Assembly (NCBI RefSeq): GCF_009766105.1
Contig: NZ_LMUH01000007.1
Coordinates: forward strand, 191,999 to 255,998
DNA length: 64,000 bases
DNA from: Granulicella sp. S156
GTDB lineage: Bacteria > Acidobacteriota > Terriglobia > Terriglobales > Acidobacteriaceae
Direction: 5' to 3'
Shown: one piece after another, positions 1 to 64,000 of the stretch
How positions within the stretch are numbered: the first letter of the stretch is position 1
Layout of the letters: each line of letters starts with the position of its first letter
Translations under genes and position numbers: made by a program
Notes under the pieces: generated by a model
The model's input: only the letters and a program-made list of their open reading frames with translations
Told to the model about the DNA's origin: nothing
Database searches by the model: none

Positions 1-505
1 GACGGGAGGGATCGTCGATGGCGGGCTTCGAGGTGGTGTCGCGCGGGCACTTGAGACCGCTCTTCGCGATCTCGAGGTTGTAGACGGGAAGGTCCCGCGT
101 CTCAAAGTGGTACGTAAGGTGGAAGCGCTCGATGAGCATGGATTGCACCATCAGGCGCATCTGCTCCTCGCGATCGTCGCGGCTTAGCTGGCGAAAGCTG
201 GCAACCTGCCCGTCATCGATCTTGCCCTGGATGTCGAAGTGGTCATTGGTAACCCATGAAGGTGCATTGATAAGCTCGTGTTCGTAGCCAAGGCCGAAGG
301 CGTAGGAGAGAACATCCTTGATGGTGGTACGCTCGGCGCGATAACTGTCGGGGCTAACGCCGCCGTGCGAGAGCTCCTCGCTGGGATCGGTGGGGCGCAC
401 ACTTGCGACAGCGAAACTGGGCATGGGAGACGCCGGATGCAGAAGCTGCGCGGAGGCCACGCTACACAGGAGGATACCGGGGAGAAGAAGTCTGCTCAGA
501 GTCAT
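1..505 (-). CDS. TIGR03435 family secreted protein (3' end outside window)
   Basis: The minus-strand frame opens at ATG 503-505, with GGAGG ten bases upstream, and runs off the left edge, so only the first 168 residues are present. A signal peptide (MTLSRLLLPGILLCSVASA) is followed by FAVASVRPTDPSEE, then IKDVLSYAFGLGYEHE, INAPSWVTNDHFDIQGKI, and a stretch reading MRLMVQSMLIERFHL then THYHFETRDLPVYNLEIAKS-like (as YHFETRDLPVYNLEIAKSG). This order matches the Acidobacteria-rich TIGR03435 family of exported proteins of unknown function. I cannot see the C-terminus or downstream neighbour. Confidence 0.85.
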   Translation of the reverse strand, partial: MTLSRLLLPGILLCSVASAQLLHPASPMPSFAVASVRPTDPSEELSHGGVSPDSYRAERTTIKDVLSYAFGLGYEHELINAPSWVTNDHFDIQGKIDDGQVASFRQLSRDDREEQMRLMVQSMLIERFHLTYHFETRDLPVYNLEIAKSGLKCPRDTTSKPAIDDPSR

Positions 506-653
506 GGCCGAAGGGCCTCCGCACAGATAAAGCTAGATGGACGAAGAGCAGCGTGCAAGCTGGGCAATCCAGAAAGTTGACTGCAACATGACCTCAACTG
601 CCGTTGTCACGGGGCCCGGTAACAGTTGTGTGGCTCCGATCGGTCTAGACAGA

Positions 654-685
654 ATGAAGGGCCTCATCGTGCTGAGGCCCTTCAT
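654..685. terminator. Perfect 13-bp hairpin, probable terminator
   Basis: ATGAAGGGCCTCA (654-666) and TGAGGCCCTTCAT (673-685) are perfect complements around a 6-base loop. It lies about 90 bases beyond the anti-sigma stop codon and before the start of the edge gene, which is where the sigma/anti-sigma transcript should end. There is no strong T-run on either side, so termination is inferred from the stem and position. Confidence 0.6.
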
Positions 686-772
686 GCGTGCAGAACGACC
701 TGAGGAGGAAGCTCCATTTGGCAGGAAGCGAAGAAGAGGAAGTCAGCACTTCCTCCATTCGCTTTCGCCCAA

Positions 773-1840
773 TTAGAGAAGCTTTTTGACGGGTCCGGCG
801 GAGATGCTTGCACCTTGCCCAGGATCTGGTAATGGGTTATGTCCGGCATCGTGAAGGACCCAGATCTGCTCTGAACGGCTTACAGGCATCCCGGTGACGA
901 TGATGTACTTTTGGCCCTCACTCTCAAAGGAGATACGATTTTCCTGGACCTTCGCCGGCACCGCGCCGGTAACCTCGGTTGCCGAGAGCAGGAAACGCCC
1001 CTCGCCGGGTACGAAGAGGAGAACACCCTCACCAGGCTGGTCGGTATCTGCGCTGAGGTGGGTCAGATCCCCTGCTACCTTACTGTTTTTTAACAGTAAG
1101 GGTGAGTTAAGCCTGATTTCATTTGGCCCTGGGTCAAGTAGCTGACTATCAGCAAACTTCACTGGAATGTGGTCAGACCAATCTCCGGTGAGCGCAAGTT
1201 TGAGTTCTCCCGTATTGGGCAGCGAAAGAGACTGTCCTGGCGTAAACCAGACCTGCGTCTCAGGCAAACTGGCTTCTACATCGGGACCCCAACTGGCTGG
1301 TCCCAGTGGTGAGACCTTCGCCCTGACCGATAGCAGCGCGCGGTTACCGTCTTTACGCAACGCCTTCAGGGCAAACATCAGGTTTGTTTTATCGATCTGT
1401 GTAAGTCCTCCGCAGCCATTGTGGTTGGGGTCAGACATCGATATGTCACAAGAGATGGTGTCGCCCTGTGCAGGTGTGAGCTTCAACAGCAGCACCGAGC
1501 CATCATCATGTGCGCGAACTTCGACTACCGCCAGCCGTGAGCCTAAAACAACAAGCAATAGGACCAGACAAGCGAACGCAATTCTTGGGATACGCATCAT
1601 TTCCAACCCTTTCTTCCATAGCGTGATTCTGTCTTGCTTTGTTGTGAGCCATGTGCGATCCGGGACCGGTTCTGCGATCAGGACGCCGCCATAACTACGC
1701 AATGCGGCTCCCATCTGGGCATACTCCTTCAACAACTCCTGGCAATGCGCACAGCAGGCCGTGTGTTCTGCCGCTTCAAACGGCATCGTTTCTCCGTCAT
1801 ACAATGCCGATACATACTCCTGGACCTCATCGCACCTCAT
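773..1840 (-). CDS. Anti-sigma factor with N-terminal zinc-finger and periplasmic domain
   Basis: Predicted 355-residue membrane anti-sigma factor. The N-terminus (residues 1-60) carries an H-x3-C-x2-C motif (EHTACCAHCQ), typical of ZAS-type domains that hold ECF sigma factors in the cytoplasm. One membrane segment lies near residues 83-105 (IPRIAFACLVLLLVVLGSRL). The remaining 250 residues would be periplasmic and resemble no domain I recognise; they look beta-rich. The start overlaps the end of the sigma-factor gene by 14 bases, which implies translational coupling and a cognate pair. The unusually large outer domain suggests it senses an envelope signal, but that is inference. Confidence 0.8.
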   Translation of the reverse strand: MRCDEVQEYVSALYDGETMPFEAAEHTACCAHCQELLKEYAQMGAALRSYGGVLIAEPVPDRTWLTTKQDRITLWKKGLEMMRIPRIAFACLVLLLVVLGSRLAVVEVRAHDDGSVLLLKLTPAQGDTISCDISMSDPNHNGCGGLTQIDKTNLMFALKALRKDGNRALLSVRAKVSPLGPASWGPDVEASLPETQVWFTPGQSLSLPNTGELKLALTGDWSDHIPVKFADSQLLDPGPNEIRLNSPLLLKNSKVAGDLTHLSADTDQPGEGVLLFVPGEGRFLLSATEVTGAVPAKVQENRISFESEGQKYIIVTGMPVSRSEQIWVLHDAGHNPLPDPGQGASISAGPVKKLL

Positions 1841-2393
1841 GCAAATCTCCTTTGGCTGCTCCGAGCCAGATCTCCCGCAATCCCTGCCGCGCCATGAATA
1901 ATCTCGACCGCACTGTCCCTACCGGGATGTCGAAGATGACTGCAAGCTCGGCGTACGATTGGCCCTCGACTTCCCGCAACCAGAGCAACGTCCGTTGCTC
2001 TTCAGGAAGACGTCGCAAAGCGTCCGCGATCAGAGATTCACCCTCTGGATCGGAAGCCGCACACCTGTCGTCCGCCAACGGGGATTGGGGTTTACTCCGC
2101 CGCCACCACTCCGCAGCCCGATGCCGTCCTATGCCGAAGAGGTAGGCACGAACGGTTCCGCGTGCGGGATCGAACCCGTCCGGATGGCTCCAAAGATGCG
2201 TAAAGATCTCCTGTGTCAGGTCTTCAGCGGCTTCGGACGATCCGACCATCTGCCGCAGGAAGGCACGCAGCCTCGATGCGTTCTCGCGATACACCGCTGC
2301 GAAAGTGTCAGCTTCACGCGCCCACTCCTTCGCAGCCTTGGGTTCAAAGATCAATGTCCGTCTCCACCTTGATATTCGTGCCGAACGACCCAA
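1827..2393 (-). CDS. ECF RNA polymerase sigma factor
   Basis: 188-residue ECF (group 4) sigma factor. Region 2 spans about residues 30-100, with a DLTQEIFTHLW segment matching the DxxQEvF.. signature and AYLFGIGRHRAAEWWRR after it. Region 4 spans about residues 125-180 (LPEEQRTLLWLREVEGQSY, then the helix-turn-helix IPVGTVRSRLFMARQGLRE). It is the first gene of a two-gene operon with the overlapping anti-sigma gene. The first 20 residues are weakly conserved and no clear ribosome site precedes ATG 2391-2393, so a later non-ATG start is possible. Confidence 0.9.
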   Translation of the reverse strand: MGRSARISRWRRTLIFEPKAAKEWAREADTFAAVYRENASRLRAFLRQMVGSSEAAEDLTQEIFTHLWSHPDGFDPARGTVRAYLFGIGRHRAAEWWRRSKPQSPLADDRCAASDPEGESLIADALRRLPEEQRTLLWLREVEGQSYAELAVIFDIPVGTVRSRLFMARQGLREIWLGAAKGDLHEVR

Positions 2394-2705
2394 AAGTTCA
2401 TCGAGGAACGAAAGAAAATGATTCTCGCAGCAGTTGAGTCACTTCGCACAGAGGAAACTATGCCCCATCCGGCAAGGAGCTTCCCTAGGCCAGATGGCCC
2501 ATTTTATAAGCGAAGATGTTCCTGATCGGCGTCCGTTGCCCTATGAAATCACCTCTAGCTGGGTCGGCATTGCTAGACACTTTTGTCGTCACGAAACTCC
2601 CTAATAACCAATAGTTCGGAAGTTAGAGTGAAACCCTCCTTCCGGGAATGAGCTGCCGAGAGTTCTTAGCGAATCTTCTGACGAAGCCGCTCATCCAAGA
2701 TCGCA
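2394..2705. other. Intergenic region between divergent sigma-factor and AraC genes
   Basis: This 312-base gap must hold the promoters of both divergent genes. I see no strong palindrome, no hairpin with a T-run and no ORF with a ribosome site. An ECF autoregulatory promoter would be expected near 2400-2450, but I cannot assign its -35/-10 boxes by eye. Confidence 0.5.
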
Positions 2706-3500
2706 ATGGGTTCCGTGCGCCATTTCGTTCACCAGCCAGGAGGCGACCTTCGCCGCTATGTGCGCGAGATTCTATGGGTCCGTTCGGAGCATTCCCGGGT
2801 ACAGGTATTGCTGCCCGAGACTACACTCACCCTTGTGCTGCGGCAGTCTGGCTCGGCATCGTTGCACCAGGAGACTCTTCCCAACGCAGTCGTCTCCGGC
2901 TTGCAACAGCGAACCCGCAGAGTTGAGCACGCGCCGGGATCCTCGATCGTGATTGTTCGGTTCACTGAGGTCGGAGCTCCCGCCATACTGCACGACCGTG
3001 CGGACCTGCTCTACAACCGGACGCTGCCACTCGACAATCTCCTGCCATGCCAGGAGATCGACCGCATACAGAATGTGCTCGTCGATAACAGCGACATGCC
3101 ACAACAGGTTCTTGCGATGGAACGCTTTCTCACTCGCCGGATTCAGGCATCGAATGAAATCTCTCCGCAGATTGAGGCGGCTGTACAGATGATCCGAAGC
3201 TCCAAGGGCCAGTCTTCCATTGCAGCGATTGCGCGTCATTCCGCTATGAGCCAAAGCGCCCTGGAAAGACACTTTCGCTCCGCAGTGGGCGCGACGCCGA
3301 AAAGCCTCTCGCGTTTAACCAGACTGCAGCATGTTTGCCGTCTATGGGATACCGGAAAGACCCTTACGGAGATCGCCTTTGAGGCCGGCTACAGCGATCA
3401 ACCGCATATGGTGCACGACTTCCGGCTCTTCACGGATACCTCTCCTGAAGAGTTCTTTCGCAGTGCCGGCCCTCGCAATCTGCCGACTTTTTACAAGTAG
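2706..3500 (+). CDS. AraC family transcriptional regulator
   Basis: 264 residues. The C-terminal 100 residues form the double helix-turn-helix of AraC/XylS regulators: SIAAIARHSAMSQSALERHF (first HTH) and KTLTEIAFEAGYSDQPHMVH (second HTH), followed by DFRLFTDTSPEEFFRS. The N-terminal 150 residues are the effector-binding part, similar to the cupin-like DUF6597 domain found in many such regulators. The next gene, a small exported YCII-domain protein, begins 30 bases downstream on the same strand, so the two may be cotranscribed. Confidence 0.9.
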   Translation: MGSVRHFVHQPGGDLRRYVREILWVRSEHSRVQVLLPETTLTLVLRQSGSASLHQETLPNAVVSGLQQRTRRVEHAPGSSIVIVRFTEVGAPAILHDRADLLYNRTLPLDNLLPCQEIDRIQNVLVDNSDMPQQVLAMERFLTRRIQASNEISPQIEAAVQMIRSSKGQSSIAAIARHSAMSQSALERHFRSAVGATPKSLSRLTRLQHVCRLWDTGKTLTEIAFEAGYSDQPHMVHDFRLFTDTSPEEFFRSAGPRNLPTFYK

Positions 3501-3530
3501 CCTTTGCGTTGCGTTCGCTACCTTGGGGGC

Positions 3531-4040
3531 ATGAGAGATCCCCTTCGCAGCATCCGCCTCTCCACTCCACGCAAACTCCCACGGCACCACTCGAGCAGGT
3601 TGTTCGTTTTCATGCTGCTCGTCTGCTTCGTTGTCCTTTGCCAGCCCATCCAGGCCAAGACCATCATTTCCCAAGACAAAAAGGAACAAGCCATGAAGCA
3701 CTACATCCTGATCTTCCATTCCACACGCACGCTCAGTCCCGAAGAAGTAAAACAGCGTGGGGTTGATATTGCCGCCTGGGTCAAACAGGTCACGGAGATG
3801 GGAGTCGCGCTCGATCCGCGAGCTCTTGGGGAGACGCTGGCGAATTTCTCCGCGGACGGAAACCAGATTGTCTCCCGTGAAGGATCAAGCGATCCCACAT
3901 TCCGCAACCTCGTCTTCTTCGACTCCCCAAGCAGTGAACAAGCCGTGACGATTGCGCGAATACATCCTGGTCTTCGTTATGGCGCCACTGTCGAGGTGCA
4001 CGAGTGGACCTCTCCTCGGGGCCTCGCGGCCACTCGATAA
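3531..4040 (+). CDS. Exported YCII-related domain protein
   Basis: ATG 3531 is chosen over the in-frame TTG at 3504 because it directly precedes the natural N-terminus. The product is about 169 residues. A hydrophobic segment near residues 25-45 (LFVFMLLVCFVVLCQPIQA) is a signal peptide or anchor. After it, MKHYILIFHSTRTLSPEEV up to VTIARIHPGLRYGATVEVHE matches the small ferredoxin-like YCII fold (about 95 residues, usually cytoplasmic). An internal ATG at MKHYIL could alternatively produce a leaderless cytoplasmic form. Function unknown; YCII proteins are often annotated as dehydrogenase-like or signalling proteins without proof. Confidence 0.7.
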   Translation: MRDPLRSIRLSTPRKLPRHHSSRLFVFMLLVCFVVLCQPIQAKTIISQDKKEQAMKHYILIFHSTRTLSPEEVKQRGVDIAAWVKQVTEMGVALDPRALGETLANFSADGNQIVSREGSSDPTFRNLVFFDSPSSEQAVTIARIHPGLRYGATVEVHEWTSPRGLAATR

Positions 4041-4082
4041 TCAGTATCTGACTTTCTAGAGGCAAGATGAGCTGAGTCACTC

Positions 4083-4123
4083 GCGCTGGAACCCCTGCCA
4101 CAAAAGGCCAGAGATTCCAGCGC
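4083..4123. terminator. Hairpin between convergent genes
   Basis: GCGCTGGAA (4083-4091) pairs perfectly with TTCCAGCGC (4115-4123). It lies in the 90-base gap between the YCII gene and the convergent TonB receptor gene, a typical site for a bidirectional terminator. Confidence 0.5.
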
Positions 4124-4130
4124 ATGAGCT

Positions 4131-7100
4131 TTAGAACGTTAGTTTGAGAGCCAGTTGAATAAGGCGAGGATTGTTGACAGTGGAATTGACCGCGCCGAAC
4201 GGAGACGTATTGGGTATTGAAGCACCGGCAGCTAATGCAGAACCAGCGCTAATATCGTTCACCGGCATACCGTACTGCGGATGGTTGAAGAGATTGAAGA
4301 ACTCGGCGCGGAATTGCAAACCCATATCTCTACGAGGCAGCGCGAACTGCTTGATAAGGGAGAAGTCCGAGTTGACGAAATCTGGTCCTGAAACCGGAAC
4401 TCGTGCAGCATTCCCCAGCTCGTCAAGTTTGGGAGAAGTAAAGCAGGCCTGGTTGAGCCACTGATGCTTGCTATGGTCCGCGCTATAGACATTGCAACCC
4501 GCAACCTCGTCAGGACGGTTCCAGTTGTTACTATTGCCGCCATTGTTGAAGTAGACGCCTGAGTTGTTCGAGCTGTCGATCAAGGGGACGGGGAATCCCG
4601 AAGAGATTCTTTCGATCAGCGTCACCTGGAAGCCGCCCAGAACAGTATTGGTCAAGGGACTCCAATTGGTGCCGGACTGCTTTCCGCGTCCGAAGGGCAG
4701 ATCGTAAATAACGCTGGCCGTGAAGCTGTTATCGAGGTTGATCTGCGACAGGGACCAATCCAGGTTTTGCCAGTTGGGGAGCGGGAAGTAGGGGGCGCTC
4801 AGGACGGAACCCAGGCCATCGGTCAGCCCGTTGTCATAAGTGCGGGAGTAGGTATAAGCCACCAGAGCGTAGAGACCGTACTTCGGGGTCTTGGTCTCTG
4901 CCTTGATCTGAAGCGAGTCATAGTTGGTCTTGCCTACATCGCCTATCAGCAAAATAGCATTGCTCGTCTTGTAGGACGGGATGTAGGGCGCTCCGCTGGA
5001 AAGACAACCAAGCGTGTAGCCAGTTATGGTGCCGCATCCGGACGGACTGGATGTATTGAGATCGTTGCCGAGCACCAGGATGTGGGTACCGCGGGAACCG
5101 GCATAGCCGGCGGTCAGCACAAGGTTGCCGATCAACTGGCGCTCAACGTTGACGTTGAATTGCTGGACGCGGCCCAGCTTGAGGTTGGTGGGCTCATAGT
5201 TGAACGAACCCTGATAGTTGGAGACGGTGGGCGGTGTAGGAAGGAGCTGAAATCCGCTGGAGAGACTGATTCCAGAGGGGGTTTGGCTTCCTCCTGCCGC
5301 AGAGGCGCAGTAGGAAGTTGCAAAGGCGCAGCCAGCGCCCGTGAAGTTGTCAGATTCACCCAGGAAGGGCGGGTTCTGCCAAAGCCCCTGTGCACCCTGG
5401 CTCCAGGCAGAGTCGTGGTAGAGCGAGTAGCCCGCACGAAGCACCGTCTTCTCGCTGCCAAGAACCTTCCAAGCGGCGCCGATGCGCGGCTCGAGCGCCG
5501 TCCAATCCATGTTGATGCCAGCCGACGAGCTCACGCCATTCTGATTGGCGACGAGCAGTTGGCCTGTGGAGGGAATATAGTCGGCCATGCGCCCATGCTC
5601 TTCGGTGATCGGAGTGGTCATCTCCCAAGCCAGGCTGAGGTTGAGCGTGAGAGACGGAATGATCCTCCAATCGTCCGCGACGAAGGGGCGATACATCTTC
5701 CAACGACGGCCAGTGACGGCTCCATCGTATGTCTGATCATGAATGCCCCCGCCCGTGAGACCGAGCAGGAAGTCGGCCTCCGAATTGCCAGGGATGGTGA
5801 CATTACCGCTGCTAACGCCGGTGAAGTTGCCGCCGTTGCCGATAAGCCAGAAGCCATCCTGGAAGGCCTCCGAGCCGATGTTCATCTGATTGGCGCGGAA
5901 ATCGATGCCCATTCTCAGTTCATGCTTGTGCAGGATGAGATCGAACGAGTCTTTGAACGAGAAGATGTTCGTCCCACCCTGGAAGGGCGAGTAGCCGCGA
6001 TCGCCGAGAGCCCAATAACCGCCGTTTGTGAACTCTGTTGAGACCAGACCGCAGCTATAGGCACCGGCAGCACAGGTGGAACCGCTGCCGCATCCCAGAT
6101 TGGCGCCCGGAATGCCGCCGGGGACGATGGTGTTTGAGGCGCAGGTTCCAGTGCCTTGCGACTTGATGTAGTCGAAGATGCGGTTGTAGCCGAAGCTGAC
6201 CTGGTTGAACATCGTGGACGAGAACACATGCGTCGCACCGAGAGCGACGTTGCGGGCGTGATTAGCGATGAACTGATTGCTGCCGAAGGCACCTGCTTCG
6301 GCAAAAGATCCCGTCGGCCCACCGCCCGGCACATAAGAGGCCGCCTGGTCGTAGCTGAAACGACCGAAGAGGTTGTCCTTGGGGGTGAGCGTATGGTCCA
6401 AACGGACGTCGAACTTGGTTTCGTTCAGGCTGCGTACAGGCTCGTTAACATAGTTGATGTTTTCACCGGCGTTGTTGGCATTCGGTGTGGGATACAGGTT
6501 GATCATTGCCTGCCCAATATTGTTGAACAGGCCGGCTGGAATCTTGCCACAGGGAACGCCCTGGCCCTGACTTCCATTGGCAGCAACCGGAAGAGGGGCC
6601 CCAGCGGTATTGCACTGGAAATAAACATTGGGGAAAATGTTCGGATTTGTGGATGCGCCTATCATGTTCGGGTTGATGATCCCAGGAACGGGGTTTGTTA
6701 TCCCAGGAATGGTGACGGTTGCGGGGTTGCCAAAAGCATCGTTGGAGAAATCGCCGGAGCGCATAGCCAGCGAAGGCACCAGGCCTGTAAAGATGATGCC
6801 GTGGCGCTGATATTTTTGTTCGCCATCGACGAAGAAGAAGGTCTTGTCCTTGTGAATAGGACCGCCAACGGAACCGCCGAACTGGTTCAGGTTGAACTTC
6901 TCTGTGGAGGTGGCAAAGTAGCTCCTGGCATCGAGATCGGTATTGCGCACAAACTCGAAGAGCGACCCGTGAAAGTTGTTGGTACCGGACTTTGTGGTCA
7001 CGAGCACGGTCGGGCCCGCCCGAGTACCGTATTCGGCGGAGTAGGTGTAAGTCAGTACCTTAAACTCCTGGATGTCGTCGATCGAGGAGTAGATGCCGAT

Positions 7101-7811
7101 GCCGCCTGAGGTCAGTTCGTTATTGTCGACACCATCCAGAAGCCAGTCCGTGCTGTTGGGGCGGGAGCCGCCGACGGAGAGCGAGAGGGGACCGCGTGCC
7201 GCCACTTCGCTGTCAGCGCCAGAGGTGAAAAAGCTGTTGGGGTTCGTCTCGGACGTAGCCCCGGCGGTTAGTGTAGCGAGTTGAACGAAGTTGCGGCCAT
7301 TCAAGGGGAGCTGCGACACCTCTTGCCCGGTGATGACCTGGCCAAGAGAGGGGTTGCCGGTCTCGACGGCGACTGCATCACCGGTGACAACCACCGTAGT
7401 GTTTACAGTAGCGGGCGCGAGAGAAAAATTGAGTTCGCGGGCTTCCTGAACCTGGAGAATCAGATCTTTGGAGGCAGCACTTTGAAAGCCCGCCGCATCG
7501 ATGCGCACGGTGTAGGTTCCGGCAGAGAGCAGCGGAATCAGGTAGTGTCCGACACTGTCCGTCTTGCTGTCTCGAGTCAGGCCGGTTGCCTGCGCGACAA
7601 CGGTGACAGTGGCTCCAGGGATGCTTGACCCCGATTTATCGAGAACATTGCCTGAGAAACTTCCGGCGGCTTGTCCGTGCATGGCCGCGGAGGTCATAAG
7701 CGCGAGAACGCAGAGGATCAGGGAAAGCAGTACTTTGTGGGATTTGGTACCGGCTGAGTGTTCCATCGATCCCGGACACTTAAAATCAAACATGATACGT
7801 TTCATAATCAA
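4131..7811 (-). CDS. TonB-dependent receptor, Oar-like, with carboxypeptidase-regulatory domain
   Basis: 1226 residues. A long N-region and signal peptide (to about residue 48, ending AAMHGQA) lead into a CarboxypepD_reg-like beta domain (GSFSGNVLDKSGSSIPGATV, residues 50-135). A plug domain follows, with the family hallmark LPLNGRNFVQLATLTAG, and then a large outer-membrane barrel that ends in aromatic LKLTF as expected for BAM insertion. This architecture is the Oar-type receptor expanded in Acidobacteria and thought to import plant polymers or peptides; the substrate here is unknown. It is a single gene with no TonB, permease or hydrolase beside it. The opposite strand contains long open frames that are only shadows. 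Confidence 0.95.
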   Translation of the reverse strand: MIMKRIMFDFKCPGSMEHSAGTKSHKVLLSLILCVLALMTSAAMHGQAAGSFSGNVLDKSGSSIPGATVTVVAQATGLTRDSKTDSVGHYLIPLLSAGTYTVRIDAAGFQSAASKDLILQVQEARELNFSLAPATVNTTVVVTGDAVAVETGNPSLGQVITGQEVSQLPLNGRNFVQLATLTAGATSETNPNSFFTSGADSEVAARGPLSLSVGGSRPNSTDWLLDGVDNNELTSGGIGIYSSIDDIQEFKVLTYTYSAEYGTRAGPTVLVTTKSGTNNFHGSLFEFVRNTDLDARSYFATSTEKFNLNQFGGSVGGPIHKDKTFFFVDGEQKYQRHGIIFTGLVPSLAMRSGDFSNDAFGNPATVTIPGITNPVPGIINPNMIGASTNPNIFPNVYFQCNTAGAPLPVAANGSQGQGVPCGKIPAGLFNNIGQAMINLYPTPNANNAGENINYVNEPVRSLNETKFDVRLDHTLTPKDNLFGRFSYDQAASYVPGGGPTGSFAEAGAFGSNQFIANHARNVALGATHVFSSTMFNQVSFGYNRIFDYIKSQGTGTCASNTIVPGGIPGANLGCGSGSTCAAGAYSCGLVSTEFTNGGYWALGDRGYSPFQGGTNIFSFKDSFDLILHKHELRMGIDFRANQMNIGSEAFQDGFWLIGNGGNFTGVSSGNVTIPGNSEADFLLGLTGGGIHDQTYDGAVTGRRWKMYRPFVADDWRIIPSLTLNLSLAWEMTTPITEEHGRMADYIPSTGQLLVANQNGVSSSAGINMDWTALEPRIGAAWKVLGSEKTVLRAGYSLYHDSAWSQGAQGLWQNPPFLGESDNFTGAGCAFATSYCASAAGGSQTPSGISLSSGFQLLPTPPTVSNYQGSFNYEPTNLKLGRVQQFNVNVERQLIGNLVLTAGYAGSRGTHILVLGNDLNTSSPSGCGTITGYTLGCLSSGAPYIPSYKTSNAILLIGDVGKTNYDSLQIKAETKTPKYGLYALVAYTYSRTYDNGLTDGLGSVLSAPYFPLPNWQNLDWSLSQINLDNSFTASVIYDLPFGRGKQSGTNWSPLTNTVLGGFQVTLIERISSGFPVPLIDSSNNSGVYFNNGGNSNNWNRPDEVAGCNVYSADHSKHQWLNQACFTSPKLDELGNAARVPVSGPDFVNSDFSLIKQFALPRRDMGLQFRAEFFNLFNHPQYGMPVNDISAGSALAAGASIPNTSPFGAVNSTVNNPRLIQLALKLTF

Positions 7812-8050
7812 AACCCCTTTTCAGCAAATCGGCGAAGGTGGCTCTTGTATCGACTGCACTGTGCTGGACCCAGTTGGATAGATAGACTGTATGAATTGGC
7901 GGGTCGAAAGTCAACGCAAGTTTTGATCAACCCAGATACAACGGGATTTCGAGAGCTTCTGCCGTAAAGACCTCGCTGAACTGGCCGGTTGGACCGAATT
8001 CTGAATCGCTATCACTCCTGGGCGCATCTTTAAACTCTCGCTCGTAGCTG

Positions 8051-8113
8051 CAAATACTCCGCTGTGACAACGAACCGTAATCCTTCCGGCTCGTTGTCAC
8101 AGCGGAGTATTTG
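8051..8113. repeat. 23-bp perfect inverted repeat upstream of TonB receptor
   Basis: The arms 8051-8073 and 8091-8113 (beginning CAAATACTCCGCTGTGACAA on the left) are perfect inverted copies. After one mismatch, CCG/CGG extends the stem by three pairs, leaving a 9-base loop. It lies in the 351-base gap 7812-8162, about 50 bases beyond the dioxygenase stop codon and 240 bases before the receptor start. It may terminate dioxygenase transcription, though the stem is long and not followed by a T-run. Apart from this I see nothing in the gap but presumed receptor promoter sequence. Confidence 0.6.
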
Positions 8114-8162
8114 TACGCTGCGTTCCTATAGTTGACGACACTTCCGAGGCTAATCGAAAGGA

Positions 8163-9248
8163 TTACGCGATTGGGAGGTATACCTTGGCCGTAGCAGTAT
8201 ATCCAGCGGACGTACTGCCCGAGAGAGTCATCAGAGTTGTACCGTCCTCCTCCCCCGTATAGACGTGATCCGAAGCGTTCGTTGTTGGGTTGGTCCCTTC
8301 ACTCGAGTACGGGCTGACGGACGTAGCCAACGTATCAATCAGCGTCTGGTCGAAGAAGAATTGCATCGTGTTCGTTCCACCCGTGCTGGAAGAGTCATAC
8401 GTAGAACGGAGCCGGAGATGGATGTGAGTAGTCCGGCCTGCATACCAACCGGGAATGATCGTGACGAACTGCACCATGCCATTCAAGTCGGTCAACTGAT
8501 ATCCACGCAGCCAACTCTCGCTGCTGGTCGATTCAACGCTTTCGGCAGAATAGATACCACTCGCATTGCAGTGCCAGATGTCTACCTGAACCCCCTGCAT
8601 CGCAGCGCAGCTGTTCTTGGTGTCGTACACATAGAGCGTCACAGTGAAGGCCACGCCTGTCTGTGTGTCGGTGCCATCCAGATTCGAAAGAATGTTGCTG
8701 CGGTTATAGCCTGTGGCGCTGTCGTCCACGAAGTAAGGTCCTTCTTCGCCTTCCAGCGTTTCACTGCATGCGGTGGTTGAGCCGGTCACGGTCACAGTAA
8801 CTGCGCTCGATGTACTTCCGGCGTAGGTACTACTTCCCCCATACACCGCCGTCAGCGATTCGGTGCCAGCGCTGCTGAAGCTCACAGAGAGGCTGGCCGT
8901 TCCCGAACTTAAGGTGGCACTGCCCAGTGATGTCGTACCGTTATAGAAGGTTACCGTTCCAGTTGCGGCAGAGGGCGAGACAGTCGCAACGAGAGTAATG
9001 CTGGTTCCCGTGGTCGTAGAGGTTGCAGATGGCGTGAGAGTAGTCGTAGTCGCTGTTGTTCCAGTTGAGCTGGTTGAAGTAGTTCCTGATTTGTTCACAC
9101 AACCCACAGCGGCAGCAATCGCACTCATGCCCAGCATGCGTACTGCGGCACGCCGATCGAGCGGTGGAAACCAATCGTGAGGATCGAACTCGTCATCACG
9201 ATCTACGATTAACTTAAAGAAATGTTTCCCTTCACTCACCCCGTGCAC
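8163..9248 (-). CDS. Tat-exported lipoprotein with Ig-like and intradiol dioxygenase domains
   Basis: 361 residues. R32-R33 (DRRAAVRMLGMSAIAAAVGC) followed by a lipobox with Cys50 suggests Tat export and lipid anchoring. Residues 52-75 are a Ser/Thr linker; 76-157 resemble a bacterial Ig-like repeat (GTVTFYNGTTSLGSATLSSG); 160-361 match the intradiol ring-cleavage dioxygenase fold (protocatechuate 3,4-dioxygenase beta type). The four expected Fe(III) ligands are visible: Tyr233 in GIYS, Tyr269 in PGWY, His275 and His277 in THIHLRL. Family members cleave catechols between the hydroxyls. An envelope-anchored form could attack aromatics from lignin or humus; that substrate is inferred. No beta-ketoadipate genes are nearby. 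Confidence 0.85.
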   Translation of the reverse strand: MHGVSEGKHFFKLIVDRDDEFDPHDWFPPLDRRAAVRMLGMSAIAAAVGCVNKSGTTSTSSTGTTATTTTLTPSATSTTTGTSITLVATVSPSAATGTVTFYNGTTSLGSATLSSGTASLSVSFSSAGTESLTAVYGGSSTYAGSTSSAVTVTVTGSTTACSETLEGEEGPYFVDDSATGYNRSNILSNLDGTDTQTGVAFTVTLYVYDTKNSCAAMQGVQVDIWHCNASGIYSAESVESTSSESWLRGYQLTDLNGMVQFVTIIPGWYAGRTTHIHLRLRSTYDSSSTGGTNTMQFFFDQTLIDTLATSVSPYSSEGTNPTTNASDHVYTGEEDGTTLMTLSGSTSAGYTATAKVYLPIA

Positions 9249-9531
9249 CCCCTCAGCTTCACTTACTCAGGCAAGTAGACGCGCACGATTTTTTTTGAGG
9301 TTACAGAGCAGCTAGTCTCATTTCTGATGAGTGTAAGTCTCTGTCCACACTGCGCACGCAAGGGATCTCATGATCACGAAGCGAACGTAGCAAGCTGCTT
9401 GGAATGGCGGTAACGGGTCCTTTCCGGACCTACCTAAAATCTGTCATCTCGACCAGAGCATGGTGGTTCTATCGTCATGACACGGTATGGGTGGGATCGA
9501 AAGAGGCATGTCGCACTATTCGTGAAATGCC

Positions 9532-12500
9532 CTAGTTCGTTCCAACTTCAATTCCGTTGATCTGCGGATTATCCGCAGCGCCCACTACGAACTGAATCGT
9601 GATGGTTCCTGTGCTGTCCGCAGTCACTGCGAACGACTGCACCGCAGCGATGAACTCACCATTAGCCGACGCGAAGATGTCGTAGTTCGTCAGCACCTGA
9701 TTGCCATTGATGAGAACGTTGAACTGCCGTTGCCCTGGCGCTGTCCAGTAGGTCTCGGCGAAGTGCAGGTCCACAATGTACTTCCCTCCTGGAGTGAACC
9801 CAGGAATCGTGTACGTCATCGGACCATAGCGATTCGTCTGATAGACCGCCTCGGGCGCAGGATTGGGAATCTTCGAGGTGTTGACCGAGGCGCTGGTGCT
9901 TGTCGCTGTGCCGCCAGAGAAATCTTCATCGGCAACCCAGGCACCTGCTGCAGCGCCACCGGCGTTGATATCCAGAACGTCCGAGGCAATTGCGCCACCT
10001 GCAGTTGGAGTCGTGATGCTGGCCTCATTCGTAGCTGCCGAAAGACCTGCATTGTTCAGGGCCGCGACGGCGTAGTAGTAGGTTGTCGCCGGGTTCGCAC
10101 TCGTATCCGAGTAGGTCGTGCCCGTTATTCCTGAGACCAGCTCAGTGGCAGCCGTAGTGGCAAATCCAGCCTGCTGGCTGCGGAACACGCTGTAGGTAAC
10201 TCCCGGAGTCGCACTTGCGGTCCACGCCAGGTTGACCTGGTTCGTCGACACTTCGGTTGCGGTCAGCTTCTTCGGAGCGCCAGGAATCGCCGGGCAGTTC
10301 GTCGTGCACGCAAGTCCGATCTCGATGCCGTTGATCTGCGGATTATCCGCCGCCCCCACGGTGAACTGGATCGTAATAGTGCCAGTGGAGTCGGCAATCG
10401 CAGACAACGACTGGACGACCGCGGCGTCGATCTTGCCGGCGTACGCGATGATATCGAAGTTCTTGAGCACTTCCTTGCCGTTGATGAGCACGTTGAATTC
10501 GCGCTGCCCCGGCGAGGTCCAGTAGCTCTCTGCAAAGTGCAGGTCCACGATGTACTTCCCATTCGGCGTGAGACCCGGAATCGTATACGTCATTGGACCG
10601 TAACGATTGCTCTGATACACAGCCTGTGGCGCTGGGTTCGGGACGAGCGAGGTGTTGATCGCTGCTCCGGTGCTGGTCGCTGTGCCGCCGGTAAAGTCTT
10701 CGTCCGCAACCCAGCTTCCTGTGGCGTTGCCGCCGGCGTTGATGTCGATAACGTCCTGGCTGACGGGTCCTCCGGTGCCCGGTATCGTGGCGTTCGCCTC
10801 GTTGGAGACGCCCGACGCGGCACTATCGTTCACCGCCTCGACCACGTAGTAATAAGTTGTTCCAGGATTCACCTCGTTATCCGAGTACGACGTTCCAATC
10901 ACGCCCGAGTACACCAGATCGCTGGGCGAAGGCGCGAAGCCCGAAGCCATACTGCGGAAGACACTGTAACGAACACCCGGGCTGAAGCTCGGTCTCCAGG
11001 ACAGATTGATCTGATTGGAAGATTCCACGACCGCCTTCAGATCAGTGGGCGCTGCGGGAGCCTCCGGGCAACCGTAGACGCACGGCGCGCCTTGATAGAA
11101 CGGCAGAAAGCTCGTCTGGATTCCACTCTCGACCGGTCCACCGGCATCGTCCACCACATGCGTGATGGAGCCGCTTCCGCTCAGGAAGACGGAGACGGCA
11201 TGCGTCACCGAAACGCCGGGCGTGTTCGGGACTGAGATCGCGCTGTCTTCGACGATGGGAACTCCCTGGTCGAAGTACGAGTAAACGCCCATGCCATAGG
11301 CTGCATGATTTGTGACCTGCGGGGCCACAACGTACGAGGGATAACCATTGGCGCTGCCATCCATCCATGCGCTCTGACTAGGCGGATCATAAGGCAGCTC
11401 GCTCTGATAGAAGATCGTCTCGCCGCGTTCACCGTTCCACTGAACCTGGGTCTGCTCGTAGTGTTCTACTGCAAGGCCCAACGCGGTGACGTTGTCGCCG
11501 TTGACGATCAGGCCGTGCTCGGCCACGTTGTCGGTCCAGCCAACTCCGTTTCCGTGGTCCGCGCGCCAGGCCCAGATGTTGTCCAGGATGACATCGTTGC
11601 TATCGATCTGGAGGGTGGTGGTCGCAGTACCGGGAGTGCCTCCACCGATGCGGAAGAAGACGTCGTTGAGCGATGTTGGATTCCCATGGTGAGAGAGTCT
11701 CCAGCCGTTCTGATTGCCAAACCAGTTATGCGAGCCACCAATCTGCACGAGCACAGGCGAGTTCACTGGGCCTGCATCAATCAACAGACCCGCAAGCTGT
11801 ACACCATCGACATCCTCAACCGTGATGGCGGAAGTTCCCGTCTGCGGAACCAGCGTGGCGTAGCCCAGACCAAGCACGATCGTGTTTGGCCGGATGACGT
11901 TGATCGATCCTTTGAGTGGATAGATGCCGGGCGTCAGGATCAGATTCTTGCCCTCTGCCAACGCGATGTTGATCTGCGCAACCGGAGTGGAAGGCTGCGC
12001 GATGAAGAAGTCATCGATCGAGAGTGAGTATCCATGACCAAGCCCGTGTGACCACGTAATGCCGGACGAGCCTTCCTGCACCGTCGGCACGAAGACCTTG
12101 AATCTGTTCTGCTTGTCCACGTAGAGGAACGGCTTCTCACGACTTACCGGAGTCGTTGGCAGAACCGTGAACGCATTGCTCGGGTAGTTCGAAAACGGCG
12201 CACCCTCCACACCCGCAAAGACCTGGTTCCAGACACTGCCGCTCCAGCTCCCAATCTTGCTATTGCGAGTGAACCACTGCTGCTGCGAGCAGGAGTTGAG
12301 CGTGCCAGTAACGACGGTATCCGAGATGAAGCCGCCGCTTGAATAGTTGCAGGCAGCGTTGGTCAACTCCAGTGCGCCATTGACCTGCATACGCCGGAAG
12401 GAAATGCCCTGCGAGACGCCCCACTGCAGCGTTGACGGCGAGTTCTCTGTCATGTTCTCAATCGAACGCCAGAAGATGGTGGTCAGCGCTCCATACTGGT

Positions 12501-12897
12501 CCACCTCATTCTGTTCGATGTATCCGTTGATGTTTACATCGTTCGGCGACTCTCCCAGACCGGCGACGGACTCGTAGTAGCCCACCTGTGCCTGGACATC
12601 GTAGGTTCCTGGCATGAACAGCACCGCATGACGGTTGGTACTGAACTGGGCCTCTTGCGACAGCGAAGCCAGCTTGGCCTGAATCGTCGCGCTCGACATG
12701 CTGGGATCGACGATATAGACGTTCGGCCCAAAGTCCGGCGTCGTCTGCGACCGGGCTTGGTTCACCGCAGGAACAAACAACCCGAGAAGAAGCGCTGAGG
12801 TGTAACTCCAACGCTTTCCAAGCTTGAAGTTCGTCACGTTTACAAAGGAAGAGCGAGAAGCCTTGCGAGGAGTGTGCGTGCGATCCAGGTCTGCCAT
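9532..12897 (-). CDS. Secreted beta-helix protein with two Fn3-malectin modules
   Basis: 1121 residues with a signal peptide at about 31-51 (SYTSALLLGLFVPAVNQARS). Residues 55-610 form a repetitive right-handed beta-helix like the pectate-lyase superfamily (FGPNVYIVDPSM, TWSHGLGHGYSL, NIALAEGKNLILTPGIYPL); from memory, similar actinobacterial proteins carry misleading names such as adenylyl cyclase. Then come Fn3 (615-705), a malectin-like carbohydrate-binding domain (712-865; DINAGGNATGSWVADEDF), a second Fn3 (869-960) and a second malectin domain (970-1121; DINAGGAAAGAWVADEDF). The repeat pair arose by duplication. I infer an extracellular polysaccharide-degrading or -binding protein; catalytic residues cannot be assigned by eye. 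Confidence 0.8.
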   Translation of the reverse strand: MADLDRTHTPRKASRSSFVNVTNFKLGKRWSYTSALLLGLFVPAVNQARSQTTPDFGPNVYIVDPSMSSATIQAKLASLSQEAQFSTNRHAVLFMPGTYDVQAQVGYYESVAGLGESPNDVNINGYIEQNEVDQYGALTTIFWRSIENMTENSPSTLQWGVSQGISFRRMQVNGALELTNAACNYSSGGFISDTVVTGTLNSCSQQQWFTRNSKIGSWSGSVWNQVFAGVEGAPFSNYPSNAFTVLPTTPVSREKPFLYVDKQNRFKVFVPTVQEGSSGITWSHGLGHGYSLSIDDFFIAQPSTPVAQINIALAEGKNLILTPGIYPLKGSINVIRPNTIVLGLGYATLVPQTGTSAITVEDVDGVQLAGLLIDAGPVNSPVLVQIGGSHNWFGNQNGWRLSHHGNPTSLNDVFFRIGGGTPGTATTTLQIDSNDVILDNIWAWRADHGNGVGWTDNVAEHGLIVNGDNVTALGLAVEHYEQTQVQWNGERGETIFYQSELPYDPPSQSAWMDGSANGYPSYVVAPQVTNHAAYGMGVYSYFDQGVPIVEDSAISVPNTPGVSVTHAVSVFLSGSGSITHVVDDAGGPVESGIQTSFLPFYQGAPCVYGCPEAPAAPTDLKAVVESSNQINLSWRPSFSPGVRYSVFRSMASGFAPSPSDLVYSGVIGTSYSDNEVNPGTTYYYVVEAVNDSAASGVSNEANATIPGTGGPVSQDVIDINAGGNATGSWVADEDFTGGTATSTGAAINTSLVPNPAPQAVYQSNRYGPMTYTIPGLTPNGKYIVDLHFAESYWTSPGQREFNVLINGKEVLKNFDIIAYAGKIDAAVVQSLSAIADSTGTITIQFTVGAADNPQINGIEIGLACTTNCPAIPGAPKKLTATEVSTNQVNLAWTASATPGVTYSVFRSQQAGFATTAATELVSGITGTTYSDTSANPATTYYYAVAALNNAGLSAATNEASITTPTAGGAIASDVLDINAGGAAAGAWVADEDFSGGTATSTSASVNTSKIPNPAPEAVYQTNRYGPMTYTIPGFTPGGKYIVDLHFAETYWTAPGQRQFNVLINGNQVLTNYDIFASANGEFIAAVQSFAVTADSTGTITIQFVVGAADNPQINGIEVGTN

Positions 12898-13144
12898 GAG
12901 AGTCCCCAGTGAATCGAATCGTGTGACTTGTTTGCCATCGTTTGCGATTCCTCAAGAGGGCCTGACAGTCTTCAGACCAGAGCTTCTGATCGTGAACTTT
13001 CGGCATCATGCGGGAGATCGGGAAAACGACGTACACAAGATCGCACGATCACGCTTTGGCTGTCCAGTACGATCCATTTAGAAGAGATAAACGATAATCT
13101 CGAGGCCAAATAGCGTCTGACTGGTCGGTGTATTTGTCTTCGTT

Positions 13145-13341
13145 GTTGCTTCTGAGATAGGCCCAGGCTGAAGCCTGGGCATTATGAACATAATCTGAAC
13201 GGGCCTCAGCCCCTGGGACATGCTTTCTTTTCCTGCGGCATATGTGCCTAGTGAAGAGAAAACATGTCCCAGGGGCTGAAGCCCGTTCTGTGGCTGCCCT
13301 TTTATGTCCGGACTAAAAGTCCGGACCTATCTCAGAAGCAA
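13145..13341. repeat. Nested palindrome cluster in the gap upstream of the beta-helix gene
   Basis: The 485-base gap 12898-13382 contains a compact nest of palindromes. Outer arms GTTGCTTCTGAGATAGG (13145-13161) and its complement (13325-13341) enclose a hairpin GCCCAGGC-TGAA-GCCTGGGC (13161-13180), a small palindrome ATTATG-AA-CATAAT (13181-13194), a 26-base inverted repeat with one mismatch (13197-13222 / 13263-13288) and GTCCGGAC-TAAAA-GTCCGGAC (13306-13326). The cluster lies between two minus-strand genes, beyond glpF. The part nearer the beta-helix start (12898-13140) shows no clear motif and presumably holds its promoter. Confidence 0.75.
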
Positions 13342-13382
13342 CGGCAGATATCCCACGTCTCTGGAAGTCGCAGCTATAAAAA

Positions 13383-14216
13383 CTATAGTCGCGATGGTTG
13401 TGACGGCGTTTGTGCGTCGAGAGCGCGCAGCCTGGCTGGCAGGAAGGGATGAATAAGCAACTGATAGGCCAGGCCACCCACAACGCCGCCAATCAGTGGA
13501 GCGACGATGGGGATCCACCAGTAATTGTCTGGCGAAGGAAGTGCTGAAGATCCCCATCCGGTAAAGAAGCAGAACAGCCGAGGGCCGAAGTCGCGGGCGG
13601 GATTGATGGCCCACGCTTCGAGGTATCCCATGGAGGCGCCGATGACAGCGACGATGAGACCGATGATGACGGCGCCAAAGTTCGCGCCGGGAGCTTGCTC
13701 GTTGTACTGCTCGGTAACGGCAAAGATGCCGAAGATGAGGAAGGCCGTAAGAATGATCTGATCGCTAAACGCGTGCATGGGTGTGATGGCAAGACCCGGA
13801 TGCGTGAAGAAGACACCGGCAGCGCCGCCGCCAGCGCGCGTGAGGTGATTGATGTCATTGAAGTGATCGATGACCGGGGAGTAGAGAAGATAGACGACGC
13901 CTGCGCCGAAAAATCCTCCGACGGTCTGCGCGATGCAATAGGGCACAACCTTCTTCCAGGAGAACTTGCGGTAGATGGCCAGTGCCAGAGTCACCGCAGG
14001 GTTGGCGTGGCATCCGCTGACGGACGCCGTGGTGTAGATGGCGATAGTAACCGCCAACCCCCACGCGATACAGACGCCCCAATATGCCTGCTGATACGGG
14101 CTCGGGGCGTAGAGGGTATACATCGCAGCGACCGAATCGCCAAACGCAATAATGATGAATACCGCGACGGCCTCGGATACCAGCTCGCCTATCGACACAA
14201 AGAGTGGTAATTTCAT
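13383..14216 (-). CDS. glpF: Glycerol uptake facilitator (aquaporin family)
   Basis: 277 residues from ATG 14214-14216, preceded by GAGGA. The same frame stays open further upstream, but that extension overlaps the porin gene and is low-complexity shadow, so the internal start is used. It has six predicted membrane helices and the two half-helix NPA motifs, HANPAVTL and INPARDFGPRL. Asp after NPAR is the mark of glycerol facilitators rather than water-only aquaporins. It conducts glycerol across the inner membrane by diffusion. It is next to an OprB-like porin on the same strand and divergent from glpK-glpD, which fits a glycerol regulon. Confidence 0.93.
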   Translation of the reverse strand: MKLPLFVSIGELVSEAVAVFIIIAFGDSVAAMYTLYAPSPYQQAYWGVCIAWGLAVTIAIYTTASVSGCHANPAVTLALAIYRKFSWKKVVPYCIAQTVGGFFGAGVVYLLYSPVIDHFNDINHLTRAGGGAAGVFFTHPGLAITPMHAFSDQIILTAFLIFGIFAVTEQYNEQAPGANFGAVIIGLIVAVIGASMGYLEAWAINPARDFGPRLFCFFTGWGSSALPSPDNYWWIPIVAPLIGGVVGGLAYQLLIHPFLPARLRALDAQTPSQPSRL

Positions 14217-14277
14217 AAAGCGGTCCTCACTGAAGAGCACGATTCTATGCAACGGGAGAAGAAAGACGCAACCAGCC

Positions 14278-15825
14278 TCAAAAGGTGACCTTTGTTCTGA
14301 AGCCAATGACGAAGACATCAGGGCGTGTCGCGTCTCCCTGAGGTTTGACGAACCACTGCATAACCGGCTGGAAGACCAGCCAGGGCGTGACGTTCGCGAG
14401 GTAATTGACTTCGACCAGGTTCTCCGCGCCGAGGTTCTTGCCGGTCTTGGCAAGCATCATCTCCCGGTAGTGGCTTCCGTTCGTAGTCCGAACGTAGCCG
14501 AGCCCGATCATATCCTTACTCCAGCGTCCTCCGGCAGGGCCGATCCAACGGGCGCCCGCCGCGATCTGGTCGCTATATTGCGTTACATTGCCCGGCGCGT
14601 AGTCCTGCGAATAGGTGAGGTCGAGACCGCGGTTCTTGTCAGGACCGGTGTTGCTGAGGCGGTAGACGGCCTGGTCGATCTGTCCGTAGATCACGTAGTT
14701 GCCGGAGACCGTGGCATTGGTAAGGAGATCGGTGAAGTTGTGCGGATCGTAACCGGCGCCGAACCGATAGATGCCGGGATGGTTACCGGTCTCGCTGTCG
14801 GTAATAAAAGGCTCAGCTCCCATGGTGTTGGTCGCATTGGCAGGCTTGGGAGGATCGACCATGTAGCCGGTCTCACCGGCGAATACTGGGCCGCCCAGAT
14901 GAAAGCTGAAGCCGCTGGGATCCTGCACATAGGGGTTGCGCTCTTCGGAGAGAACCATCGCTTTCACGTAGAAGTGATCTGTGGGCAGTACCTTTACCTC
15001 AAGCGCGGGCACGCCTGCCGGGTTGAACGAGAGATACGCCGCTGAATTGAGATTGGTGTGCGCATACCCGAGCGCAAGGTTGATAAACGAAGCGCCGTAC
15101 TCCGCGTCGCCATAGGTGTCATAGGCGGCAATCTGGCCGGTGCGAATCGCGAGCTTGTGGTCGAAGAGGTATTGCTGGAGGTAATAGGAGTCGAGACGAA
15201 GAGTATGAGCACTGGGCAGGTCGGAGGAGGTGACCGCAGTGTTCGTGTACTGGGAAGTTATGTTGGTGCCGTACTGCCATAGGCCGGTGGCGTGGAAGGT
15301 GAGCCCTTTGTCCGGTGTGAATTTACTGAAGTCCACGTCCATGCTGGCTCGAATGCGCCCCCACACACCGAAGTCCTCCGGAGCTCCATAGGGATCATCG
15401 AGAGCATCGGCGATGTAATAGAGATCGAAGGTGAGTCCTTTAGCCTCAAGCTTGCTACGAACGCCGCCCTCATCCCCTAACAGGTACTTTCGCTTCCAGA
15501 GGTTTCCGGATTCCTGAGTAGCCGGAGAGGCATCCAGTTTGACCGGAGGATTTGCGGGATTGGAGGAGGTCTGCGAGTTGCTTTGCGTCTGCCCTGAATC
15601 CTGTTCCGCAACCGTGCTGGTATCTGTTTGAGCCAGGGCAGCCTGACTGGCCAGCAGACAGACAAGCAAGAACGGAAGTAAGGCTGGAAATATTACGGAA
15701 TGAACGCGATCGATGGTCTTGAGTGGACTCACAGCATGGCCCCTGCTACACCACGCCGAAAGATGCTCTGCAAGAGATGCTAGAGCTCGGGCAGATGGCA
15801 TAGAATTGCTAGTCTGCTGCGACAT
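14278..15825 (-). CDS. OprB-family carbohydrate porin
   Basis: 515 residues. A long N-region leads to a signal peptide (VIFPALLPFLLVCLLASQAALA, as two overlapping hydrophobic stretches near residues 44-66), then a Ser/Thr/Gln-rich linker and an OprB-type barrel (LYYIADALDDP, LRLDSYYLQQYLFD, FINLALGYAHTNLNSAAYL) ending in aromatic VTF. OprB porins carry sugars and polyols across the outer membrane; next to glpF this one likely admits glycerol or a related polyol. It lies 61 bases upstream of glpF on the same strand, so the two are probably one operon. The true start may be one of several downstream codons, since the first 40 residues are atypically long. Confidence 0.85.
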   Translation of the reverse strand: MSQQTSNSMPSARALASLAEHLSAWCSRGHAVSPLKTIDRVHSVIFPALLPFLLVCLLASQAALAQTDTSTVAEQDSGQTQSNSQTSSNPANPPVKLDASPATQESGNLWKRKYLLGDEGGVRSKLEAKGLTFDLYYIADALDDPYGAPEDFGVWGRIRASMDVDFSKFTPDKGLTFHATGLWQYGTNITSQYTNTAVTSSDLPSAHTLRLDSYYLQQYLFDHKLAIRTGQIAAYDTYGDAEYGASFINLALGYAHTNLNSAAYLSFNPAGVPALEVKVLPTDHFYVKAMVLSEERNPYVQDPSGFSFHLGGPVFAGETGYMVDPPKPANATNTMGAEPFITDSETGNHPGIYRFGAGYDPHNFTDLLTNATVSGNYVIYGQIDQAVYRLSNTGPDKNRGLDLTYSQDYAPGNVTQYSDQIAAGARWIGPAGGRWSKDMIGLGYVRTTNGSHYREMMLAKTGKNLGAENLVEVNYLANVTPWLVFQPVMQWFVKPQGDATRPDVFVIGFRTKVTF

Positions 15826-15904
15826 GCATGCAGATACCTCAATGGATGCAGCCTATCCCCAAAAGGAAGCATCACTATTGCGTTGGCCATCGTCACATGG
15901 ATAA

Positions 15905-15929
15905 CCAGACGCTCCGATAGAGCATCTGG
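15905..15929. promoter_or_regulatory. Candidate operator in the divergent porin-glpF / glpK-glpD promoter region
   Basis: CCAGACGCTC-CGATA-GAGCATCTGG forms a 10-pair dyad with one mismatch. It sits in the 135-base region that must contain both promoters of the glycerol locus. No glp repressor gene is in the window, so the binding protein is unknown. Confidence 0.4.
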
Positions 15930-15960
15930 ATAACTTGTAAGTAGGCAATGGAAGGCGATC

Positions 15961-17451
15961 ATGAAATATGTTCTCGCTCTAGACCAAGGCACGACAAGCT
16001 CCAGGGCAATTCTCTTCGGGCATGATGGCGGTATCGTCGGGGTAGCGCAACATGAATTCGAGCAGCACTATCCGGATGTAGGCTGGGTTGAGCACGATCC
16101 CTATGACATTCTGACCTCGCAGTTAACCTCCGCGGTTGAGGTCCTCGGAAAAGCGCAGGTCAGGCCGCGCGATGTCGTCGCGCTTGGCATCACCAACCAG
16201 CGCGAAACCACCATCGTCTGGGACCGCGAGTCGGGAAAGCCGATCCACAACGCTATCGTCTGGCAAGACCGACGCGGTGCGCCTCTCTGCAAGAAGCTTG
16301 CCGATGACGGCGCGGAAGATACGATCCGCCAGAAGACCGGGCTGCTGATCGATCCTTACTTCTCGGCCACCAAGATCGCGTGGATTCTGGACAACGTGAA
16401 GGGAGCCCGCGCGCAGGCAGAAAAGGGCAAGCTCGCCTTCGGCACCGTCGACTCGTGGCTGGTCTGGAATCTCACCAGCGGCAAGCGGCACATCACCGAC
16501 CGCACCAACGCCAGCCGGACCATGCTGTACAACATCGTTGAAGATCGCTGGGATCAGGACCTGCTGAAGCTGCTCAAGATACCCGAGAGCATGATGCCGG
16601 AGGTTTGCTGGTCCAGTGAGACGGTGGGGCATGTGACCACCTCACTAGGACTCGGCGATGTCGAGATCGCAGGTATCGCAGGCGATCAACAATCCGCGCT
16701 CTTCGGTCAACTCTGCGTCGCCCCTGGAGATGCGAAGAACACCTACGGCACGGGTTGTTTCCTGCTGCAAAACATCGGCAACAAATTCACACTCTCCGAT
16801 CATCGGCTTATCACTACGCTGACCTGCAGTCTTACGAAGAAGCTCGAGTACGCGCTGGAAGGCAGCATCTTTGTCGGCGGTGCGGTGGTGCAATGGCTGC
16901 GCGACAATATGCATTTCTTCCCGACATCGTCCGATGTAGAACATGTCGCGGCCTCGGTCAAGGACTCTGGCAGCGTCGTCTTCGTACCGGCCTTCACCGG
17001 CCTCGGTGCACCGCATTGGGACCCCTATGCCAGCGGCCTCATCATTGGCCTTCAGCGCAGTACAGAGATCGGCCACATCTCGCGCGCTGCGCTGGAAAGC
17101 ATCGCCTTCCAGGTCACCGATGTTATCCAGGCTATGAATAAAGATACCAAGCAGCCATTCCGCGAGTTGCGTGTGGATGGCGGCGCCGCCGCCAACGATC
17201 TGCTGATGCAGTTCCAGGCTGACCTCCTGCAACTCCCCGTGCGACGTCCTGCAGTCCTTGAAACCACGGCTCTTGGCGCGGCGTATCTCGCCGGTCTCGC
17301 CGTGAACTTCTGGAGCAGCCCCGAAGAGATCGCAAAACTCCGTGGGGCCGACACTGTCTTCGAGCCCAAGGCCGACAAAAAAGAGATGGACGCTCGGCAA
17401 GCAAAGTGGCAGGACGCTGTGAAGCGCGCCGGCGGCTGGAATAAAGGATAA
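15961..17451 (+). CDS. glpK: Glycerol kinase
   Basis: 496 residues, the usual length for GlpK. It phosphorylates glycerol with ATP to sn-glycerol 3-phosphate. Seen: N-terminal ALDQGTTSSRAILF (phosphate loop of FGGY kinases), GWVEHDPYDI, ITNQRETTIVWD (Arg-Glu glycerol contacts), GTVDSWLVWNLT, GDQQSALFGQ, GTGCFLLQNIG (ATP site), and DGGAAANDLLMQFQADLL near the C-terminus. GGAAGG precedes ATG 15961. glpD follows after 8 bases, so glycerol is phosphorylated and then oxidised by products of one operon; the divergent glpF/porin pair supplies the substrate. Confidence 0.97.
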   Translation: MKYVLALDQGTTSSRAILFGHDGGIVGVAQHEFEQHYPDVGWVEHDPYDILTSQLTSAVEVLGKAQVRPRDVVALGITNQRETTIVWDRESGKPIHNAIVWQDRRGAPLCKKLADDGAEDTIRQKTGLLIDPYFSATKIAWILDNVKGARAQAEKGKLAFGTVDSWLVWNLTSGKRHITDRTNASRTMLYNIVEDRWDQDLLKLLKIPESMMPEVCWSSETVGHVTTSLGLGDVEIAGIAGDQQSALFGQLCVAPGDAKNTYGTGCFLLQNIGNKFTLSDHRLITTLTCSLTKKLEYALEGSIFVGGAVVQWLRDNMHFFPTSSDVEHVAASVKDSGSVVFVPAFTGLGAPHWDPYASGLIIGLQRSTEIGHISRAALESIAFQVTDVIQAMNKDTKQPFRELRVDGGAAANDLLMQFQADLLQLPVRRPAVLETTALGAAYLAGLAVNFWSSPEEIAKLRGADTVFEPKADKKEMDARQAKWQDAVKRAGGWNKG

Positions 17452-17459
17452 GAAAAGAT

Positions 17460-19067
17460 ATGAACCGCGAACAGATGCTCGCACGCATTCACGAAAAACA
17501 GGGTCCCTGGGACGTCATCGTCATCGGTGGCGGTGCTACCGGGGCAGGCGTAGCTGTCGACGCTGCAACGCGCGGCTTTTCCGTCTTATTGCTGGAACGC
17601 GAAGACTTTGCCAAGGGTACCTCCAGCCGCAGCACCAAGCTGGTGCATGGCGGTGTTCGTTACCTGGAACAAGGCAATGTCTCGCTGGTGATGGAGGCGC
17701 TCAAGGAGCGCGGCATCCTTCGCCAGAATGCTCCGCACCTGGTTCACGACCTGCGCTTCGTCGTCCCCAACTACTCCTGGTGGGAGGCGCCGTTCTACGG
17801 TATCGGGCTCAAGATCTACGACGTGCTCGCCGGCAAATATGGCTTTGGCAAGTCGAAGGTTCTGTCCCGCGAGGAGACGCTCGAACAGCTGCCCACGCTG
17901 AAGCCGGAAGAACTGCGTGGCGGCGTCATCTATCACGATGGCCAGTTCGACGATTCGCGTCTGCTGATTCATCTTATGCAGACGGCCGTCGATCACGGTG
18001 CTACCGTGCTCAACTATGCTCCAGCCGTTGAACTCCTCAAAGACGATGAGGGTTTCATCAACGGCGTCGTTGCCGTCGACAGCGAAACAGGCGAGCGGCT
18101 TCCGCTCAAGGCCAGCGTCGTCGTCAACGCCACCGGAATCTTCACCGATGAGATTCGGCATCTGGATGACGCCAACGCCAGCACGATGGTCGCGCCTAGC
18201 CAGGGTATTCACCTGGTGCTCGATCGCTCCTTCCTGCGCGGAGACACCGCCGTCATGGTGCCACATACCAGCGACGGCCGCGTACTCTTCGCTATCCCGT
18301 GGCACGAACACACCGTTATCGGCACCACCGATACTCCCATCGAACAGCCTTCCTACGAACCGCTTCCCTACGAAGAAGAGATCGCCTTCATCCTCGAGAC
18401 CGCAAGTGAGTACCTCAGTCACCCGCCTACACGAGCGGATGTTCTGAGTGTCTACGTTGGTATACGACCGCTGGTAAAGGCTGCGCACGCAGAGGCAGGA
18501 AAGACGTCTTCCCTCTCGCGCGACCATACGATTCACATCGATCAGTCGGGTCTGTTGACCATCGTCGGCGGCAAGTGGACGACCTATCGGCATATGGCGG
18601 AAGACACCATGAACCATGCCATCACGATCGGCAAACTGGAAGATCGTCCCTGCGTGACGCACGACCTCCACATCCACGGATACCTTGAGAATGTCGATCC
18701 CCATGGAGACCTCTGGGTCTACGGTTCGGACGCGGAGAAGATCAAGGCTCTGGCTGCAGCGTCCCCAGAGCTGGCCAAGCAACTGCATCCCGATCTGCCC
18801 TATATCGCAGCGGAGGTAGTCTGGGCCGCTCGTGAAGAGATGGCTCGCAGCATCGAAGATGTACTGGCACGCCGCACCCGCGCGCTCTTTCTCAACGCGC
18901 ACGCTGCGATCCAGATGGCTCCCGAAGCAGGACGGCTCCTGGGTCGTGAGTTGGGTAAGGATCAGGCCTGGGTGACAGCACAGATCGCAGCATTCAATGA
19001 ACTAGCTAGACAGTACACACTGGAGAAGATCGCTCCCGGGAGTCCTCCGGACTTGAAAAACGAATAA
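17460..19067 (+). CDS. glpD: Aerobic glycerol-3-phosphate dehydrogenase
   Basis: 535 residues, FAD-dependent, membrane-peripheral; oxidises glycerol 3-phosphate to dihydroxyacetone phosphate and passes electrons to quinone. The Rossmann dinucleotide motif is WDVIVIGGGATGAGVAVDAA near residue 17. Next come SSRSTKLVHGGVRYLEQGN, typical of GlpD/GlpO, IPWHEHTVIGTTDTP and VGGKWTTYRHMAED. The C-terminal domain (about 390-535) is the DAO_C helical cap. Second gene of the glpK-glpD operon; both start and length agree with the family. Confidence 0.96.
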   Translation: MNREQMLARIHEKQGPWDVIVIGGGATGAGVAVDAATRGFSVLLLEREDFAKGTSSRSTKLVHGGVRYLEQGNVSLVMEALKERGILRQNAPHLVHDLRFVVPNYSWWEAPFYGIGLKIYDVLAGKYGFGKSKVLSREETLEQLPTLKPEELRGGVIYHDGQFDDSRLLIHLMQTAVDHGATVLNYAPAVELLKDDEGFINGVVAVDSETGERLPLKASVVVNATGIFTDEIRHLDDANASTMVAPSQGIHLVLDRSFLRGDTAVMVPHTSDGRVLFAIPWHEHTVIGTTDTPIEQPSYEPLPYEEEIAFILETASEYLSHPPTRADVLSVYVGIRPLVKAAHAEAGKTSSLSRDHTIHIDQSGLLTIVGGKWTTYRHMAEDTMNHAITIGKLEDRPCVTHDLHIHGYLENVDPHGDLWVYGSDAEKIKALAAASPELAKQLHPDLPYIAAEVVWAAREEMARSIEDVLARRTRALFLNAHAAIQMAPEAGRLLGRELGKDQAWVTAQIAAFNELARQYTLEKIAPGSPPDLKNE

Positions 19068-19091
19068 GAGAAGATCCAGGTGCTCTGCAGA

Positions 19092-19124
19092 TTCAGTCAT
19101 TCGTACAATAGACGAATGACTGAA
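19092..19124 (+). promoter_or_regulatory. 13-bp dyad centred on a -10-like box and covering the SDR start codon
   Basis: TTCAGTCATTCGT (19092-19104) pairs perfectly with ACGAATGACTGAA (19112-19124). Between and overlapping the arms is TACAAT (19104-19109), a good -10 hexamer six bases before ATG 19116, the spacing of a leaderless promoter. The dyad is thus either an operator across the promoter or an RNA hairpin that hides the start codon. Confidence 0.45.
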
Positions 19125-19862
19125 CCTACATCGACTCCTCTACTTGGCAAAACGGCTCTTGTGACGGGAGCTTCACGCGGGATTGGAGCGAGTGTTGCTC
19201 GCCAACTGGCTCAGATTGGCGCGGATGTTGCCATTAACTACCGCAGCAAAGGCCCCAGAGCGGAAGACGTAGCAGGCGAAGTCGAAGCTCTGGGACGGCG
19301 TTCCCTGCTGTTGCAGGCAGACATCACGGACCCGAAAGATATTGCATCGACGTTCGACCAGATAAAGACGGCGTGGACTCAACTCGATATATTGGTGCTC
19401 AATGCGAGCGGTGGCCTTGAAAAAGATAAGGCCGCCGATTATGCGATGACTCTGAACCTCGATGCTCAGATCAACCTCGTCAACGGCGCCCTGCCCCTTA
19501 TGGGACGTGGGGGCAGGATCGTCTTTGTCACAAGCCACCTGGCACACTTTTCAGAGACAAAGCCGGTCTATGACTACTATGCCCCTGTCGCGAAGAGTAA
19601 GAAGGCTGGAGAAGATGCCATTCGCGGCATGATGCCAAAGTTTGCTGCGCTTGGGATTCGACTCGTTGTCGTCAGTGGCGATTTGATTGAGGGGACGATT
19701 ACTCCCAAGCTCTTGCAACGACAGAGTCCAGGCCTTATCGAGGCGCGCCGGATAGAGGCAGGTTCTCTGCCGGATATAGAAGAGTTTGCCGCCGCAATCG
19801 TCGATGCCGCCAGCTCGGAACATGAGAGCGGAGCCACGCTCTATGTCGGAAGCACCGAATAG
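19116..19862 (+). CDS. SDR family oxidoreductase
   Basis: 248 residues from ATG 19116; an in-frame GTG at 19080 would add 12 unconserved residues. The cofactor loop TGASRGIGASVARQLAQIGA and the acidic/NADP region NYRSKGPRAEDV are clear. LNASGG replaces the usual NNAG. The catalytic region reads VTSHLAHF, then YDYYAPVAKSKKAGEDA: Ser and Tyr are present but no Lys follows at the classical Tyr+4 position, the Lys residues being at +5 and +7 from the second Tyr. This looks like a divergent SDR subgroup. The gene follows glpD by 48 bases but has its own promoter-like box, so it may not belong to the glycerol operon. Confidence 0.8.
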   Translation: MTEPTSTPLLGKTALVTGASRGIGASVARQLAQIGADVAINYRSKGPRAEDVAGEVEALGRRSLLLQADITDPKDIASTFDQIKTAWTQLDILVLNASGGLEKDKAADYAMTLNLDAQINLVNGALPLMGRGGRIVFVTSHLAHFSETKPVYDYYAPVAKSKKAGEDAIRGMMPKFAALGIRLVVVSGDLIEGTITPKLLQRQSPGLIEARRIEAGSLPDIEEFAAAIVDAASSEHESGATLYVGSTE

Positions 19863-20003
19863 TGGCTGTCTTCCCAGGTGTTGGGAAGTGACGTAAAACT
19901 GAATTTTCCAGCTAGCCAAAAGGCCTGAACGATATTGTTATCAGTTGTTTGCGTTTCAAAGACGATCTTTCGGGCAGACCTATGTCTCTTTACAGCAAGT
20001 TTC

Positions 20004-20042
20004 TTGACTAAGGCTTACATGTATGTTTTATTTAACATGTAA
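20004..20042 (+). promoter_or_regulatory. Promoter with flanking ACATGT operator arms for the XRE gene
   Basis: TTGACT (20004-20009) is a -35 box and TTTTAT (20026-20031) a -10 box with a 16-base spacer. TTACATGT (20015-20022) and ACATGTAA (20035-20042) form a perfect inverted repeat that brackets the -10 box. The arrangement suggests repression by the XRE protein encoded immediately downstream. Confidence 0.55.
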
Positions 20043-20056
20043 CACGAGGGGGACAT

Positions 20057-20566
20057 ATGGCAAATCGCGTCGCCGAACTTCGTAACTTGCAGGGCTGGTC
20101 TCAGGCACAGCTTGCGGAACGACTCTCCATTACTCGTCAGACAGTGATTGCGATCGAGCAAGCGAAGACAGATCCAAGCCTTTCAACGGCCATGCGCGTG
20201 AGCTGGCTTTTTCGCAAGCCGGTGGAGAGTATCTTCCTCTCTGACATCGACGAACAGATGACAGCTCTCAATGAGACATGGGAGTACAAGAAGAGGATCG
20301 CAACCGCGTTCGACGAGATGGGTGTCCTCCAGCAGATGGGCGAAGACGGCTGGGAGATGGTCGGCTTCGGTGCGGCCGCACTGCACTTCCGCCGTCCCGA
20401 GAACACCGAGCTGCATCGCAAATGGGAGTACGAGCGCGTCAATGGATTGCTGACGCACGCCTACCGCACGGAACTCGAGAAGCAGTCCTGGAGTTACCTC
20501 GGCAACTGGATGTTCACCTTCTACTACTTCAAGCGTGAGGTTCGCCCTCAATTCCCCACGGATTAG
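20057..20566 (+). CDS. XRE regulator fused to a DUF4177-like domain
   Basis: 169 residues. Residues 1-62 are a compact XRE helix-turn-helix (MANRVAELRNLQGWSQAQLA, SITRQTVIAIEQAKTDPSLS, RKPVESIFL), like the short stand-alone YozG-type regulators. Residues 70-165 are extra: TWEYKKRIATAFDEMGVLQQ, GEDGWEMVGFGAAALHFRRP and KWEYERV, reminiscent of DUF4177, a small domain of unknown role with the W-E-Y and DGWE signatures. A ribosome site (GAGGGGG) precedes ATG. Likely an autoregulated repressor; the second domain may sense a ligand, by inference. Confidence 0.8.
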   Translation: MANRVAELRNLQGWSQAQLAERLSITRQTVIAIEQAKTDPSLSTAMRVSWLFRKPVESIFLSDIDEQMTALNETWEYKKRIATAFDEMGVLQQMGEDGWEMVGFGAAALHFRRPENTELHRKWEYERVNGLLTHAYRTELEKQSWSYLGNWMFTFYYFKREVRPQFPTD

Positions 20567-20634
20567 TTTTCGCTAAAACACCGTAGTGATCCTGCATTAT
20601 GTTTCATAGACCCCGATCGGAGGGGGATGAAGAG

Positions 20635-21777
20635 ATGCTTCTGACACTGGTTCTTACGTCAACGCTATGGCAGGCCCCACAACCGCACCAGAGATCTCTC
20701 GCGCCTGATGTCGTAGAAGCCATCGACAACAACTATCTGTATGCCGAGAAAGATTCCTGGAAGCAGTTGCGTCCCAAACTGCTGGCAGAGAGACAAGCGA
20801 CTGTCGCATCGCTGGATCGGCAGCTAGCCTCTCTGAATGACGGGGACCTTCGCATTGTCACTTCGGAGCAGATGAAGACGATGCAGGCTGAGACTGCCGG
20901 GCACGAACGAGGCATTGGCCTGGTCGATTTTGCGGTTACCGTCGAACCGGCTACAGACGAAGCCAAAGTCGTAACGGCACTCGTGGACTCCCCTGCCTTT
21001 CAATCCGGCTTGTTGCCCGGGGATGTGATCGTAGCCGTCAATGGAAGACCGACGCGCGGACTGATTCATGAAGAGGTACTTTCTCTGCTGCGAGGAGATG
21101 CCAGAACCTTGCGACTTATGATCCGCCGTAACGGCAAACAGCTTCAAATAGCAGTGCCCAAGAGAGCGTGGAATGAACCAGACGTAGTGTTCCATCGCAT
21201 CGAAGGCCATCCGCATCTGGGGTACTTAGCCATTCACCTCTTCACTCCAGAAGCAGGAAACAAAGTGCGCGAAGCCGTTACCCAGTTAGCCGCGAATGAG
21301 GTTACTGGGTGCATCGTAGACCTCCGCAATAACCCTGGTGGATATCTCGATGCGATGGCAGTTGCAGGAAGTGCCTTTACGAAGGAAGCCCTGGGATGGA
21401 AGGTACGTCGGAATGGGACAAGAGAGGCGATTGATTCCAAAGCAGCCCCCTCCACAAAGATGCGGCTTGTTGTACTGGTCAATGAAGGCACTGCAAGTGC
21501 CGCAGAGGAACTTGCGGCGGCGCTCCGAGATACTACAGGGGCTCCTCTCGTTGGAAGAAAGACCTATGGGCGAGGTCAGATACAGACCTACGTGAAGCTG
21601 AACGATACGGCAGGAGTTGTTATACCAGCAGCCAATATCGAGAGTCCGCATGGTTTCCACTTCAACGGCAGGACTGGACTCTCACCGGATGTCGTTGTTT
21701 CTATGCCAGCAGCAGCCAACGCGAAAGAGGGCGACGCGATCTATCGAGCGGGCCTGGCGTTGCTGACGCATGGGTGA
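20635..21777 (+). CDS. S41 family (C-terminal-processing type) peptidase with PDZ domain
   Basis: 380 residues from ATG 20635, chosen because GGAGGGGG lies 8 bases upstream; the frame extends 12 codons further without a ribosome site. A short hydrophobic N-terminus (MLLTLVLTSTLW) suggests export. A PDZ domain covers about residues 95-175 (SPAFQSGLLPGDVIVAVNGR). The S41 catalytic domain has DLRNNPGGYLDAM, the nucleophile Ser in NEGTASAAEELA and the general-base Lys in VGRKTYGRGQIQ. It cleaves unfolded or tagged periplasmic proteins. The next gene on the same strand is another PDZ protease. Confidence 0.9.
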   Translation: MLLTLVLTSTLWQAPQPHQRSLAPDVVEAIDNNYLYAEKDSWKQLRPKLLAERQATVASLDRQLASLNDGDLRIVTSEQMKTMQAETAGHERGIGLVDFAVTVEPATDEAKVVTALVDSPAFQSGLLPGDVIVAVNGRPTRGLIHEEVLSLLRGDARTLRLMIRRNGKQLQIAVPKRAWNEPDVVFHRIEGHPHLGYLAIHLFTPEAGNKVREAVTQLAANEVTGCIVDLRNNPGGYLDAMAVAGSAFTKEALGWKVRRNGTREAIDSKAAPSTKMRLVVLVNEGTASAAEELAAALRDTTGAPLVGRKTYGRGQIQTYVKLNDTAGVVIPAANIESPHGFHFNGRTGLSPDVVVSMPAAANAKEGDAIYRAGLALLTHG

Positions 21778-21972
21778 CCGGAGACTCGAAACCAGTGGTA
21801 GAGTCATTACCGGCTGATTTCCAGACGGGTCACGAACATGCGGGAGGAAGGGCGTCGAAGCGTCCCGCCGGGTGGGAGCTCTTGTTCTTGTCTGGCCGAG
21901 CGAAGATACTTGGAAATACTCATTGCTACACGATCCTTGGCAGTATGTGCCGGCAGGGCGAGGTCCTTATCA

Positions 21973-23157
21973 TTGCGATTTGATGTGTTTCTGCTCATCT
22001 TTCTAACGAGCTGTCCTGTTGTAGCCGGAATGGCACAAACGCCAGCGAAACAGCCCCTTTACAGCGATTACACGATGCCGCCCTCAGGCCAAGTCACGGT
22101 ACCGGCTGAGGGTGGGTTGACCTTTCAAATGAAGGTCAACGGCAATGGGCCGTTCTCCACGGTTTTCGATACTGGCGCAGTGAACGTAATCAGTGCTGAC
22201 TTTGCGAAGCAGCTTGGATTGAAGGTCGAGGAGAAGTCTACCGATTTTGGAGCGATTGGCGGTGCGATTAAGGTACGCACCACACTGGTGGACAAGCTGA
22301 CCATCGGCGATCTCGTGGTCAGAAACCAAATGTTTTATGTGTTGGATATCCCTGCGGACGCGGGCACTCCCCAGATGCTTGTGGGCTGGGAGCTTATGCA
22401 GCGCTTCGCAGTGCGAATGGACTTCAAACACAATCAGCTAACCTTTTTCAACGGGCAGACCTTTCATTATGTGGGACGCGGCACTTCACTACCACTGCTT
22501 CTGCACAAGAACGGCAATGGCATAGACGTCGAGGCAAAGGTCGACGGCATCCCCGGCCGTTTTCTGCTCGACTCAGGAAACCAGACCGGGCTTTTCCTGA
22601 ACTCAGGATTCGTCAACAATAACCACTTGGTAGAGTCGCTAGGGGCACGCTATCGAGGTTATAACGGCAGGGGTCTCGGCGGCCCATCGCCTGAAGCGTG
22701 GTTTGTGCGTCTGCACACGTTCCAGCTTGGACATCTGAAGATCAGTGGGCCGATCGCGCGGCTACAGACGGCGAATGACAGCTTCAACGAAGTACTCGCC
22801 GGCAACATTGGGCAGGACATCCTGAGTCGCTTTGTCGTAACCGTGGATTGCTCGCGTGCCGTAATGTACCTCGAAAAGACTGCTGCCTGGAATAAGCCCC
22901 AGCCGTTCAATCGCACCGGCATGCTCGTCGATTACAACGAGGGATCCGACGAGGTGAAAACCGTCTTTCCGGGAAGTCCGGCAGAGGCTGCTGGGCTCAA
23001 GGTGGGCGATCGAATCGTCGGGATAAACGGGAATAAGCCGTCTGATGATCCGAATGATCCAATCTTCATGCAGCCGATTGGAACGGTGCTCCACCTACAA
23101 GTCCAGCGTAACGACACATCGCAGAGCTACGAAGTGAAGCTGCGCGACGTGCTCTGA
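21973..23157 (+). CDS. Exported two-repeat aspartyl protease with C-terminal PDZ domain
   Basis: I prefer the TTG at 21973 (GAGG 10 bases upstream) because LRFDVFLLIFLTSCPVVAG gives a normal signal peptide; the frame opens at ATG 21838 but its first 45 residues look non-coding. The 394-residue product has two retropepsin-like aspartyl protease domains: FSTVFDTGAVNVIS (Asp-Thr-Gly) and FLLDSGNQTGLFL (Asp-Ser-Gly). A PDZ domain follows at the C-terminus (GSPAEAAGLKVGDRIVGING). Such acidobacterial proteins are presumed periplasmic or secreted proteases; natural substrates are unknown. The S41 gene lies about 195 bases upstream. Confidence 0.85.
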   Translation: MRFDVFLLIFLTSCPVVAGMAQTPAKQPLYSDYTMPPSGQVTVPAEGGLTFQMKVNGNGPFSTVFDTGAVNVISADFAKQLGLKVEEKSTDFGAIGGAIKVRTTLVDKLTIGDLVVRNQMFYVLDIPADAGTPQMLVGWELMQRFAVRMDFKHNQLTFFNGQTFHYVGRGTSLPLLLHKNGNGIDVEAKVDGIPGRFLLDSGNQTGLFLNSGFVNNNHLVESLGARYRGYNGRGLGGPSPEAWFVRLHTFQLGHLKISGPIARLQTANDSFNEVLAGNIGQDILSRFVVTVDCSRAVMYLEKTAAWNKPQPFNRTGMLVDYNEGSDEVKTVFPGSPAEAAGLKVGDRIVGINGNKPSDDPNDPIFMQPIGTVLHLQVQRNDTSQSYEVKLRDVL

Positions 23158-23584
23158 GTGCCACTTAGTTTTTGGCGCATACTCTGCGCGATACATCATG
23201 AATTGATCTATTAGTAGCGAGAAATGCGCTAGTAGTCAGAGGAACAGCCGATGGCCCACGTCTGGGTACAAACAAAAGTGGGTGAGCGGATTCAAAGACC
23301 AAGTGCAACAACGCAACATCAATGACAACTTAGAGATGAGTGGAAGTAGCCATGGAAAAGATGGAAAACAAAGAGCGTTTCCCACTTCCCACGGCACGAC
23401 TACGACGATCTATATCAATCCATTGAACATATTTGGGTAACAAAGTACTTAACTCAGCAGCTTTGACCTTGCCAAGGATTCTCTGAGGTCTCCAAACCAC
23501 CAAGGAAACCAAAATGGCCATAGAAAATAGTGCATATCAATGTTCTTTTGACTGTATAGCGGACAACCTGCGACCATTTGGTTC
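23158..23584. other. Gene-free AT-richer stretch before accessory ORF
   Basis: This 427-base stretch is visibly more AT-rich than its surroundings and contains no ORF with both a ribosome site and recognisable protein features. A 63-codon frame on the minus strand (23330-23521) has no support. It probably holds the promoter of the next gene and forms the left part of an accessory segment. Confidence 0.4.
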
Positions 23585-24418
23585 ATGTGGAGAGTTGCTC
23601 GTTACAGTTCGGCTATCGGCGCCTTCGTGCTAGCCGCCTTCATAGGGGTTGGTTCGTCAGCGTGGCCGGAGTACATCCGTCCGCATCCCTACGCTGTTAT
23701 GAGTCTTGGGCTACTAGGAGTAATGCTGTTGCTTCTTCCACTCTTCATGAGAGATGCAAAGGCAGATGGCGCTGTTCATTCCTTTGCACCAAGTCTGAAT
23801 ACAGCGGTCAGCCCCGTAATCACTAACTCACCTGTCTTTACAAACAATCCGACGATTAATGTTCATGTGGAAGCAACGCCTTCCGTACCTTATCCGGCTG
23901 CTAATGCACTTGAACAGGCCACTAAGAGGGATCTTGATTTAACCCTCACTCCTCACGGGAAGAACAGTCCAGAGTTGTTCTTGGAGGCATTGAACTCGAA
24001 CGGCGGAATGAAAGTAGTTGTGCAATTAACGGTTGTGGCAGCAAGTCCGGGTGTTGCGTTCAAAACGTTTTCTTATGACGGCTTGTGGGTAGATTCGCTG
24101 TCTTGGTCGGCTTTCAGGCAGGGCGTTACCAAAAAGTCCAAGAGGTCGGTATTTCTTGCATCTCATATTCCCCAAAGACTACGCATAGCAAGTGTGGAGA
24201 TGCCGGAGAAACCGGAAGGTATGGGGTATATGTACCTTGAAGGCTCCGATGATCACGTTTCATGGGACATAGAGAAAACAAAATTGAGCGATCTGCCCTA
24301 CTTTGAATTAAAACTCATGTTTGTAGCAAACGAGCATTATGAGCCGATTACTCGCTTATATAGAGTGGGGCCGGAAACACCGCTAGGGCCACTACAAATG
24401 ACTCAGCTGATGGCATGA
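23585..24418 (+). CDS. Hypothetical membrane protein, accessory segment
   Basis: 277 residues, not recognised. Two membrane helices occupy residues 8-28 and 39-56 (AVMSLGLLGVMLLLLPLFM). The remaining 215 residues start with an Asn/Thr/Val-rich stretch (SPVITNSPVFTNNPTINVHV) and look beta-rich, probably a soluble domain tethered to the membrane. Base and codon use is more AT-rich than neighbouring genes, suggesting a separate origin. Its stop codon overlaps the next small ORF in an ATGA, so the two were translated as a pair. Confidence 0.6.
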   Translation: MWRVARYSSAIGAFVLAAFIGVGSSAWPEYIRPHPYAVMSLGLLGVMLLLLPLFMRDAKADGAVHSFAPSLNTAVSPVITNSPVFTNNPTINVHVEATPSVPYPAANALEQATKRDLDLTLTPHGKNSPELFLEALNSNGGMKVVVQLTVVAASPGVAFKTFSYDGLWVDSLSWSAFRQGVTKKSKRSVFLASHIPQRLRIASVEMPEKPEGMGYMYLEGSDDHVSWDIEKTKLSDLPYFELKLMFVANEHYEPITRLYRVGPETPLGPLQMTQLMA

Positions 24419-24567
24419 CAGAGAAGCCCTCACCTGAGCTCGAGAAGTTCGACAAGGCTATGGACAAGATCATGTCCGTGCTAAGGCTTGTCTCATCCCT
24501 GTCAGCTTATTCACTGCGCAGCGCTTGCATTGGATCTACAGATGCTGCGCGCCGGGCGGGCAAGTAG
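24415..24567 (+). pseudogene. Truncated small ORF, N-terminus of a common short hypothetical family
   Basis: ATG 24415 overlaps the preceding stop (ATGA). The first 22 residues, MTEKPSPELEKFDKAMDKIM plus SV, resemble the start of a widespread family of short bacterial hypothetical proteins, which normally continue with a charged SxxELxRREKEWK-like tail. Here the frame instead reads into sequence belonging to the end of the convergent ADOP gene and stops at 24565-24567. I infer that a recombination junction near 24480 removed its 3' part. The family match is from memory. Confidence 0.4.
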
Positions 24568-27353
24568 CTTGCTATCGTGGCCACTCCAACCATCAGTACA
24601 CACGCTGCCAAAAGCGTGACAGGATCGCCAGGCTTTAATCCGAAGAGCTGATTTGCGATCAGACGCGATGCGAAGGCGGCTGCGGGAACGCCGACCAGGA
24701 GGCCACAAAGAACCAGCAACAACGACTCACGCAATACCATACCCGCGATTCGGCTACGTTCCGCACCGAGCGCCATGCGAATGCCTATCTCACTGGTTCT
24801 TCGAGTCACGGTGTAGGACATCAAGCCGTAGAGACCTATACACGCCAGCAACAGAGCCAGAAGCGCAAAGAAGCTCGACAGGCGTGAGGTAATGCGCTCC
24901 CGAAAGAGCGTTTGCTCGATCTGCTCGGTTTGAGTGCGCACATCGAAGAGAGGTAATTTGTTGTCGATGGCGGAGACGATGCCGCGCACAGGTTTGACGA
25001 GTTCGTTGGGGTCTATAGCAGATCGCAACTCGAAGTGCGCGCTGTTGCCGACGAGCGGCAGAAACATCATGGGCCGAACTTCACCGCGCAGGTCGCGATA
25101 TTTGGTGTCGCCGACGATGCCCACAATGAGAAATCCCGGTTGGGGTCCCTTCGCGGGTTCATCCTCCTGGGCGTCGCCAATGTGAAGCCCAAGAGGATTC
25201 CGGTTGGGGAAGAAACGGAGCGCGAAGGCTTGATTGATCATCACCGGCACAGGCGCAAGCTGTAGCGGGTGAGCGGAGACTGGAGCAGTTGGGCTAATGA
25301 GATTGGCAGAACTGGCGGAGCCTACAGGCAGTTTGCGAGCCGACTCTTCGGCTGCGGTGACGGCGGCATTGGTCGCGAAAGCTGAGGAAAAATCGGCAGA
25401 CGAAAATACGCGGCCTGAGAGCACGGGAATGTGCATGGTGGAGAAGAAGCCGGGACCGACTGCAAGAGAGTACGTATTGATATTCGATTTGGGCGCAGCG
25501 CCGTCCAGGTGGACGTCAAGGCCTGAAATACTTTGGCTCACTAAGGCATCCTCGGAGTAGCTTGCCGATACGACGCCGGGCAATGCAGCCAGGCGCTGCT
25601 GTACGTTGCGATAGAGCTCGACCGTCTGTGCATCCGTGTATCCCGCAATCTTTGGATTGAGGCCGAAGAGCAGAACGTTCTGCGTGTCGAAGCCTGGGTG
25701 CAGTTGGTGAAGATTGGTCAAGGTGCGGACCAGCAATCCCGCTCCGGCCAGTACAACAAGGGAGAGCGCGACCTGTACGATGACAAACGTGTCACCGAGA
25801 CGAATGCCTCGCCCACGCTGAGGTCCGCCGAGAGTGGAGGACGCACTCTCTTTGAGGAAAGGCGTCAGGTCTACTCGAGCGTCACGGAAGATGGGTGCAA
25901 GGCCCGAGAGAACTCCCGTGGCGAGAGTGACTGCAGTTGTGAAAGCCAACACACGCCAGTCCGGTGCGATAACAAAGGCGAAGGGCTGGGTAGTTCCCTG
26001 CGATAAGAGTTGAACGAGAGCGTGTACTCCCCAGATGGAAACCAACACGCCGGAGACACCGCCAGCCAACGACAGCACAACGCTTTCCGTGAGAAGTTGG
26101 CGTGCGATGCGAGCGCGGCTTGCGCCGAGCGCCTGGCGCGTTGCCATCTCCTTCTGCCTGCGCGCAGAGCGTGCGAGCATAAGGCCCGCGACATTTGCGC
26201 AGGCAACGAGCAGGACAAGGCCTACAGCCACCATGATCAGGTTCAGCATGGGTCCATACTCAACGCTCTCGCCGTTGAGGCCTTGCCGTGCGGGTAGAAG
26301 CCGGATAGCTGGACTATCCGCCGGAGAAGACAAGGGAGTGGCTCCATGGAGCACCTGATTGCGGAATATGTTCGATACCTCAACCTGGGCTTGGCCGATG
26401 GAGACCTCCGGCTTGAGCCTGCCAACCATGCTGACCCAGAAAATAGCGGGATCGGAGAGCCTGTCCCGGTCATTCCACCACTCGTTCCGCACACGGTCTA
26501 CGAGCGATAACGGCATGAAGAAGTCCTGGGTTTTGCCGGGGGTTAGATGTCTAAAGCGCGGGCCGACGACACCGACGATAGCGACTTGTGTGCTGTTTAC
26601 GCGGACAACACGGCCAACGACCGAGGGGTCCGCGCCAAAGGCGCGCTGCCAATAGCCGTAGTCCAGAACGATGACTGGAGGTGCAGAGGGCGAGTCATCG
26701 GAGAGACCGAGCTGCCGGCCAAGAATTGTCTTGATACCCAGGGTTGAGAAAAAATCGCCGGAGACATATTCGCCGTGCGCAATGACAGCGGAGCCCTCGC
26801 CCAGGAAGTTGACTTCAAGTGGACCTGCAAACGCCGCGACACTGGAGAAGGAGTTAGCCTGGGCCCTCACCGCACGAAAGAAAGGTACGGAGAGAGAACA
26901 GTCCGAACTGGTCGAGTCGCAATCACCGAAGTCGCTGTGACCGTGGAGTTTAAGTTGCTGACGGGACGTCCAGGTGAAGAGCACCAGTTGTTGCGGATTC
27001 TCAACCGGCAACGCACGGAACATTACGGCATCGATGACGCTAAAGATCGCAGTATTGGCGCCAATACCAAGCGCAAGAATCAGAACGATGGTCAGCGCAA
27101 ACCCTGGGAACCTTCGGAGCTGCCGCAGAGCATAACGAAAGTCCTGCAGGAAACGTTCGACCGGCCCCCAGCCCCATGCCTCGTGGGTCTGTTCTTTGAT
27201 CAGTGTCGTATTACCGAAGGCACGTCGAGCGGCGGAACGAGCCTCTTCCGGCGGCAGACCGCGTTCCTGTTGCTCTTCTTCTTCCAGCTCCAGATCGGAG
27301 AGAAGCTCTCGCTCGAGGTCGGCGCGTCTTTTCTTTATCTGCCACCATTTCAT
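24507..27353 (-). CDS. ADOP-type ABC transporter permease (MacB/FtsX-like)
   Basis: 948 residues, with two FtsX-type permease halves separated by MacB periplasmic core regions. An N-terminal extension (residues 1-70; ERELLSDLELEEEEQQERGL, then EEARSAARRAFGN) is diagnostic of the Acidobacteria-expanded ADOP (acidobacterial duplicated orphan permease) family. First helix: FALTIVLILALGIGANTAIF. First FtsX half about 360-480; second about 820-945, with RRTSEIGIRMALGAERSRI. No ATPase gene adjoins, as is usual for these orphans. Starts 1 base after the PadR stop codon, so the pair is an operon in which PadR probably controls the permease. Substrate unknown; MacB relatives move peptides or lipids. 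Confidence 0.93.
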   Translation of the reverse strand: MKWWQIKKRRADLERELLSDLELEEEEQQERGLPPEEARSAARRAFGNTTLIKEQTHEAWGWGPVERFLQDFRYALRQLRRFPGFALTIVLILALGIGANTAIFSVIDAVMFRALPVENPQQLVLFTWTSRQQLKLHGHSDFGDCDSTSSDCSLSVPFFRAVRAQANSFSSVAAFAGPLEVNFLGEGSAVIAHGEYVSGDFFSTLGIKTILGRQLGLSDDSPSAPPVIVLDYGYWQRAFGADPSVVGRVVRVNSTQVAIVGVVGPRFRHLTPGKTQDFFMPLSLVDRVRNEWWNDRDRLSDPAIFWVSMVGRLKPEVSIGQAQVEVSNIFRNQVLHGATPLSSPADSPAIRLLPARQGLNGESVEYGPMLNLIMVAVGLVLLVACANVAGLMLARSARRQKEMATRQALGASRARIARQLLTESVVLSLAGGVSGVLVSIWGVHALVQLLSQGTTQPFAFVIAPDWRVLAFTTAVTLATGVLSGLAPIFRDARVDLTPFLKESASSTLGGPQRGRGIRLGDTFVIVQVALSLVVLAGAGLLVRTLTNLHQLHPGFDTQNVLLFGLNPKIAGYTDAQTVELYRNVQQRLAALPGVVSASYSEDALVSQSISGLDVHLDGAAPKSNINTYSLAVGPGFFSTMHIPVLSGRVFSSADFSSAFATNAAVTAAEESARKLPVGSASSANLISPTAPVSAHPLQLAPVPVMINQAFALRFFPNRNPLGLHIGDAQEDEPAKGPQPGFLIVGIVGDTKYRDLRGEVRPMMFLPLVGNSAHFELRSAIDPNELVKPVRGIVSAIDNKLPLFDVRTQTEQIEQTLFRERITSRLSSFFALLALLLACIGLYGLMSYTVTRRTSEIGIRMALGAERSRIAGMVLRESLLLVLCGLLVGVPAAAFASRLIANQLFGLKPGDPVTLLAACVLMVGVATIASYLPARRAASVDPMQALRSE

Positions 27354-27354
27354 C

Positions 27355-27720
27355 TCAGCTCTCCTCAGCGGTGGGCCACATCACGCGCGCTACAGCTTCG
27401 GACATCTGCTTCCACTGCGACTCTTCGACGACCAACTGTTTCTTGCCTTTGTCCGTCAATCGGTAGTACTTGAATTCCCTGTTTCGGTCGGGAGCTGTCT
27501 CCCATTTGGCACTTACCCATCCTCTTTCCTCCAGACGATGCAATGCGGGATAGAGCGAACCGTGCTGCATCTGCAGGAAGTCGTTCGTGGTCCGCTGAAT
27601 ATGCTTTCCGATCTGGTGGCCATGGGCAGGACCATAAAGAAGCGTCCGTAAGATGAGCATGTCAAGCGTGCCCTGGAGAAGGCCTGTCCGTTGTTGTGCC
27701 GGTTTATCCATAGAAGACAA
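27355..27720 (-). CDS. PadR family transcriptional regulator
   Basis: 121 residues. Winged helix typical of PadR: LLQGTLDMLILRTLLYGPAH, then GHQIGKHIQ, LQMQHGSLYPALHRLEERGW and the wing NREFKYYRLTDKGKKQL. PadR plus ADOP permease is a recurrent pair in Acidobacteria; the PadR protein is thought to repress its own operon. The stop codon is one base from the permease ATG. Two in-frame starts (MSSMDK) are possible. Confidence 0.93.
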   Translation of the reverse strand: MSSMDKPAQQRTGLLQGTLDMLILRTLLYGPAHGHQIGKHIQRTTNDFLQMQHGSLYPALHRLEERGWVSAKWETAPDRNREFKYYRLTDKGKKQLVVEESQWKQMSEAVARVMWPTAEES

Positions 27721-27867
27721 TCTACCCTCAACTTGAGGCTGATGGTAGACATTCGACTATCGAATGTCAAGGGACGCAGGAAATTGGTAGTGTCTCCGTT
27801 TGATCTTGGTCCCGAGTGGGATTGTCAAAGGTTCTGGCTAGCAGAATGGAACTCTCGTGGCCCGAGC

Positions 27868-28386
27868 CTAGCGACTATGAGCGCGCACGAAACTTGCGGC
27901 CGGACGGCCTAACCACTGAGGAATCATCATCACTCTGGGAAAGCCAATCAATGGACCCGTTGCAAGGTTGGTGAGCATGCTCTCACTGAAGCCTGGCAGC
28001 TCATCGGCAACCTGCTTCCACTTCATTCCACGCTTGAGACGTTCCGCGTCGAGTGCAGCGTGCATGGCTCGCGTGTCGAAGCGAAGGATACGAGCCGGTC
28101 CGGGCTCAGGCAGGAGTTCGCTCGGCTGCGAAGGAGTGTCGATTTCAGACAGGAAGCTCTCGGGTGCCCGGCCCATCCATCTGAGAATCTGAAGTACGAC
28201 CGCACTCGTTACAGAACGTTTGTCCTGCATCCCCCTCACCGTGGAGAGGCTGATTGGGATGGAGGGCGTACCTTCAAAAGGTTTGTTGATCTCGGACACT
28301 AATGCGGCCCAGCTTAACTCCTGAGCACGCCGCGCAGCATCCAAAGCTGCATACAGTCCTTGCATGTCAAAGTTGCGGAGCGGCAT
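27868..28386 (-). CDS. Protein with two tandem XRE-like helix-turn-helix domains
   Basis: 172 residues from ATG 28384-28386; a GTG two codons upstream is also possible. The protein is an internal duplication. Repeat 1 has FDMQGLYAALDAARRAQELS then STVRGMQDKRSVTSAVVLQI and LRWMGRAPESFL. Repeat 2 has FDTRAMHAALDAERLKRGMK, SMLTNLATGPLIGFPRVMMI and PQWLGRPAASFV. Each resembles an XRE-type HTH of about 65 residues. A Pro-rich linker joins them. I infer a DNA-binding protein able to grip a direct repeat as a monomer. The neighbouring PadR/ADOP operon is on the same strand 148 bases away. Confidence 0.65.
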   Translation of the reverse strand: MPLRNFDMQGLYAALDAARRAQELSWAALVSEINKPFEGTPSIPISLSTVRGMQDKRSVTSAVVLQILRWMGRAPESFLSEIDTPSQPSELLPEPGPARILRFDTRAMHAALDAERLKRGMKWKQVADELPGFSESMLTNLATGPLIGFPRVMMIPQWLGRPAASFVRAHSR

Positions 28387-28577
28387 CTTCACCCACCAAT
28401 CCTAGTGCAGACATGTTATGAAAACCGGGGTAGAAGTTCAAACTGAGATACTACCCATTTTTCGCTATTCGAATCTATGGCTCGTTATAATCTTCGCGGA
28501 CTAAAATCTATTGATTCTTAATGGTCCAAGTCGCGCGCCACCTGGCGAAGATCAAGCTATAGAGGCCCAGGCAAGAT

Positions 28578-29615
28578 ATGTTTACGCAACGCCGTCTATC
28601 CATAGTTCTATTTTTTCTCTTTTGCGGAATCTACGCTGACGCCCTCTTTGCTCAACAGAACACATCGCTGTCTGACGACCCGAAACTGTTACGCCGCCCG
28701 GACTCGTTACAAATCATGCTTGATGTAGTCGCCGCTAATGCCGACGGTCCGGTCAATAATCTGGCACAGCAGAATTTCACGGTTCTTATCGACAAAAAGC
28801 CAGTTCCGATCTCCGACTTTCATTCCGTAACGCTCCAGACCGAACAGGCGGAGCCGGTAGAGATAGTGCTTGTAGTCGACGAGGTTAACACCCCTTTCGC
28901 TAGCTTGAACTATGCGCGAGGCCAGATTCGGCGCTTCCTGGAACAAAATGCCGGTAAGCTCAAACATCCCGTGCGGTTGGCATTCTTGTCCCGGAGCGGA
29001 TGCGAGATTCAGGCAGATTCCTCCAGCGATGGCAACGCAGTACTTGCAGCCTTCGATCAACACGCACCCGGCCTCCAGACCATTCACAGCTCATCGGTCC
29101 ATCTCACCCTGGTCTCGCTACGAAAGATCGCCGCTGAAGAGGCGAAGAGACCTGGCAGAAAGCTGGTGGTCTGGATCGGCTCTGGATGGCCCATATCCGC
29201 TGACGTTGGTGGCGTTGAAATATCCGCCAAGGAGCGCCATCGCGTCTTTGAGGGGATCATCTTTATCTCCACGGCTTTGCGGCAGGCGCGCATCACGCTG
29301 TACTGCGTCAGCGCCGGGGGCGCCGATTCCAGTGGAACGCACTATGAAGCTTTTCTAAAGCCCGTTACTACCGTGGGCGATACCGAGGAAGGGAATGTGA
29401 ACATGCAGGTGCTGGCGGTGCAGAGTGGAGGGCTTGTCTTGAAGGCCTCGAACGATGTCTCTGCCATGCTTGAGCAATGTATGGCAGACGCTGACTCTTT
29501 TTATACTTTGACGATCATGGCACCACTCACTGGCCCCGAGAAGTTTCACAAGATCGAAGTCAAGACGAATACCTCGGGGACGCAGGTACGGACCCGTTAC
29601 GGGTATTACGGTTAA
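28578..29615 (+). CDS. VWFA-related acidobacterial domain protein
   Basis: 345 residues, signal peptide at residues 1-26 (LSIVLFFLFCGIYADALFA). It resembles the TIGR03436 family: an N-terminal beta region (LQIMLDVVAANADGPVNNLA, FTVLIDKKPVPISDFHSV) followed by a von Willebrand A-like fold (VEIVLVVDEVNTPF, KLVVWIGSGWPIS, ITLYCVSAGG) and a C-terminal beta region. The usual DxSxS MIDAS triad is not evident; VDEVNT stands in its place. Members are exported and abundant in Acidobacteria, with unknown function. It is a single gene, with AT-rich sequence upstream. Confidence 0.85.
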   Translation: MFTQRRLSIVLFFLFCGIYADALFAQQNTSLSDDPKLLRRPDSLQIMLDVVAANADGPVNNLAQQNFTVLIDKKPVPISDFHSVTLQTEQAEPVEIVLVVDEVNTPFASLNYARGQIRRFLEQNAGKLKHPVRLAFLSRSGCEIQADSSSDGNAVLAAFDQHAPGLQTIHSSSVHLTLVSLRKIAAEEAKRPGRKLVVWIGSGWPISADVGGVEISAKERHRVFEGIIFISTALRQARITLYCVSAGGADSSGTHYEAFLKPVTTVGDTEEGNVNMQVLAVQSGGLVLKASNDVSAMLEQCMADADSFYTLTIMAPLTGPEKFHKIEVKTNTSGTQVRTRYGYYG

Positions 29616-29741
29616 GGGTGATGTCTTGATAGCGTGCTTGTTTCGCCGTCACCAAAGAAGACAATTCAGTCGTTGCGCCCTTCGGGCTTCACTCCGGCCT
29701 GCGGCAGAGAGGTGTGGTTTGGGGGGGATGCGGCCTTTTAC

Positions 29742-29761
29742 GGCAGGGTTGAAACCCTGCC
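29742..29761. repeat. GGCAGGGT-TGAA-ACCCTGCC hairpin in the gap before BlaI
   Basis: An 8-bp perfect stem closes a TGAA loop. It is one of several such hairpins in the window. The surrounding gap 29616-29895 has no ORF with support and contains only further short GC-rich dyads; the last 70 bases are the BlaI promoter region. Confidence 0.6.
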
Positions 29762-29895
29762 CTTCCGTTCCGTGCCTCAACAATTTGTTTGTACGGTTCG
29801 ACCTGCCGCCAAGAGCAGTTTGATCACAAACTTCAGGACAACACAGTCTCTGCAGCCACGCTGCAGAAGCGACGTGCAGCCGCCACCAAAATTAT

Positions 29896-29956
29896 CTCCT
29901 ATACATATAGTTGACAAAAACAGAATTCGCGAGATAGTCTCCTATGCGTATAGGAG
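29896..29956 (+). promoter_or_regulatory. Promoter and two operator dyads of the BlaI-M56 operon
   Basis: TTGACA (29911-29916) is a perfect -35 box; GATAGT (29933-29938) is a plausible -10 box at 16 bases. The upstream dyad CTATA-CA-TATAG (29899-29910) abuts the -35 box, and a second dyad CTCCTAT-GCGT-ATAGGAG (29939-29956) covers the region just after the -10 box and the ribosome site. Both contain CTCCTAT. This matches how BlaI/MecI dimers block their own promoters. Confidence 0.7.
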
Positions 29957-29965
29957 GAGTTGTCA

Positions 29966-30361
29966 ATGCCTAAACCTGTTAAGGTCCTGACGCCGCTGGA
30001 GCGGCGAATCATGCGCGTGCTCTGGGAGGATGGCGCGGGGAATGTCCAGAAGGTTCTGCAGGGACTGGAGGGGGAGCCTCCACTTGCCTACACGACCATA
30101 CAGACGACGCTGAATGTCCTGCATCGCAAAGGAAGAGTGAAGAGGAAGCTCGTTGGGCGGGCTTATGAGTACAGTGCCGCCGTCTCTCAGGAGGCAGCCG
30201 ACTCCCACGCGATCAAGGACGTTCTGCGCAAGGTATTTCAGGGGTCAGTGGATGACCTCCTCCTTTCTCTGGTGAAGTCCAAACACCTCAACGCGCAAAA
30301 ACTTGCTGAACTACAGGCGAAGCTGGAAGCCGCCGGGGACGCCGAGGAGGAAGCGAAATGA
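29966..30361 (+). CDS. BlaI/MecI/CopY family repressor
   Basis: 131 residues from ATG 29966, with GGAGG 8 bases upstream (an in-frame TTG lies 6 bases before). Winged-helix BlaI domain: LTPLERRIMRVLWEDGAGNV, LAYTTIQTTLNVLHRKGRVK, GRAYEYSAA. In the family, a dimer represses an operon that includes itself until a partner M56 metallopeptidase leads to its cleavage. The next gene, the M56 peptidase, overlaps the stop codon by ATGA, so both are translated together. No beta-lactamase lies in the same operon. Confidence 0.92.
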   Translation: MPKPVKVLTPLERRIMRVLWEDGAGNVQKVLQGLEGEPPLAYTTIQTTLNVLHRKGRVKRKLVGRAYEYSAAVSQEAADSHAIKDVLRKVFQGSVDDLLLSLVKSKHLNAQKLAELQAKLEAAGDAEEEAK

Positions 30362-31746
30362 GCACGATTCGAGAGCTTGTATTCGACTGGCTGTTCAATG
30401 CGTCGGTGCAGATTGGAGTGTTTGCGATTTTGGCGCTGGTACTCTCACCCTTCATCGCGAAAGCCAAAGCGAAGTATCAACATTACTTTTATCTCGCCAT
30501 ATTCGCCCTCTGTATGGCTGCACCTGCTTGCAATACCTTCTGGCAAACCCGTCCGAGTGTGGTCGTAAAGAGATCTCAGCAGCAGCTGATACAGGGGACG
30601 GAGGCCCCTGCCCATCCCTTCTGGATCTGGAACGGGCACTCCCAGGTGCACGAACCGACCCTCCTGGTTCCAGGTGCGAAGACTGCGCTCCTTGTTATCT
30701 GGCAGGTGCTTTTTCTTTATCAGTTGATCCAATTTGGCCGCGGCATCTATCGAGTTCATCGCCTGCGCAGGAACGCTTCGTTGATCTCTCTCGGCCAAAT
30801 AGGAATGGCTGATTCCGGAATGACTGGCTTAGGGATCGAGCCTCCGCAGCGTGTTGCCCTTCTTCAATCGACAGCCATTGACGATCCGGTCACGGTTGGC
30901 GTGTTTCATCCCGCGATCATTTTGCCCAGCAAAGTGATCCCAGCTCTTGACGGGCAGGATCTCACGGCGATCCTTGCGCACGAATACGGACACATTCGCA
31001 GGAAAGACTTTCTGGTGCTCCTTTTGTGTCAGTTGATCACGCTGCCTGTGGCCTGGCACCCCGGCATTCGGTACCTGATGTCGAAGATTTCGCAGACGCG
31101 TGAACTTGCCTGCGATGAGTACGCCGCGGTTCGCCTTGGACAGCGAATCGTATATGCCCGCACACTCTTACGCCTGGCGTCATTGTGCTTGCAACTACCT
31201 CGTAGCAACGCAGTGGGGCTAGGTATTTTCGATGGTGACAACCTGGAGGATCGAATCATGATGCTGACTGAGAAGAGAACTTCGCTATCCCGCGCCGGTC
31301 TGATTGGACTGGCTTTGGCAACAAGCTTTCTATTTGGCTCGAGCACGGTACTCGCGCGCGCAGTGAGCCTGCAAGAAGCTTCTGCATCCACCAATAACGC
31401 GAAGATCTTCGCCGGAACCTGGCACTGGATGTTCCAGGGGCGAAGTTTCTCCACGATGGTTCTGGTTCAGAATGGCTCAGTGATCACCGGAACACTTACT
31501 TCATCGAGGATTGCGCTGGACGATGATGGAGAACTGAGCATGGCGGACCCCGGCGAAGACACCACGCCCTCACCGATTACAACGAAGCTGGAGGGCAATG
31601 TGCTACGCGTCACACTTGGGGATGGGGGTGGGGACCATCCCTTCGGGTTCCTTGTAACCCTGAAGGACGCTACCCATGCGGAGATACTTCCTATCGCCCC
31701 CCCAGCAAAAAATATGAAGCCAATACAGGCTGTGAGGGTTAACTAG
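30358..31746 (+). CDS. M56 family (BlaR1-like) membrane metallopeptidase
   Basis: 462 residues. Membrane helices near residues 20-40, 41-60, 105-125 and 312-335 surround the zinc site H208-E-Y-G-H212 in AILAHEYGHIRRKD, with the third-ligand Glu in TRELACDEYAAVRLG. This is the BlaR1/MecR1-type gluzincin that inactivates the BlaI repressor. After the last helix, residues 340-462 form a beta-rich domain (FAGTWHWMFQGRSFSTMVLV) in place of a penicillin-binding sensor; it is not a transpeptidase-like domain, so the signal is probably not a beta-lactam. Overlaps the BlaI gene by 4 bases. Confidence 0.88.
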   Translation: MSTIRELVFDWLFNASVQIGVFAILALVLSPFIAKAKAKYQHYFYLAIFALCMAAPACNTFWQTRPSVVVKRSQQQLIQGTEAPAHPFWIWNGHSQVHEPTLLVPGAKTALLVIWQVLFLYQLIQFGRGIYRVHRLRRNASLISLGQIGMADSGMTGLGIEPPQRVALLQSTAIDDPVTVGVFHPAIILPSKVIPALDGQDLTAILAHEYGHIRRKDFLVLLLCQLITLPVAWHPGIRYLMSKISQTRELACDEYAAVRLGQRIVYARTLLRLASLCLQLPRSNAVGLGIFDGDNLEDRIMMLTEKRTSLSRAGLIGLALATSFLFGSSTVLARAVSLQEASASTNNAKIFAGTWHWMFQGRSFSTMVLVQNGSVITGTLTSSRIALDDDGELSMADPGEDTTPSPITTKLEGNVLRVTLGDGGGDHPFGFLVTLKDATHAEILPIAPPAKNMKPIQAVRVN

Positions 31747-31766
31747 AAGCCACCTAACCTGCGAAG

Positions 31767-31795
31767 GGGCCCTTGGCCCTAAAGATCAAGGGCCC
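31767..31795 (+). terminator. Terminator hairpin after the BlaI-M56 operon
   Basis: GGGCCCTTG (31767-31775) and CAAGGGCCC (31787-31795) pair perfectly, starting 20 bases after the M56 stop codon. A looser T-rich stretch follows about 15 bases later. Confidence 0.65.
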
Positions 31796-31887
31796 GTTCA
31801 CATCCAGCGATTTTCTTTTCATCTTCCCCAAGTGAATGGCGTTGGCATTGGCCTCGGGCTTTTTTGCGTGCATTGGCAAACAGCCCG

Positions 31888-31974
31888 GGGCTAAAGCCCA
31901 GTTCTTGCGTGGCTTTATTCCGTAGCCTAAAGGCTACGGCTCCCTCCGTCTCCCTGACGCTGAAGCGTCAGGGA
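31888..31974. repeat. Three consecutive T(A/G)AA-loop hairpins
   Basis: GGGC-TAAA-GCCC (31888-31899), CCGTAGCC-TAAA-GGCTACGG (31920-31939) and TCCCTGACGC-TGAA-GCGTCAGGGA (31951-31974). Stem sequences are unrelated, but the loops follow one pattern. They lie in the 344-base gap 31747-32090 between the convergent M56 and GH18 genes, where no ORF is supported. Confidence 0.7.
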
Positions 31975-32044
31975 ACGCGCTTCGCACTGTAGTGAACGGG
32001 CCATCATTATTCAATGAGCTAACGACCCAGGACCCTAGACGTTG

Positions 32045-32077
32045 AGAAGGGAGGCGAACGTGAGTTCCCTCCCTTCT
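32045..32077 (-). terminator. Terminator hairpin after the GH18 gene
   Basis: AGAAGGGAGG (32045-32054) pairs with CCTCCCTTCT (32068-32077). Inside, GAAC/GTTC extends the stem beyond a single bulged C. It begins 14 bases past the GH18 stop codon on the minus strand. Confidence 0.65.
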
Positions 32078-32090
32078 GCAGTCACAGCGA

Positions 32091-33152
32091 TCATCGCTTG
32101 GTGGGAATGGCTGCCCAAATTGTTGGGTCCTCTTCACCAAGCACCCAGGAGCAAACGCCTTGAATCCCTGACTGCTTCGCCAGATCGTAGCGATCCATGA
32201 ACGCTCGCTTGTCGGTATAGAAGACCCACTCGCGCATCTGGTCGCGGTTGAAATAGAACCATGGCGTGTGCTCTTCCTCGTCCCACTGCGTCTTGCCGCC
32301 GTAGGTATCGCGCAGGTAGATGGCGTTGGGTTCGGAGATATATTCTGCTGTCGGGTTCGGTGTCTTCTCTGCCTTATTCAAGCCAGGATCGCCCGTGTAC
32401 CAGTGGTATCCATAGACGGCAATTCCAAGCGACAGTTTTTCTTTGGGCACGACCTTTAGCGCGTAGTCCAGATTCTGCTTCGTCCATACCCATCCGCCCA
32501 CGGGTCCGGGCATGGTCCAGTGGGTGTTCTGGTCGTAGGTCATCAGGCAGATCAGATCCACCGATTCACTCAGTGCCTTCAGGTCGAATGCGCCTCTCCA
32601 CTCCTGAAAGATCCACTTTCCAAAGGCTGTCTCGCCTGCGTGTCCCGGTGCGTTGGGCACAACATCGATCTGTACCTGTAGATGTTCTCTATGCAATACG
32701 TCGGACGTTTTCTTTACCAGTGCCGATAGGCCATCGCGGTCGGTCCACATGACATCTTCAATATCCAGGTTGACGCCGTCGTACCCATTCTCTTTACACT
32801 CGCGCACGAAGGCCTGGTTCATCTCATCCTGCGCCTTCTGGTCTCCGATGAGAGTGTGAATCTTCTCGTGGTTGAAGAGCGCAAACAACGGGATGATCGT
32901 CAGGTGCGCGTCATGCGCGGCCTTGAGGACCGTGGGTTGAGGCTCACCTGTCACCATGCCCGCTTCATCGAACTGATACCACGTGGGAGAGATGATATCG
33001 ATCTTGTCTTTGTGCTGCAGAAACGAGTTCACCGATGCGGCGCCATTGCCCATCCAGAACTCGACCTTTTGTGCCTGCGCTACTATACCGCCAAACAGCG
33101 TGGCCGCTGCCACAATCGACACTGAAACAAATCTCGTCATCTCAATCCTCAT
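32091..33152 (-). CDS. Glycoside hydrolase family 18 protein
   Basis: 353 residues with a signal peptide (VSVSIVAAATLFGGIVAQA). The catalytic motif is Y124-DGVNLDIE: Asp125, Asn128, Asp130 and the acid Glu132, matching the GH18 DxxDxDxE with Asn at the second position as in many bacterial members. CLMTYDQN (substrate Tyr/Asp) and the C-terminal GVCSWVLGEEDP close the TIM barrel. Such enzymes split chitin, peptidoglycan-type or other N-acetylglucosamine glycans; members with this layout are often spore-coat-like or cell-wall hydrolases. ATG at residue 5 (33138-33140), preceded by GAGG, may be the true start. Confidence 0.88.
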   Translation of the reverse strand: MRIEMTRFVSVSIVAAATLFGGIVAQAQKVEFWMGNGAASVNSFLQHKDKIDIISPTWYQFDEAGMVTGEPQPTVLKAAHDAHLTIIPLFALFNHEKIHTLIGDQKAQDEMNQAFVRECKENGYDGVNLDIEDVMWTDRDGLSALVKKTSDVLHREHLQVQIDVVPNAPGHAGETAFGKWIFQEWRGAFDLKALSESVDLICLMTYDQNTHWTMPGPVGGWVWTKQNLDYALKVVPKEKLSLGIAVYGYHWYTGDPGLNKAEKTPNPTAEYISEPNAIYLRDTYGGKTQWDEEEHTPWFYFNRDQMREWVFYTDKRAFMDRYDLAKQSGIQGVCSWVLGEEDPTIWAAIPTKR

Positions 33153-33170
33153 CTTTGAATCTTTATAGAA

Positions 33171-33196
33171 AAGGCCGGAAATTCTTCTCCGGCCTT
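33171..33196 (-). terminator. Intrinsic terminator of the MEKHLA gene
   Basis: Read on the minus strand, AAGGCCGG pairs with CCGGCCTT and is followed by TTCTATAAAG. It lies about 90 bases past the MEKHLA gene stop codon and just before the GH18 start. Confidence 0.65.
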
Positions 33197-33289
33197 CCTG
33201 CTACTGTTGCGCTTCACAGATTCAAATTGTAGCGTCCGGAACGATAGGACATGCGAAGAAGTTACGCAACAAAGGACTTCAACTCCTCC

Positions 33290-33757
33290 TCAACCAGCAA
33301 GAGCCTGGTCTTGCCAGTTTCGAAATACGACTGCCTGGCCATGCAGGATGCCCTCAGCGTCGGTCACTTGCCACACTGTCCCGTCCTCTATCCAGAATCG
33401 CCGTCCTGACTTGGCCACACGCAGGCCGCGATAATCCTTCACAAAACCCTGACGTGCAACCGTGTCCAGAAAACGCTGGCGCTCCTCCTGCTGCGGCGCC
33501 TCGGCGCTCAGTCGCGAGTGCAGCGAGGTCACCTCCTCCCAGGAGTATTCGAAGCAGGCCTGTGCGGCTTTATTGGCATACACAAAGCGCGGATCCGGCT
33601 CTGTGTTATGCGCGAGCACACAGAACGGCGCTTCCTCGTAGAGCCAAAGAGCTGCCTCTCGATAGTTCTTTGTGCCCGGGACCAAAGCCTCCCCCACCAG
33701 TCGCGAGTAGCTGCTGGACAGAAGCTCGAAGAATTTGGAATCAACAGTTACGCTCAT
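33290..33757 (-). CDS. MEKHLA (PAS-like) domain protein
   Basis: 155 residues from ATG 33755-33757, with GGTGG upstream; a GTG four codons earlier is the alternative. It matches the stand-alone MEKHLA domain, a PAS-related fold: SYSRLVGEALVPG, LYEEAPFCVLAHNTEPDPRF, YANKAAQACFEYSWEEVTSL, and at the end FWIEDGTVWQVTDAEG and GQAVVFRNWQ. Bacterial single-domain members are proposed sensors without a proven ligand. It stands alone; its own terminator lies at 33171-33196. Confidence 0.85.
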   Translation of the reverse strand: MSVTVDSKFFELLSSSYSRLVGEALVPGTKNYREAALWLYEEAPFCVLAHNTEPDPRFVYANKAAQACFEYSWEEVTSLHSRLSAEAPQQEERQRFLDTVARQGFVKDYRGLRVAKSGRRFWIEDGTVWQVTDAEGILHGQAVVFRNWQDQALAG

Positions 33758-33876
33758 GAAGACCGCCACCTTGCGAAAGACTTTAATCAGCTTGCACTAG
33801 CTCCGACACACTTTCGCAACCCTGAAAATGGAATCGCAACCATAAAAATGATATATAGTACTTTCAACAAGCAGCG

Positions 33877-33941
33877 CAAGCCTGCAACGATTCACCACAG
33901 GCTTGTTCCTGTAACACCCTTCTCATCACACCCTTCTAATC
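33877..33941 (+). promoter_or_regulatory. Leader dyad and tandem 14-base repeat before the ThDP enzyme
   Basis: CAAGCCTG (33877-33884) pairs with CAGGCTTG (33898-33905). Directly after it, ACACCCTTCTCATC (33914-33927) is repeated in tandem as ACACCCTTCTAATC (33928-33941). Together they lie 65-130 bases before the ThDP-enzyme start. They could be an attenuator stem and a regulator site; no THI-box (TPP riboswitch) consensus is visible. Confidence 0.35.
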
Positions 33942-34004
33942 TGACAACCGTACTGCAAAAAAATTGATGTCGGCAATATACGTATCAAACTAAGGAGGCC
34001 CCCT

Positions 34005-35771
34005 ATGGAGGGACTGATTCAGTTTCCTACGAATGCAGAGTACGCCGGACCTTATCTGGATGGTTTTCAGTACATTGTCGATACGCTCGGCCAATGGGGC
34101 CTGACCCTTTGTGCCGGCGTAACAGGCGGCGGCCTCATTCATTTCCTCAAGTATCTGGCACCTCTTGGCACTTCGACGCCGGACTCCCTCACCTCCGAGA
34201 ACATCGAGTTCTTCACCATCGGGGAATACATCGCGGGCTTCGTTCCTCTCGGCTATTTTCTTGCGACGGGACGCATTGCGAGCGCTGCCGCCACGACAGG
34301 AGCTGCTACCAAGCTGCTCACCTGTGGCGCCACCGATGCCAAGCTGCACAATATTCCTGCGGTCTATATCGTGCCCATCTCCGCACCCAGCGCGGCAGGA
34401 TACAGCCCGCTGCAGGACAGCTCACGACACGGACTCAACATCGTCGGTCAACTGGAAGCCGAACTGCCTGGGTCGGTCTTTCTGCTCGAGGGCAAGAGTG
34501 ATATCGATCTAAAGCTGGCTGCCGCAGCACGCGTGCTGGCAGATCACAAGCCCATCGTTCTTGTGCTCGACCCCGAAGGACTCTCGAACAACAGCTTCAC
34601 GCATGGACACATCACCCAACCGAAGCGGGGCACCGCTGCGCTTGCTCGACGCATCCATCTGATCGATACGCTGCCCGGCCGCCTGCATCAGAAGAAAGTC
34701 GTTCTTCTTGTCGGCGAAGAGATGGCACGATGCCGCAATAGCCGCGCACTGACAACAGAACTCTCTGAGGTGCTCGGTGCTGCTGTGGTCTACAGCATCA
34801 ATGGGGCCAACGCAGTCGACCGCGAAAACCCACGTTGCTACGGATACATCTCATTCGGCGGCAACGAAGTGGCAACTGACGTGTGGAATGCGGTCGACGA
34901 CAAGACCATCATCCTATCGCTCGGCTGCGACTTCGACGAATACACCACCGGGACCAAACCCATCCTCTCCGGCGACATATGGATCTTCACCAATGGGATC
35001 GAAGGCTATGGCCCAGTCAATGGGACCTACAGTCATCGCTTCAAAGGCGGCTGCATCGAGGTTCTCGGGGAGATGGAGGAGAGTCTCAACTACTTCCTCC
35101 AACGTCTTCGCGAAGTCAAACCCGACACCGTACGATATCCCCCTGCGCCAGCCAACCTCAACACCAGAAAATCTCCCAGCGCACGTAAGGGATTCGTCGA
35201 TCTATACGACTTCTACAAAAAGATCGACGACCTGTGGAGACAGGACAGCATCGGGTTCGACGACATCTGCATCTCGTATAAGGATCGGCAGTATGTCACT
35301 CAGCGGCCCAATCAGCTCTGCCCCTTCTACTCTCTCTACAGGGGATCGGCGATGGGCGGCGCGCTCGGGCTCGGCGTCGGTGCAAAGCTCGGAGATCCCA
35401 CGCGAACCGTCTTCGTCTTCACCGGGGATGGCTGCTTCCGGCTTATCTCAGGCGGACTCTCCGAGATGAGTCGCCTCGGTCTGAATGTCTTTGTTCTGGA
35501 TAATCAAACCTACGGCATCGTGCACCATGGCCTTACGAAGATCCTCTCCGATACTCCGTCGGAACGCTACCACTCCGATCTCTGTAACCTCGACTATGCT
35601 TCGATCGCAGCCGGTCATGGGTGGGATCATCGACGTATCGCAGAGGACCTCAGCAACATCGAGGAAGTGATGGAACGTTGTTACCAACCTGCGCACAGGT
35701 CGGTTCTCATCGAACTCCGTATCGACCCAATGCAGGATCTGGGACAGAACCCACGCCTCGCGAATCTCTAA
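34005..35771 (+). CDS. Thiamine-diphosphate-dependent decarboxylase-like enzyme
   Basis: 588 residues, about the length of pyruvate/indolepyruvate decarboxylases and acetolactate synthases. The PYR domain has the cofactor-activating Glu74 in FFTIGEYIAGF. The PP domain has the ThDP/Mg motif G474-D-G-C, with Asn500 in LDNQTYGIVHHG (GDG-x24-N). The middle domain (about 190-370) looks like the family's TPP_enzyme_M. Sequence around the active site is not that of any textbook member, so the substrate, probably a 2-oxo acid, is open. An excellent ribosome site (AAGGAGG) precedes ATG 34005. It stands alone between the MEKHLA gene and a convergent serine hydrolase. Confidence 0.8.
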   Translation: MEGLIQFPTNAEYAGPYLDGFQYIVDTLGQWGLTLCAGVTGGGLIHFLKYLAPLGTSTPDSLTSENIEFFTIGEYIAGFVPLGYFLATGRIASAAATTGAATKLLTCGATDAKLHNIPAVYIVPISAPSAAGYSPLQDSSRHGLNIVGQLEAELPGSVFLLEGKSDIDLKLAAAARVLADHKPIVLVLDPEGLSNNSFTHGHITQPKRGTAALARRIHLIDTLPGRLHQKKVVLLVGEEMARCRNSRALTTELSEVLGAAVVYSINGANAVDRENPRCYGYISFGGNEVATDVWNAVDDKTIILSLGCDFDEYTTGTKPILSGDIWIFTNGIEGYGPVNGTYSHRFKGGCIEVLGEMEESLNYFLQRLREVKPDTVRYPPAPANLNTRKSPSARKGFVDLYDFYKKIDDLWRQDSIGFDDICISYKDRQYVTQRPNQLCPFYSLYRGSAMGGALGLGVGAKLGDPTRTVFVFTGDGCFRLISGGLSEMSRLGLNVFVLDNQTYGIVHHGLTKILSDTPSERYHSDLCNLDYASIAAGHGWDHRRIAEDLSNIEEVMERCYQPAHRSVLIELRIDPMQDLGQNPRLANL

Positions 35772-35893
35772 AAAAGCAGAACCGGAACTCATTTCGAAGT
35801 ATCCGTGGCGCGAGTTGCAGCCGCGCTGCCGCTGCTGGGTTGCAAACCGTCGATGAAGGTTTTCATTTCGAGGAGACATCCTATCGATACCTA

Positions 35894-37033
35894 TTACTTG
35901 CAGGCTCCTGAGCAGCGGGCGTCGAGAAGCATGTCCAGAACTGCCTGATAGCCAAGCTGTGACATATTCGCGGCAGCATCGACGTCGATATCGACCTTAT
36001 GGACTACGACAAGATCCATCATGGGAAAGACAGTGATGAACTGGCCGCCGGTCCCCATAGCCGAGTAAGCACCTTGATAGGGACCGATAGAAACATTGCC
36101 GGGATAAACGGGGGCATCCCAAACCCACCAGAGACGGCCATAGCCCCAGCGTGCAGGTAGTGCGGCGTTATGCATGAAGATGGGGTTAAGCTCGGAAAAC
36201 GGTGTGACGAGCGAGGTGCTCCAGGCAAGAAAGTTTCCGTCTGCCAGGTTCTTTCCGCCCCATCTGCCGCCAGAGATCATGAGCACTCCGATGCGAGCCA
36301 TGTCACGGGTGGAGAGCCACATGGGATAGCCAGGATGAACATGATTTGGGTCAACGGGTTTCTTTTGGCGCGCGCGGTCGAAATCCTGCATCTGGAGTGG
36401 AATAGCAAGATCGTCGCGCAGAGCGTCATAGATGTTCTTCCCCGTGAGCTTTTCGAAGAGAGTTCCGAGGGCATTGAAGTCCCAGTTGTTGTAGAAGAAA
36501 TGAGTGCCGGGGAACTCAGACCCACGACGCGGTGCAATGTTGTCCTGATCGCCGTCTCCGTTCGGTATGTAAATACCAGAGCGGGAGGTGATGAGCTGCT
36601 CAAAGTTGGCAGTCTCTTCGGGATGGATAAAAGGCACCTTGTCCTGCAAGCCGAGCTGCACTACGGTGGAGTAGTTAAGACCCTCTTTGATGTTCTTAAG
36701 TTCAGCGGCATAGAGAATATCCAGAACGCTCTTGCGTACGGAGGCGACGTTGGTAGCTCGGGTAGTGTCGCCATACTCGAAGAGAACCTTGCCCTTGTAG
36801 ACAGCCATCATCGCCGTAGAAGGATGTGTTTTCAGCCAGGCACGGAGTACTTCAAGACGTTCGCTGGAAAAGCCTGCAGCTTCCGGTGTGACGTGCTCCC
36901 AGCTAGCGCCTGGGACAACGTACCCGTTTCCCATATCGATGGAGCCGGACGGGTTGGCCTGTGGTGCCGCCTCGGGAACAACTCCTACCGCGATGAAGGA
37001 AAACAGGATGAGCGCGAGACGGGACCTTAACAT
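35894..37033 (-). CDS. Serine hydrolase, beta-lactamase (class C-like) family
   Basis: 379 residues, signal peptide at 1-25 (LALILFSFIAVGVVPEAAP). The nucleophile motif is SVRK (S-x-x-K) in VASVRKSVLDILYAA, and the second motif is YNN in FFYNNWDFNALGTLFEKLTG. The third motif (KTG-like) is replaced by VHKVDID near the C-terminus, as in many esterase/peptidase-type members. Function: hydrolysis of an ester or D-amino peptide, not demonstrably a lactamase. Three CTATAC/GTATAG boxes (37042-37047, 37064-37069, 37080-37085) lie just upstream of its start and may be regulatory. Convergent with the ThDP enzyme gene. Confidence 0.88.
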   Translation of the reverse strand: MLRSRLALILFSFIAVGVVPEAAPQANPSGSIDMGNGYVVPGASWEHVTPEAAGFSSERLEVLRAWLKTHPSTAMMAVYKGKVLFEYGDTTRATNVASVRKSVLDILYAAELKNIKEGLNYSTVVQLGLQDKVPFIHPEETANFEQLITSRSGIYIPNGDGDQDNIAPRRGSEFPGTHFFYNNWDFNALGTLFEKLTGKNIYDALRDDLAIPLQMQDFDRARQKKPVDPNHVHPGYPMWLSTRDMARIGVLMISGGRWGGKNLADGNFLAWSTSLVTPFSELNPIFMHNAALPARWGYGRLWWVWDAPVYPGNVSIGPYQGAYSAMGTGGQFITVFPMMDLVVVHKVDIDVDAAANMSQLGYQAVLDMLLDARCSGACK

Positions 37034-37188
37034 GCCCCGAAGTATAGCAACCGAATATGACCGCTATACAGCGAATCCCGTATAGGCACCAAGCGGCGTT
37101 TTACAGGAAGCGACGCCGTAGAGAACTGCGTCCGGTTGGTCGTGACTCACCCTCTATCCCTATTCGTGGACCTGAAGGGCTTGCCGCC

Positions 37189-37629
37189 TCAGGGTTCTTC
37201 GCCGAGAAGATTGCTGATGCGCACGATCGTTGCGGTCTGCTCAGGGCTAATGCGGCTCAGAAGGTTTTTGCGCACGGAATGCGCATGAATGGGCCGCGCG
37301 CGATCTAACTTCTCTCGCCCTGATTTTGTGAGGACGACCAGCACCACTTTGCCTCCACCGGGGCGACGCTCGACGAGGGATCGTCTCTCCATTCGGTTCA
37401 ATTGATGGGAGAGACGGCTCTTGTCCCATCCCATTACTCGGGCGAGTTCCTGCTGGCGCATTTCGCCATGGCCGAAGGCCTCGAGCCGGGACAACACACC
37501 AAATTCGGGGCCCGATAGGCCGGTCGCCTGAGCGATATCCTGCCCTACGCGCGCAAGCACATCCTCGTTCATGAGCCGGAACGCATGCCAGACACGGAGC
37601 TCATGCGGAGAGAGAGGTTTCGTCGCCAT
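37189..37629 (-). CDS. MarR family transcriptional regulator
   Basis: 146 residues from ATG 37627-37629 (MATKPLSPHELRVWHAF); the frame runs back to 37668, but that part overlaps an operator. The winged helix reads GPEFGVLSRLEAFGHGEMRQ, QELARVMGWDKSRLSHQLNR and the wing VERRPGGGKVVLVVLTKSG. It binds as a dimer to palindromic sites and is usually released by small ligands. Divergent from a methyltransferase gene with two near-identical palindromes between them, so both genes are likely repressed by this protein. Confidence 0.9.
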   Translation of the reverse strand: MATKPLSPHELRVWHAFRLMNEDVLARVGQDIAQATGLSGPEFGVLSRLEAFGHGEMRQQELARVMGWDKSRLSHQLNRMERRSLVERRPGGGKVVLVVLTKSGREKLDRARPIHAHSVRKNLLSRISPEQTATIVRISNLLGEEP

Positions 37630-37652
37630 CGTTGATTCCAGCATAGCGTCGA

Positions 37653-37703
37653 ATGGTTGACGCATCAACTATCTATGGCTAGTATGGTTGACGTGTCAAC
37701 TAT
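37653..37703. promoter_or_regulatory. Two tandem 20-bp MarR-type operators
   Basis: ATGGTTGACGYRTCAACTAT occurs at 37653-37672 and 37684-37703 (18 of 20 bases equal), 31 bp apart or three helical turns. Each core is a palindrome: GTTGA-CGCA-TCAAC and GTTGAC-GT-GTCAAC. On the minus strand the second copy supplies TTGACA as a -35 box for the MarR gene, with ATAGAT 17 bases on as a possible -10 box, so repressor binding would block both divergent genes. Confidence 0.7.
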
Positions 37704-38607
37704 ACTCAACCCGGAAGGCTCCAGCGAGGTCTCTCCTCCTGAACGCTTGAGATTTCTGCTTCAAAGGCTGGAGGGTAATTCTCTTCTCTTTCAACAGAAC
37801 TCTTTGAGCGAACGCCTTCTTGCAATGGATGAGATTGACGCCCTGGCCGGAGGCACTGCCTCGACGATGTCCGAGGCCGCAGCCTTTGCGGAGATCGAGC
37901 GGCGTGCGCTTACCCTGCAGCACCGGCTCGAATCAGCCAACGCGGAACTCTACCAGTTCATTCGTACCGAGATCATTGGTGGACACATGCAGACGATTCT
38001 TCGATGGCTTGACGACCTGAATCCTGAAGCACAAAACGCTCTTCCGCGCCCCGGCCTGGGCTTCGATGCTCGGGACGACTTCATGGCCAGCCTCTTTCAG
38101 CACAGCGATCCGGGGGATGTGTCTTCTCTGGGATCACGGGAGATGATCGCCTACCAGCCGACGCCCGTTCGTCATGTGCTTCATTTGCTGAAGACCGTAA
38201 CGCTATCGGATGACGATCTCTTCGTCGATCTCGGTTCCGGCATGGGACACGTGCCACTCATGATGTCGATGCTGGCTGGAGTTAGAAGTCTCGGCATAGA
38301 GATAGAGCCGGCCTATGTTGCCAATGCCGAAAGATGCGCCAGAACCCTGCAACTGGAAAATGCTTCGTTCGTTGCCGCAGATGCACGGGATGCAGACTTT
38401 TCTGTAGGCACGATTTTCTATCTATACTCACCCTTCACCGGTTCGATTCTGAAGCAGGTGCTGAGACGATTACGGGAGCAGAGTCTAAAGCGCCCGATCA
38501 AAGTGTGTTCGCTCGGACCTTGCACCTGCGATCTCGCAAAGGAACGATGGTTGAAGACGAGCGGACCTTTGGATCCGAATCGCATCACTGTCTTTGAGTC
38601 TCAGTGA
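37684..38607 (+). CDS. Class I SAM-dependent methyltransferase
   Basis: About 307 residues. The N-terminal 150 residues are helical and not recognised. The Rossmann methyltransferase core begins with motif I DLFVDLGSGMGHVPLMMSML; then LGIEIEPAYVANAERCA (motif II acidic residue binding the ribose), FVAADARDADF (adenine loop) and TIFYLYSPFTGSIL (motif IV). Substrate unknown. The start is uncertain: ATG 37675, ATG 37684 and TTG 37657 are in frame and none has a ribosome site; 37684 would suit a leaderless message but lies inside the second operator. A diverged copy of its last 291 bases lies 1.3 kb downstream. Confidence 0.8.
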   Translation: MVDVSTILNPEGSSEVSPPERLRFLLQRLEGNSLLFQQNSLSERLLAMDEIDALAGGTASTMSEAAAFAEIERRALTLQHRLESANAELYQFIRTEIIGGHMQTILRWLDDLNPEAQNALPRPGLGFDARDDFMASLFQHSDPGDVSSLGSREMIAYQPTPVRHVLHLLKTVTLSDDDLFVDLGSGMGHVPLMMSMLAGVRSLGIEIEPAYVANAERCARTLQLENASFVAADARDADFSVGTIFYLYSPFTGSILKQVLRRLREQSLKRPIKVCSLGPCTCDLAKERWLKTSGPLDPNRITVFESQ

Positions 38608-38674
38608 GCACCTCTGACCATTCTGCCCTTTAATGACAGGACGATTTGCCGTTTCGCAGCCTGGGGTTGCGGCA

Positions 38675-38690
38675 TACACTCTAACCAATG
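38675..38690 (+). promoter_or_regulatory. Leaderless-type promoter box before the carotenoid gene
   Basis: TACACT (38675-38680) lies exactly 7 bases before ATG 38688 with no ribosome site between, the layout of a leaderless transcript. A -35 box is not obvious. Confidence 0.35.
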
Positions 38691-39602
38691 GCAATGAATC
38701 CCGTCACGGCCAAATGGCAGACTCATCTTCTATGGACGATGCTGCTCTTGTATGTGCTGGCACGCGTCTGCCAACTCTACGCAGACAGACTCCCGGCCTT
38801 GTTGATCGTGATTCTGCATGTTGTACCCCCTGCGGTGTTTGCAGCGGTTCATGGGAGCATCCTCTATCGAGTGAGAGGCATGTTGGCCTTCACTACGTTT
38901 TGTGTTGGAGTGGCAGGTCTGTGTGAAAGCCTCAGTCTCCGTACAGGCTTTCCGTTTGGGCATTACTACTTCACGAATGTGATGGGGCCGAAGATCCTTA
39001 ACGTGCCCATTCTGCTGATCCTCGCGTACCTCGGAATCGGCTATTGCTCCTGGGTGCTGAGCCTTTTGATCCTCGGATATCGCAATAAACCTCTCGTGGG
39101 GGTGCGCGTTGTTGCTCTTCCGATGCTGGCTAGTTTCATCATGCTTGCATGGGATCTTTCGATGGAGCCGGACTGGGCTACCGTGGACCGGGCCTGGATC
39201 TGGCGGGATGGTGGTTCCTTTTACGGCGTTCCTATTAGTAACTTCCTGGGTTGGTATCTGACCGCCTATCTCTTCTATCAAGCCTTCGCTCTCTATTGCA
39301 GAGCAAGGCCGGTCCAACCACCACCCACCTCTCGGAGCTACTGGCGTGCGCCCATTCTCTTCTACGGAATCTGCGCCTTCGGGAATCTGCTGCTTCTCAG
39401 GCTGCCGATGGCCCCACCTGTCGTAATGGACGCAACGGGCAAGCCATGGATCACGATGGATATTCTCAGAACAGATGCGCTGATGTCGCTGCTTGTGATG
39501 GGTCCGATGGCGCTGCTGGCCTGGCTTAGGTTAAGAGAGAAAGAGTCTGATCCCAATGAGGCTCATCAAGTTTCCGTAGTCCGAACTATGCAGCCAGAAT
39601 AG
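38688..39602 (+). CDS. Carotenoid biosynthesis protein (CruF-like, DUF422)
   Basis: 304 residues with about eight membrane helices (LLWTMLLLYVLARVCQLY, LLIVILHVVPPAVFAAVHGS, MLAFTTFCVGVAGLCESL, ILLILAYLGIGYCSWVLSL). The motifs LRTGFPFGHYYFTN, AWDLSMEPDWATVD, and FYGVPISNFLGWYLTAY match the Caroten_synth family that includes the C-1',2' hydratase CruF and bisanhydrobacterioruberin hydratase. It would hydrate carotenoid end groups in the inner membrane. No phytoene synthase or desaturase is in the window. A second ATG lies two codons in (MAM). Confidence 0.85.
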   Translation: MAMNPVTAKWQTHLLWTMLLLYVLARVCQLYADRLPALLIVILHVVPPAVFAAVHGSILYRVRGMLAFTTFCVGVAGLCESLSLRTGFPFGHYYFTNVMGPKILNVPILLILAYLGIGYCSWVLSLLILGYRNKPLVGVRVVALPMLASFIMLAWDLSMEPDWATVDRAWIWRDGGSFYGVPISNFLGWYLTAYLFYQAFALYCRARPVQPPPTSRSYWRAPILFYGICAFGNLLLLRLPMAPPVVMDATGKPWITMDILRTDALMSLLVMGPMALLAWLRLREKESDPNEAHQVSVVRTMQPE

Positions 39603-39626
39603 ATTGCTTTTAGGCCACTCGTAACG

Positions 39627-39965
39627 GCTTATGTTGCCAATGCCGAGAGATGTGCCAGGACCCTGCAACTGGAAGACGCTTCGTTCGTTGCCGCAGATGC
39701 ACGCGATGCAGACTTCTCAAAAGGCGCGATCTTCTATCTGTACTCACCCTTCACCGGCTCGATTCTGAATCAGGTGCTGGAACGATTACGGAAGCAGAGT
39801 CTAAAGCGGCCGATCAAAGTGTGTTCGCTCAGACCCTATACCTGCGATCTCGCAAAGGAACGATGGTTGAAGACGAGCGGACCTTTGGCCCCGAATAGCA
39901 TCACTCTCTTTGAGTCCAATTCACGAGACCGTTACATGGGACAACTAGCATGTACGCAACTCTGA
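39627..39965 (+). pseudogene. Duplicated 3' fragment of the methyltransferase gene
   Basis: Bases 39627-39917 align without gaps to 38311-38601 of the methyltransferase gene, with about 29 differences by eye (about 90% identity). The reading frame is kept and encodes AYVANAERCARTLQLEDASF through TSGPLAPNSITLFES, then 15 new codons to TGA 39963-39965. There is no start codon or ribosome site: the frame simply opens after the carotenoid gene stop. About half the changed codons are synonymous, which suggests that it was part of a working paralogue before truncation. It runs into the start region of the following lipoprotein gene. Confidence 0.75.
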
Positions 39966-39979
39966 TCAGGAATTCGACA

Positions 39980-41113
39980 ATGATACTTCGTGCCTGTGCC
40001 GTATTGATGGTTCTGTCCATAGCTGTTCTGGGTTGCTCCAGCAGCCCTTCCAGCAGCTCTTCTACGCCGGCCACCATCCCCGTGCCAACGTCAGTGGCGG
40101 GCACACAGGGCAACGCTTATACGATATCCGTGTTTGCGAAAGCGCCGGGTACGCTAGTTCCAGACGACATGGTGCAGATGGGCAGTTCGGTCTTCGTTAT
40201 CTGCCAGGACCCGAATGTCAATCCTGACGGCACCCTGGCTGCTGGCGTGACCTCCGCGCAGGCGGAAGTGATTGAGTATGACGAGAAGGGCAATGTGCTG
40301 CAAACCTTCAACGTGCCGGGGCATCCCGATGGCATGACGGTCTACAACTCCAATACGGTGTGGGTCAGCAGCAACGAAGACGCGAATCCGGTTATTACGG
40401 TCATCAACACCACCAGCAACACGCTCCAGTCGTATACTTCCGACGTCGCGCAGTTGCCGCACGGCGGCGGTCTTGACGACATGAAGATCATCAACGGGGT
40501 TGTGTATGCCAGCGCATCCAACCCCACGACCACGGCGAACCCCAGTCCGAATCTGGCGCCATACTCGACCGACTCCAGTGGCGCCACAGCGGAATACGGC
40601 GTAAACGCAGGGCCCGCGCTTTACACTATTGCGCTCAACAGCGATGGCAAAACCTTTCACTCGACGCCCATCCTAATGTCCAGCACAGCGACTACCGCGA
40701 TCATTGGCAACACGCCAGTTACCCTGAACATGACCGACACGGACTCCTCGATGATCGACCCGTCCGGAGATCTGGTTGTCGCGAGCCAACAGGACTCGGA
40801 GATGGTGTTTGTCAAGAACATCGGTACCGCGACGCAGTCGACCAGCGTGCTGAACGTGACGCTCTACGGCAACCCGTGGCCATTGGATGATACCCGCTGG
40901 TCGCCGGCTAGCGGGACTTCCTTCATGCTGGTCTCCGACACGCCTGCACAGTTGATCTATCGCATCGATGCGACGAACGGTTTTACAGCCAGCACGGCGT
41001 ATAGCTCCGGTCAAGGTACGGTTTTACAGACCAACACTACTACCGGCGCGCTAACGCCTATCTATATCGGCATGAATAATCCGCATGGCCTGATATTCGT
41101 GACAACGAATTAG
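39980..41113 (+). CDS. Lipoprotein with beta-propeller-like repeats
   Basis: 377 residues from ATG 39980 (AGGA 8 bases upstream); ATG 39950 is in frame but would give an unsuitable signal sequence and overlaps the methyltransferase remnant. MILRACAVLMVLSIAVLGC is a clear lipoprotein signal with lipobox VLGC. After a Ser/Pro/Thr linker the chain looks like a YncE/NHL-type propeller: SVFVICQDPNVNPDG, EVIEYDEKGNVLQTFNVPGH, PDGMTVYNSNTVWVSSNED, PHGLIFVTTN. Function unknown. It is followed 119 bases later by a di-heme peroxidase gene on the same strand; the two may work together in the periplasm. Confidence 0.7.
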   Translation: MILRACAVLMVLSIAVLGCSSSPSSSSSTPATIPVPTSVAGTQGNAYTISVFAKAPGTLVPDDMVQMGSSVFVICQDPNVNPDGTLAAGVTSAQAEVIEYDEKGNVLQTFNVPGHPDGMTVYNSNTVWVSSNEDANPVITVINTTSNTLQSYTSDVAQLPHGGGLDDMKIINGVVYASASNPTTTANPSPNLAPYSTDSSGATAEYGVNAGPALYTIALNSDGKTFHSTPILMSSTATTAIIGNTPVTLNMTDTDSSMIDPSGDLVVASQQDSEMVFVKNIGTATQSTSVLNVTLYGNPWPLDDTRWSPASGTSFMLVSDTPAQLIYRIDATNGFTASTAYSSGQGTVLQTNTTTGALTPIYIGMNNPHGLIFVTTN

Positions 41114-41232
41114 GCCCCGTCCGGATTTTGTGCGACGCCGGAAGACTGCATCGCGATCAACGTTTTTTACGGTGCCAGCTTCAGTTGCCCGGGATCGAGC
41201 GGCGCTCCCAGGCACGAGCGATTGACTACGCC

Positions 41233-42594
41233 ATGCGACTGACCTCACTACTTGCCGCGATACTGATAGCCGGGAGTTGCTGGCTTACACAGACGCGGCT
41301 GGACGCGGCCAGGCAAAGGAATTCAACCGGCACGTCGGCTGTCGAACAGGCGGCGGCGGCACGCCTCGATGCGCGCGCGGTTCCATTGAGTCCGATGGCC
41401 CGATTGGGGCAGAAGATGTTTTTCGACCCCAGCCTTTCGGGCTCGGGCAAGATATCGTGCGCGTCCTGCCATGATCCCGGCCACTCCTATGCGCCAGCTA
41501 ATTCGTTGGCGGTGCAATTGGGCGGAAGTGATTTGCGATTGCAGGGAGTTCGCGCCGTACCGTCCCTGACCTACCTGGAGCGCACGCCACGATTTGTAGT
41601 CCGCCTGGATACGGCTTTTGATCCCGACGAACGGAAGCTGCCAAAGGCCTCCAGACCCACATCGAACTCTTTGCCGAATCACGAGACCCCACCGGTAGAT
41701 ACCCTGAATGCGCTGCAAGGCGAACAGGTGGTGCCCGAGGGTGGCATGGATTGGGACGGTCGGGCGTCAACCCTCGCCGATCAGGCCAGCGGCCCACTCC
41801 TCGACCCTAGAGAGATGGCCAATAAGGATGGTCCAAAATTGCTGGCCAAGCTCAAGGCGTCGCCCTATGCCGACGAACTTATCTCCATCTTCGGTCCAGA
41901 AGTATTCAAGTCGCCGAACGTCGGTTTAACCGACATCTACCTCGCGTTGGCACGCTTCCAGACAGAGGACAGCAGTTTCCATGCCTATAACAGTAAATTT
42001 GACTACTATCTGGCTGGCCGCGCGCAACTGACAGCAGAGGAGTTGCGAGGTCTCAAGCTGTTTGACGATCCGAATAAAGGCAATTGCGCCGCATGCCATC
42101 TTGACAAGCCAACCAAGAACCGCCTTGCGCCCGCATTCACCGACTATGAGTTCGAGGCCCTGGCCGTGCCGCGCAATAGACACCTCAGCGCCAATCGCGA
42201 CACAACGTTCTTTGACGAAGGCCTATGCGGCCCGCTCCGCAAGGACGTTACCAAGGAGGGCTATTGCGGGCTGTTCAAGACACCCACGCTGCGTAATGTC
42301 GCGACGCGGCGAGTTTTCTTTCACAACGGAGCAGTCCATTCGCTGGAGGACGCGGTTCGCTTCTATGTGGAGCGAGAGACGCGGCCGGAGAGATGGTATC
42401 CGCGTAGAACCGCTGGCACGATTGTGATGTACGACGATTTGCCGGCCGCTCATCGGGCCAATGTGGATGTCAAGGATGCACCCTTCAACCGCCATCGCGG
42501 TGAAAAACCAGCCCTGAGTGAAGAAGAAACTAAGGATGTTGTGGCCTTTCTAAATACACTGACCGACGACTATCACCAGACAAGTCGACGGTAG
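41233..42594 (+). CDS. Di-heme cytochrome c peroxidase (MauG/CcpA family)
   Basis: 453 residues from ATG 41233; an upstream extension of the frame to 41128 lacks a signal sequence. Signal peptide LTSLLAAILIAGSCWLTQT. Two c-type heme sites: C76-A-S-C-H in KISCASCHDPGHSY and C285-A-A-C-H in NCAACHLDKPT. Further family features: QKMFFDPSLSGSGK, LTAEELRGLKLFDD and VFFHNGAVHSLEDAVRFY. These periplasmic enzymes reduce peroxide or oxidise bound substrates. Length exceeds classical CcpA (about 320), like the larger MauG-related group, with an insertion at residues 125-165. It ends 99 bases before the convergent LysR gene. Confidence 0.9.
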   Translation: MRLTSLLAAILIAGSCWLTQTRLDAARQRNSTGTSAVEQAAAARLDARAVPLSPMARLGQKMFFDPSLSGSGKISCASCHDPGHSYAPANSLAVQLGGSDLRLQGVRAVPSLTYLERTPRFVVRLDTAFDPDERKLPKASRPTSNSLPNHETPPVDTLNALQGEQVVPEGGMDWDGRASTLADQASGPLLDPREMANKDGPKLLAKLKASPYADELISIFGPEVFKSPNVGLTDIYLALARFQTEDSSFHAYNSKFDYYLAGRAQLTAEELRGLKLFDDPNKGNCAACHLDKPTKNRLAPAFTDYEFEALAVPRNRHLSANRDTTFFDEGLCGPLRKDVTKEGYCGLFKTPTLRNVATRRVFFHNGAVHSLEDAVRFYVERETRPERWYPRRTAGTIVMYDDLPAAHRANVDVKDAPFNRHRGEKPALSEEETKDVVAFLNTLTDDYHQTSRR

Positions 42595-42693
42595 GGCCAG
42601 ATACGTTGGCCGGAAGGCGGTAACGGCAAAGAGATATTCGACAAACAGAGCGCTGCGCATTCCTTGAAGAAAACAACCTGCGCGATACAGATT

Positions 42694-43617
42694 TCACTCG
42701 CTCTTTGCGAGGCGTTGCGGAAGACCTTTTTTCGCAGTTGCGGCGAAAGGCCTGCGCACCATATGGACGAAGTTGCGAACCAGAGGGTCAGTGGAATCCT
42801 CTTTTCTCCAGACCAATCCGATCTTCCACTTGGCCTCGTTCAAACCGGTCTCCAGCAGACGAACCTGCGAGACACGCATTTGACTGGAGGAGCGCGGCAC
42901 CAGACTGACACCAACGCCAGCCGCGACCAGTGTTAGAACGGTGAAGAGTTCGTTGACCTCCTGGACGATACGAGGTGTGAATCCCGCGGCTCTGCATGTC
43001 TGTACCAGGTGATCGAAATGGCTGGCGGATCCGGCGCGGGAGACCACCACAAAAGGCTGTTCGCGAAGGCAGGCGAGCCCATTGCGATACGGCATGCCGC
43101 GAGGGACCGCAGCTACCAGCCGTTCTTCAAGAATCGGCACAGTGACTAACCCAGGATCGTCCACGGGAAGCCGAACAAAACCAACGGTAAGGTCTCCGCG
43201 AAGAAGCGCTTCAATCTGATTCGGGGTGGACATATCGCGCATGACCACCTGCACCTGCGGGTTCTGCTGCCGGAACCGTGTCAGGATATCGGGCAGTCCC
43301 GCGCCCAGAGAGGCGATGCCGAAGCCTATCTTCAGCAGCCCTGCTTTACCGTTCACCGCCAAACGAGCGGCCTCTTCTACGATGTCAGCCTCGCGAAGCA
43401 GGCTTCGTGCGCGAAGCCGCAGGACCTCCCCTGCTGCGGTAAGCGATACCTGTCGATAGGCACGAATCAGTAAGGGGCCGCCCACTTTCTCTTCCAGGCG
43501 CTGAATCTGCTTGGTGAGTGCGGGCTGGGTGAGGTGGAGTGCTTCCGAGGCTCGGCCGAAATGCATGTGGTCCGTGAGCACCAGGAAAGAACGAAGCTCT
43601 GTGAATTCGAGCGCCAT
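42694..43617 (-). CDS. LysR family transcriptional regulator
   Basis: 307 residues from ATG 43615-43617. HTH at residues 1-62: MALEFTELRSFLVLTDHMHF, GRASEALHLTQPALTKQIQR, LEEKVGGPLLIR. The substrate-binding domain follows (LLKIGFGIASLGAGLPDILT, DLTVGFVRLPVDDPGLVTVP, GVGVSLVPRSS). It is divergent from an MFS transporter gene 83 bases away, the usual LysR arrangement, so it probably controls that exporter in response to a small ligand. Confidence 0.93.
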   Translation of the reverse strand: MALEFTELRSFLVLTDHMHFGRASEALHLTQPALTKQIQRLEEKVGGPLLIRAYRQVSLTAAGEVLRLRARSLLREADIVEEAARLAVNGKAGLLKIGFGIASLGAGLPDILTRFRQQNPQVQVVMRDMSTPNQIEALLRGDLTVGFVRLPVDDPGLVTVPILEERLVAAVPRGMPYRNGLACLREQPFVVVSRAGSASHFDHLVQTCRAAGFTPRIVQEVNELFTVLTLVAAGVGVSLVPRSSSQMRVSQVRLLETGLNEAKWKIGLVWRKEDSTDPLVRNFVHMVRRPFAATAKKGLPQRLAKSE

Positions 43618-43700
43618 TCCCAAAAGTTATCGCATATGACAACTTAATCTATTGGACAGAATGGTTGAAGGGACCCATTCTGTGTTCAGGGAGAAAGAAC

Positions 43701-44888
43701 GTGAGTGGAGATCTCAGATTGCCGAAGGGTATGTGGCCGAGGCGGGCCCTGGCGACGCTCTACGTCGTGGATGGCCTGGGATTCGGGGCCTGGGCGGCCC
43801 ATGTACCGGCGTTCAAGCAGTTTCTTCGGCTGGATAATGGGTCGCTCACGCTCGTTCTCGTTAGCGTCGTAGCGGGCTCGCTCGTCGCAACGCCTTTGAC
43901 AGGCCATTGCATTGCGCGCTTCGGAAGCAGGCCCGTGGTTCGGACAGTGGCGATAGCTTATTGCCTTGCGCTCGCGCTGCTGGCGCAGACGTCGAGCTTT
44001 GCCGCACTCATCGTCTTCGCCTGCTTGTTTGGAGCGTCCAAGGGAGGGTTCGATGTCTCCGTCAACGCGCAGGCGTTTGCCGTCGAACAACATTATGGAC
44101 GTTCGAGTATGGGCTTTCTGCAGGGCTGCTGGAGCATAGGGAGCCTGTTGGGTGCAGGAGCTGCGGGGCTGATGCTTCATCACCAGGGCACGCTGCGCTT
44201 CGATCTCTCGCTGACCGCAGTCGTTCTGGCGATCTGCAGCATCGCGGCATCACCACTGCTTGTTGGAGAACAGACTCTGCCTCAACAAGGCGCGAAGTTT
44301 GTGTGGCCAGACGCTGCCATGCTGAAGCTCGCCGTTATCGCCTTCTTCGGCCTGCTCGCTGAAGGAGCGATCGCAGATTGGGCGTCGGTCTATCTACACT
44401 CTAACCTGGGTGCTACCTTGTCGCTCGCAGCAGCCGGCTATACAGCGTATGCGGTCTCGATGACGGCAACACGGTTCTCAGGCGACTGGCTCGCGCGACG
44501 GCTCAGTGCTCAACGGATCCTTCAGGCAAGTGGTCTTTTGATAGCTATAGGCATGAGCTGCACGCTCCTTTCTCATTCTTTTGTGCTGGCCGCTGTGGGC
44601 CTGATGTTTACCGGTGCCGGGATCGCCAATATCGTTCCGGTCATTCTGAGTGCGGCGGGCCGCGACACCAGAATGGGACCAGGACCAGCTATCTCCGCGA
44701 TTTCGACGGTCGGGTACTGCGGCCTGTTGACAGGGCCGCCGGTGATCGGATCGCTCGCAGTGCTTGTCGGGTTGAGAGTAGCCATGGGTGTGATTGCCCT
44801 TGCCGGGATTGTCGTCGCGGCTGGACCGATGTTCTTGTCGCGGGAGCCGGTATCTCAACCGGTGAAGGCGAGCTCTGTAGCAGCGTGA
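43701..44888 (+). CDS. MFS transporter
   Basis: 395 residues from GTG 43701, preceded by AGGGAGA at a good distance; the frame extends to 43665 without support. Twelve membrane helices in two halves. LDNGSLTLVLVSVVAGSLVA, GASKGGFDVSVNAQAFAVEQ, WLARRLSAQRILQASGLLIA and PAISAISTVGYCGLLTGPPV resemble the YbjJ/fucose-permease-like MFS subgroup. Likely a drug or metabolite exporter; the substrate is unknown. Divergent LysR gene suggests regulation. Confidence 0.88.
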   Translation: MSGDLRLPKGMWPRRALATLYVVDGLGFGAWAAHVPAFKQFLRLDNGSLTLVLVSVVAGSLVATPLTGHCIARFGSRPVVRTVAIAYCLALALLAQTSSFAALIVFACLFGASKGGFDVSVNAQAFAVEQHYGRSSMGFLQGCWSIGSLLGAGAAGLMLHHQGTLRFDLSLTAVVLAICSIAASPLLVGEQTLPQQGAKFVWPDAAMLKLAVIAFFGLLAEGAIADWASVYLHSNLGATLSLAAAGYTAYAVSMTATRFSGDWLARRLSAQRILQASGLLIAIGMSCTLLSHSFVLAAVGLMFTGAGIANIVPVILSAAGRDTRMGPGPAISAISTVGYCGLLTGPPVIGSLAVLVGLRVAMGVIALAGIVVAAGPMFLSREPVSQPVKASSVAA

Positions 44889-44934
44889 TTCTCCAACAGA
44901 CACCCTTTTGAGAGGGGAAGTAGAAAAAGGAGTT

Positions 44935-45543
44935 ATGAGCAAGACACACGAAACGCTTCGCATTGCCGTGGACATGGATGAGGTGATTACCGATACGCTG
45001 GGCAAACAACTGCGCCTCTACAACCAGCGCTGCGGGACAAGCGCGAGTCGCAGCGACCTTCACGGGAATAATCTAGTGGACATTGCGCCAACATCGCACA
45101 AAGAGTGGCTCGTGAGCATGCTCTATGAACCAGGGTTCTTTGCCGACCTGGAGCCGATGCCCGGCTCGCTGGGAGGCATGGAGAGACTCTGCGCGCAACA
45201 TGATGTTTTCATTGCGAGTGCCGCCACACAGTTTCCGAACTCGTTCAACGAAAAAATCGCGTGGCTCAAGCTTTATCTGCCGCAGATTCCGTTGGACCAC
45301 ATCATCTTTTGCGGGGATAAGTCGATCCTCAATGTGGACTATCTCATCGACGATTCGGCCTACCACTTCAAAGGCCTGCGCGGTGTGGGGCTGCTATTCG
45401 ATGCTCCGCATAACCGAAAGAATCATGAGCACTTTCGCGTATACGGATGGGCAGAGGTAGAGAACGCGATTGCATTGCACGAGGCGAGAAAGAGCGGAGA
45501 TCGCCTCGGGTTATACGAAGAACTAGAGCTAAGTGCCCAATGA
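44935..45543 (+). CDS. 5'(3')-deoxyribonucleotidase-like HAD phosphatase
   Basis: 202 residues from ATG 44935, with AGGAG just upstream. HAD superfamily: motif I RIAVDMDEVITDT (nucleophile Asp and acid Asp), motif II near VFIASAATQF (Ser/Ala), and motif IV ILNVDYLIDDSAYHF (Asp pair). Spacing and FCGDKSILNVDYLIDD match the NT5C family of cytosolic 5'(3')-deoxyribonucleotidases, which dephosphorylate pyrimidine deoxynucleotides. It begins 46 bases after the MFS gene and may share its transcript. Confidence 0.85.
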   Translation: MSKTHETLRIAVDMDEVITDTLGKQLRLYNQRCGTSASRSDLHGNNLVDIAPTSHKEWLVSMLYEPGFFADLEPMPGSLGGMERLCAQHDVFIASAATQFPNSFNEKIAWLKLYLPQIPLDHIIFCGDKSILNVDYLIDDSAYHFKGLRGVGLLFDAPHNRKNHEHFRVYGWAEVENAIALHEARKSGDRLGLYEELELSAQ

Positions 45544-45622
45544 AGATCCGAAATAGAATGGGGTTGAACGATTCGCGGTGATACAGATTCTCCCCACCGC
45601 AAATGCAGACGGAGAGGCTCTT

Positions 45623-46000
45623 ATGCAAGGCACAACCTCAGTGAACTTTCTTCAGGCTCTGGAACAGATTACGGAGCACTGGTCCCCGCGCGTTGTTGGG
45701 AGAGTCAACGATCAGTATGTAAAGGTCGCGAAGGTGCAAGGGCAGCTCGCCTGGCATAAGCATGATTCCGAAGATGAGATGTTCCTTGTCGTTTATGGCC
45801 GCCTGATCCTTCAGTTCGAAGACAAGGAAGTTGTTCTCAATCCTGGAGATTTTTATGTGGTGCCTAAAGGCACACTGCACAATCCTGTGGCGGAAGAGGA
45901 GTGTGGGATCGTGCTTATCGAAACAGTCACGACACGGCACACGGGGGACGTGGATACTCCGTTGACGAAATCTATTGAGGAGCAGCTCTCCGGAGCATAG
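45623..46000 (+). CDS. Single-domain cupin protein
   Basis: 125 residues from ATG 45623, where GGAGAGG lies 5 bases upstream; the frame begins at 45578 (GTG). Cupin motif 1: LAWHKHDSEDEMFLVVYGRL (metal ligands His, His, Glu). Motif 2: VLNPGDFYVVPKGTLHNPVA (His). Small stand-alone cupins of this type are mostly of unknown function and may be isomerases, sugar binders or dioxygenases. About 80 bases after the nucleotidase gene on the same strand. Confidence 0.85.
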   Translation: MQGTTSVNFLQALEQITEHWSPRVVGRVNDQYVKVAKVQGQLAWHKHDSEDEMFLVVYGRLILQFEDKEVVLNPGDFYVVPKGTLHNPVAEEECGIVLIETVTTRHTGDVDTPLTKSIEEQLSGA

Positions 46001-46010
46001 TACTACGGTG

Positions 46011-46100
46011 GCCCTTACAAGCCTCTCCCCCATGCCTGTCATTTCGACCGACCAACGGGAGCGGAGAAATGACAGGCTTTTGGGGTAGGTTTGTAAGGGC
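46011..46100. repeat. 90-base hairpin element
   Basis: GCCCTTACAA (46011-46020) pairs with TTGTAAGGGC (46091-46100), and GCCTGTCATTTC (46034-46045) with GAAATGACAGGC (46066-46077). Between them CCT/AGG and CCCC/GGGG also align. Together they make one long stem interrupted by small bulges with a 20-base loop. It fills most of the 160-base gap between the cupin gene and the GT39 gene. It may be a dispersed repeat and also act as a terminator. Confidence 0.65.
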
Positions 46101-46160
46101 AACTGGCGTACTAGGAATCGGTCTGTGGCAGTTATTCCAGAGCGATAATATTTTCCCTCG

Positions 46161-48266
46161 ATGCACACGACGGAACTAGATCCACTTTGCCCCAAAGAGC
46201 CTAAGGGATATAGAGTTCCTGATAGTATGCTGCTGCCACCCGAGAAAGCTCAGACAGACCTTCCGCTTCCATGGACCAACCGGCGACAACTTCTGGCTGT
46301 CGCAGCGCTGCTTCTGGTCTTTGCCTTTGAACTCATCCATGTGGCGCGCGTGTACTCGGCGAACTGGGACGAAGCGCATCACTTGTATGACGGCTATAAC
46401 ATCTGGACGAAGCATGATTACCGGCTGAATGCCGAGGTGCCGCCGGTGGTGAAGCTCACGGCTGCGCTTCCTCTGCTGCCTCTGCACGTATCTGTTCCAC
46501 CCAATGCAGGAAAGTCTCAGTCACTGGAAGCCTTCGTCGATGGGCGGGCGTTTGTCTTCGGGAATGGAGGCGATCGCCTGCTGTTTCCGGCGCGCATGGC
46601 CTGCATGCTTTTTACACTACTGCTGGCAGGGCTGCTTTATGTGGCGACTCGAGAGATGTTCGGCGGCTTCGTCGCGCTCGCCGCGCTGGCGATGTTTGTC
46701 TTCGATCCGAACATTCTCGCGCATGGGACCCTGGTCTCGACGGACCTTGGCAGTGCATGCTTCTTCTTCGCCACCGTGTATGCGTTCTATCGCTATGCCA
46801 AGGTGCAGAGTCCGGGACGACTGGCCGTCGTTGGACTTGCAGCTGGGCTGGCGATGTGCGCGAAGTTCACTGGCATCTTTGTCTTTCCGATGCTGGTACT
46901 TCTGGCCGGAGCCGAGGCGCTGCGTGCGCGGAGCTCAGCCGTGCTGTGGAAACGGCTCGGAGCCTGTGCTGTCGTCCTGGTCTGCGCCTGGGGAGTGATC
47001 TGGGCTTTCTATGGATTCCGCTACGCGCCAGCTCCGAATGGTCTGGAGCTCTCGCCGACGCTTGAGCCCTACATCGCCTCGATGCCGAGCAAGACCAATG
47101 CCGCAGAGCTTGCGGTTGTCGCCAAGTTCCATCTGCTGCCGAAGGCCTACATCTGGGGACTCGCCAATACCAAGAAGACGGAGTGGGAGTACACGAGCTA
47201 CTTCTTCGGCAGGATGTATCGGCATGGACCATGGCAGTACTTTCCTGCTGCCTTTCTGATTAAGTCCACTCTTCCGCTCCTGATTGCTCTTGCGATGCTT
47301 CCCTTCCTCTGGTTTCGGCGAGAGAATCGCCACACGCGGGAACTGTATTTTCTGCTCATCCCTGTCGTCTTCTACTTTGCGCTGGTGACTACGTCTCACA
47401 TGGATATTGGGGCTCGGCATCTGATGCCTGTCTATCCTTTTCTGTATGCGCTGGCAGGGGTCGCTATCGGTCACGCCTTCTTTCGCAACCGCGCCTGGGT
47501 GATCGCGGCGGCGGCTTTGTTGGTGTGGCAGGTGGCGACATCGGTGCGGATTGCACCGGCATATATGGCTTACGGAAATGAGGCCTGGGGCGGCCCGTCG
47601 CAAGTGCATCGCTATCTGAGCGACGCCAACGTCGACTGGGGACAGCAGCTTAAGTCGGTGAAACAGTACCTGGACGAAAACCACATCACGAACTGCTGGT
47701 TCGCGTACTTTCCGGATGGCGCGGTTGATCCTTCCGACTACGGTGTGTCCTGCAAGCGGCTACCCACGGGAAGCTCGCTCTCGTGGTTTAGATTGCCGAT
47801 GGATGTGCCACCCGTGATCGATGGAACGGTTCTGATCAGCGATAGCGACCTTGAGGGTGTAGAGTCTGGCGACGGTCCGCTGAACTGGTTCGAGCCTTTT
47901 CGCGAACTGAAGCCGGTGGCGACTATTCAGCACGGGGTGTACGTCTATCAGGGCCGGTTTGCGGTGCCTCTGATGTCTGCGCTGGTGGACGTGCGAAAGA
48001 CTGGGGATCTTTCCCAGGCCAATCAACCTGCAGCAGCTCTGGCGATGGCCGAGCAGGCTGTCGCACTGGCACCGGGCTCTGCACTTACGCAGATCAACCT
48101 GGCGGATACGCTTGCGGCGCAGAAGCAATGGAGCGAGGCTATCGTGCACTATCAACTGGCAGACGAATTGGCACGCACGGTTCGGCCTGAGTTGGAGGAC
48201 GAAGATCTGATCCCAAGGTGCAAGGCTGGAATAGAGCTGGCGAAGAACCAGCTTCATCAGCCTTGA
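46161..48266 (+). CDS. GT39-like membrane glycosyltransferase with C-terminal TPR
   Basis: 701 residues. First helix at about 42-62 (LLAVAALLLVFAFELIHVAR), directly followed by SANWDEAHHLYDGYNIW, the acidic first-loop motif of the ArnT/PMT-type GT-C fold. About ten more helices follow (MACMLFTLLLAGLLYVATRE, FVALAALAMFVFDPNILAHG, LPLLIALAMLPFLWF). HMDIGARHLMPVYPFLYALA is in the later membrane part. Residues 500-600 are an outer soluble domain and 620-701 look like TPR helices (QPAAALAMAEQAVALAPGSA, QINLADTLAAQKQWSEAIVHYQLADEL split over two helices). Presumably transfers a sugar from a polyprenyl phosphate; acceptor unknown. Confidence 0.85.
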   Translation: MHTTELDPLCPKEPKGYRVPDSMLLPPEKAQTDLPLPWTNRRQLLAVAALLLVFAFELIHVARVYSANWDEAHHLYDGYNIWTKHDYRLNAEVPPVVKLTAALPLLPLHVSVPPNAGKSQSLEAFVDGRAFVFGNGGDRLLFPARMACMLFTLLLAGLLYVATREMFGGFVALAALAMFVFDPNILAHGTLVSTDLGSACFFFATVYAFYRYAKVQSPGRLAVVGLAAGLAMCAKFTGIFVFPMLVLLAGAEALRARSSAVLWKRLGACAVVLVCAWGVIWAFYGFRYAPAPNGLELSPTLEPYIASMPSKTNAAELAVVAKFHLLPKAYIWGLANTKKTEWEYTSYFFGRMYRHGPWQYFPAAFLIKSTLPLLIALAMLPFLWFRRENRHTRELYFLLIPVVFYFALVTTSHMDIGARHLMPVYPFLYALAGVAIGHAFFRNRAWVIAAAALLVWQVATSVRIAPAYMAYGNEAWGGPSQVHRYLSDANVDWGQQLKSVKQYLDENHITNCWFAYFPDGAVDPSDYGVSCKRLPTGSSLSWFRLPMDVPPVIDGTVLISDSDLEGVESGDGPLNWFEPFRELKPVATIQHGVYVYQGRFAVPLMSALVDVRKTGDLSQANQPAAALAMAEQAVALAPGSALTQINLADTLAAQKQWSEAIVHYQLADELARTVRPELEDEDLIPRCKAGIELAKNQLHQP

Positions 48267-48355
48267 TGCGGGTACGGCGACGAATATTGCTCTAAAGAGT
48301 GGCCACGCGAGTAGAAGTACATTATTCTTCGCACAGTTGCCTATCCAGGAGAAGC

Positions 48356-48907
48356 ATGATGAACAGCACTTCCGACACAGGTATCCAGTCCGATTTTTCC
48401 CTTCCACCGGATGATCTAAGCCGAAGTCTGGTTGTCACAAGATCAAACGACCAGGGCTTACCGCATATCGGATTAGTGGGAGACACGTACACGGTCCTGC
48501 TCTCGGGGAAGGATACGGCTGGGCAGTTTTGCCTGATCGATATGCATATTCCACCGGGCGGTGGACCGCCTCCTCACCGGCATGATTTTGAAGAGTCCTT
48601 CATCATCCTGGAGGGCGAGCTCGAGGCTACCTTTCGAGGCCAGAAGTCGGTGGTAAAGGCAGGCGAGACGGCCCACATCCCGGCCAACGCGCCTCATCAG
48701 TTTCACAATACAAGCGACCAGCCTGTGCGACTGTTATGCATCTGCTCTCCTGCAGGGCAGGAAGAGCTCTTCGCCGAAGTTGGTGTGCCGGTTGCAACGC
48801 GAACGACCGCACCGCCGAAGCTGGACCCTGCGGCTCAGGCAGCGTTTATAGCGAAGGTTGAAGCCCTGGCGCCAAAGTATCGGACAGAGCTGCTGCGGCA
48901 CGCTTAG
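48356..48907 (+). CDS. Cupin domain protein
   Basis: 183 residues from ATG 48356, preceded by AGGAGAAG; the upstream part of the frame is not supported. Cupin_2 motif 1: GGGPPPHRHDFEESFIILEG (His, His, Glu) then ELEATF; motif 2: VKAGETAHIPANAPHQFHNT (His). C-terminal helices after residue 140. Resembles quercetin-2,3-dioxygenase-like or sensor-type cupins of unknown substrate. A single gene, with hairpin repeats just downstream. Confidence 0.85.
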   Translation: MMNSTSDTGIQSDFSLPPDDLSRSLVVTRSNDQGLPHIGLVGDTYTVLLSGKDTAGQFCLIDMHIPPGGGPPPHRHDFEESFIILEGELEATFRGQKSVVKAGETAHIPANAPHQFHNTSDQPVRLLCICSPAGQEELFAEVGVPVATRTTAPPKLDPAAQAAFIAKVEALAPKYRTELLRHA

Positions 48908-48919
48908 CACCATTCCCTC

Positions 48920-48973
48920 CGCGGCTAAAGCCGCGCTAATCCCAAAGATTTACGGCGGGACTGAAGTCCCGCC
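48920..48973. repeat. Two T(A/G)AA-loop hairpins
   Basis: CGCGGC-TAAA-GCCGCG (48920-48935) and GGCGGGAC-TGAA-GTCCCGCC (48954-48973), in the 122-base gap between the cupin gene and the NAD(P)-binding protein gene. They follow the same pattern as the hairpins near 13.2, 29.7 and 31.9 kb. Confidence 0.7.
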
Positions 48974-49029
48974 CCTCCAAAGCAAGACGCGTGTTCAGAG
49001 GTTTCTTAAAGGAAGCTTAGGAGTTCGAG

Positions 49030-49650
49030 ATGAAAGTTCTGGTATTTGGAGCAACCGGTAAAACGGGTGGCCTGATTGTGGACCGAGCACTTGCGAAGGG
49101 CCATGAGGTCACGGTGCTTGTCCGCGATGCGAGCAAGTTTACCCGGAAGGACGTACGTGTTCTCTCCGGAGACGCGACTAAGCCAGACGATGTGATGCAA
49201 GTAGTGCGAGGACAAGAGGCCGTGATCGACGCCATCGGCGGCACGACTCCGTACAAGACGACACGACTCGAGAGTACGTCGGTGCGCAACATCATCGAGG
49301 CCATGCAGACCGAAGACGTTCAGAGACTGATCGTGATCTCGATGATGGGCCTCGGCGAGAGCAGGGCCCAAGCGCCGTTCTGGTACAAGTATCTGCTGAT
49401 GACAACCTTCCTTCATGGATCGACGGCAGACAAAGCCCTGATGGAAGGCGAGGTAACTACAAGCGGGCTGGACTACCTGATTGCGCGCCCACCCATCCTC
49501 AAGGATGACCTGCCAACCGGCAGTGTGACCGTGCTGGGCAGCGGCGCAACCGGCCATTCGATCACACGCGCAGATCTGGCGAACTTCCTGGTCGATCAAC
49601 TCGAGGTGAATGACCACCTCGGCCGCGCCGTCACAGTGGTCAACAGCTAA
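49030..49650 (+). CDS. NAD(P)-binding protein, NmrA/atypical SDR type
   Basis: 206 residues. N-terminal dinucleotide motif MKVLVFGATGKTGGLIVDRA (GxxGxxG), then VTVLVRDASKF, LSGDATKPDDVMQVVRGQEA and VIDAIGG, as in the NAD(P)H-binding DUF2867/NmrA-like family. There is no classical Tyr-x3-Lys pair. LIVISMMGLGES and SGLDYLIARPPILKDD are conserved in relatives annotated as flavin reductase/BLVRB-like or NAD-dependent epimerase-like. Function unassigned: a reductase or a redox sensor. It is convergent with the LytTR response regulator gene, 53 bases apart. Confidence 0.85.
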   Translation: MKVLVFGATGKTGGLIVDRALAKGHEVTVLVRDASKFTRKDVRVLSGDATKPDDVMQVVRGQEAVIDAIGGTTPYKTTRLESTSVRNIIEAMQTEDVQRLIVISMMGLGESRAQAPFWYKYLLMTTFLHGSTADKALMEGEVTTSGLDYLIARPPILKDDLPTGSVTVLGSGATGHSITRADLANFLVDQLEVNDHLGRAVTVVNS

Positions 49651-49703
49651 AGCGCTTGTTCCAGTGCGCGCTTCATCATGATGCCTAAGATGTTTCTCTC
49701 AGT

Positions 49704-50474
49704 CTATTGGGATAGAGATCCCAGAAGGAGCTTGGCGCTTTCACTCTGATAGCGGCTCATCCGCAACTCCTTTCCATCGTGCAAAATTACTTTGTGGTGC
49801 CCGTGGAACCAGGGATGAATCTCCTTGACCTTAGAGATATTCACCAGCGTTGAACGATGGATACGCACGAACTGTTTCGGATTTAATCTGGATTCCAAAC
49901 CAGATAACGTATTTCGCAGTTCGTAGACGAGCTTCCCAACATGCAGTTGAACGCAGTTTCTCTCCGCTTCGATCCAATCGATGTCTTTGGTGTCAACAAG
50001 GAGGATGCGTCCGCTCACGGGAACGGCAATCCTCTCCTGGTATTGTTGTTGCTTCTGAACGGCGGCCAGTGCCTGCAGCAGCCTGGTGGTGTAACTGTCA
50101 TCCAGAGAGCTGGCAAGACGCACCTTCGCGCGAGCAACGGCTCTCTCGACCCGGTCGCTGCCGAAGGGCTTGAGAATGTAGTCCACCGCATTGGCCTCGA
50201 AGGCCTCGATCGCGTAGTCCTTGTGTGCGGTGACGAATATGGTGACCGGCATCTTCACGCCGTTTAACTCGTCCAAGATCTCCAGTCCGGTTAGTCCGGG
50301 CATATGCATGTCGAGAAATATCAGGTCGGGATGTTCCCTGCTTATAGCGTCGAGTGCCGATACTCCATCTCCGCATTCGCGAATCACGTCGATATCTTCA
50401 TCCTGCCGGAGGGCTCTCAGGATGCTGCTTCGCACCAAAGGCTCGTCGTCGATGATGATCGTTTTGATTCTCAT
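49704..50474 (-). CDS. LytTR-family response regulator
   Basis: 256 residues from ATG 50472-50474 (MRIKTIIIDDEPLVRSSILR); the frame runs further upstream only as a shadow of the kinase gene. The receiver domain (1-120) has acidic D9-D10, phosphoacceptor D55 in LIFLDMHMPGLTG and K102 in DYILKPFGSD. LytTR DNA-binding domain at about 155-255: IDWIEAERNCVQLHVGKLVY, VRIHRSTLVNISKVKEIHPW. The start codon overlaps the kinase stop (ATGA), giving a coupled two-gene operon. Confidence 0.95.
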   Translation of the reverse strand: MRIKTIIIDDEPLVRSSILRALRQDEDIDVIRECGDGVSALDAISREHPDLIFLDMHMPGLTGLEILDELNGVKMPVTIFVTAHKDYAIEAFEANAVDYILKPFGSDRVERAVARAKVRLASSLDDSYTTRLLQALAAVQKQQQYQERIAVPVSGRILLVDTKDIDWIEAERNCVQLHVGKLVYELRNTLSGLESRLNPKQFVRIHRSTLVNISKVKEIHPWFHGHHKVILHDGKELRMSRYQSESAKLLLGSLSQ

Positions 50475-51613
50475 AGGGCGAGCAGCTCCTCTTCTGAGGA
50501 GCTTACGGAGGCGCTCTTCTCGAAGGGTATAGCGATGCTGCATACCACGCCTCGCGGTGATAGCGCCTGAAGAGAGAGACTCGAAGAACCGTTATAGACC
50601 TGCGTGAGCCGCTGTGATGTGTTCGATAGCCCAACTCCCCATCCGCCATGATCCAAGCTCATCTCAGAGGGAAGCGAGCTATTGGAGTTACTAATCTCCA
50701 CGACCAACCGGCCCGACTGCCGGAAGCTTTTGATCTCGATCGTATCGTCGCCCGGATTTTTCGCGATGCCGTGCACGATGGCGTTCTCCACCAGAGGCTG
50801 AAGGATCAAACTCGGTATGGAACAGTCGAGCGTTGCAGGATCGATGAGCGAGCGCACAGTCAGGCGGTCCCTGAATCTGATCTTCTGAATGCTCAGATAG
50901 AGATCTACCAGATGCAGCTCTCGCCGCAACGAGATCTGCTGCGAAGATTCATGTTCTAAGAACACTCGCAGCAGCGAACTCAGATCAAGCAGCATCTTCT
51001 CCGCGGATTCGGGATCTTCGTGAATCAGCGTTCCAATCGCGTGAAGAGTATTGAAGAGGAAGTGCGGGTGCAACTGCATCTGCAGAACCTGCAGCTGGGC
51101 CTGCGCCAGCTGCCTCTCCAATTGTGATTCACGGACCTGCCTATTGCTGTTTTCCTTGTAGAAATGCAGGGTCTGGGCTAATCCGGTTAATGCCCAATAG
51201 GTGATGATGCCCATCGCGACGTCCTTCCGGAGAAGGAACCTGAAGTTATCGAGGAGAGCCCTAAAGATGTTTCGCGGAGCTGGAGAGCCTAATTCAAGTA
51301 AATACGCGATGACCGATTGTACAAATAATGCAAGAAGAGCGAATAACACACTTGCCAGCAGATGCAGCGCAAGAGCTCGTTGAGGGTGCCGGGGATCGAC
51401 AGGGCGTTTCGCTGCCAACTGTAGTACCAACGGTGCGACGAAGAGCCACGCATACCACTGCTCCATATTCCAGCGAACATACGCAAACACTGGATGGGGA
51501 TGTCCGTACATCACGTCGTAGCTATACCACTGAGCCGCGAACAGAAAGGCGATCCCCGTCCACAGCAGAAAGAGTTGCGCGAAGCGGCGGGCGAACTTTT
51601 TTATAGAAACCAT
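50471..51613 (-). CDS. LytS-type sensor histidine kinase
   Basis: 380 residues. About four or five membrane helices in residues 1-160 (LFLLWTGIAFLFAAQWYSYD, ALALHLLASVLFALLALFVQ, VAMGIITYWALTGLAQTLHF), then a short coiled segment (RQVRESQLERQLAQAQLQVL). The His_kinase domain has the phospho-His in QLHPHFLFNTLHAIG, the N-box LQPLVENAIVHGI and G-box GGWGVGLSNTSQRL. No periplasmic sensor domain is evident, so the helices themselves or the short loops must sense the signal. It phosphorylates the LytTR regulator encoded immediately downstream. Confidence 0.95.
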   Translation of the reverse strand: MVSIKKFARRFAQLFLLWTGIAFLFAAQWYSYDVMYGHPHPVFAYVRWNMEQWYAWLFVAPLVLQLAAKRPVDPRHPQRALALHLLASVLFALLALFVQSVIAYLLELGSPAPRNIFRALLDNFRFLLRKDVAMGIITYWALTGLAQTLHFYKENSNRQVRESQLERQLAQAQLQVLQMQLHPHFLFNTLHAIGTLIHEDPESAEKMLLDLSSLLRVFLEHESSQQISLRRELHLVDLYLSIQKIRFRDRLTVRSLIDPATLDCSIPSLILQPLVENAIVHGIAKNPGDDTIEIKSFRQSGRLVVEISNSNSSLPSEMSLDHGGWGVGLSNTSQRLTQVYNGSSSLSLQALSPRGVVCSIAIPFEKSASVSSSEEELLAL

Positions 51614-51678
51614 CTGACGTTCCCTTAGGCAGCCACTAATCCTGTCTTCTTCTGAGATATTAAGTCCGACCCGTCACG

Positions 51679-51732
51679 ATGGGAAGCTTGTTTCCCATTG
51701 CGACTACGATCCAGCAGCCGCCCATTACGACT
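51679..51732. promoter_or_regulatory. Dyad and direct repeat between the kinase and TonB receptor genes
   Basis: ATGGGAA-GCTTGT-TTCCCAT (51679-51698) is a perfect dyad. CCCATTGCGACT (51694-51705) recurs as CCCATTACGACT (51721-51732), 11 of 12 bases equal and 27 bases apart. Both lie in the divergent 190-base gap and could bind the LytTR regulator, whose sites are typically direct repeats. Confidence 0.35.
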
Positions 51733-51803
51733 CGTCCCGATTGCTTTTGAAAAATCTTCCTTTGTTCCTACGGTGGAGGTGCACCGAAGCTCTGGAGGAC
51801 GAG

Positions 51804-54590
51804 ATGGAGCATTACCGGATCGGAGTTGCTTGCAGGACCTACTGGAAACTCGCGGCTCTCCTAATGGGCTCTTTGAACACTGTACTCATATTCTCCCAAC
51901 AGCCCTGTACGCAAGGATTTTCGGTTGAAGGTATCATTCGCGACACCACGGGCGCTGTCATCCCCAACGCTCAGGTACAGACCCCTGACGGCAAATCGGC
52001 TTCGACCGATTCGGCTGGACATTTTTTATTGTCCTGTGTACCGGAGACTTCGACGACGATCACGGCGCAGGCAGATGGCTTTGCGCCTGGAACAGCCACT
52101 ACGATCAGGCAGTCAAATGCTGTCGCTCACGTGGACATTCAACTGCGGGTTGCGGGCGAAGAGACTGATGTCGAGGTGGGTGATGATGCCACGGCGATGG
52201 ATGCCGATCACGGTGCAGGGACGCGCAACCTGAATACCCAGGATGTGCAGCAGCTCTCCGATGACCCGGACGATTTTCTCCGAGAGTTACAGTCGCTCGC
52301 GGCCAGTGGCGGCGGCATGCCCGGCCTGGCTCTCGTCACTGTCGATGGCTTTCAGAACACGAGTGCCTTGCCACCCAAAGGTTCTATCGCTTCCATTCGC
52401 ATCAATCCGGATATGTTTTCAGCGGAATATGAGAGGGCTCCCTATTTAGGCGGCCGCATCGAGATCTTTACGAAGCCTGGTGCGGACCCCTTTCACGGAG
52501 CGCTGTTCCTTACAGACAGCGACGGCAGCTTCAATGCGACGGATCCCTTCTCCGTAACAGCAACACCGGCAGGAAAGCGGAGATACGGCTTCGAACTGAG
52601 CGGGCCGGTTGTCCCAAAGAAAATCGACTTCTCCCTCGCCCTCGAAAAGCGCGACATCGATGAGTTCAACGTCGTCAACGCGGTAACACTGAATGCGAAT
52701 GGCGATCAGGAGCCGCTGCAACAGACAGTGGCAGCTCCGCAGCGGCTATGGATCGCTTCGGAGCGTAACGACTGGCAGATCAGCCCGAAAGATACAGCGA
52801 CACTTTCCTTTTCGGCCAATGTCAACAACCTCGGCAATCAGGGCGTGGGTGGCCTTACGCTTGCCGAAGCCGGCTATTCGAGTCTGGTGAACGAGTACGA
52901 TCTGCGGCTAAATAATACGTTGACGCTCAGCCCCAATCAGTTGCACGAAACTCGGATCGGCTATACATGGAAACGCACCGAGCAGACGCCTCTCTCGACC
53001 GCGCCATCACTTGGGGTAGCCGGATACTTCACAGGAGGAGGAGCGACAAGTCAGAACCTGAACGATCGTGAACGCGACCTTGAAGTGGATGATGACCTGA
53101 TGGTCACCCAGGGCAAACACTCGTGGAAGATTGGCGCTCAATCGCTCGGCAGCTTTGTGCATGACGATGACCCAAACACCTTCAACGGAGCCTATCTGTT
53201 CGGCGGAGGCAGTGCTCCCATTCTCGATGCAAATAATAATTCAACCGGACAGACCACCACGATCAGTGGCATCGAGCAGTACCGGCGCGCCTTGTTGAAT
53301 CTTCCAGGCGGCTCACCCACCACCTATCAGGTCACTACCGGCACGCCGCTGGTTCCCTTTACGCAGTGGCGCGTAGGCCTGTTCGGACAGGATGCCATCA
53401 AACTAACCCCTCACCTCAGCGTGATCGGAGGACTTCGCTACCAGCTGCAGACCGCTCCGAGTAGCTTTGCCAACTTCTCGCCGCGCGTTGGCCTGGCGTG
53501 GGCGCCGGATAAGAAATCGGCCTGGGTAGTTCACATGCGTGCAGGGGTCTTCCGTGCTCCCAACTACCCGAACCTTGCCACAGAGGTCTACCGCCTGAAT
53601 GGTATCCGGCAACAGCAGACAACAGTCTATTCGCCAAGCTACAACCATCCGCTGACGCTCATTCCTGGAGCCATTCAGGTGAGCACGGTGAATCAATTTC
53701 CGCAGTCTCTCCATCAGGTCTCATCGCTCCAAACGCACCTCGGTATCGAGCGCACGTTCCACAACGGCTTGCACCTGGCGACCACCCTCTATTGGTTTTC
53801 TAACTGGGGAGAGATACAGACCAGGAATATCAATGCTCCTCTCATCGGCAGCAGCGTTGGAACCCCACCCGATCCGACTGCTGCTCTGCTCGCTCCAAGA
53901 CCCTATGCACCGAACGAAAATATGGTGCAGTATCAGAACTCCGGTCATATGAACGGCAACATCTTTGTCTTCGGTGGTGACCGAAACACCGGAAAACGAT
54001 TCAGCCTCTCCATTTACTACATTCACGCCAACGCAAAAACTGACGCGACGAGTGCTGTCGGCAGCCCGCAATCCAGCTATAGCAACCAAGGTGAGACCTC
54101 CCGCCCCGACTGGTTGGCGGGAGATGCGGTCTATGTTTCGGGCATCATCCACCTGCCCCGCAAATTGGAGTTCTCTTCGGTGCTTGATGCTAGAAATGGC
54201 CAGCCCTACAACATCACCACCGGTACCGATGCGAACGGGGATGGAGATTTCAACGACCGTCCTTCCTATGCATCGGCCCCAGGCCCAGGTGTGTACAGCA
54301 CGCGTTTCGGATTGCTGACTACAAATACCGTGAATGGCAATGTTCCGCGCAACCTGGGAAGTACGCCAGCCGCGCTACATCTTGATGGAAACCTGAGCCG
54401 TGTTTTCACGTTGAATCCGAGAGACAAAGACCATCCGCGCACTCTCACCTTCAATGCGCGCAGTGCGAATCTGGTGAATCACACCAACGTCACAGCGGTG
54501 AATACGATCCTCTCGTCATCCACGTTGGGACAACCCCTCACCGCGGAGACCGCCAGACGCATAGAACTCGGAGTGCGCTTCGCCTTCTAG
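51804..54590 (+). CDS. TonB-dependent receptor with carboxypeptidase-regulatory domain
   Basis: 928 residues from ATG 51804 (GGAGG 5 bases upstream); the frame opens at 51741. A hydrophobic signal near residues 13-31 (LAALLMGSLNTVLIFSQ) leads into a CarboxypepD_reg-like domain (FSVEGIIRDTTGAVIPNAQV, residues 38-120). A reduced plug region (LNTQDVQQLSDDPDDFLREL, LALVTVDGFQNTSALPPKGS, SIRINPDMFSAEYERAPYLG, GGRIEIFTKPGADPFHGALF) and a barrel ending in LGVRFAF follow. It is shorter than the receptor at 4-8 kb and lacks the LPLNGRNF hallmark. It is divergent from a LytS/LytR-type pair that may control it. Substrate unknown. Confidence 0.9.
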   Translation: MEHYRIGVACRTYWKLAALLMGSLNTVLIFSQQPCTQGFSVEGIIRDTTGAVIPNAQVQTPDGKSASTDSAGHFLLSCVPETSTTITAQADGFAPGTATTIRQSNAVAHVDIQLRVAGEETDVEVGDDATAMDADHGAGTRNLNTQDVQQLSDDPDDFLRELQSLAASGGGMPGLALVTVDGFQNTSALPPKGSIASIRINPDMFSAEYERAPYLGGRIEIFTKPGADPFHGALFLTDSDGSFNATDPFSVTATPAGKRRYGFELSGPVVPKKIDFSLALEKRDIDEFNVVNAVTLNANGDQEPLQQTVAAPQRLWIASERNDWQISPKDTATLSFSANVNNLGNQGVGGLTLAEAGYSSLVNEYDLRLNNTLTLSPNQLHETRIGYTWKRTEQTPLSTAPSLGVAGYFTGGGATSQNLNDRERDLEVDDDLMVTQGKHSWKIGAQSLGSFVHDDDPNTFNGAYLFGGGSAPILDANNNSTGQTTTISGIEQYRRALLNLPGGSPTTYQVTTGTPLVPFTQWRVGLFGQDAIKLTPHLSVIGGLRYQLQTAPSSFANFSPRVGLAWAPDKKSAWVVHMRAGVFRAPNYPNLATEVYRLNGIRQQQTTVYSPSYNHPLTLIPGAIQVSTVNQFPQSLHQVSSLQTHLGIERTFHNGLHLATTLYWFSNWGEIQTRNINAPLIGSSVGTPPDPTAALLAPRPYAPNENMVQYQNSGHMNGNIFVFGGDRNTGKRFSLSIYYIHANAKTDATSAVGSPQSSYSNQGETSRPDWLAGDAVYVSGIIHLPRKLEFSSVLDARNGQPYNITTGTDANGDGDFNDRPSYASAPGPGVYSTRFGLLTTNTVNGNVPRNLGSTPAALHLDGNLSRVFTLNPRDKDHPRTLTFNARSANLVNHTNVTAVNTILSSSTLGQPLTAETARRIELGVRFAF

Positions 54591-54637
54591 AGTGGAATCA
54601 AGATAGCTGTACCCGTGGGAGGTATTTACTCCTACCC

Positions 54638-54825
54638 CACCACAAATCTGTCATCCTGAGCGCAGTCGAAGGACCGCGAGAGTTTTGGTCTTACCTATAT
54701 AGTTCACACCTTTCAACCAAAGCAGCCGAGGCGGGGTGTTCGAGGTGGAAAAGGTGCAGAATGTAGCGGCGAGATATAGGGTTTCGGGGTCCTTCGACTG
54801 CGCTCAGGATGACAGATTTGTGGTG
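54638..54825. repeat. 188-bp element with 38-bp perfect terminal inverted repeats
   Basis: Bases 54638-54675 and 54788-54825 are perfect inverted copies; the left arm starts CACCACAAATCTGTCATCCT and ends GTCGAAGGACC. The interior has further complementary segments: CCTATAT/ATATAGG and CACCTTT/AAAGGTG. The whole can fold into one branched structure. The gap 54591-54899 between the TonB receptor and the convergent small ORF contains little else. From memory, the TGTCATCCTGAGC...GTCGAAGG wording recurs in many acidobacterial genomes, so this is probably a dispersed non-coding repeat. No transposase is present. Confidence 0.8.
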
Positions 54826-54899
54826 ACATGAAAACACGACAGATCGGGTACAGCCACCTTGATTCTGCACTGAGCAAGCGCCCGTTGTGCTCTGTCCGA

Positions 54900-55280
54900 T
54901 CAGAAGATGTGTTTGATTCCCTTGCCTACACCTTTGACGATTTTGCCGGTTCCCTTCACCGAACCGACGGCCACGTCTTTGCCTGCGGAGACGCCACCCT
55001 TGCCGACAGAGGCGGCCGCATCAATAGGATGAAGCGTGACGAGGTCTACAGCACCCTTGCCTGTACCTTCGGCCAAGTTGCCTGCACCCTTGGCGGCGCC
55101 TTTGCCGATGTCTCCGCTTCCGCTGCCGATATCACCACCGGCGCTGCGGCCTTTTTTCTTGGTCTTTACGGTCTTCTGGCTCGTCGGTGCGACCTGATCG
55201 GAGTTGGACTGGCCCTGGGCGGTCACAACAACGGCGAATGCGAGTAGCAGTAATACGGTGAGTCCCAATTTGGTTTTCAC
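54900..55280 (-). CDS. Small secreted Gly/Lys-rich repeat protein
   Basis: 126 residues, not recognised. Signal peptide at 1-22 (LGLTVLLLLAFAVVVTAQG). The mature part is low-complexity: a Lys-rich patch (TVKTKKKGRSAGG) followed by irregular G-x-G-K repeats (GDIGKGAAKGAGNLAEGTGK, GAVDLVTLHPIDAAASVGKG, GTGKIVKGVGKGIKHIF). The alternating glycine pattern resembles amphipathic or glycine-zipper-like helices of small envelope proteins, but no function can be assigned. It has an upstream gap of 96 bases to the next minus-strand gene. Confidence 0.65.
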   Translation of the reverse strand: MKTKLGLTVLLLLAFAVVVTAQGQSNSDQVAPTSQKTVKTKKKGRSAGGDIGSGSGDIGKGAAKGAGNLAEGTGKGAVDLVTLHPIDAAASVGKGGVSAGKDVAVGSVKGTGKIVKGVGKGIKHIF

Positions 55281-55376
55281 GGTTACGCTCCGCTCTCTTC
55301 CCTGCTTAATATGATGCCCCCAATCGGGATCAAATAAAACAAGAATCTCAGGCTAGAGCCTCTTTCAGATATCCAT

Positions 55377-56210
55377 TCACTTTGCGGCAGATGCGGTTTG
55401 CTGCTGGACTGCCTGCGGCTGATTCATGACGATATCGGCAGCCTTCTCGAGGGTGACGGTTGAAGGCTCGGACTCGAACCTTGAGCGTTCGTCGTCCTGC
55501 TGGAGAGAGATGTTCTTGAAAAGAAGAGCGTTGCCTTCGAGCTGAACGTGGAACTCTGTCAATTGCCAGAGCGAGGGGCCAACCTCCTCCTGCTTCAGAG
55601 AGAAGGCGCTGCCCTCCTTGAGCCTGCCGAGGATGCCTCCGCCAAAAGTGACCTCGCGCATGAGATGGCCGCGCATGCTGCGGACACGGTGTTGTTGATT
55701 ATCCGCGACGAGATCGCCGGCCATGCTGCTGAAGACGCGGGCCTCGCGTGTAGGCGGATGGAAGTTAGGATCAGGCTCGAAGTGCAGTGTGGTGGTGGCT
55801 GCGTTTGAGCCTGTCACTGTCCAGAGAAAGGCGTTAGGGAGAAGCTGGAGAAGATCGTCAATCTGCTGATTGTCGTGGTTGGTCTCGGAGACCTGCTTCT
55901 TCTGCGCGTGGGGATCGTGCATAAACTGCTGAATGAGCTCGCGCTGCTGCAGCGGGTAGAACTCCTGGCCGTCTTTCTCCAGGATGCGCTGGGCATCTCC
56001 TTGTGGTGAATTGGCCACCCACTGGAGAACGTGCTCCTTCGGCTTATGAATCTCTTCGAGGTAAATCCACTTGGAATGGTCGTTCAGGTCCGCCTGATGC
56101 TCGGCATTGACGACCTGCTGAATGATCTGCTGCGGGCTTTGAGCATGCGCAACGGTAAACGAGAGCGCGAGTGCTCCTAGCCAAAGGTAGCTTGTCTTTT
56201 TTTGAGCCAT
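55377..56210 (-). CDS. Exported hypothetical protein, lipoprotein-carrier-like
   Basis: 277 residues. Signal peptide (YLWLGALALSFTVAHA) at residues 8-23. The mature chain begins QSPQQIIQQVVNAEHQADLN, and continues with SKWIYLEEIHKPKEHVLQWV, then QRILEKDGQEFYPLQQRELI, FEPDPNFHPPTREARVFSSM, and RSMRGHLMREVTFGGGILGR. The beta-rich pattern is reminiscent of LolA/LolB-like outer-membrane lipoprotein sorting folds found in acidobacterial exported proteins, but the similarity is only structural impression. The C-terminus is Gln/Ala-rich. Function unknown. Confidence 0.7.
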   Translation of the reverse strand: MAQKKTSYLWLGALALSFTVAHAQSPQQIIQQVVNAEHQADLNDHSKWIYLEEIHKPKEHVLQWVANSPQGDAQRILEKDGQEFYPLQQRELIQQFMHDPHAQKKQVSETNHDNQQIDDLLQLLPNAFLWTVTGSNAATTTLHFEPDPNFHPPTREARVFSSMAGDLVADNQQHRVRSMRGHLMREVTFGGGILGRLKEGSAFSLKQEEVGPSLWQLTEFHVQLEGNALLFKNISLQQDDERSRFESEPSTVTLEKAADIVMNQPQAVQQQTASAAK

Positions 56211-56309
56211 ATCATCCGCCTATGCCTACAAAAAGTTACTTTTTTTTGATGCAGCAGATTTACGAACGTTTCGGCAAAATGTTAGCCGCCATCACCAGCA
56301 GGCATGTCG

Positions 56310-56358
56310 AAAAGTGGCCTTTCAGCCATCAATCGGCGAACGATGAAACGCCACTTTT
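56310..56358. repeat. Hairpin with 9-bp arms
   Basis: AAAAGTGGC (56310-56318) pairs with GCCACTTTT (56350-56358), followed on the plus strand by ATTTTCA. It lies in the 234-base gap between two minus-strand genes. It may be a second terminator for the MATE gene or a small palindromic repeat. Confidence 0.45.
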
Positions 56359-56394
56359 ATTTTCACTCAGATTCGGGCCACCCGGCTTATAAAA

Positions 56395-56426
56395 GTGAAC
56401 GGACCGTAGGGCTAGGATCCGTTCAC
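56395..56426 (-). terminator. Intrinsic terminator of the MATE gene
   Basis: GTGAACGGA (56395-56403) pairs with TCCGTTCAC (56418-56426). On the minus strand the stem is followed at once by TTTTATAAGCC. It begins 19 bases past the MATE stop codon. Confidence 0.75.
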
Positions 56427-56444
56427 CTGATCTCCTGATGCGAG

Positions 56445-57782
56445 CTAGGCTTCGACCAGATCTTCAGCTACGGCAAAGGATTTTCGTTCGATCCCGGGCA
56501 GGTGCAAGGCCAGCGTAATCGCTCGCAGCGCCATGAAGGCCAGCATGGCGCACCACAAGCCGTGATTGCCATAGCGTGCCCTTAGAACGACGGCCAGGAC
56601 TAAGAATCCAACGAGGGAGATCAGCATGCTGTCGCGTAGCTCGCTGGCGCGCGTGGCGCCGATGAAGACGCCATCGAGCAGGAAGCTCCAAACGGCCACC
56701 AGAGGCAAGACGATTAGCCAGGGCAGAAACTGCCCGGCGAGCGAGCGAATCGATTCCTGGTTCGTAAAGATGGCGATGATCTGACGGCCGAAGATGAGAT
56801 ACAGGAGAGAGATCACCGCAGCAACCGTGAACGCTGAAACAGAGCTGGCCTTGAGCACGGAGCGGAAGTCCTCCACGCGCCGTGCGCCGATCGCTTCACC
56901 GACAAGCGCCTCTGTAGCGTTGGCAAAGCCGTCGAGTCCGTAGCCGGCGATCCAGAGAAAATTGATGAGCACTGCGTTCGCTGCGAGGACTGCATCTCCG
57001 GAACGGGCTCCCGTGCGAGTGAACCAGGCATACGCTGCGACCAGGCTCAACGTGCGCAGGAGAATATCGCGATTGAGGGAGAAGAGCCGACGCAGGCTGC
57101 CGCCGTCGATCAACTCGCTCCAGCGCACATGGCTAATACGAGCGCCCTTGGCCAGCATGAGCGCAACGCCAAGGAAGCATCCCACCCATTCTGCGGTCAT
57201 CGTCGCCGTGGCGATGCCAGCGACACCCCAGTGCCAACGCAGGACCAGCGTGAGAGCTACGGCCACGTTGACTACGTTAATCACGACCTGCAGGAGCAAC
57301 GCAGTACGGGCATACTGCCGGCCCAGAAGATAGCCGAGGATGGTGTAGTTCGCCAACGCCGCCGGCGCCGACCAGATGCGGATACTGCAGTAGGTCAACG
57401 CGTTTTGATGTGTCTCCGCAGTGGCACCCAATAGCGTTAGCACGCCGGAGATGAGCGGCTTCTGGATGAGGAGGATCACAGCCCCAATCAGCAGCGCGGT
57501 GAGCAGGGCGCGGCCGAAGTGGTGCATGACTTCGTCCTGGTCTCCAGCTCCATGCGACTGCGCCACCAGACCGGTCGTCGTCATGCGCAGGAAACCGAAG
57601 GTCCAGTAGATGGAGTTGAAGAGGATGCCACCTACAGCAACGCCGCCCAGCGCTGCCGCGCTAGGCAGATGGCCAGAGAGGATCGTATCCACCGTAGAGA
57701 GTAGAGGTTCGGTCAGGTTCGAAAGGATGAGCGGGATGGCGAGGAGAAAAACTCGCCGATACCAATAGGACATTTCCATCAT
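56445..57782 (-). CDS. MATE family efflux transporter (DinF-like)
   Basis: 445 residues with twelve predicted membrane helices in two six-helix MatE halves. First half begins FLLAIPLILSNLTEPLLSTV, with DTILSGHLPSAAALGGVAVG. TTTGLVAQSHGAGDQDEVMH and later GYGLDGFANATEALVGEAIG match the DinF branch, where a second Asp/Glu-containing patch mediates cation coupling. It exports cationic or amphipathic compounds in exchange for H+ or Na+. An own terminator follows; the divergent neighbour is the EF-G-like frame. Confidence 0.93.
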   Translation of the reverse strand: MMEMSYWYRRVFLLAIPLILSNLTEPLLSTVDTILSGHLPSAAALGGVAVGGILFNSIYWTFGFLRMTTTGLVAQSHGAGDQDEVMHHFGRALLTALLIGAVILLIQKPLISGVLTLLGATAETHQNALTYCSIRIWSAPAALANYTILGYLLGRQYARTALLLQVVINVVNVAVALTLVLRWHWGVAGIATATMTAEWVGCFLGVALMLAKGARISHVRWSELIDGGSLRRLFSLNRDILLRTLSLVAAYAWFTRTGARSGDAVLAANAVLINFLWIAGYGLDGFANATEALVGEAIGARRVEDFRSVLKASSVSAFTVAAVISLLYLIFGRQIIAIFTNQESIRSLAGQFLPWLIVLPLVAVWSFLLDGVFIGATRASELRDSMLISLVGFLVLAVVLRARYGNHGLWCAMLAFMALRAITLALHLPGIERKSFAVAEDLVEA

Positions 57783-57900
57783 TCTACGGTGCTGGAGTTT
57801 TACCTTGCCACAGCAGAGGACTGCGTCAGGACCGTGACTTCCTTGGCATATTCGGAAGCACGAGAGCTACACTGAACTCGCAATCAATGGTGGTGCGCCA

Positions 57901-58859
57901 ATGAGCGAATCCTACCCCCTAAGTTGTCCGCTGATATCTGTGGCCCTCAGCCCGAGAACACAGGCTGATCGCTGGAAATTACTGCAGGCACTGAGCGATC
58001 TCGTCCAACAAGATCCCGCTATCAAGGTTGAATCAGAATCTGGAGATGGGCCGATCCTCATCAGCGGGACGAGCGATCTGCAGCTGGAGACCATCTGCGC
58101 CCGTATTGTGCAGGAGTACAAGATCGAGCTCGACGCCAGTGAATCCAGAATTATCTATTTAGAAACCATTCGCAAACGGGCCGAAGCGGAAGGAACATAC
58201 GCACGGCAAACGAATGGCCTTCGCAATTATGCCCATGTGGCTCTTAGGCTAGAGCCCCGTGAACCAGGAAGCGGCTATCAATTCGTCGACGAAACTACTG
58301 GAGACACAATCCCTTCGAAATTTGTCGAGTCCGCCAGTATCGGTATCCAACGCGCCCTGAAGGGTGGCATTTTAGCCGGCTACGAGATGGTGGACCTGCG
58401 GGCTGTTCTCTACGACAGCAACTACCATGTGACAGACTCGAACGAAATAGCCTTTCAAATTGCAGCTTCCATGGCCTTCAAGGAAGCTGCCCGCAAAGCC
58501 GGTCCCATCCTGTTGGAGCCGGTTATGTCGGTCGAGGTTGTGCTTCCAGAAGAGTACCTGGGCAACATCATTGGAGACCTCAACGAGCGCCGCGGACGCA
58601 TCGAGACCTCGAGACTCGCGCCCATTCGCAAGTGCTCCATGCCGTGGTGCCCTTGGCCGAACTATTCGCGTACGAGAAGCACCTCCGTTCAAGCACACAA
58701 GGGATGGCCACCCATTCAACGCACTTTGTCCGTTATGAGCCTGCTCCTCTAAGAGGCGGCCCTGGCGATTATGAAGCGGGTATTGTCTCCAACAAACCGA
58801 AGGGCCCAAGAACGGGACTTAACTCCGCTGCTGCCAGGCTGGACATAGACGCCGAATGA
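57901..58859 (+). pseudogene. Free-standing EF-G domains III-V, frameshifted in domain V
   Basis: From ATG 57901 the frame matches the C-terminal half of elongation factor G: domain III (LISVALSPRTQADRWKLLQA, ILISGTSDLQLETICARIVQ), domain IV (RKRAEAEGTYARQTNGLRNY, LKGGILAGYEMVDLRAVLYD, SNEIAFQIAASMAFKEAARK) and domain V (LLEPVMSVEVVLPEEYLGNI, GDLNERRGRIETS). At about 58612 the match jumps to the next frame (from 58614: HAVVPLAELFAYEKHLRSST, QGMATHSTHFVRYEPAP), stopping at 58857-58859. The first frame stops at 58752. No GTPase or domain II coding lies upstream. Either a one-base loss has disabled a short EF-G-tail gene, or the sequence has an error. Confidence 0.8.
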
Positions 58860-58895
58860 TTGCGAATTCAGTGATGTAATTTCGCGATATCCCAT

Positions 58896-59243
58896 TCAGA
58901 AAAGGTCAACAACCGGCGGAAAGGTCAGCAACAAACTCAGGCCCAGCAGAACGAAAGCAACGGCAATAACACGCCCCGCCGCAATGGTCTTCTTGCCCCA
59001 ACGCCACTCCAGGATCCCCCAGGTAAAGAGCCAGACCAGGATGGCTGTCGTGGTTACGCCGGAGAGAGCTCCTGTCGGTTTATAGAAAACAAGGCTGCTC
59101 TTTACCGCAACCGATTTGTCCCCGGCGAAAGCCAGGACTGCAAGAACAAAGGAGCCGATGCCAGCTGCGAGGATGGCAGCCACGCCGGAACCGTTGGGAA
59201 GAATGGAAGTGCTGGGGGAGACAGCGGTCTCTGACGTATTCAT
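58896..59243 (-). CDS. Hypothetical three-helix membrane protein
   Basis: 115 residues from ATG 59241-59243, overlapping the previous gene's stop by ATGA. Helices near residues 19-42 (GSGVAAILAAGIGSFVLAVL), 58-78 (GALSGVTTTAILVWLFTWGI) and 90-112 (VIAVAFVLLGLSLLLTFPPV). Between helices 2 and 3: LEWRWGKKTIAAG. Not recognised. Last gene of a three-gene operon with another inner-membrane protein and an outer-membrane barrel protein, so it may form a complex with its partner. Confidence 0.75.
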   Translation of the reverse strand: MNTSETAVSPSTSILPNGSGVAAILAAGIGSFVLAVLAFAGDKSVAVKSSLVFYKPTGALSGVTTTAILVWLFTWGILEWRWGKKTIAAGRVIAVAFVLLGLSLLLTFPPVVDLF

Positions 59244-59812
59244 TTCTCTTCTCCGTGGCTCAGTTGGAGCGTATGCCCGCCCTGGACCGGCGCATATTTG
59301 TTGATCATCGCGCCGAAGAAACCGGCGATACCGGCTGCTAAAAACGAAACCAAGGTGAAGGAAAGCACCGCAGTACGAAGTTGTCGATGGTGCTTGAGAT
59401 CGCGACCATACTTGATCACGACGAATGCTGCCATCGTGATTGAGATAGGAGCGAACCAGGCAACATGCTCCTTCCACTCCATTCCCAGCGAATGCCAGTC
59501 GATAGTGGTGGGGCTCGACATAAGCAGACGTTGCGGAAACATCGAAAGATCGGCCGTTCCTGGCGGTGCTGCCGCTCGATACCAGGGATAGATGACATAC
59601 GCTCCGGTCAGCACGGCAGCCCATGCAAGCACCACCATGGCGAACATGTACCCCTTGAGAAAGCGCTCTTGCCCCGGTGTGGGTTCAGCAGGAGCGGCGG
59701 AGATCGTGAAGCGATAGAGCTCTACGAGTGCGCCGGAGCATGCCAGCAGATAGAGTGCACCGAACCCCATGCCGTGGATCAGTGTCCAGAGACTCCGCAT
59801 CGTGATTTCCAT
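59240..59812 (-). CDS. Hypothetical five-helix membrane protein
   Basis: 190 residues from ATG 59810-59812 (AGGAG 5 bases upstream). Helices near residues 10-30 (LIHGMGFGALYLLACSGALV), 52-75 (LKGYMFAMVVLAWAAVLTGA), 118-138 (HVAWFAPISITMAAFVVIKY) and 148-170 (LRTAVLSFTLVSFLAAGIAG). Conserved-looking His residues occur in or near helices (LIHGMG, DWHSLG, KEHVAWF), a pattern seen in heme-binding membrane proteins, although no CxxCH is present. Middle gene of the operon; it overlaps the next gene by 4 bases. Confidence 0.75.
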   Translation of the reverse strand: MEITMRSLWTLIHGMGFGALYLLACSGALVELYRFTISAAPAEPTPGQERFLKGYMFAMVVLAWAAVLTGAYVIYPWYRAAAPPGTADLSMFPQRLLMSSPTTIDWHSLGMEWKEHVAWFAPISITMAAFVVIKYGRDLKHHRQLRTAVLSFTLVSFLAAGIAGFFGAMINKYAPVQGGHTLQLSHGEEK

Positions 59813-59851
59813 TGGTTCTCCTTATGAAAGGTTGAGCGCCTCTCATCTGCT

Positions 59852-60706
59852 CTAACGGGGTTGCGCAGACACCATGGCTTCACCAGAGGTTTTCTTGTCT
59901 GCATCTTTATCTTTCCCCCAGGTTTTATAGAGTCCGAGATAGCCATAGTTCTCTGTCTGCCCTGCGATGGAGTGACCATACGCGAAGAGCAACTGGAGTC
60001 CGGGAGACTTGAAGTGGTAGTAGCCGCCTGCGTCAATCATGGCTGAGGATTGCGTCTGAGCGGCGGCAAATCCTTCTCGAGCGTGAGAAAAAATCTCGGC
60101 AGATAGTTCGAGCTTTTCGCTGATTTCGCGTTTGACCAAGTATCCACCGTAAAGATAGTTGCGATATTGAGTTTGAGGAACGACAGCGTAGCCCAGCCCG
60201 CCGCAGAGACTCCAGGGTCCGAACTCCTTCTCTACCCAGATCGGCAGTTTGTACCACACCTTGCCGACACCGAGCCCCTTGGAGTAACTCCCGGTCGGAA
60301 TCTCGAACATGGTGAACGATCCAATCTGCGGGCGGTGTTTCGTCTGTTTGATGAATCCGTACTTCACCCCCAGCTCCATATCCGTCAACCCAAAGGCGCT
60401 AGAACCCGTTCCGCCTGGAAGATAGACAGGGTTATTGGACGGCATGACCGCGCCGAAGGGAAGAATGGCATGAAGCTGAATGTTGGGAATCGCGCCCCAG
60501 TTGAACTCAAACGCTATCCCGGTCGGATCGATCTCTGCCGGAGTGCCATCCACGGTCCCGAAGATATAAGCCTCGTAGTGCCCCAGATCCACCGGTGTCG
60601 GATCATCTGTCTGGAACGGCGGGCCGGCCTGCGCCCAAAGCTTTGAAGCCGCCGATACAAGGACGAGAAGCATCGCCAGTTTCGAGCAATGGATGCTAAA
60701 GCTCAT
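59852..60706 (-). CDS. Outer-membrane barrel protein, phenol-MetA-like transporter family
   Basis: 284 residues with a signal peptide (LAMLLVLVSAASKLWA). The mature protein starts AGPPFQTDDPTPVDLGHYEA and then shows repeated amphipathic strands (IAFEFNWGAIPNIQLHAILP, LTDMELGVKYGFIKQTKHRP, GGLGYAVVPQTQYRNYLYGG, LLFAYGHSIAGQTENYGYLG). This matches the family of putative outer-membrane transporters of the MetA phenol-degradation type (PF13557). The chain ends in a short charged tail rather than an aromatic residue. First gene of the operon with two inner-membrane proteins, and divergent from a PadR gene. Confidence 0.8.
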   Translation of the reverse strand: MSFSIHCSKLAMLLVLVSAASKLWAQAGPPFQTDDPTPVDLGHYEAYIFGTVDGTPAEIDPTGIAFEFNWGAIPNIQLHAILPFGAVMPSNNPVYLPGGTGSSAFGLTDMELGVKYGFIKQTKHRPQIGSFTMFEIPTGSYSKGLGVGKVWYKLPIWVEKEFGPWSLCGGLGYAVVPQTQYRNYLYGGYLVKREISEKLELSAEIFSHAREGFAAAQTQSSAMIDAGGYYHFKSPGLQLLFAYGHSIAGQTENYGYLGLYKTWGKDKDADKKTSGEAMVSAQPR

Positions 60707-60774
60707 CGAAGCTCCTGCTTTCCAGCGAAGTTCATGATGCCTCTAGGAAGCGAATGGCTGACTCAAACAGCATA

Positions 60775-60789
60775 TATCGAAATTCGATA
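60775..60789. promoter_or_regulatory. Palindrome between the PadR gene and the membrane operon
   Basis: TATCGAA-A-TTCGATA is a perfect palindrome in the 125-base AT-rich gap that holds both divergent promoters. A candidate operator for the PadR regulator encoded at 60832. Confidence 0.5.
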
Positions 60790-60831
60790 ACATAAAATCT
60801 CATATCACCTCTGTGAAGGTATATTTACGTT

Positions 60832-61185
60832 GTGTTGAAACAACAGCGGGAACTCTACTTCGGACTCATACGGATTCATGTGCTGGTGCATGCTTCACAA
60901 GAACCAATCTTTGGATTGGCCATGATGGAGGAGTTGAAGCATCATGGGTATCGCATTGGCCCGGGAACCCTCTACCCACTCCTGCATGGCCTGGAGCGGA
61001 GTGGCTTGTTGAAGTCTGTACTCAGGAATGTTGGAGGACGTCAGCGACGGGTTTACAAGATCACCGCCATTGGCAGGAAAGCCTTGGACAAAGCCAGAGA
61101 AAAGGTAGACGAGCTTCATCATGAACTTCACGAAGAACACCCGCGAAAGATATCGCCCCCTGACAACAACTCCGCAATCCATTAG
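60832..61185 (+). CDS. PadR family transcriptional regulator
   Basis: 117 residues, start GTG 60832 with AAGGT about 15 bases upstream; no better start is seen. Winged helix: YFGLIRIHVLVHASQEPIFG, LAMMEELKHHGYRIGPGTLY, PLLHGLERSGLLKSVLRNVG and the wing RQRRVYKITAIGRKALDKAR. The C-terminus is His/Glu-rich (VDELHHELHEEHP). It is divergent from the three-gene membrane operon, with a palindrome between, so it probably represses both. Confidence 0.9.
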   Translation: MLKQQRELYFGLIRIHVLVHASQEPIFGLAMMEELKHHGYRIGPGTLYPLLHGLERSGLLKSVLRNVGGRQRRVYKITAIGRKALDKAREKVDELHHELHEEHPRKISPPDNNSAIH

Positions 61186-61207
61186 ATCGGGTTTAGAATC
61201 GGGAGCC

Positions 61208-61678
61208 ATGGATATTCCTCGTCGATTGCCTCTGTGTTCGTTGATTACCTGCACCGTAGTCTTCGGCTTGCTGACACCTTCGCTGCGCGCAGCTCTACCT
61301 GAGGAGCAGGCGGTACTTGCTCCAGTGCAGGCGCTGTTCGACGGCATGTCGAAGCGTGACGCGACGGCGATCAAGGCACCTTTGCTGCCCGGTGGCACGA
61401 TGGTGTTGATGCGGGATGGCAAGCCAACGCAGATGACCTTTGAAGCCTTTGCTGATCGAGTCGGCAGACCGGGAACGTCGCACATCGAAGAAAGAATTCA
61501 CGATCCCCTGGTGCGGATCGATAACGACCTGGCCGTGGTGTGGGCGCCCTTCGAGTTCCTGGTGGATGGCAAGGTCGACCACTGCGGGACGGATCTGTTC
61601 AACCTTGTTCGTCAGGATGGGAAGTGGTTGATCGCGAGCGTGGCTGATACCGGGCGGAAGGTTTGTCCGGCGAGTTAG
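61208..61678 (+). CDS. Secreted NTF2/SnoaL-like protein
   Basis: 156 residues from ATG 61208 (GGGA upstream); the frame extends to 61121 through the PadR 3' end without support. Signal peptide (LITCTVVFGLLTPSLRA) ending near residue 28. The mature domain, AVLAPVQALFDGMSKRDATA, MVLMRDGKPTQMTFEAFADR and NDLAVVWAPFEFLVDGKVDH, LFNLVRQDGKWLIASVADTG, is a cone-shaped NTF2-like fold as in putative lumazine-binding or DUF4440 proteins. Function is unknown; such domains bind small hydrophobic ligands or act as isomerases. Confidence 0.75.
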   Translation: MDIPRRLPLCSLITCTVVFGLLTPSLRAALPEEQAVLAPVQALFDGMSKRDATAIKAPLLPGGTMVLMRDGKPTQMTFEAFADRVGRPGTSHIEERIHDPLVRIDNDLAVVWAPFEFLVDGKVDHCGTDLFNLVRQDGKWLIASVADTGRKVCPAS

Positions 61679-61706
61679 TGCTGTGACCAGATTCCAAGCG
61701 CTCTGA

Positions 61707-61722
61707 TACGCTAGTCCGCATG
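61707..61722 (+). promoter_or_regulatory. Leaderless-type promoter box before the DUF885 gene
   Basis: TACGCT (61707-61712) lies 7 bases before ATG 61720, with no ribosome site between. GTGACC (61683-61688) is 18 bases further upstream and could be the -35 box. The spacing equals that before the carotenoid gene. Confidence 0.35.
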
Positions 61723-63498
61723 CGTCCTAACCTGCTTGCTATCTCCGCTCTCTTTTTAGCCGCAGTGTCTCCATTTGCCTGTGCCCAGGCGCCTGCCTCC
61801 GTAACCACACGCCTTGCCGCGCAGAACGCCCTCTTTGACGACTCGTGGCAGGCGAGCCTTAAGATGAGTCCCCTCCTGGCGACTGCCGTCGGCGACTATC
61901 GCTACAACGACCAGCTCGGCGACTACTCTCTCGCTGCCTCCGCCGCTCGCCACCAGCGCGACCTCACTGACCTGGCACGCATCAAGGCCATCGATCCCAG
62001 CGGCTTCCCCGAGCAGGACCTGATCTCCCACGACCTCTTCCTGCGCCAGCTTCAGGAGCGCGTCAACGACTACGACCTTAAAGATTTCGAGATGCCCCTC
62101 AGCTCATCGGGCGGCGGCGGTGGCATCCATGCCAACCTCGCGGATCTCCCGCTTTCGATGCCGTTCGACTCCGTGAAGCACTACGAGGACTACATCGCCC
62201 GCCTCCACCAGATCCCCAAGGCCTTCCTCCAGACCGAGGACGTCCTTCGCGCCGGCGTGAACGATCACCTCGTCCCCGTCCGTTTTATCGCCGAAAAGAT
62301 TCCGAGCCAGGCTGACGGAGTGATCACTGCCGACCCCTTCCTCCTCCCTCTCAAAAAATTCCCCGCCAGTTTCTCAGAGGCCAATAAGAAGCGTCTCACG
62401 GATGAGATCACCTCCACCGTCAACCAGGAAGTCTTTCCGGCCTATAAGCAGTTCGCCGCCTTTGTCACCACGGACTATATCCCCCACTGCCGAACTACGC
62501 TCTCCATCAACTCTCTCGGAGGAGGCACACGTCGCTACCAGTCCGCCCTCCGCCGCTTCACCACCACAGACCTCACTGCCGCACAGATCCACGAGATCGG
62601 ACTGAAGGAGGTCGCTCGCATCACAGGGGAGATGGCCGCACTCGCCAAGGCCAACGGCTACAAGGATCTGGCCAGCTTCCGCGATCACGTCGAAAACGAT
62701 CCCAAATACCAGCCAACCTCCGCTGACACCATCGTAGAGGACTTCCGCAAGTACATCGCGCAGATGCAGCCGCATCTGCCTGAGCTCTTCAATCTGCTGC
62801 CCAAGACTGCCGTCACAGTCGAGCCGATCCCACCCTTCCAGGCCGCCGCTGCCACCCACTACCAGGGAGGAACTCCCGACGGCAAACGTCCCGGCCGTGT
62901 CTCCGTCGCCGTCTCCGACCCCACCCACCGCAGCTTCATCAATGACGAAGCCGTCGCCTACCACGAGGGCGTTCCCGGCCACCATCTCCAGATCAGCATC
63001 CAGCAGTCCCTCACCGACTTGCCGGAGTTCCGCAAGCATGGTGGAAACTCCGCATACACCGAAGGCTGGGGTCTCTATGCCGAGGAGCTAGGCAAGGAGA
63101 TCGGCTTCTACCAGGATCCCGGCTCCGACTACGGCCGCCTCCGCTCGGAGCTGTTCCGGGCGGTGCGTCTGGTGCTCGACACCGGCATTCACGATATGGG
63201 TTGGAGCCGCGATCAGGTTGTGGAGTACATGCGCAGCTCGCACGCTGTCGACGAACCCACAATCCAGGCCGAGACCGACCGCTACATCTCCGGCCCTGGC
63301 CAGGCCTGCAGCTACAAGCTCGGCCAACTCAAGATCCGCGAGCTGCGTGAACGCGCGAAACAGCAGCTAGGCACGAAATTCGACCTCAAGACCTTCCATG
63401 ACGAGATCCTCTCCGGCGGTGCGCTGCCGCTTGACGTCCTCGACGCCCGCGTCAGCCGCTGGATCAAAGCCCAACTCCCCGCCGTCGCCAGTAACTGA
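61720..63498 (+). CDS. DUF885 family exported protein, putative metallopeptidase
   Basis: 592 residues, signal peptide at 1-23 (LLAISALFLAAVSPFACAQA). The DUF885 signature is H415-E-G-V-P-G-H421-H in AYHEGVPGHHLQISIQQ, a variant zinc site in which the second His lies five residues after Glu. Supporting motifs: YTEGWGLYAEELGKEIGFY with the third-ligand Glu, MGWSRDQVVEYM and GPGQACSYKLGQLKIRELR. The family is predicted to be carboxypeptidase-like, close to M32/M3 peptidases, and is expanded in Acidobacteria. It is strongly biased to C at third codon positions. A terminator follows within 15 bases. Confidence 0.92.
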   Translation: MRPNLLAISALFLAAVSPFACAQAPASVTTRLAAQNALFDDSWQASLKMSPLLATAVGDYRYNDQLGDYSLAASAARHQRDLTDLARIKAIDPSGFPEQDLISHDLFLRQLQERVNDYDLKDFEMPLSSSGGGGGIHANLADLPLSMPFDSVKHYEDYIARLHQIPKAFLQTEDVLRAGVNDHLVPVRFIAEKIPSQADGVITADPFLLPLKKFPASFSEANKKRLTDEITSTVNQEVFPAYKQFAAFVTTDYIPHCRTTLSINSLGGGTRRYQSALRRFTTTDLTAAQIHEIGLKEVARITGEMAALAKANGYKDLASFRDHVENDPKYQPTSADTIVEDFRKYIAQMQPHLPELFNLLPKTAVTVEPIPPFQAAAATHYQGGTPDGKRPGRVSVAVSDPTHRSFINDEAVAYHEGVPGHHLQISIQQSLTDLPEFRKHGGNSAYTEGWGLYAEELGKEIGFYQDPGSDYGRLRSELFRAVRLVLDTGIHDMGWSRDQVVEYMRSSHAVDEPTIQAETDRYISGPGQACSYKLGQLKIRELRERAKQQLGTKFDLKTFHDEILSGGALPLDVLDARVSRWIKAQLPAVASN

Positions 63499-63510
63499 CA
63501 TCAGTCCAGA

Positions 63511-63539
63511 ACCCCATGTCTCACTCCGAGACATGGGGT
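63511..63539. terminator. Bidirectional terminator hairpin
   Basis: ACCCCATGTCTC (63511-63522) and GAGACATGGGGT (63528-63539) form a perfect 12-bp stem with a 5-base loop ACTCC. It lies between the convergent DUF885 and membrane-protein genes. Confidence 0.75.
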
Positions 63540-63580
63540 ATTACTTCCCATAAGCCGACTTGCACTAAGACTTAGCAGGA

Positions 63581-63982
63581 CTAATCCGCATATTGCGCGA
63601 CACTTCGCTTCGCTCGTCTGACGAGTAACGCACCGGCGAGCACACCTGGAACGATTGTGAGCAAAAATGAGAGGTGGTACCACACTGGAAATCGACTCCA
63701 AATGGAGATATGGACAGGCAGAAACATGGCAAGCACAACACCGCCTACGATCCACGGCGCCCAGCGGCCCGTTGGCGATACCCAGCGGGTCACAGCACCC
63801 GCTGCGAGAGAAGTCGCAATCGCCATCAGCAGACGCGCCCATTTCATCAAGAGAGTGAATACCAGCGTTTGTTCGGCAGCAGTGTAGCCCGACAGAGTGA
63901 GGCGAAGCACACGGTTAATCACGGTGACGACAACGATCCATGTAAGCAGTCCAGCGATACAGGCAACGAAAGAACGTTTCAT
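63581..63982 (-). CDS. Hypothetical four-helix membrane protein
   Basis: 133 residues from ATG 63980-63982, chosen because GGAG lies about 6 bases upstream; an ATG four codons earlier overlaps that site. Four helices: FVACIAGLLTWIVVVTVINR, LLMAIATSLAAGAVTRWV, WIVGGVVLAMFLPVHISIW and LSFLLTIVPGVLAGALLV. The protein ends in a short basic tail (RRAKRSVAQYAD). It resembles small uncharacterised membrane proteins common in Acidobacteria. It lies near the right edge, so any upstream operon partner is not visible. Confidence 0.7.
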   Translation of the reverse strand: MKRSFVACIAGLLTWIVVVTVINRVLRLTLSGYTAAEQTLVFTLLMKWARLLMAIATSLAAGAVTRWVSPTGRWAPWIVGGVVLAMFLPVHISIWSRFPVWYHLSFLLTIVPGVLAGALLVRRAKRSVAQYAD

Positions 63983-64000
63983 GGCAATCTCCATAGTTCA

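Follow-up and report, generated by a model that had tools for sequence, protein, structure and literature searches.

The ~284-bp palindromic element in the analyzed window, a 64-kb stretch of the genome of Granulicella sp. S156, belongs to a dispersed repeat family and is not a locus-specific terminator. It consists of two directional, REP-like units, which are arranged head-to-head with their tags facing outward and lie between the 3' ends of two genes. Judging from comparisons with other Granulicella sequences, we consider it about an even bet that the element is a sense-oriented RNA hairpin of 3'-UTRs, doubled between convergent genes and residing in spacers with fast turnover. The RNA role and the dispersal route of the repeat are what we infer from these comparisons.

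Structure of the element and its flanking genes

The earlier note on this DNA had described a perfect 38-bp inverted repeat with 112 bp between its arms and further complementary words in the interior that continue the fold, and both observations hold. The 38-bp arms are perfect complements, and the window contains only two perfect inverted repeats with arms of at least 20 bp within 1.5 kb, this one and a 23-bp repeat. Inward extension of the complementarity resulted in 76-nt arms (78%), outward extension revealed additional 21-nt arms (90%), and a gapped alignment of the left against the right side showed 84 matching positions out of 108. Together, the inward and outward complementarity delimit an imperfect palindrome that is larger than first noted (Table 1). 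Folded as RNA, positions 54590–54870 (281 nt) reached −161.8 kcal/mol, compared to a mean of −83.9 kcal/mol for shuffled sequences (z = −17.3; none of 200 shuffles was equal). The left end of the element, TAGAGTGGAATCAAG..., includes the stop codon (TAG) of the upstream gene, and the right end is its mirror image, reading CTCAGTGCAGAATCAAGG on the minus strand. The 23-bp repeat (positions 8051–8113, loop of 17 nt) is by eye unlike the studied element in sequence.

Table 1 Features of the palindromic element and its surroundings in the window
Feature	Position	Strand	Description
Upstream gene	51741..54590	+	Outer-membrane beta-barrel protein, carboxypeptidase regulatory-like domain (PF25183, PF13620); runs up to the element
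Whole palindromic element	54588..54871	.	Boundaries inferred from mirror symmetry and by-eye homology with the copies of relatives
Outer inverted repeat, left	54595..54615	+	
Left perfect 38-bp arm	54638..54675	+	
Left REP-like unit	54649..54675	+	TGTC tag on the 5' side; sense to the upstream gene
Interior	54676..54787	.	Partly complementary; common to other dimers of the same genome (long alignments, 74–79% identical)
Right REP-like unit	54788..54814	−	TGTC tag; sense to the minus-strand gene
Right perfect 38-bp arm	54788..54825	−	
Outer inverted repeat, right	54845..54865	−	
Convergent gene	54900..55280	−	126-aa product with no match in Pfam; conserved in five relatives (52–64% identity)

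The stop codons of the plus-strand and the minus-strand gene both face the element, and the two genes thus form a convergent pair. Their 309-bp spacer is nearly filled by the palindrome, with the stop codon of the minus-strand gene located 28 bp beyond its right end. A plus-strand ORF at positions 54828–55247, which our gene script had chosen, gave weaker translated matches than the minus-strand gene at all four loci matching both and is therefore taken as a shadow of the latter. No ortholog of the junction in the window was seen in the relatives, where the flanking genes matched at separate places (up to ten candidates scored per genome).

Each unit is a directional repeat composed of a (C/T)GTC tag and a foot, ATCCTGAGCG...CGAAGGAC. 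The copy in the window represents a short unit type; its own foot pairs as TCCT/AGGA only and is followed by a tail (CCG in the left unit and CCC in the right one). When folded as DNA, a lone arm from the window did not form a stable hairpin (z = −0.3 and +0.7). Four units of a relative with a closed 6.24-Mb genome (referred to as G003), folded singly, had z-scores of only −1.1 to −2.9. Since single arms are unstable, the strong pairing in the window copy is arm-to-arm only. A search of Rfam with the element matched no family.

A repeat family in Granulicella

The 26-nt core of the arm matched 11 times in the 6.4-Mb genome of strain S156 at up to three mismatches, and the reversed control did not match at all. 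This is the opposite of the single copy that the earlier note had named as the sign of a locus-specific terminator, and it substantiates that part of its proposal which regarded the element as a dispersed non-coding repeat. Two inverted arms were found at five places (C4, C15, C17, C24, and C13, which is the element in the window); the remaining matches are single or degenerate. The whole element had at least 24 matches at E ≤ 0.001 in its own genome (40 of 52 candidates scored), and the best four other places were 74–79% identical to it. The note's placement of the arm wording in Acidobacteria was borne out, all 13 stretches with an exact 31-nt pattern being assigned to Granulicella by name. 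A 16-mer of tag and foot was present at up to one mismatch in 27 of 28 Granulicella genomes (0 to 236 matches per genome; 0–2 for the reversed control). Six of the 28 genomes had only 2–4 matches of the 16-mer, and a tighter 26-mer at up to one mismatch occurred in six.

If the element were simply an intrinsic terminator serving both genes of the pair, its convergent position and strong hairpin would fit. We assign this explanation a very low probability, given that no GC-rich stem followed by a T-run was detected between positions 54400 and 55300 and that the element belongs to a dispersed family. Membership in a family contradicts the identity as a plain terminator, although the element may act as one terminator among others.

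The arrangement of the units was best seen in G003, where motifs were counted among the 183 of 198 matches listed. At least 174 exact motifs formed 67 pairs within 700 bp, of which 65 were in plus-then-minus order, i.e., with the tags outward, and 63 of these 65 had a spacing of 195–225 bp. Thus, 134 of the 174 motifs listed occurred in pairs and 40 were unpaired by the 700-bp test. In genome G002, most fetched loci contained one unit. The strand distribution of the 16-mer showed an excess of minus-strand matches in G002 (36 of 47, i.e., 36 minus and 11 plus on contigs whose orientation is presumably arbitrary) and in G005 (81 of 116). A replication-strand bias in G003, suggested by apparent single plus-strand units over 2 Mb, was discarded, as many of these units turned out to be halves of dimers in a fuller listing. 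In a further relative (G004), a 199-bp stretch holding the element is tandemly duplicated, and the two copies are 90% identical (G004:C6; L126, positions 423–820).

Among 40 fetched G003 dimers, the tag was CGTC in 79 of the 80 units and TGTC in one. A pattern test identified 36 of these dimers as heterodimers and left four unclassed. In the heterodimers, the apex of one unit reads, for example, GCGTCCC/GGGACGC and that of the other, for example, GCACCTCGC/GCGAGGTGC, and each apex pairs with itself. Compensatory changes were analyzed in 27 units of the second kind (25 distinct), picked as alignable. In the 25 distinct units, 99.1% of the cells in the apex stems were paired, compared to 27–54% in slid controls, and 11 cells were changed on both sides, compared to 2.0 in shuffles, of which none out of 500 reached this number. 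Of the five covariation measures, two were unremarkable in these G003 units, namely the tally of pairs with changes on both sides (41 of 500 shuffles) and that of pair types (176 of 500). One apex pair was G-U in 11, A-U in 10, and G-C in 3 of the 25 units, a mixture which indicates that G-U is tolerated on the tag-first strand.

The foot varied less than the apex. At 11 of 20 fetched G002 loci (L237–L256), the foot was unchanged and the apex stems were, by eye, very different yet self-complementary. Across 76 short units from the fetched loci, the foot variants TCCT/AGGA, TTCT/AGAA, TTCC/GGAA, and TCCC/GGGA all retained the pairing, and the first A of the foot was opposite C in 59 of the 76 units, 11 of which seem to be mis-registered by the foot pattern. 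Covariation between the two arms of G003 dimers showed no clear excess over the outer 12 nt (8.53 vs 8.34 expected; a value reached by 2189 of 20000 shuffles). Values higher than expected came from four of the 12 positions (3.25 vs 3.01 expected; 5 of 5000 shuffles) and from the variable base of GAGCGN (0.50 vs 0.32 expected; 55 of 5000 shuffles).

The outer parts of the element bear on the possibility that it is a MITE of a DDE transposon, whose terminal inverted repeats would be the outer ends and whose hairpins would be passengers. An outer inverted repeat is indeed present in the window, and an outer motif near GTAGTGTCTGACGAATCGG accompanies 12 of the 40 G003 dimers. We nevertheless attribute only a small probability to this explanation: the outer motif was not found at the other 28 dimers, no target duplication was seen at five G004 sites, none of which is a clean empty site, and the best conserved parts of the copies are the inner units. 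The two end sequences were also compared with parts of the S156 genome and with 400 kb of G003, and in the latter they matched solely where the tag motif was present as well. By eye, the outermost motif of the 12 dimers (among L169–L208) is an imperfect palindrome that starts with GTAG and looks like a second repeat type enclosing the first.

Gene context, spacer turnover, and the search for a transposase

The orientation of the units relative to genes, which were called by a simple ORF script, was determined for single units, i.e., units without a strictly matching partner, from the fetched loci of eight genomes and the 13 Granulicella stretches, which may repeat two of these genomes; identical contexts were counted once. 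The tag-side gene ran towards the unit in 36 of 41 cases (p = 8e-7). The 41 include some actual dimers, in which the second unit deviates from the strict pattern or falls beyond the fetched piece (L019 and L020 of the S156 genome and at least four of seven from G003). In co-directional spacers, the tag pointed towards the 3' end of the upstream gene at a ratio of 18:1 (p = 8e-5). Excluded from the 41 were 15 units inside a called ORF, units of dimers, and those that did not have called genes on both sides (in a closely similar alternative setting, these three groups comprised 14, 26, and 7 of 87 units). Without genomes G000 and G003, the values were 28 of 31 overall and 14:1 in co-directional spacers, and six further settings yielded co-directional ratios of 17:1, 16:1, 15:1, 11:2, 16:2, and 19:1. 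In a cruder reading of the G002 loci, the tag faced a gene end in 16 of 18 cases. For units of strict dimers in 420 kb of G003, a gene end was faced in 13 of 16 cases with one gene caller; with another caller, 18 such units were distributed over convergent (10), co-directional (6), and divergent (2) spacers. Three of eight strictly paired G003 dimers sit in co-directional spacers, and the positions of the 40 fetched G003 dimers, when roughly read, were convergent for 21, co-directional for 14, and divergent for 5.

Strong hairpins in general (z below −5, based on 20 simple two-base-block shuffles per spacer) showed a related distribution in these pieces of G003, with genes again called by a simple ORF script. 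Such a hairpin was present in 16 of the 30 spacers between convergent genes, in 23 of the 75 between co-directional genes, and in 1 of the 22 between divergent genes (convergent vs divergent, p = 2e-4; convergent vs co-directional, p = 0.04), the absolute shares being too high because several of the 21 pieces had been placed on listed motif sites. The spacers of the window showed no convergent enrichment (1 of 6 convergent, 1 of 10 co-directional, and 0 of 8 divergent), and the one co-directional hairpin is the studied element itself, the spacer of which the script had misread as co-directional, so that the corrected convergent count is 2 of 7. The enrichment has thus been shown for G003 and not for the S156 genome. 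Another convergent spacer of the window, at positions 31747–32090, contains a strong palindrome (z = −7.8) of a different repeat kind, GCTAAAGCCC / GCCTAAAGGC / GACGCTGAAGCGTC.

The 18:1 co-directional orientation lends support to the structured RNA which the earlier note had offered as an alternative. Each unit would belong to the gene towards whose 3' end the tag points, which is the upstream gene for the left unit and the convergent gene for the right one. As each unit is sense for its own gene, the same sequence would follow just past the stop codon in both transcripts. The tag-first strand would be the sense strand of the preceding gene, with a pairing tolerant of G-U, and the unit may act as an RNA hairpin that protects the 3' end and/or limits how far transcripts run into the opposing gene. 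One unit would then serve one gene and a dimer two convergent genes, and in the window copy the arm-to-arm structure could form in either transcript on read-through. Against such an RNA role, the orientation could also stem from insertion into the strand exposed by transcription.

The turnover of the spacers was assessed by comparing two 20-kb pieces of G003 with G004, the main blocks of which were 94–97% identical (the species are ~95% identical). Six dimer sites were anchored on both sides; a seventh (L235, 1095/1300) was left out because its left side was unanchored. One of the six sites was shared (96% identical, split over two contigs), and at the other five the G004 spacer was unrelated in sequence. 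Two of these five spacers contained another palindrome family, GCGCGAAGCGC..., which by eye is that of a Y1 locus in the S156 genome, one contained an apparent pair of another tagged type, GTCATCTCGACCG... (by eye), and two contained other sequence. Of 14 comparison spacers of at least 60 bp that lack these dimers and lie inside the aligned parts, 13 aligned fully; this count leaves out three more that lie at the block ends or past them. The ratio of non-homologous to homologous spacers was thus 5:1 for dimer sites and 1:13 for other spacers (p = 0.002), or 5:2 for dimer sites if one counts a dimer with a related tag, GTCATTCCGAGCG (L142 10712/10868), which both species have (p = 0.006). One more shared dimer site was found beyond these pieces (L119 and L124). 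Since shared sites exist alongside the five swapped ones, replacement is frequent but not universal. In its retention in G004, this GTCATTCCGAGCG pair with inverted units (G003, L142, positions 10712–10880) is unlike most pairs of the studied type. By eye, the palindrome at positions 31747–32090 of the window resembles the occupant of two of the swapped sites.

The avoidance of divergent spacers and the high turnover between sister species would also be expected of neutral debris of repeats, persisting wherever there is neither a promoter nor coding sequence. Such debris predicts neither the 18:1 orientation nor the compensatory changes in the stems, and we rate this explanation as improbable. 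We tentatively suggest, as a possibility below even chances, that the units are RNA modules of 3'-UTRs, oriented by the transcript, with a near-fixed foot and an interchangeable self-complementary apex, and that convergent spacers serve as slots in which the entire palindromic content is exchanged between unrelated families during species divergence without a dedicated transposase. The exchange of whole palindromic spacers between ~95% identical species would amount to a natural experiment, in which gene pairs that have a given hairpin can be compared with those that lack it.

The main rival explanation is a REPIN that is moved in trans by a Y1 (HUH) transposase of the RAYT type, which recognizes the tagged hairpin in single-stranded DNA; the RNA side would then be incidental. 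The tag and hairpin anatomy, the fixed spacing of head-to-head pairs, and the covarying local stems are all in line with this explanation, and insertion into the exposed non-template strand could cause the orientation bias. Moreover, a search with Pfam PF01797 in the S156 genome and nine relatives yielded Y1 matches in all 10 genomes (45 matches, two of which are parts of one S156 gene), and in G006 two motif matches are located ~3 kb from Y1 genes. However, a repeat pair was within 1.5 kb of none of the 45 matches and a lone foot motif at three of them, and the Y1 loci of the S156 genome lacked the motif, with three of the four flanked by other repeats. The MITE- or RAYT-type mechanism of the earlier note, which had advised looking for a transposase or RAYT gene with matching ends, thus found no counterpart near these genes. 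Furthermore, neither a target signature nor a clean transposon-like insertion with a matching empty site was present at the five comparable G004 sites, which hold unrelated spacers, and the same lack of a dedicated transposase is reported for CGTC repeats elsewhere in the available text of PMC3733652. Overall, we regard movement by a Y1 enzyme as rather unlikely. The Y1 genes of G006 were rejected as the source of the repeat, as other repeats surround these genes and no second copy of the pair flanks them. The outer GTAG-like motif was likewise dismissed as a handle for a RAYT; it occurs at 12 of 40 dimers and had one doubtful match in 44 Y1 loci, at the edge of L105. One Y1 transposase gene of the S156 genome lies amid up to six copies of a different palindromic repeat (L025, positions 1135–3501), and the two are a candidate REP-transposase pair.

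Comparison with known repeats

Like REPINs and GTAG REPs with RAYTs, the Granulicella repeat consists of hairpin units in inverted pairs, each unit having a tag that stays unpaired. It differs from them by another tag and by the lack of a RAYT-type gene with the pair within 1.5 kb (45 Y1 matches). It shares with MITEs the appearance of a short non-coding dispersed palindrome, but its outer ends vary and no target duplication was seen at the five G004 sites, none of which is a clean empty site. To our knowledge, the sequences of the E. coli REP/BIME elements and of the Granulicella unit are unrelated. Both are hairpins that follow genes, and an effect on mRNA stability is reported for the former in the available text of PMC12306157, where Granulicella aggregans is named in a table row.

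The repeat looks related to the CGTC-tagged REPs, which include dRS3 and the Rickettsia elements RPE-4 and RPE-6 (Di Nocera et al. 2013, PMC3733652). As far as the available text of that paper goes, CGTC repeats have no dedicated transposase, REPs mostly occupy the spacers of convergent and co-directional genes, close to 3' ends, with a possible action as RNA, and the orientation of single units relative to a gene is not given. Acidobacteria are absent from the five phyla listed there for CGTC repeats and are named solely for transposase genes flanked by TIRs, and we found no description of this repeat in Acidobacteria in the accessible portions of the open-licence literature. The Granulicella units carry a CGTC or TGTC tag at one end, in agreement with the published tag (CGTC, or TGTC/CCTC), they occur predominantly as head-to-head dimers (65 of 67 pairs among the matches listed for G003, and the copy in the window), they are found at the 3' ends of genes, and no repeat pair lies beside a Y1 gene (0 of 45). 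They differ in the stem, for which the available text describes 8–9 bp with a paired A-T start that the Granulicella unit lacks, in the tail, which is mostly CCA in that text and CCC or CCG in the window, and in an apex of variable length with ~110–120 bp between the two units. The instability of the lone arm in the window also counts against calling the unit a typical REP. The element probably consists of two head-to-head copies of a REP-like repeat that stands close to the CGTC-tagged superfamily, and because of the deviating stem and tail we regard it as a variant of these repeats and not as a member. For CGTC-type repeats, an orientation bias combined with compensatory stem changes would shift the question from the enzyme that moves them to their role as RNA.
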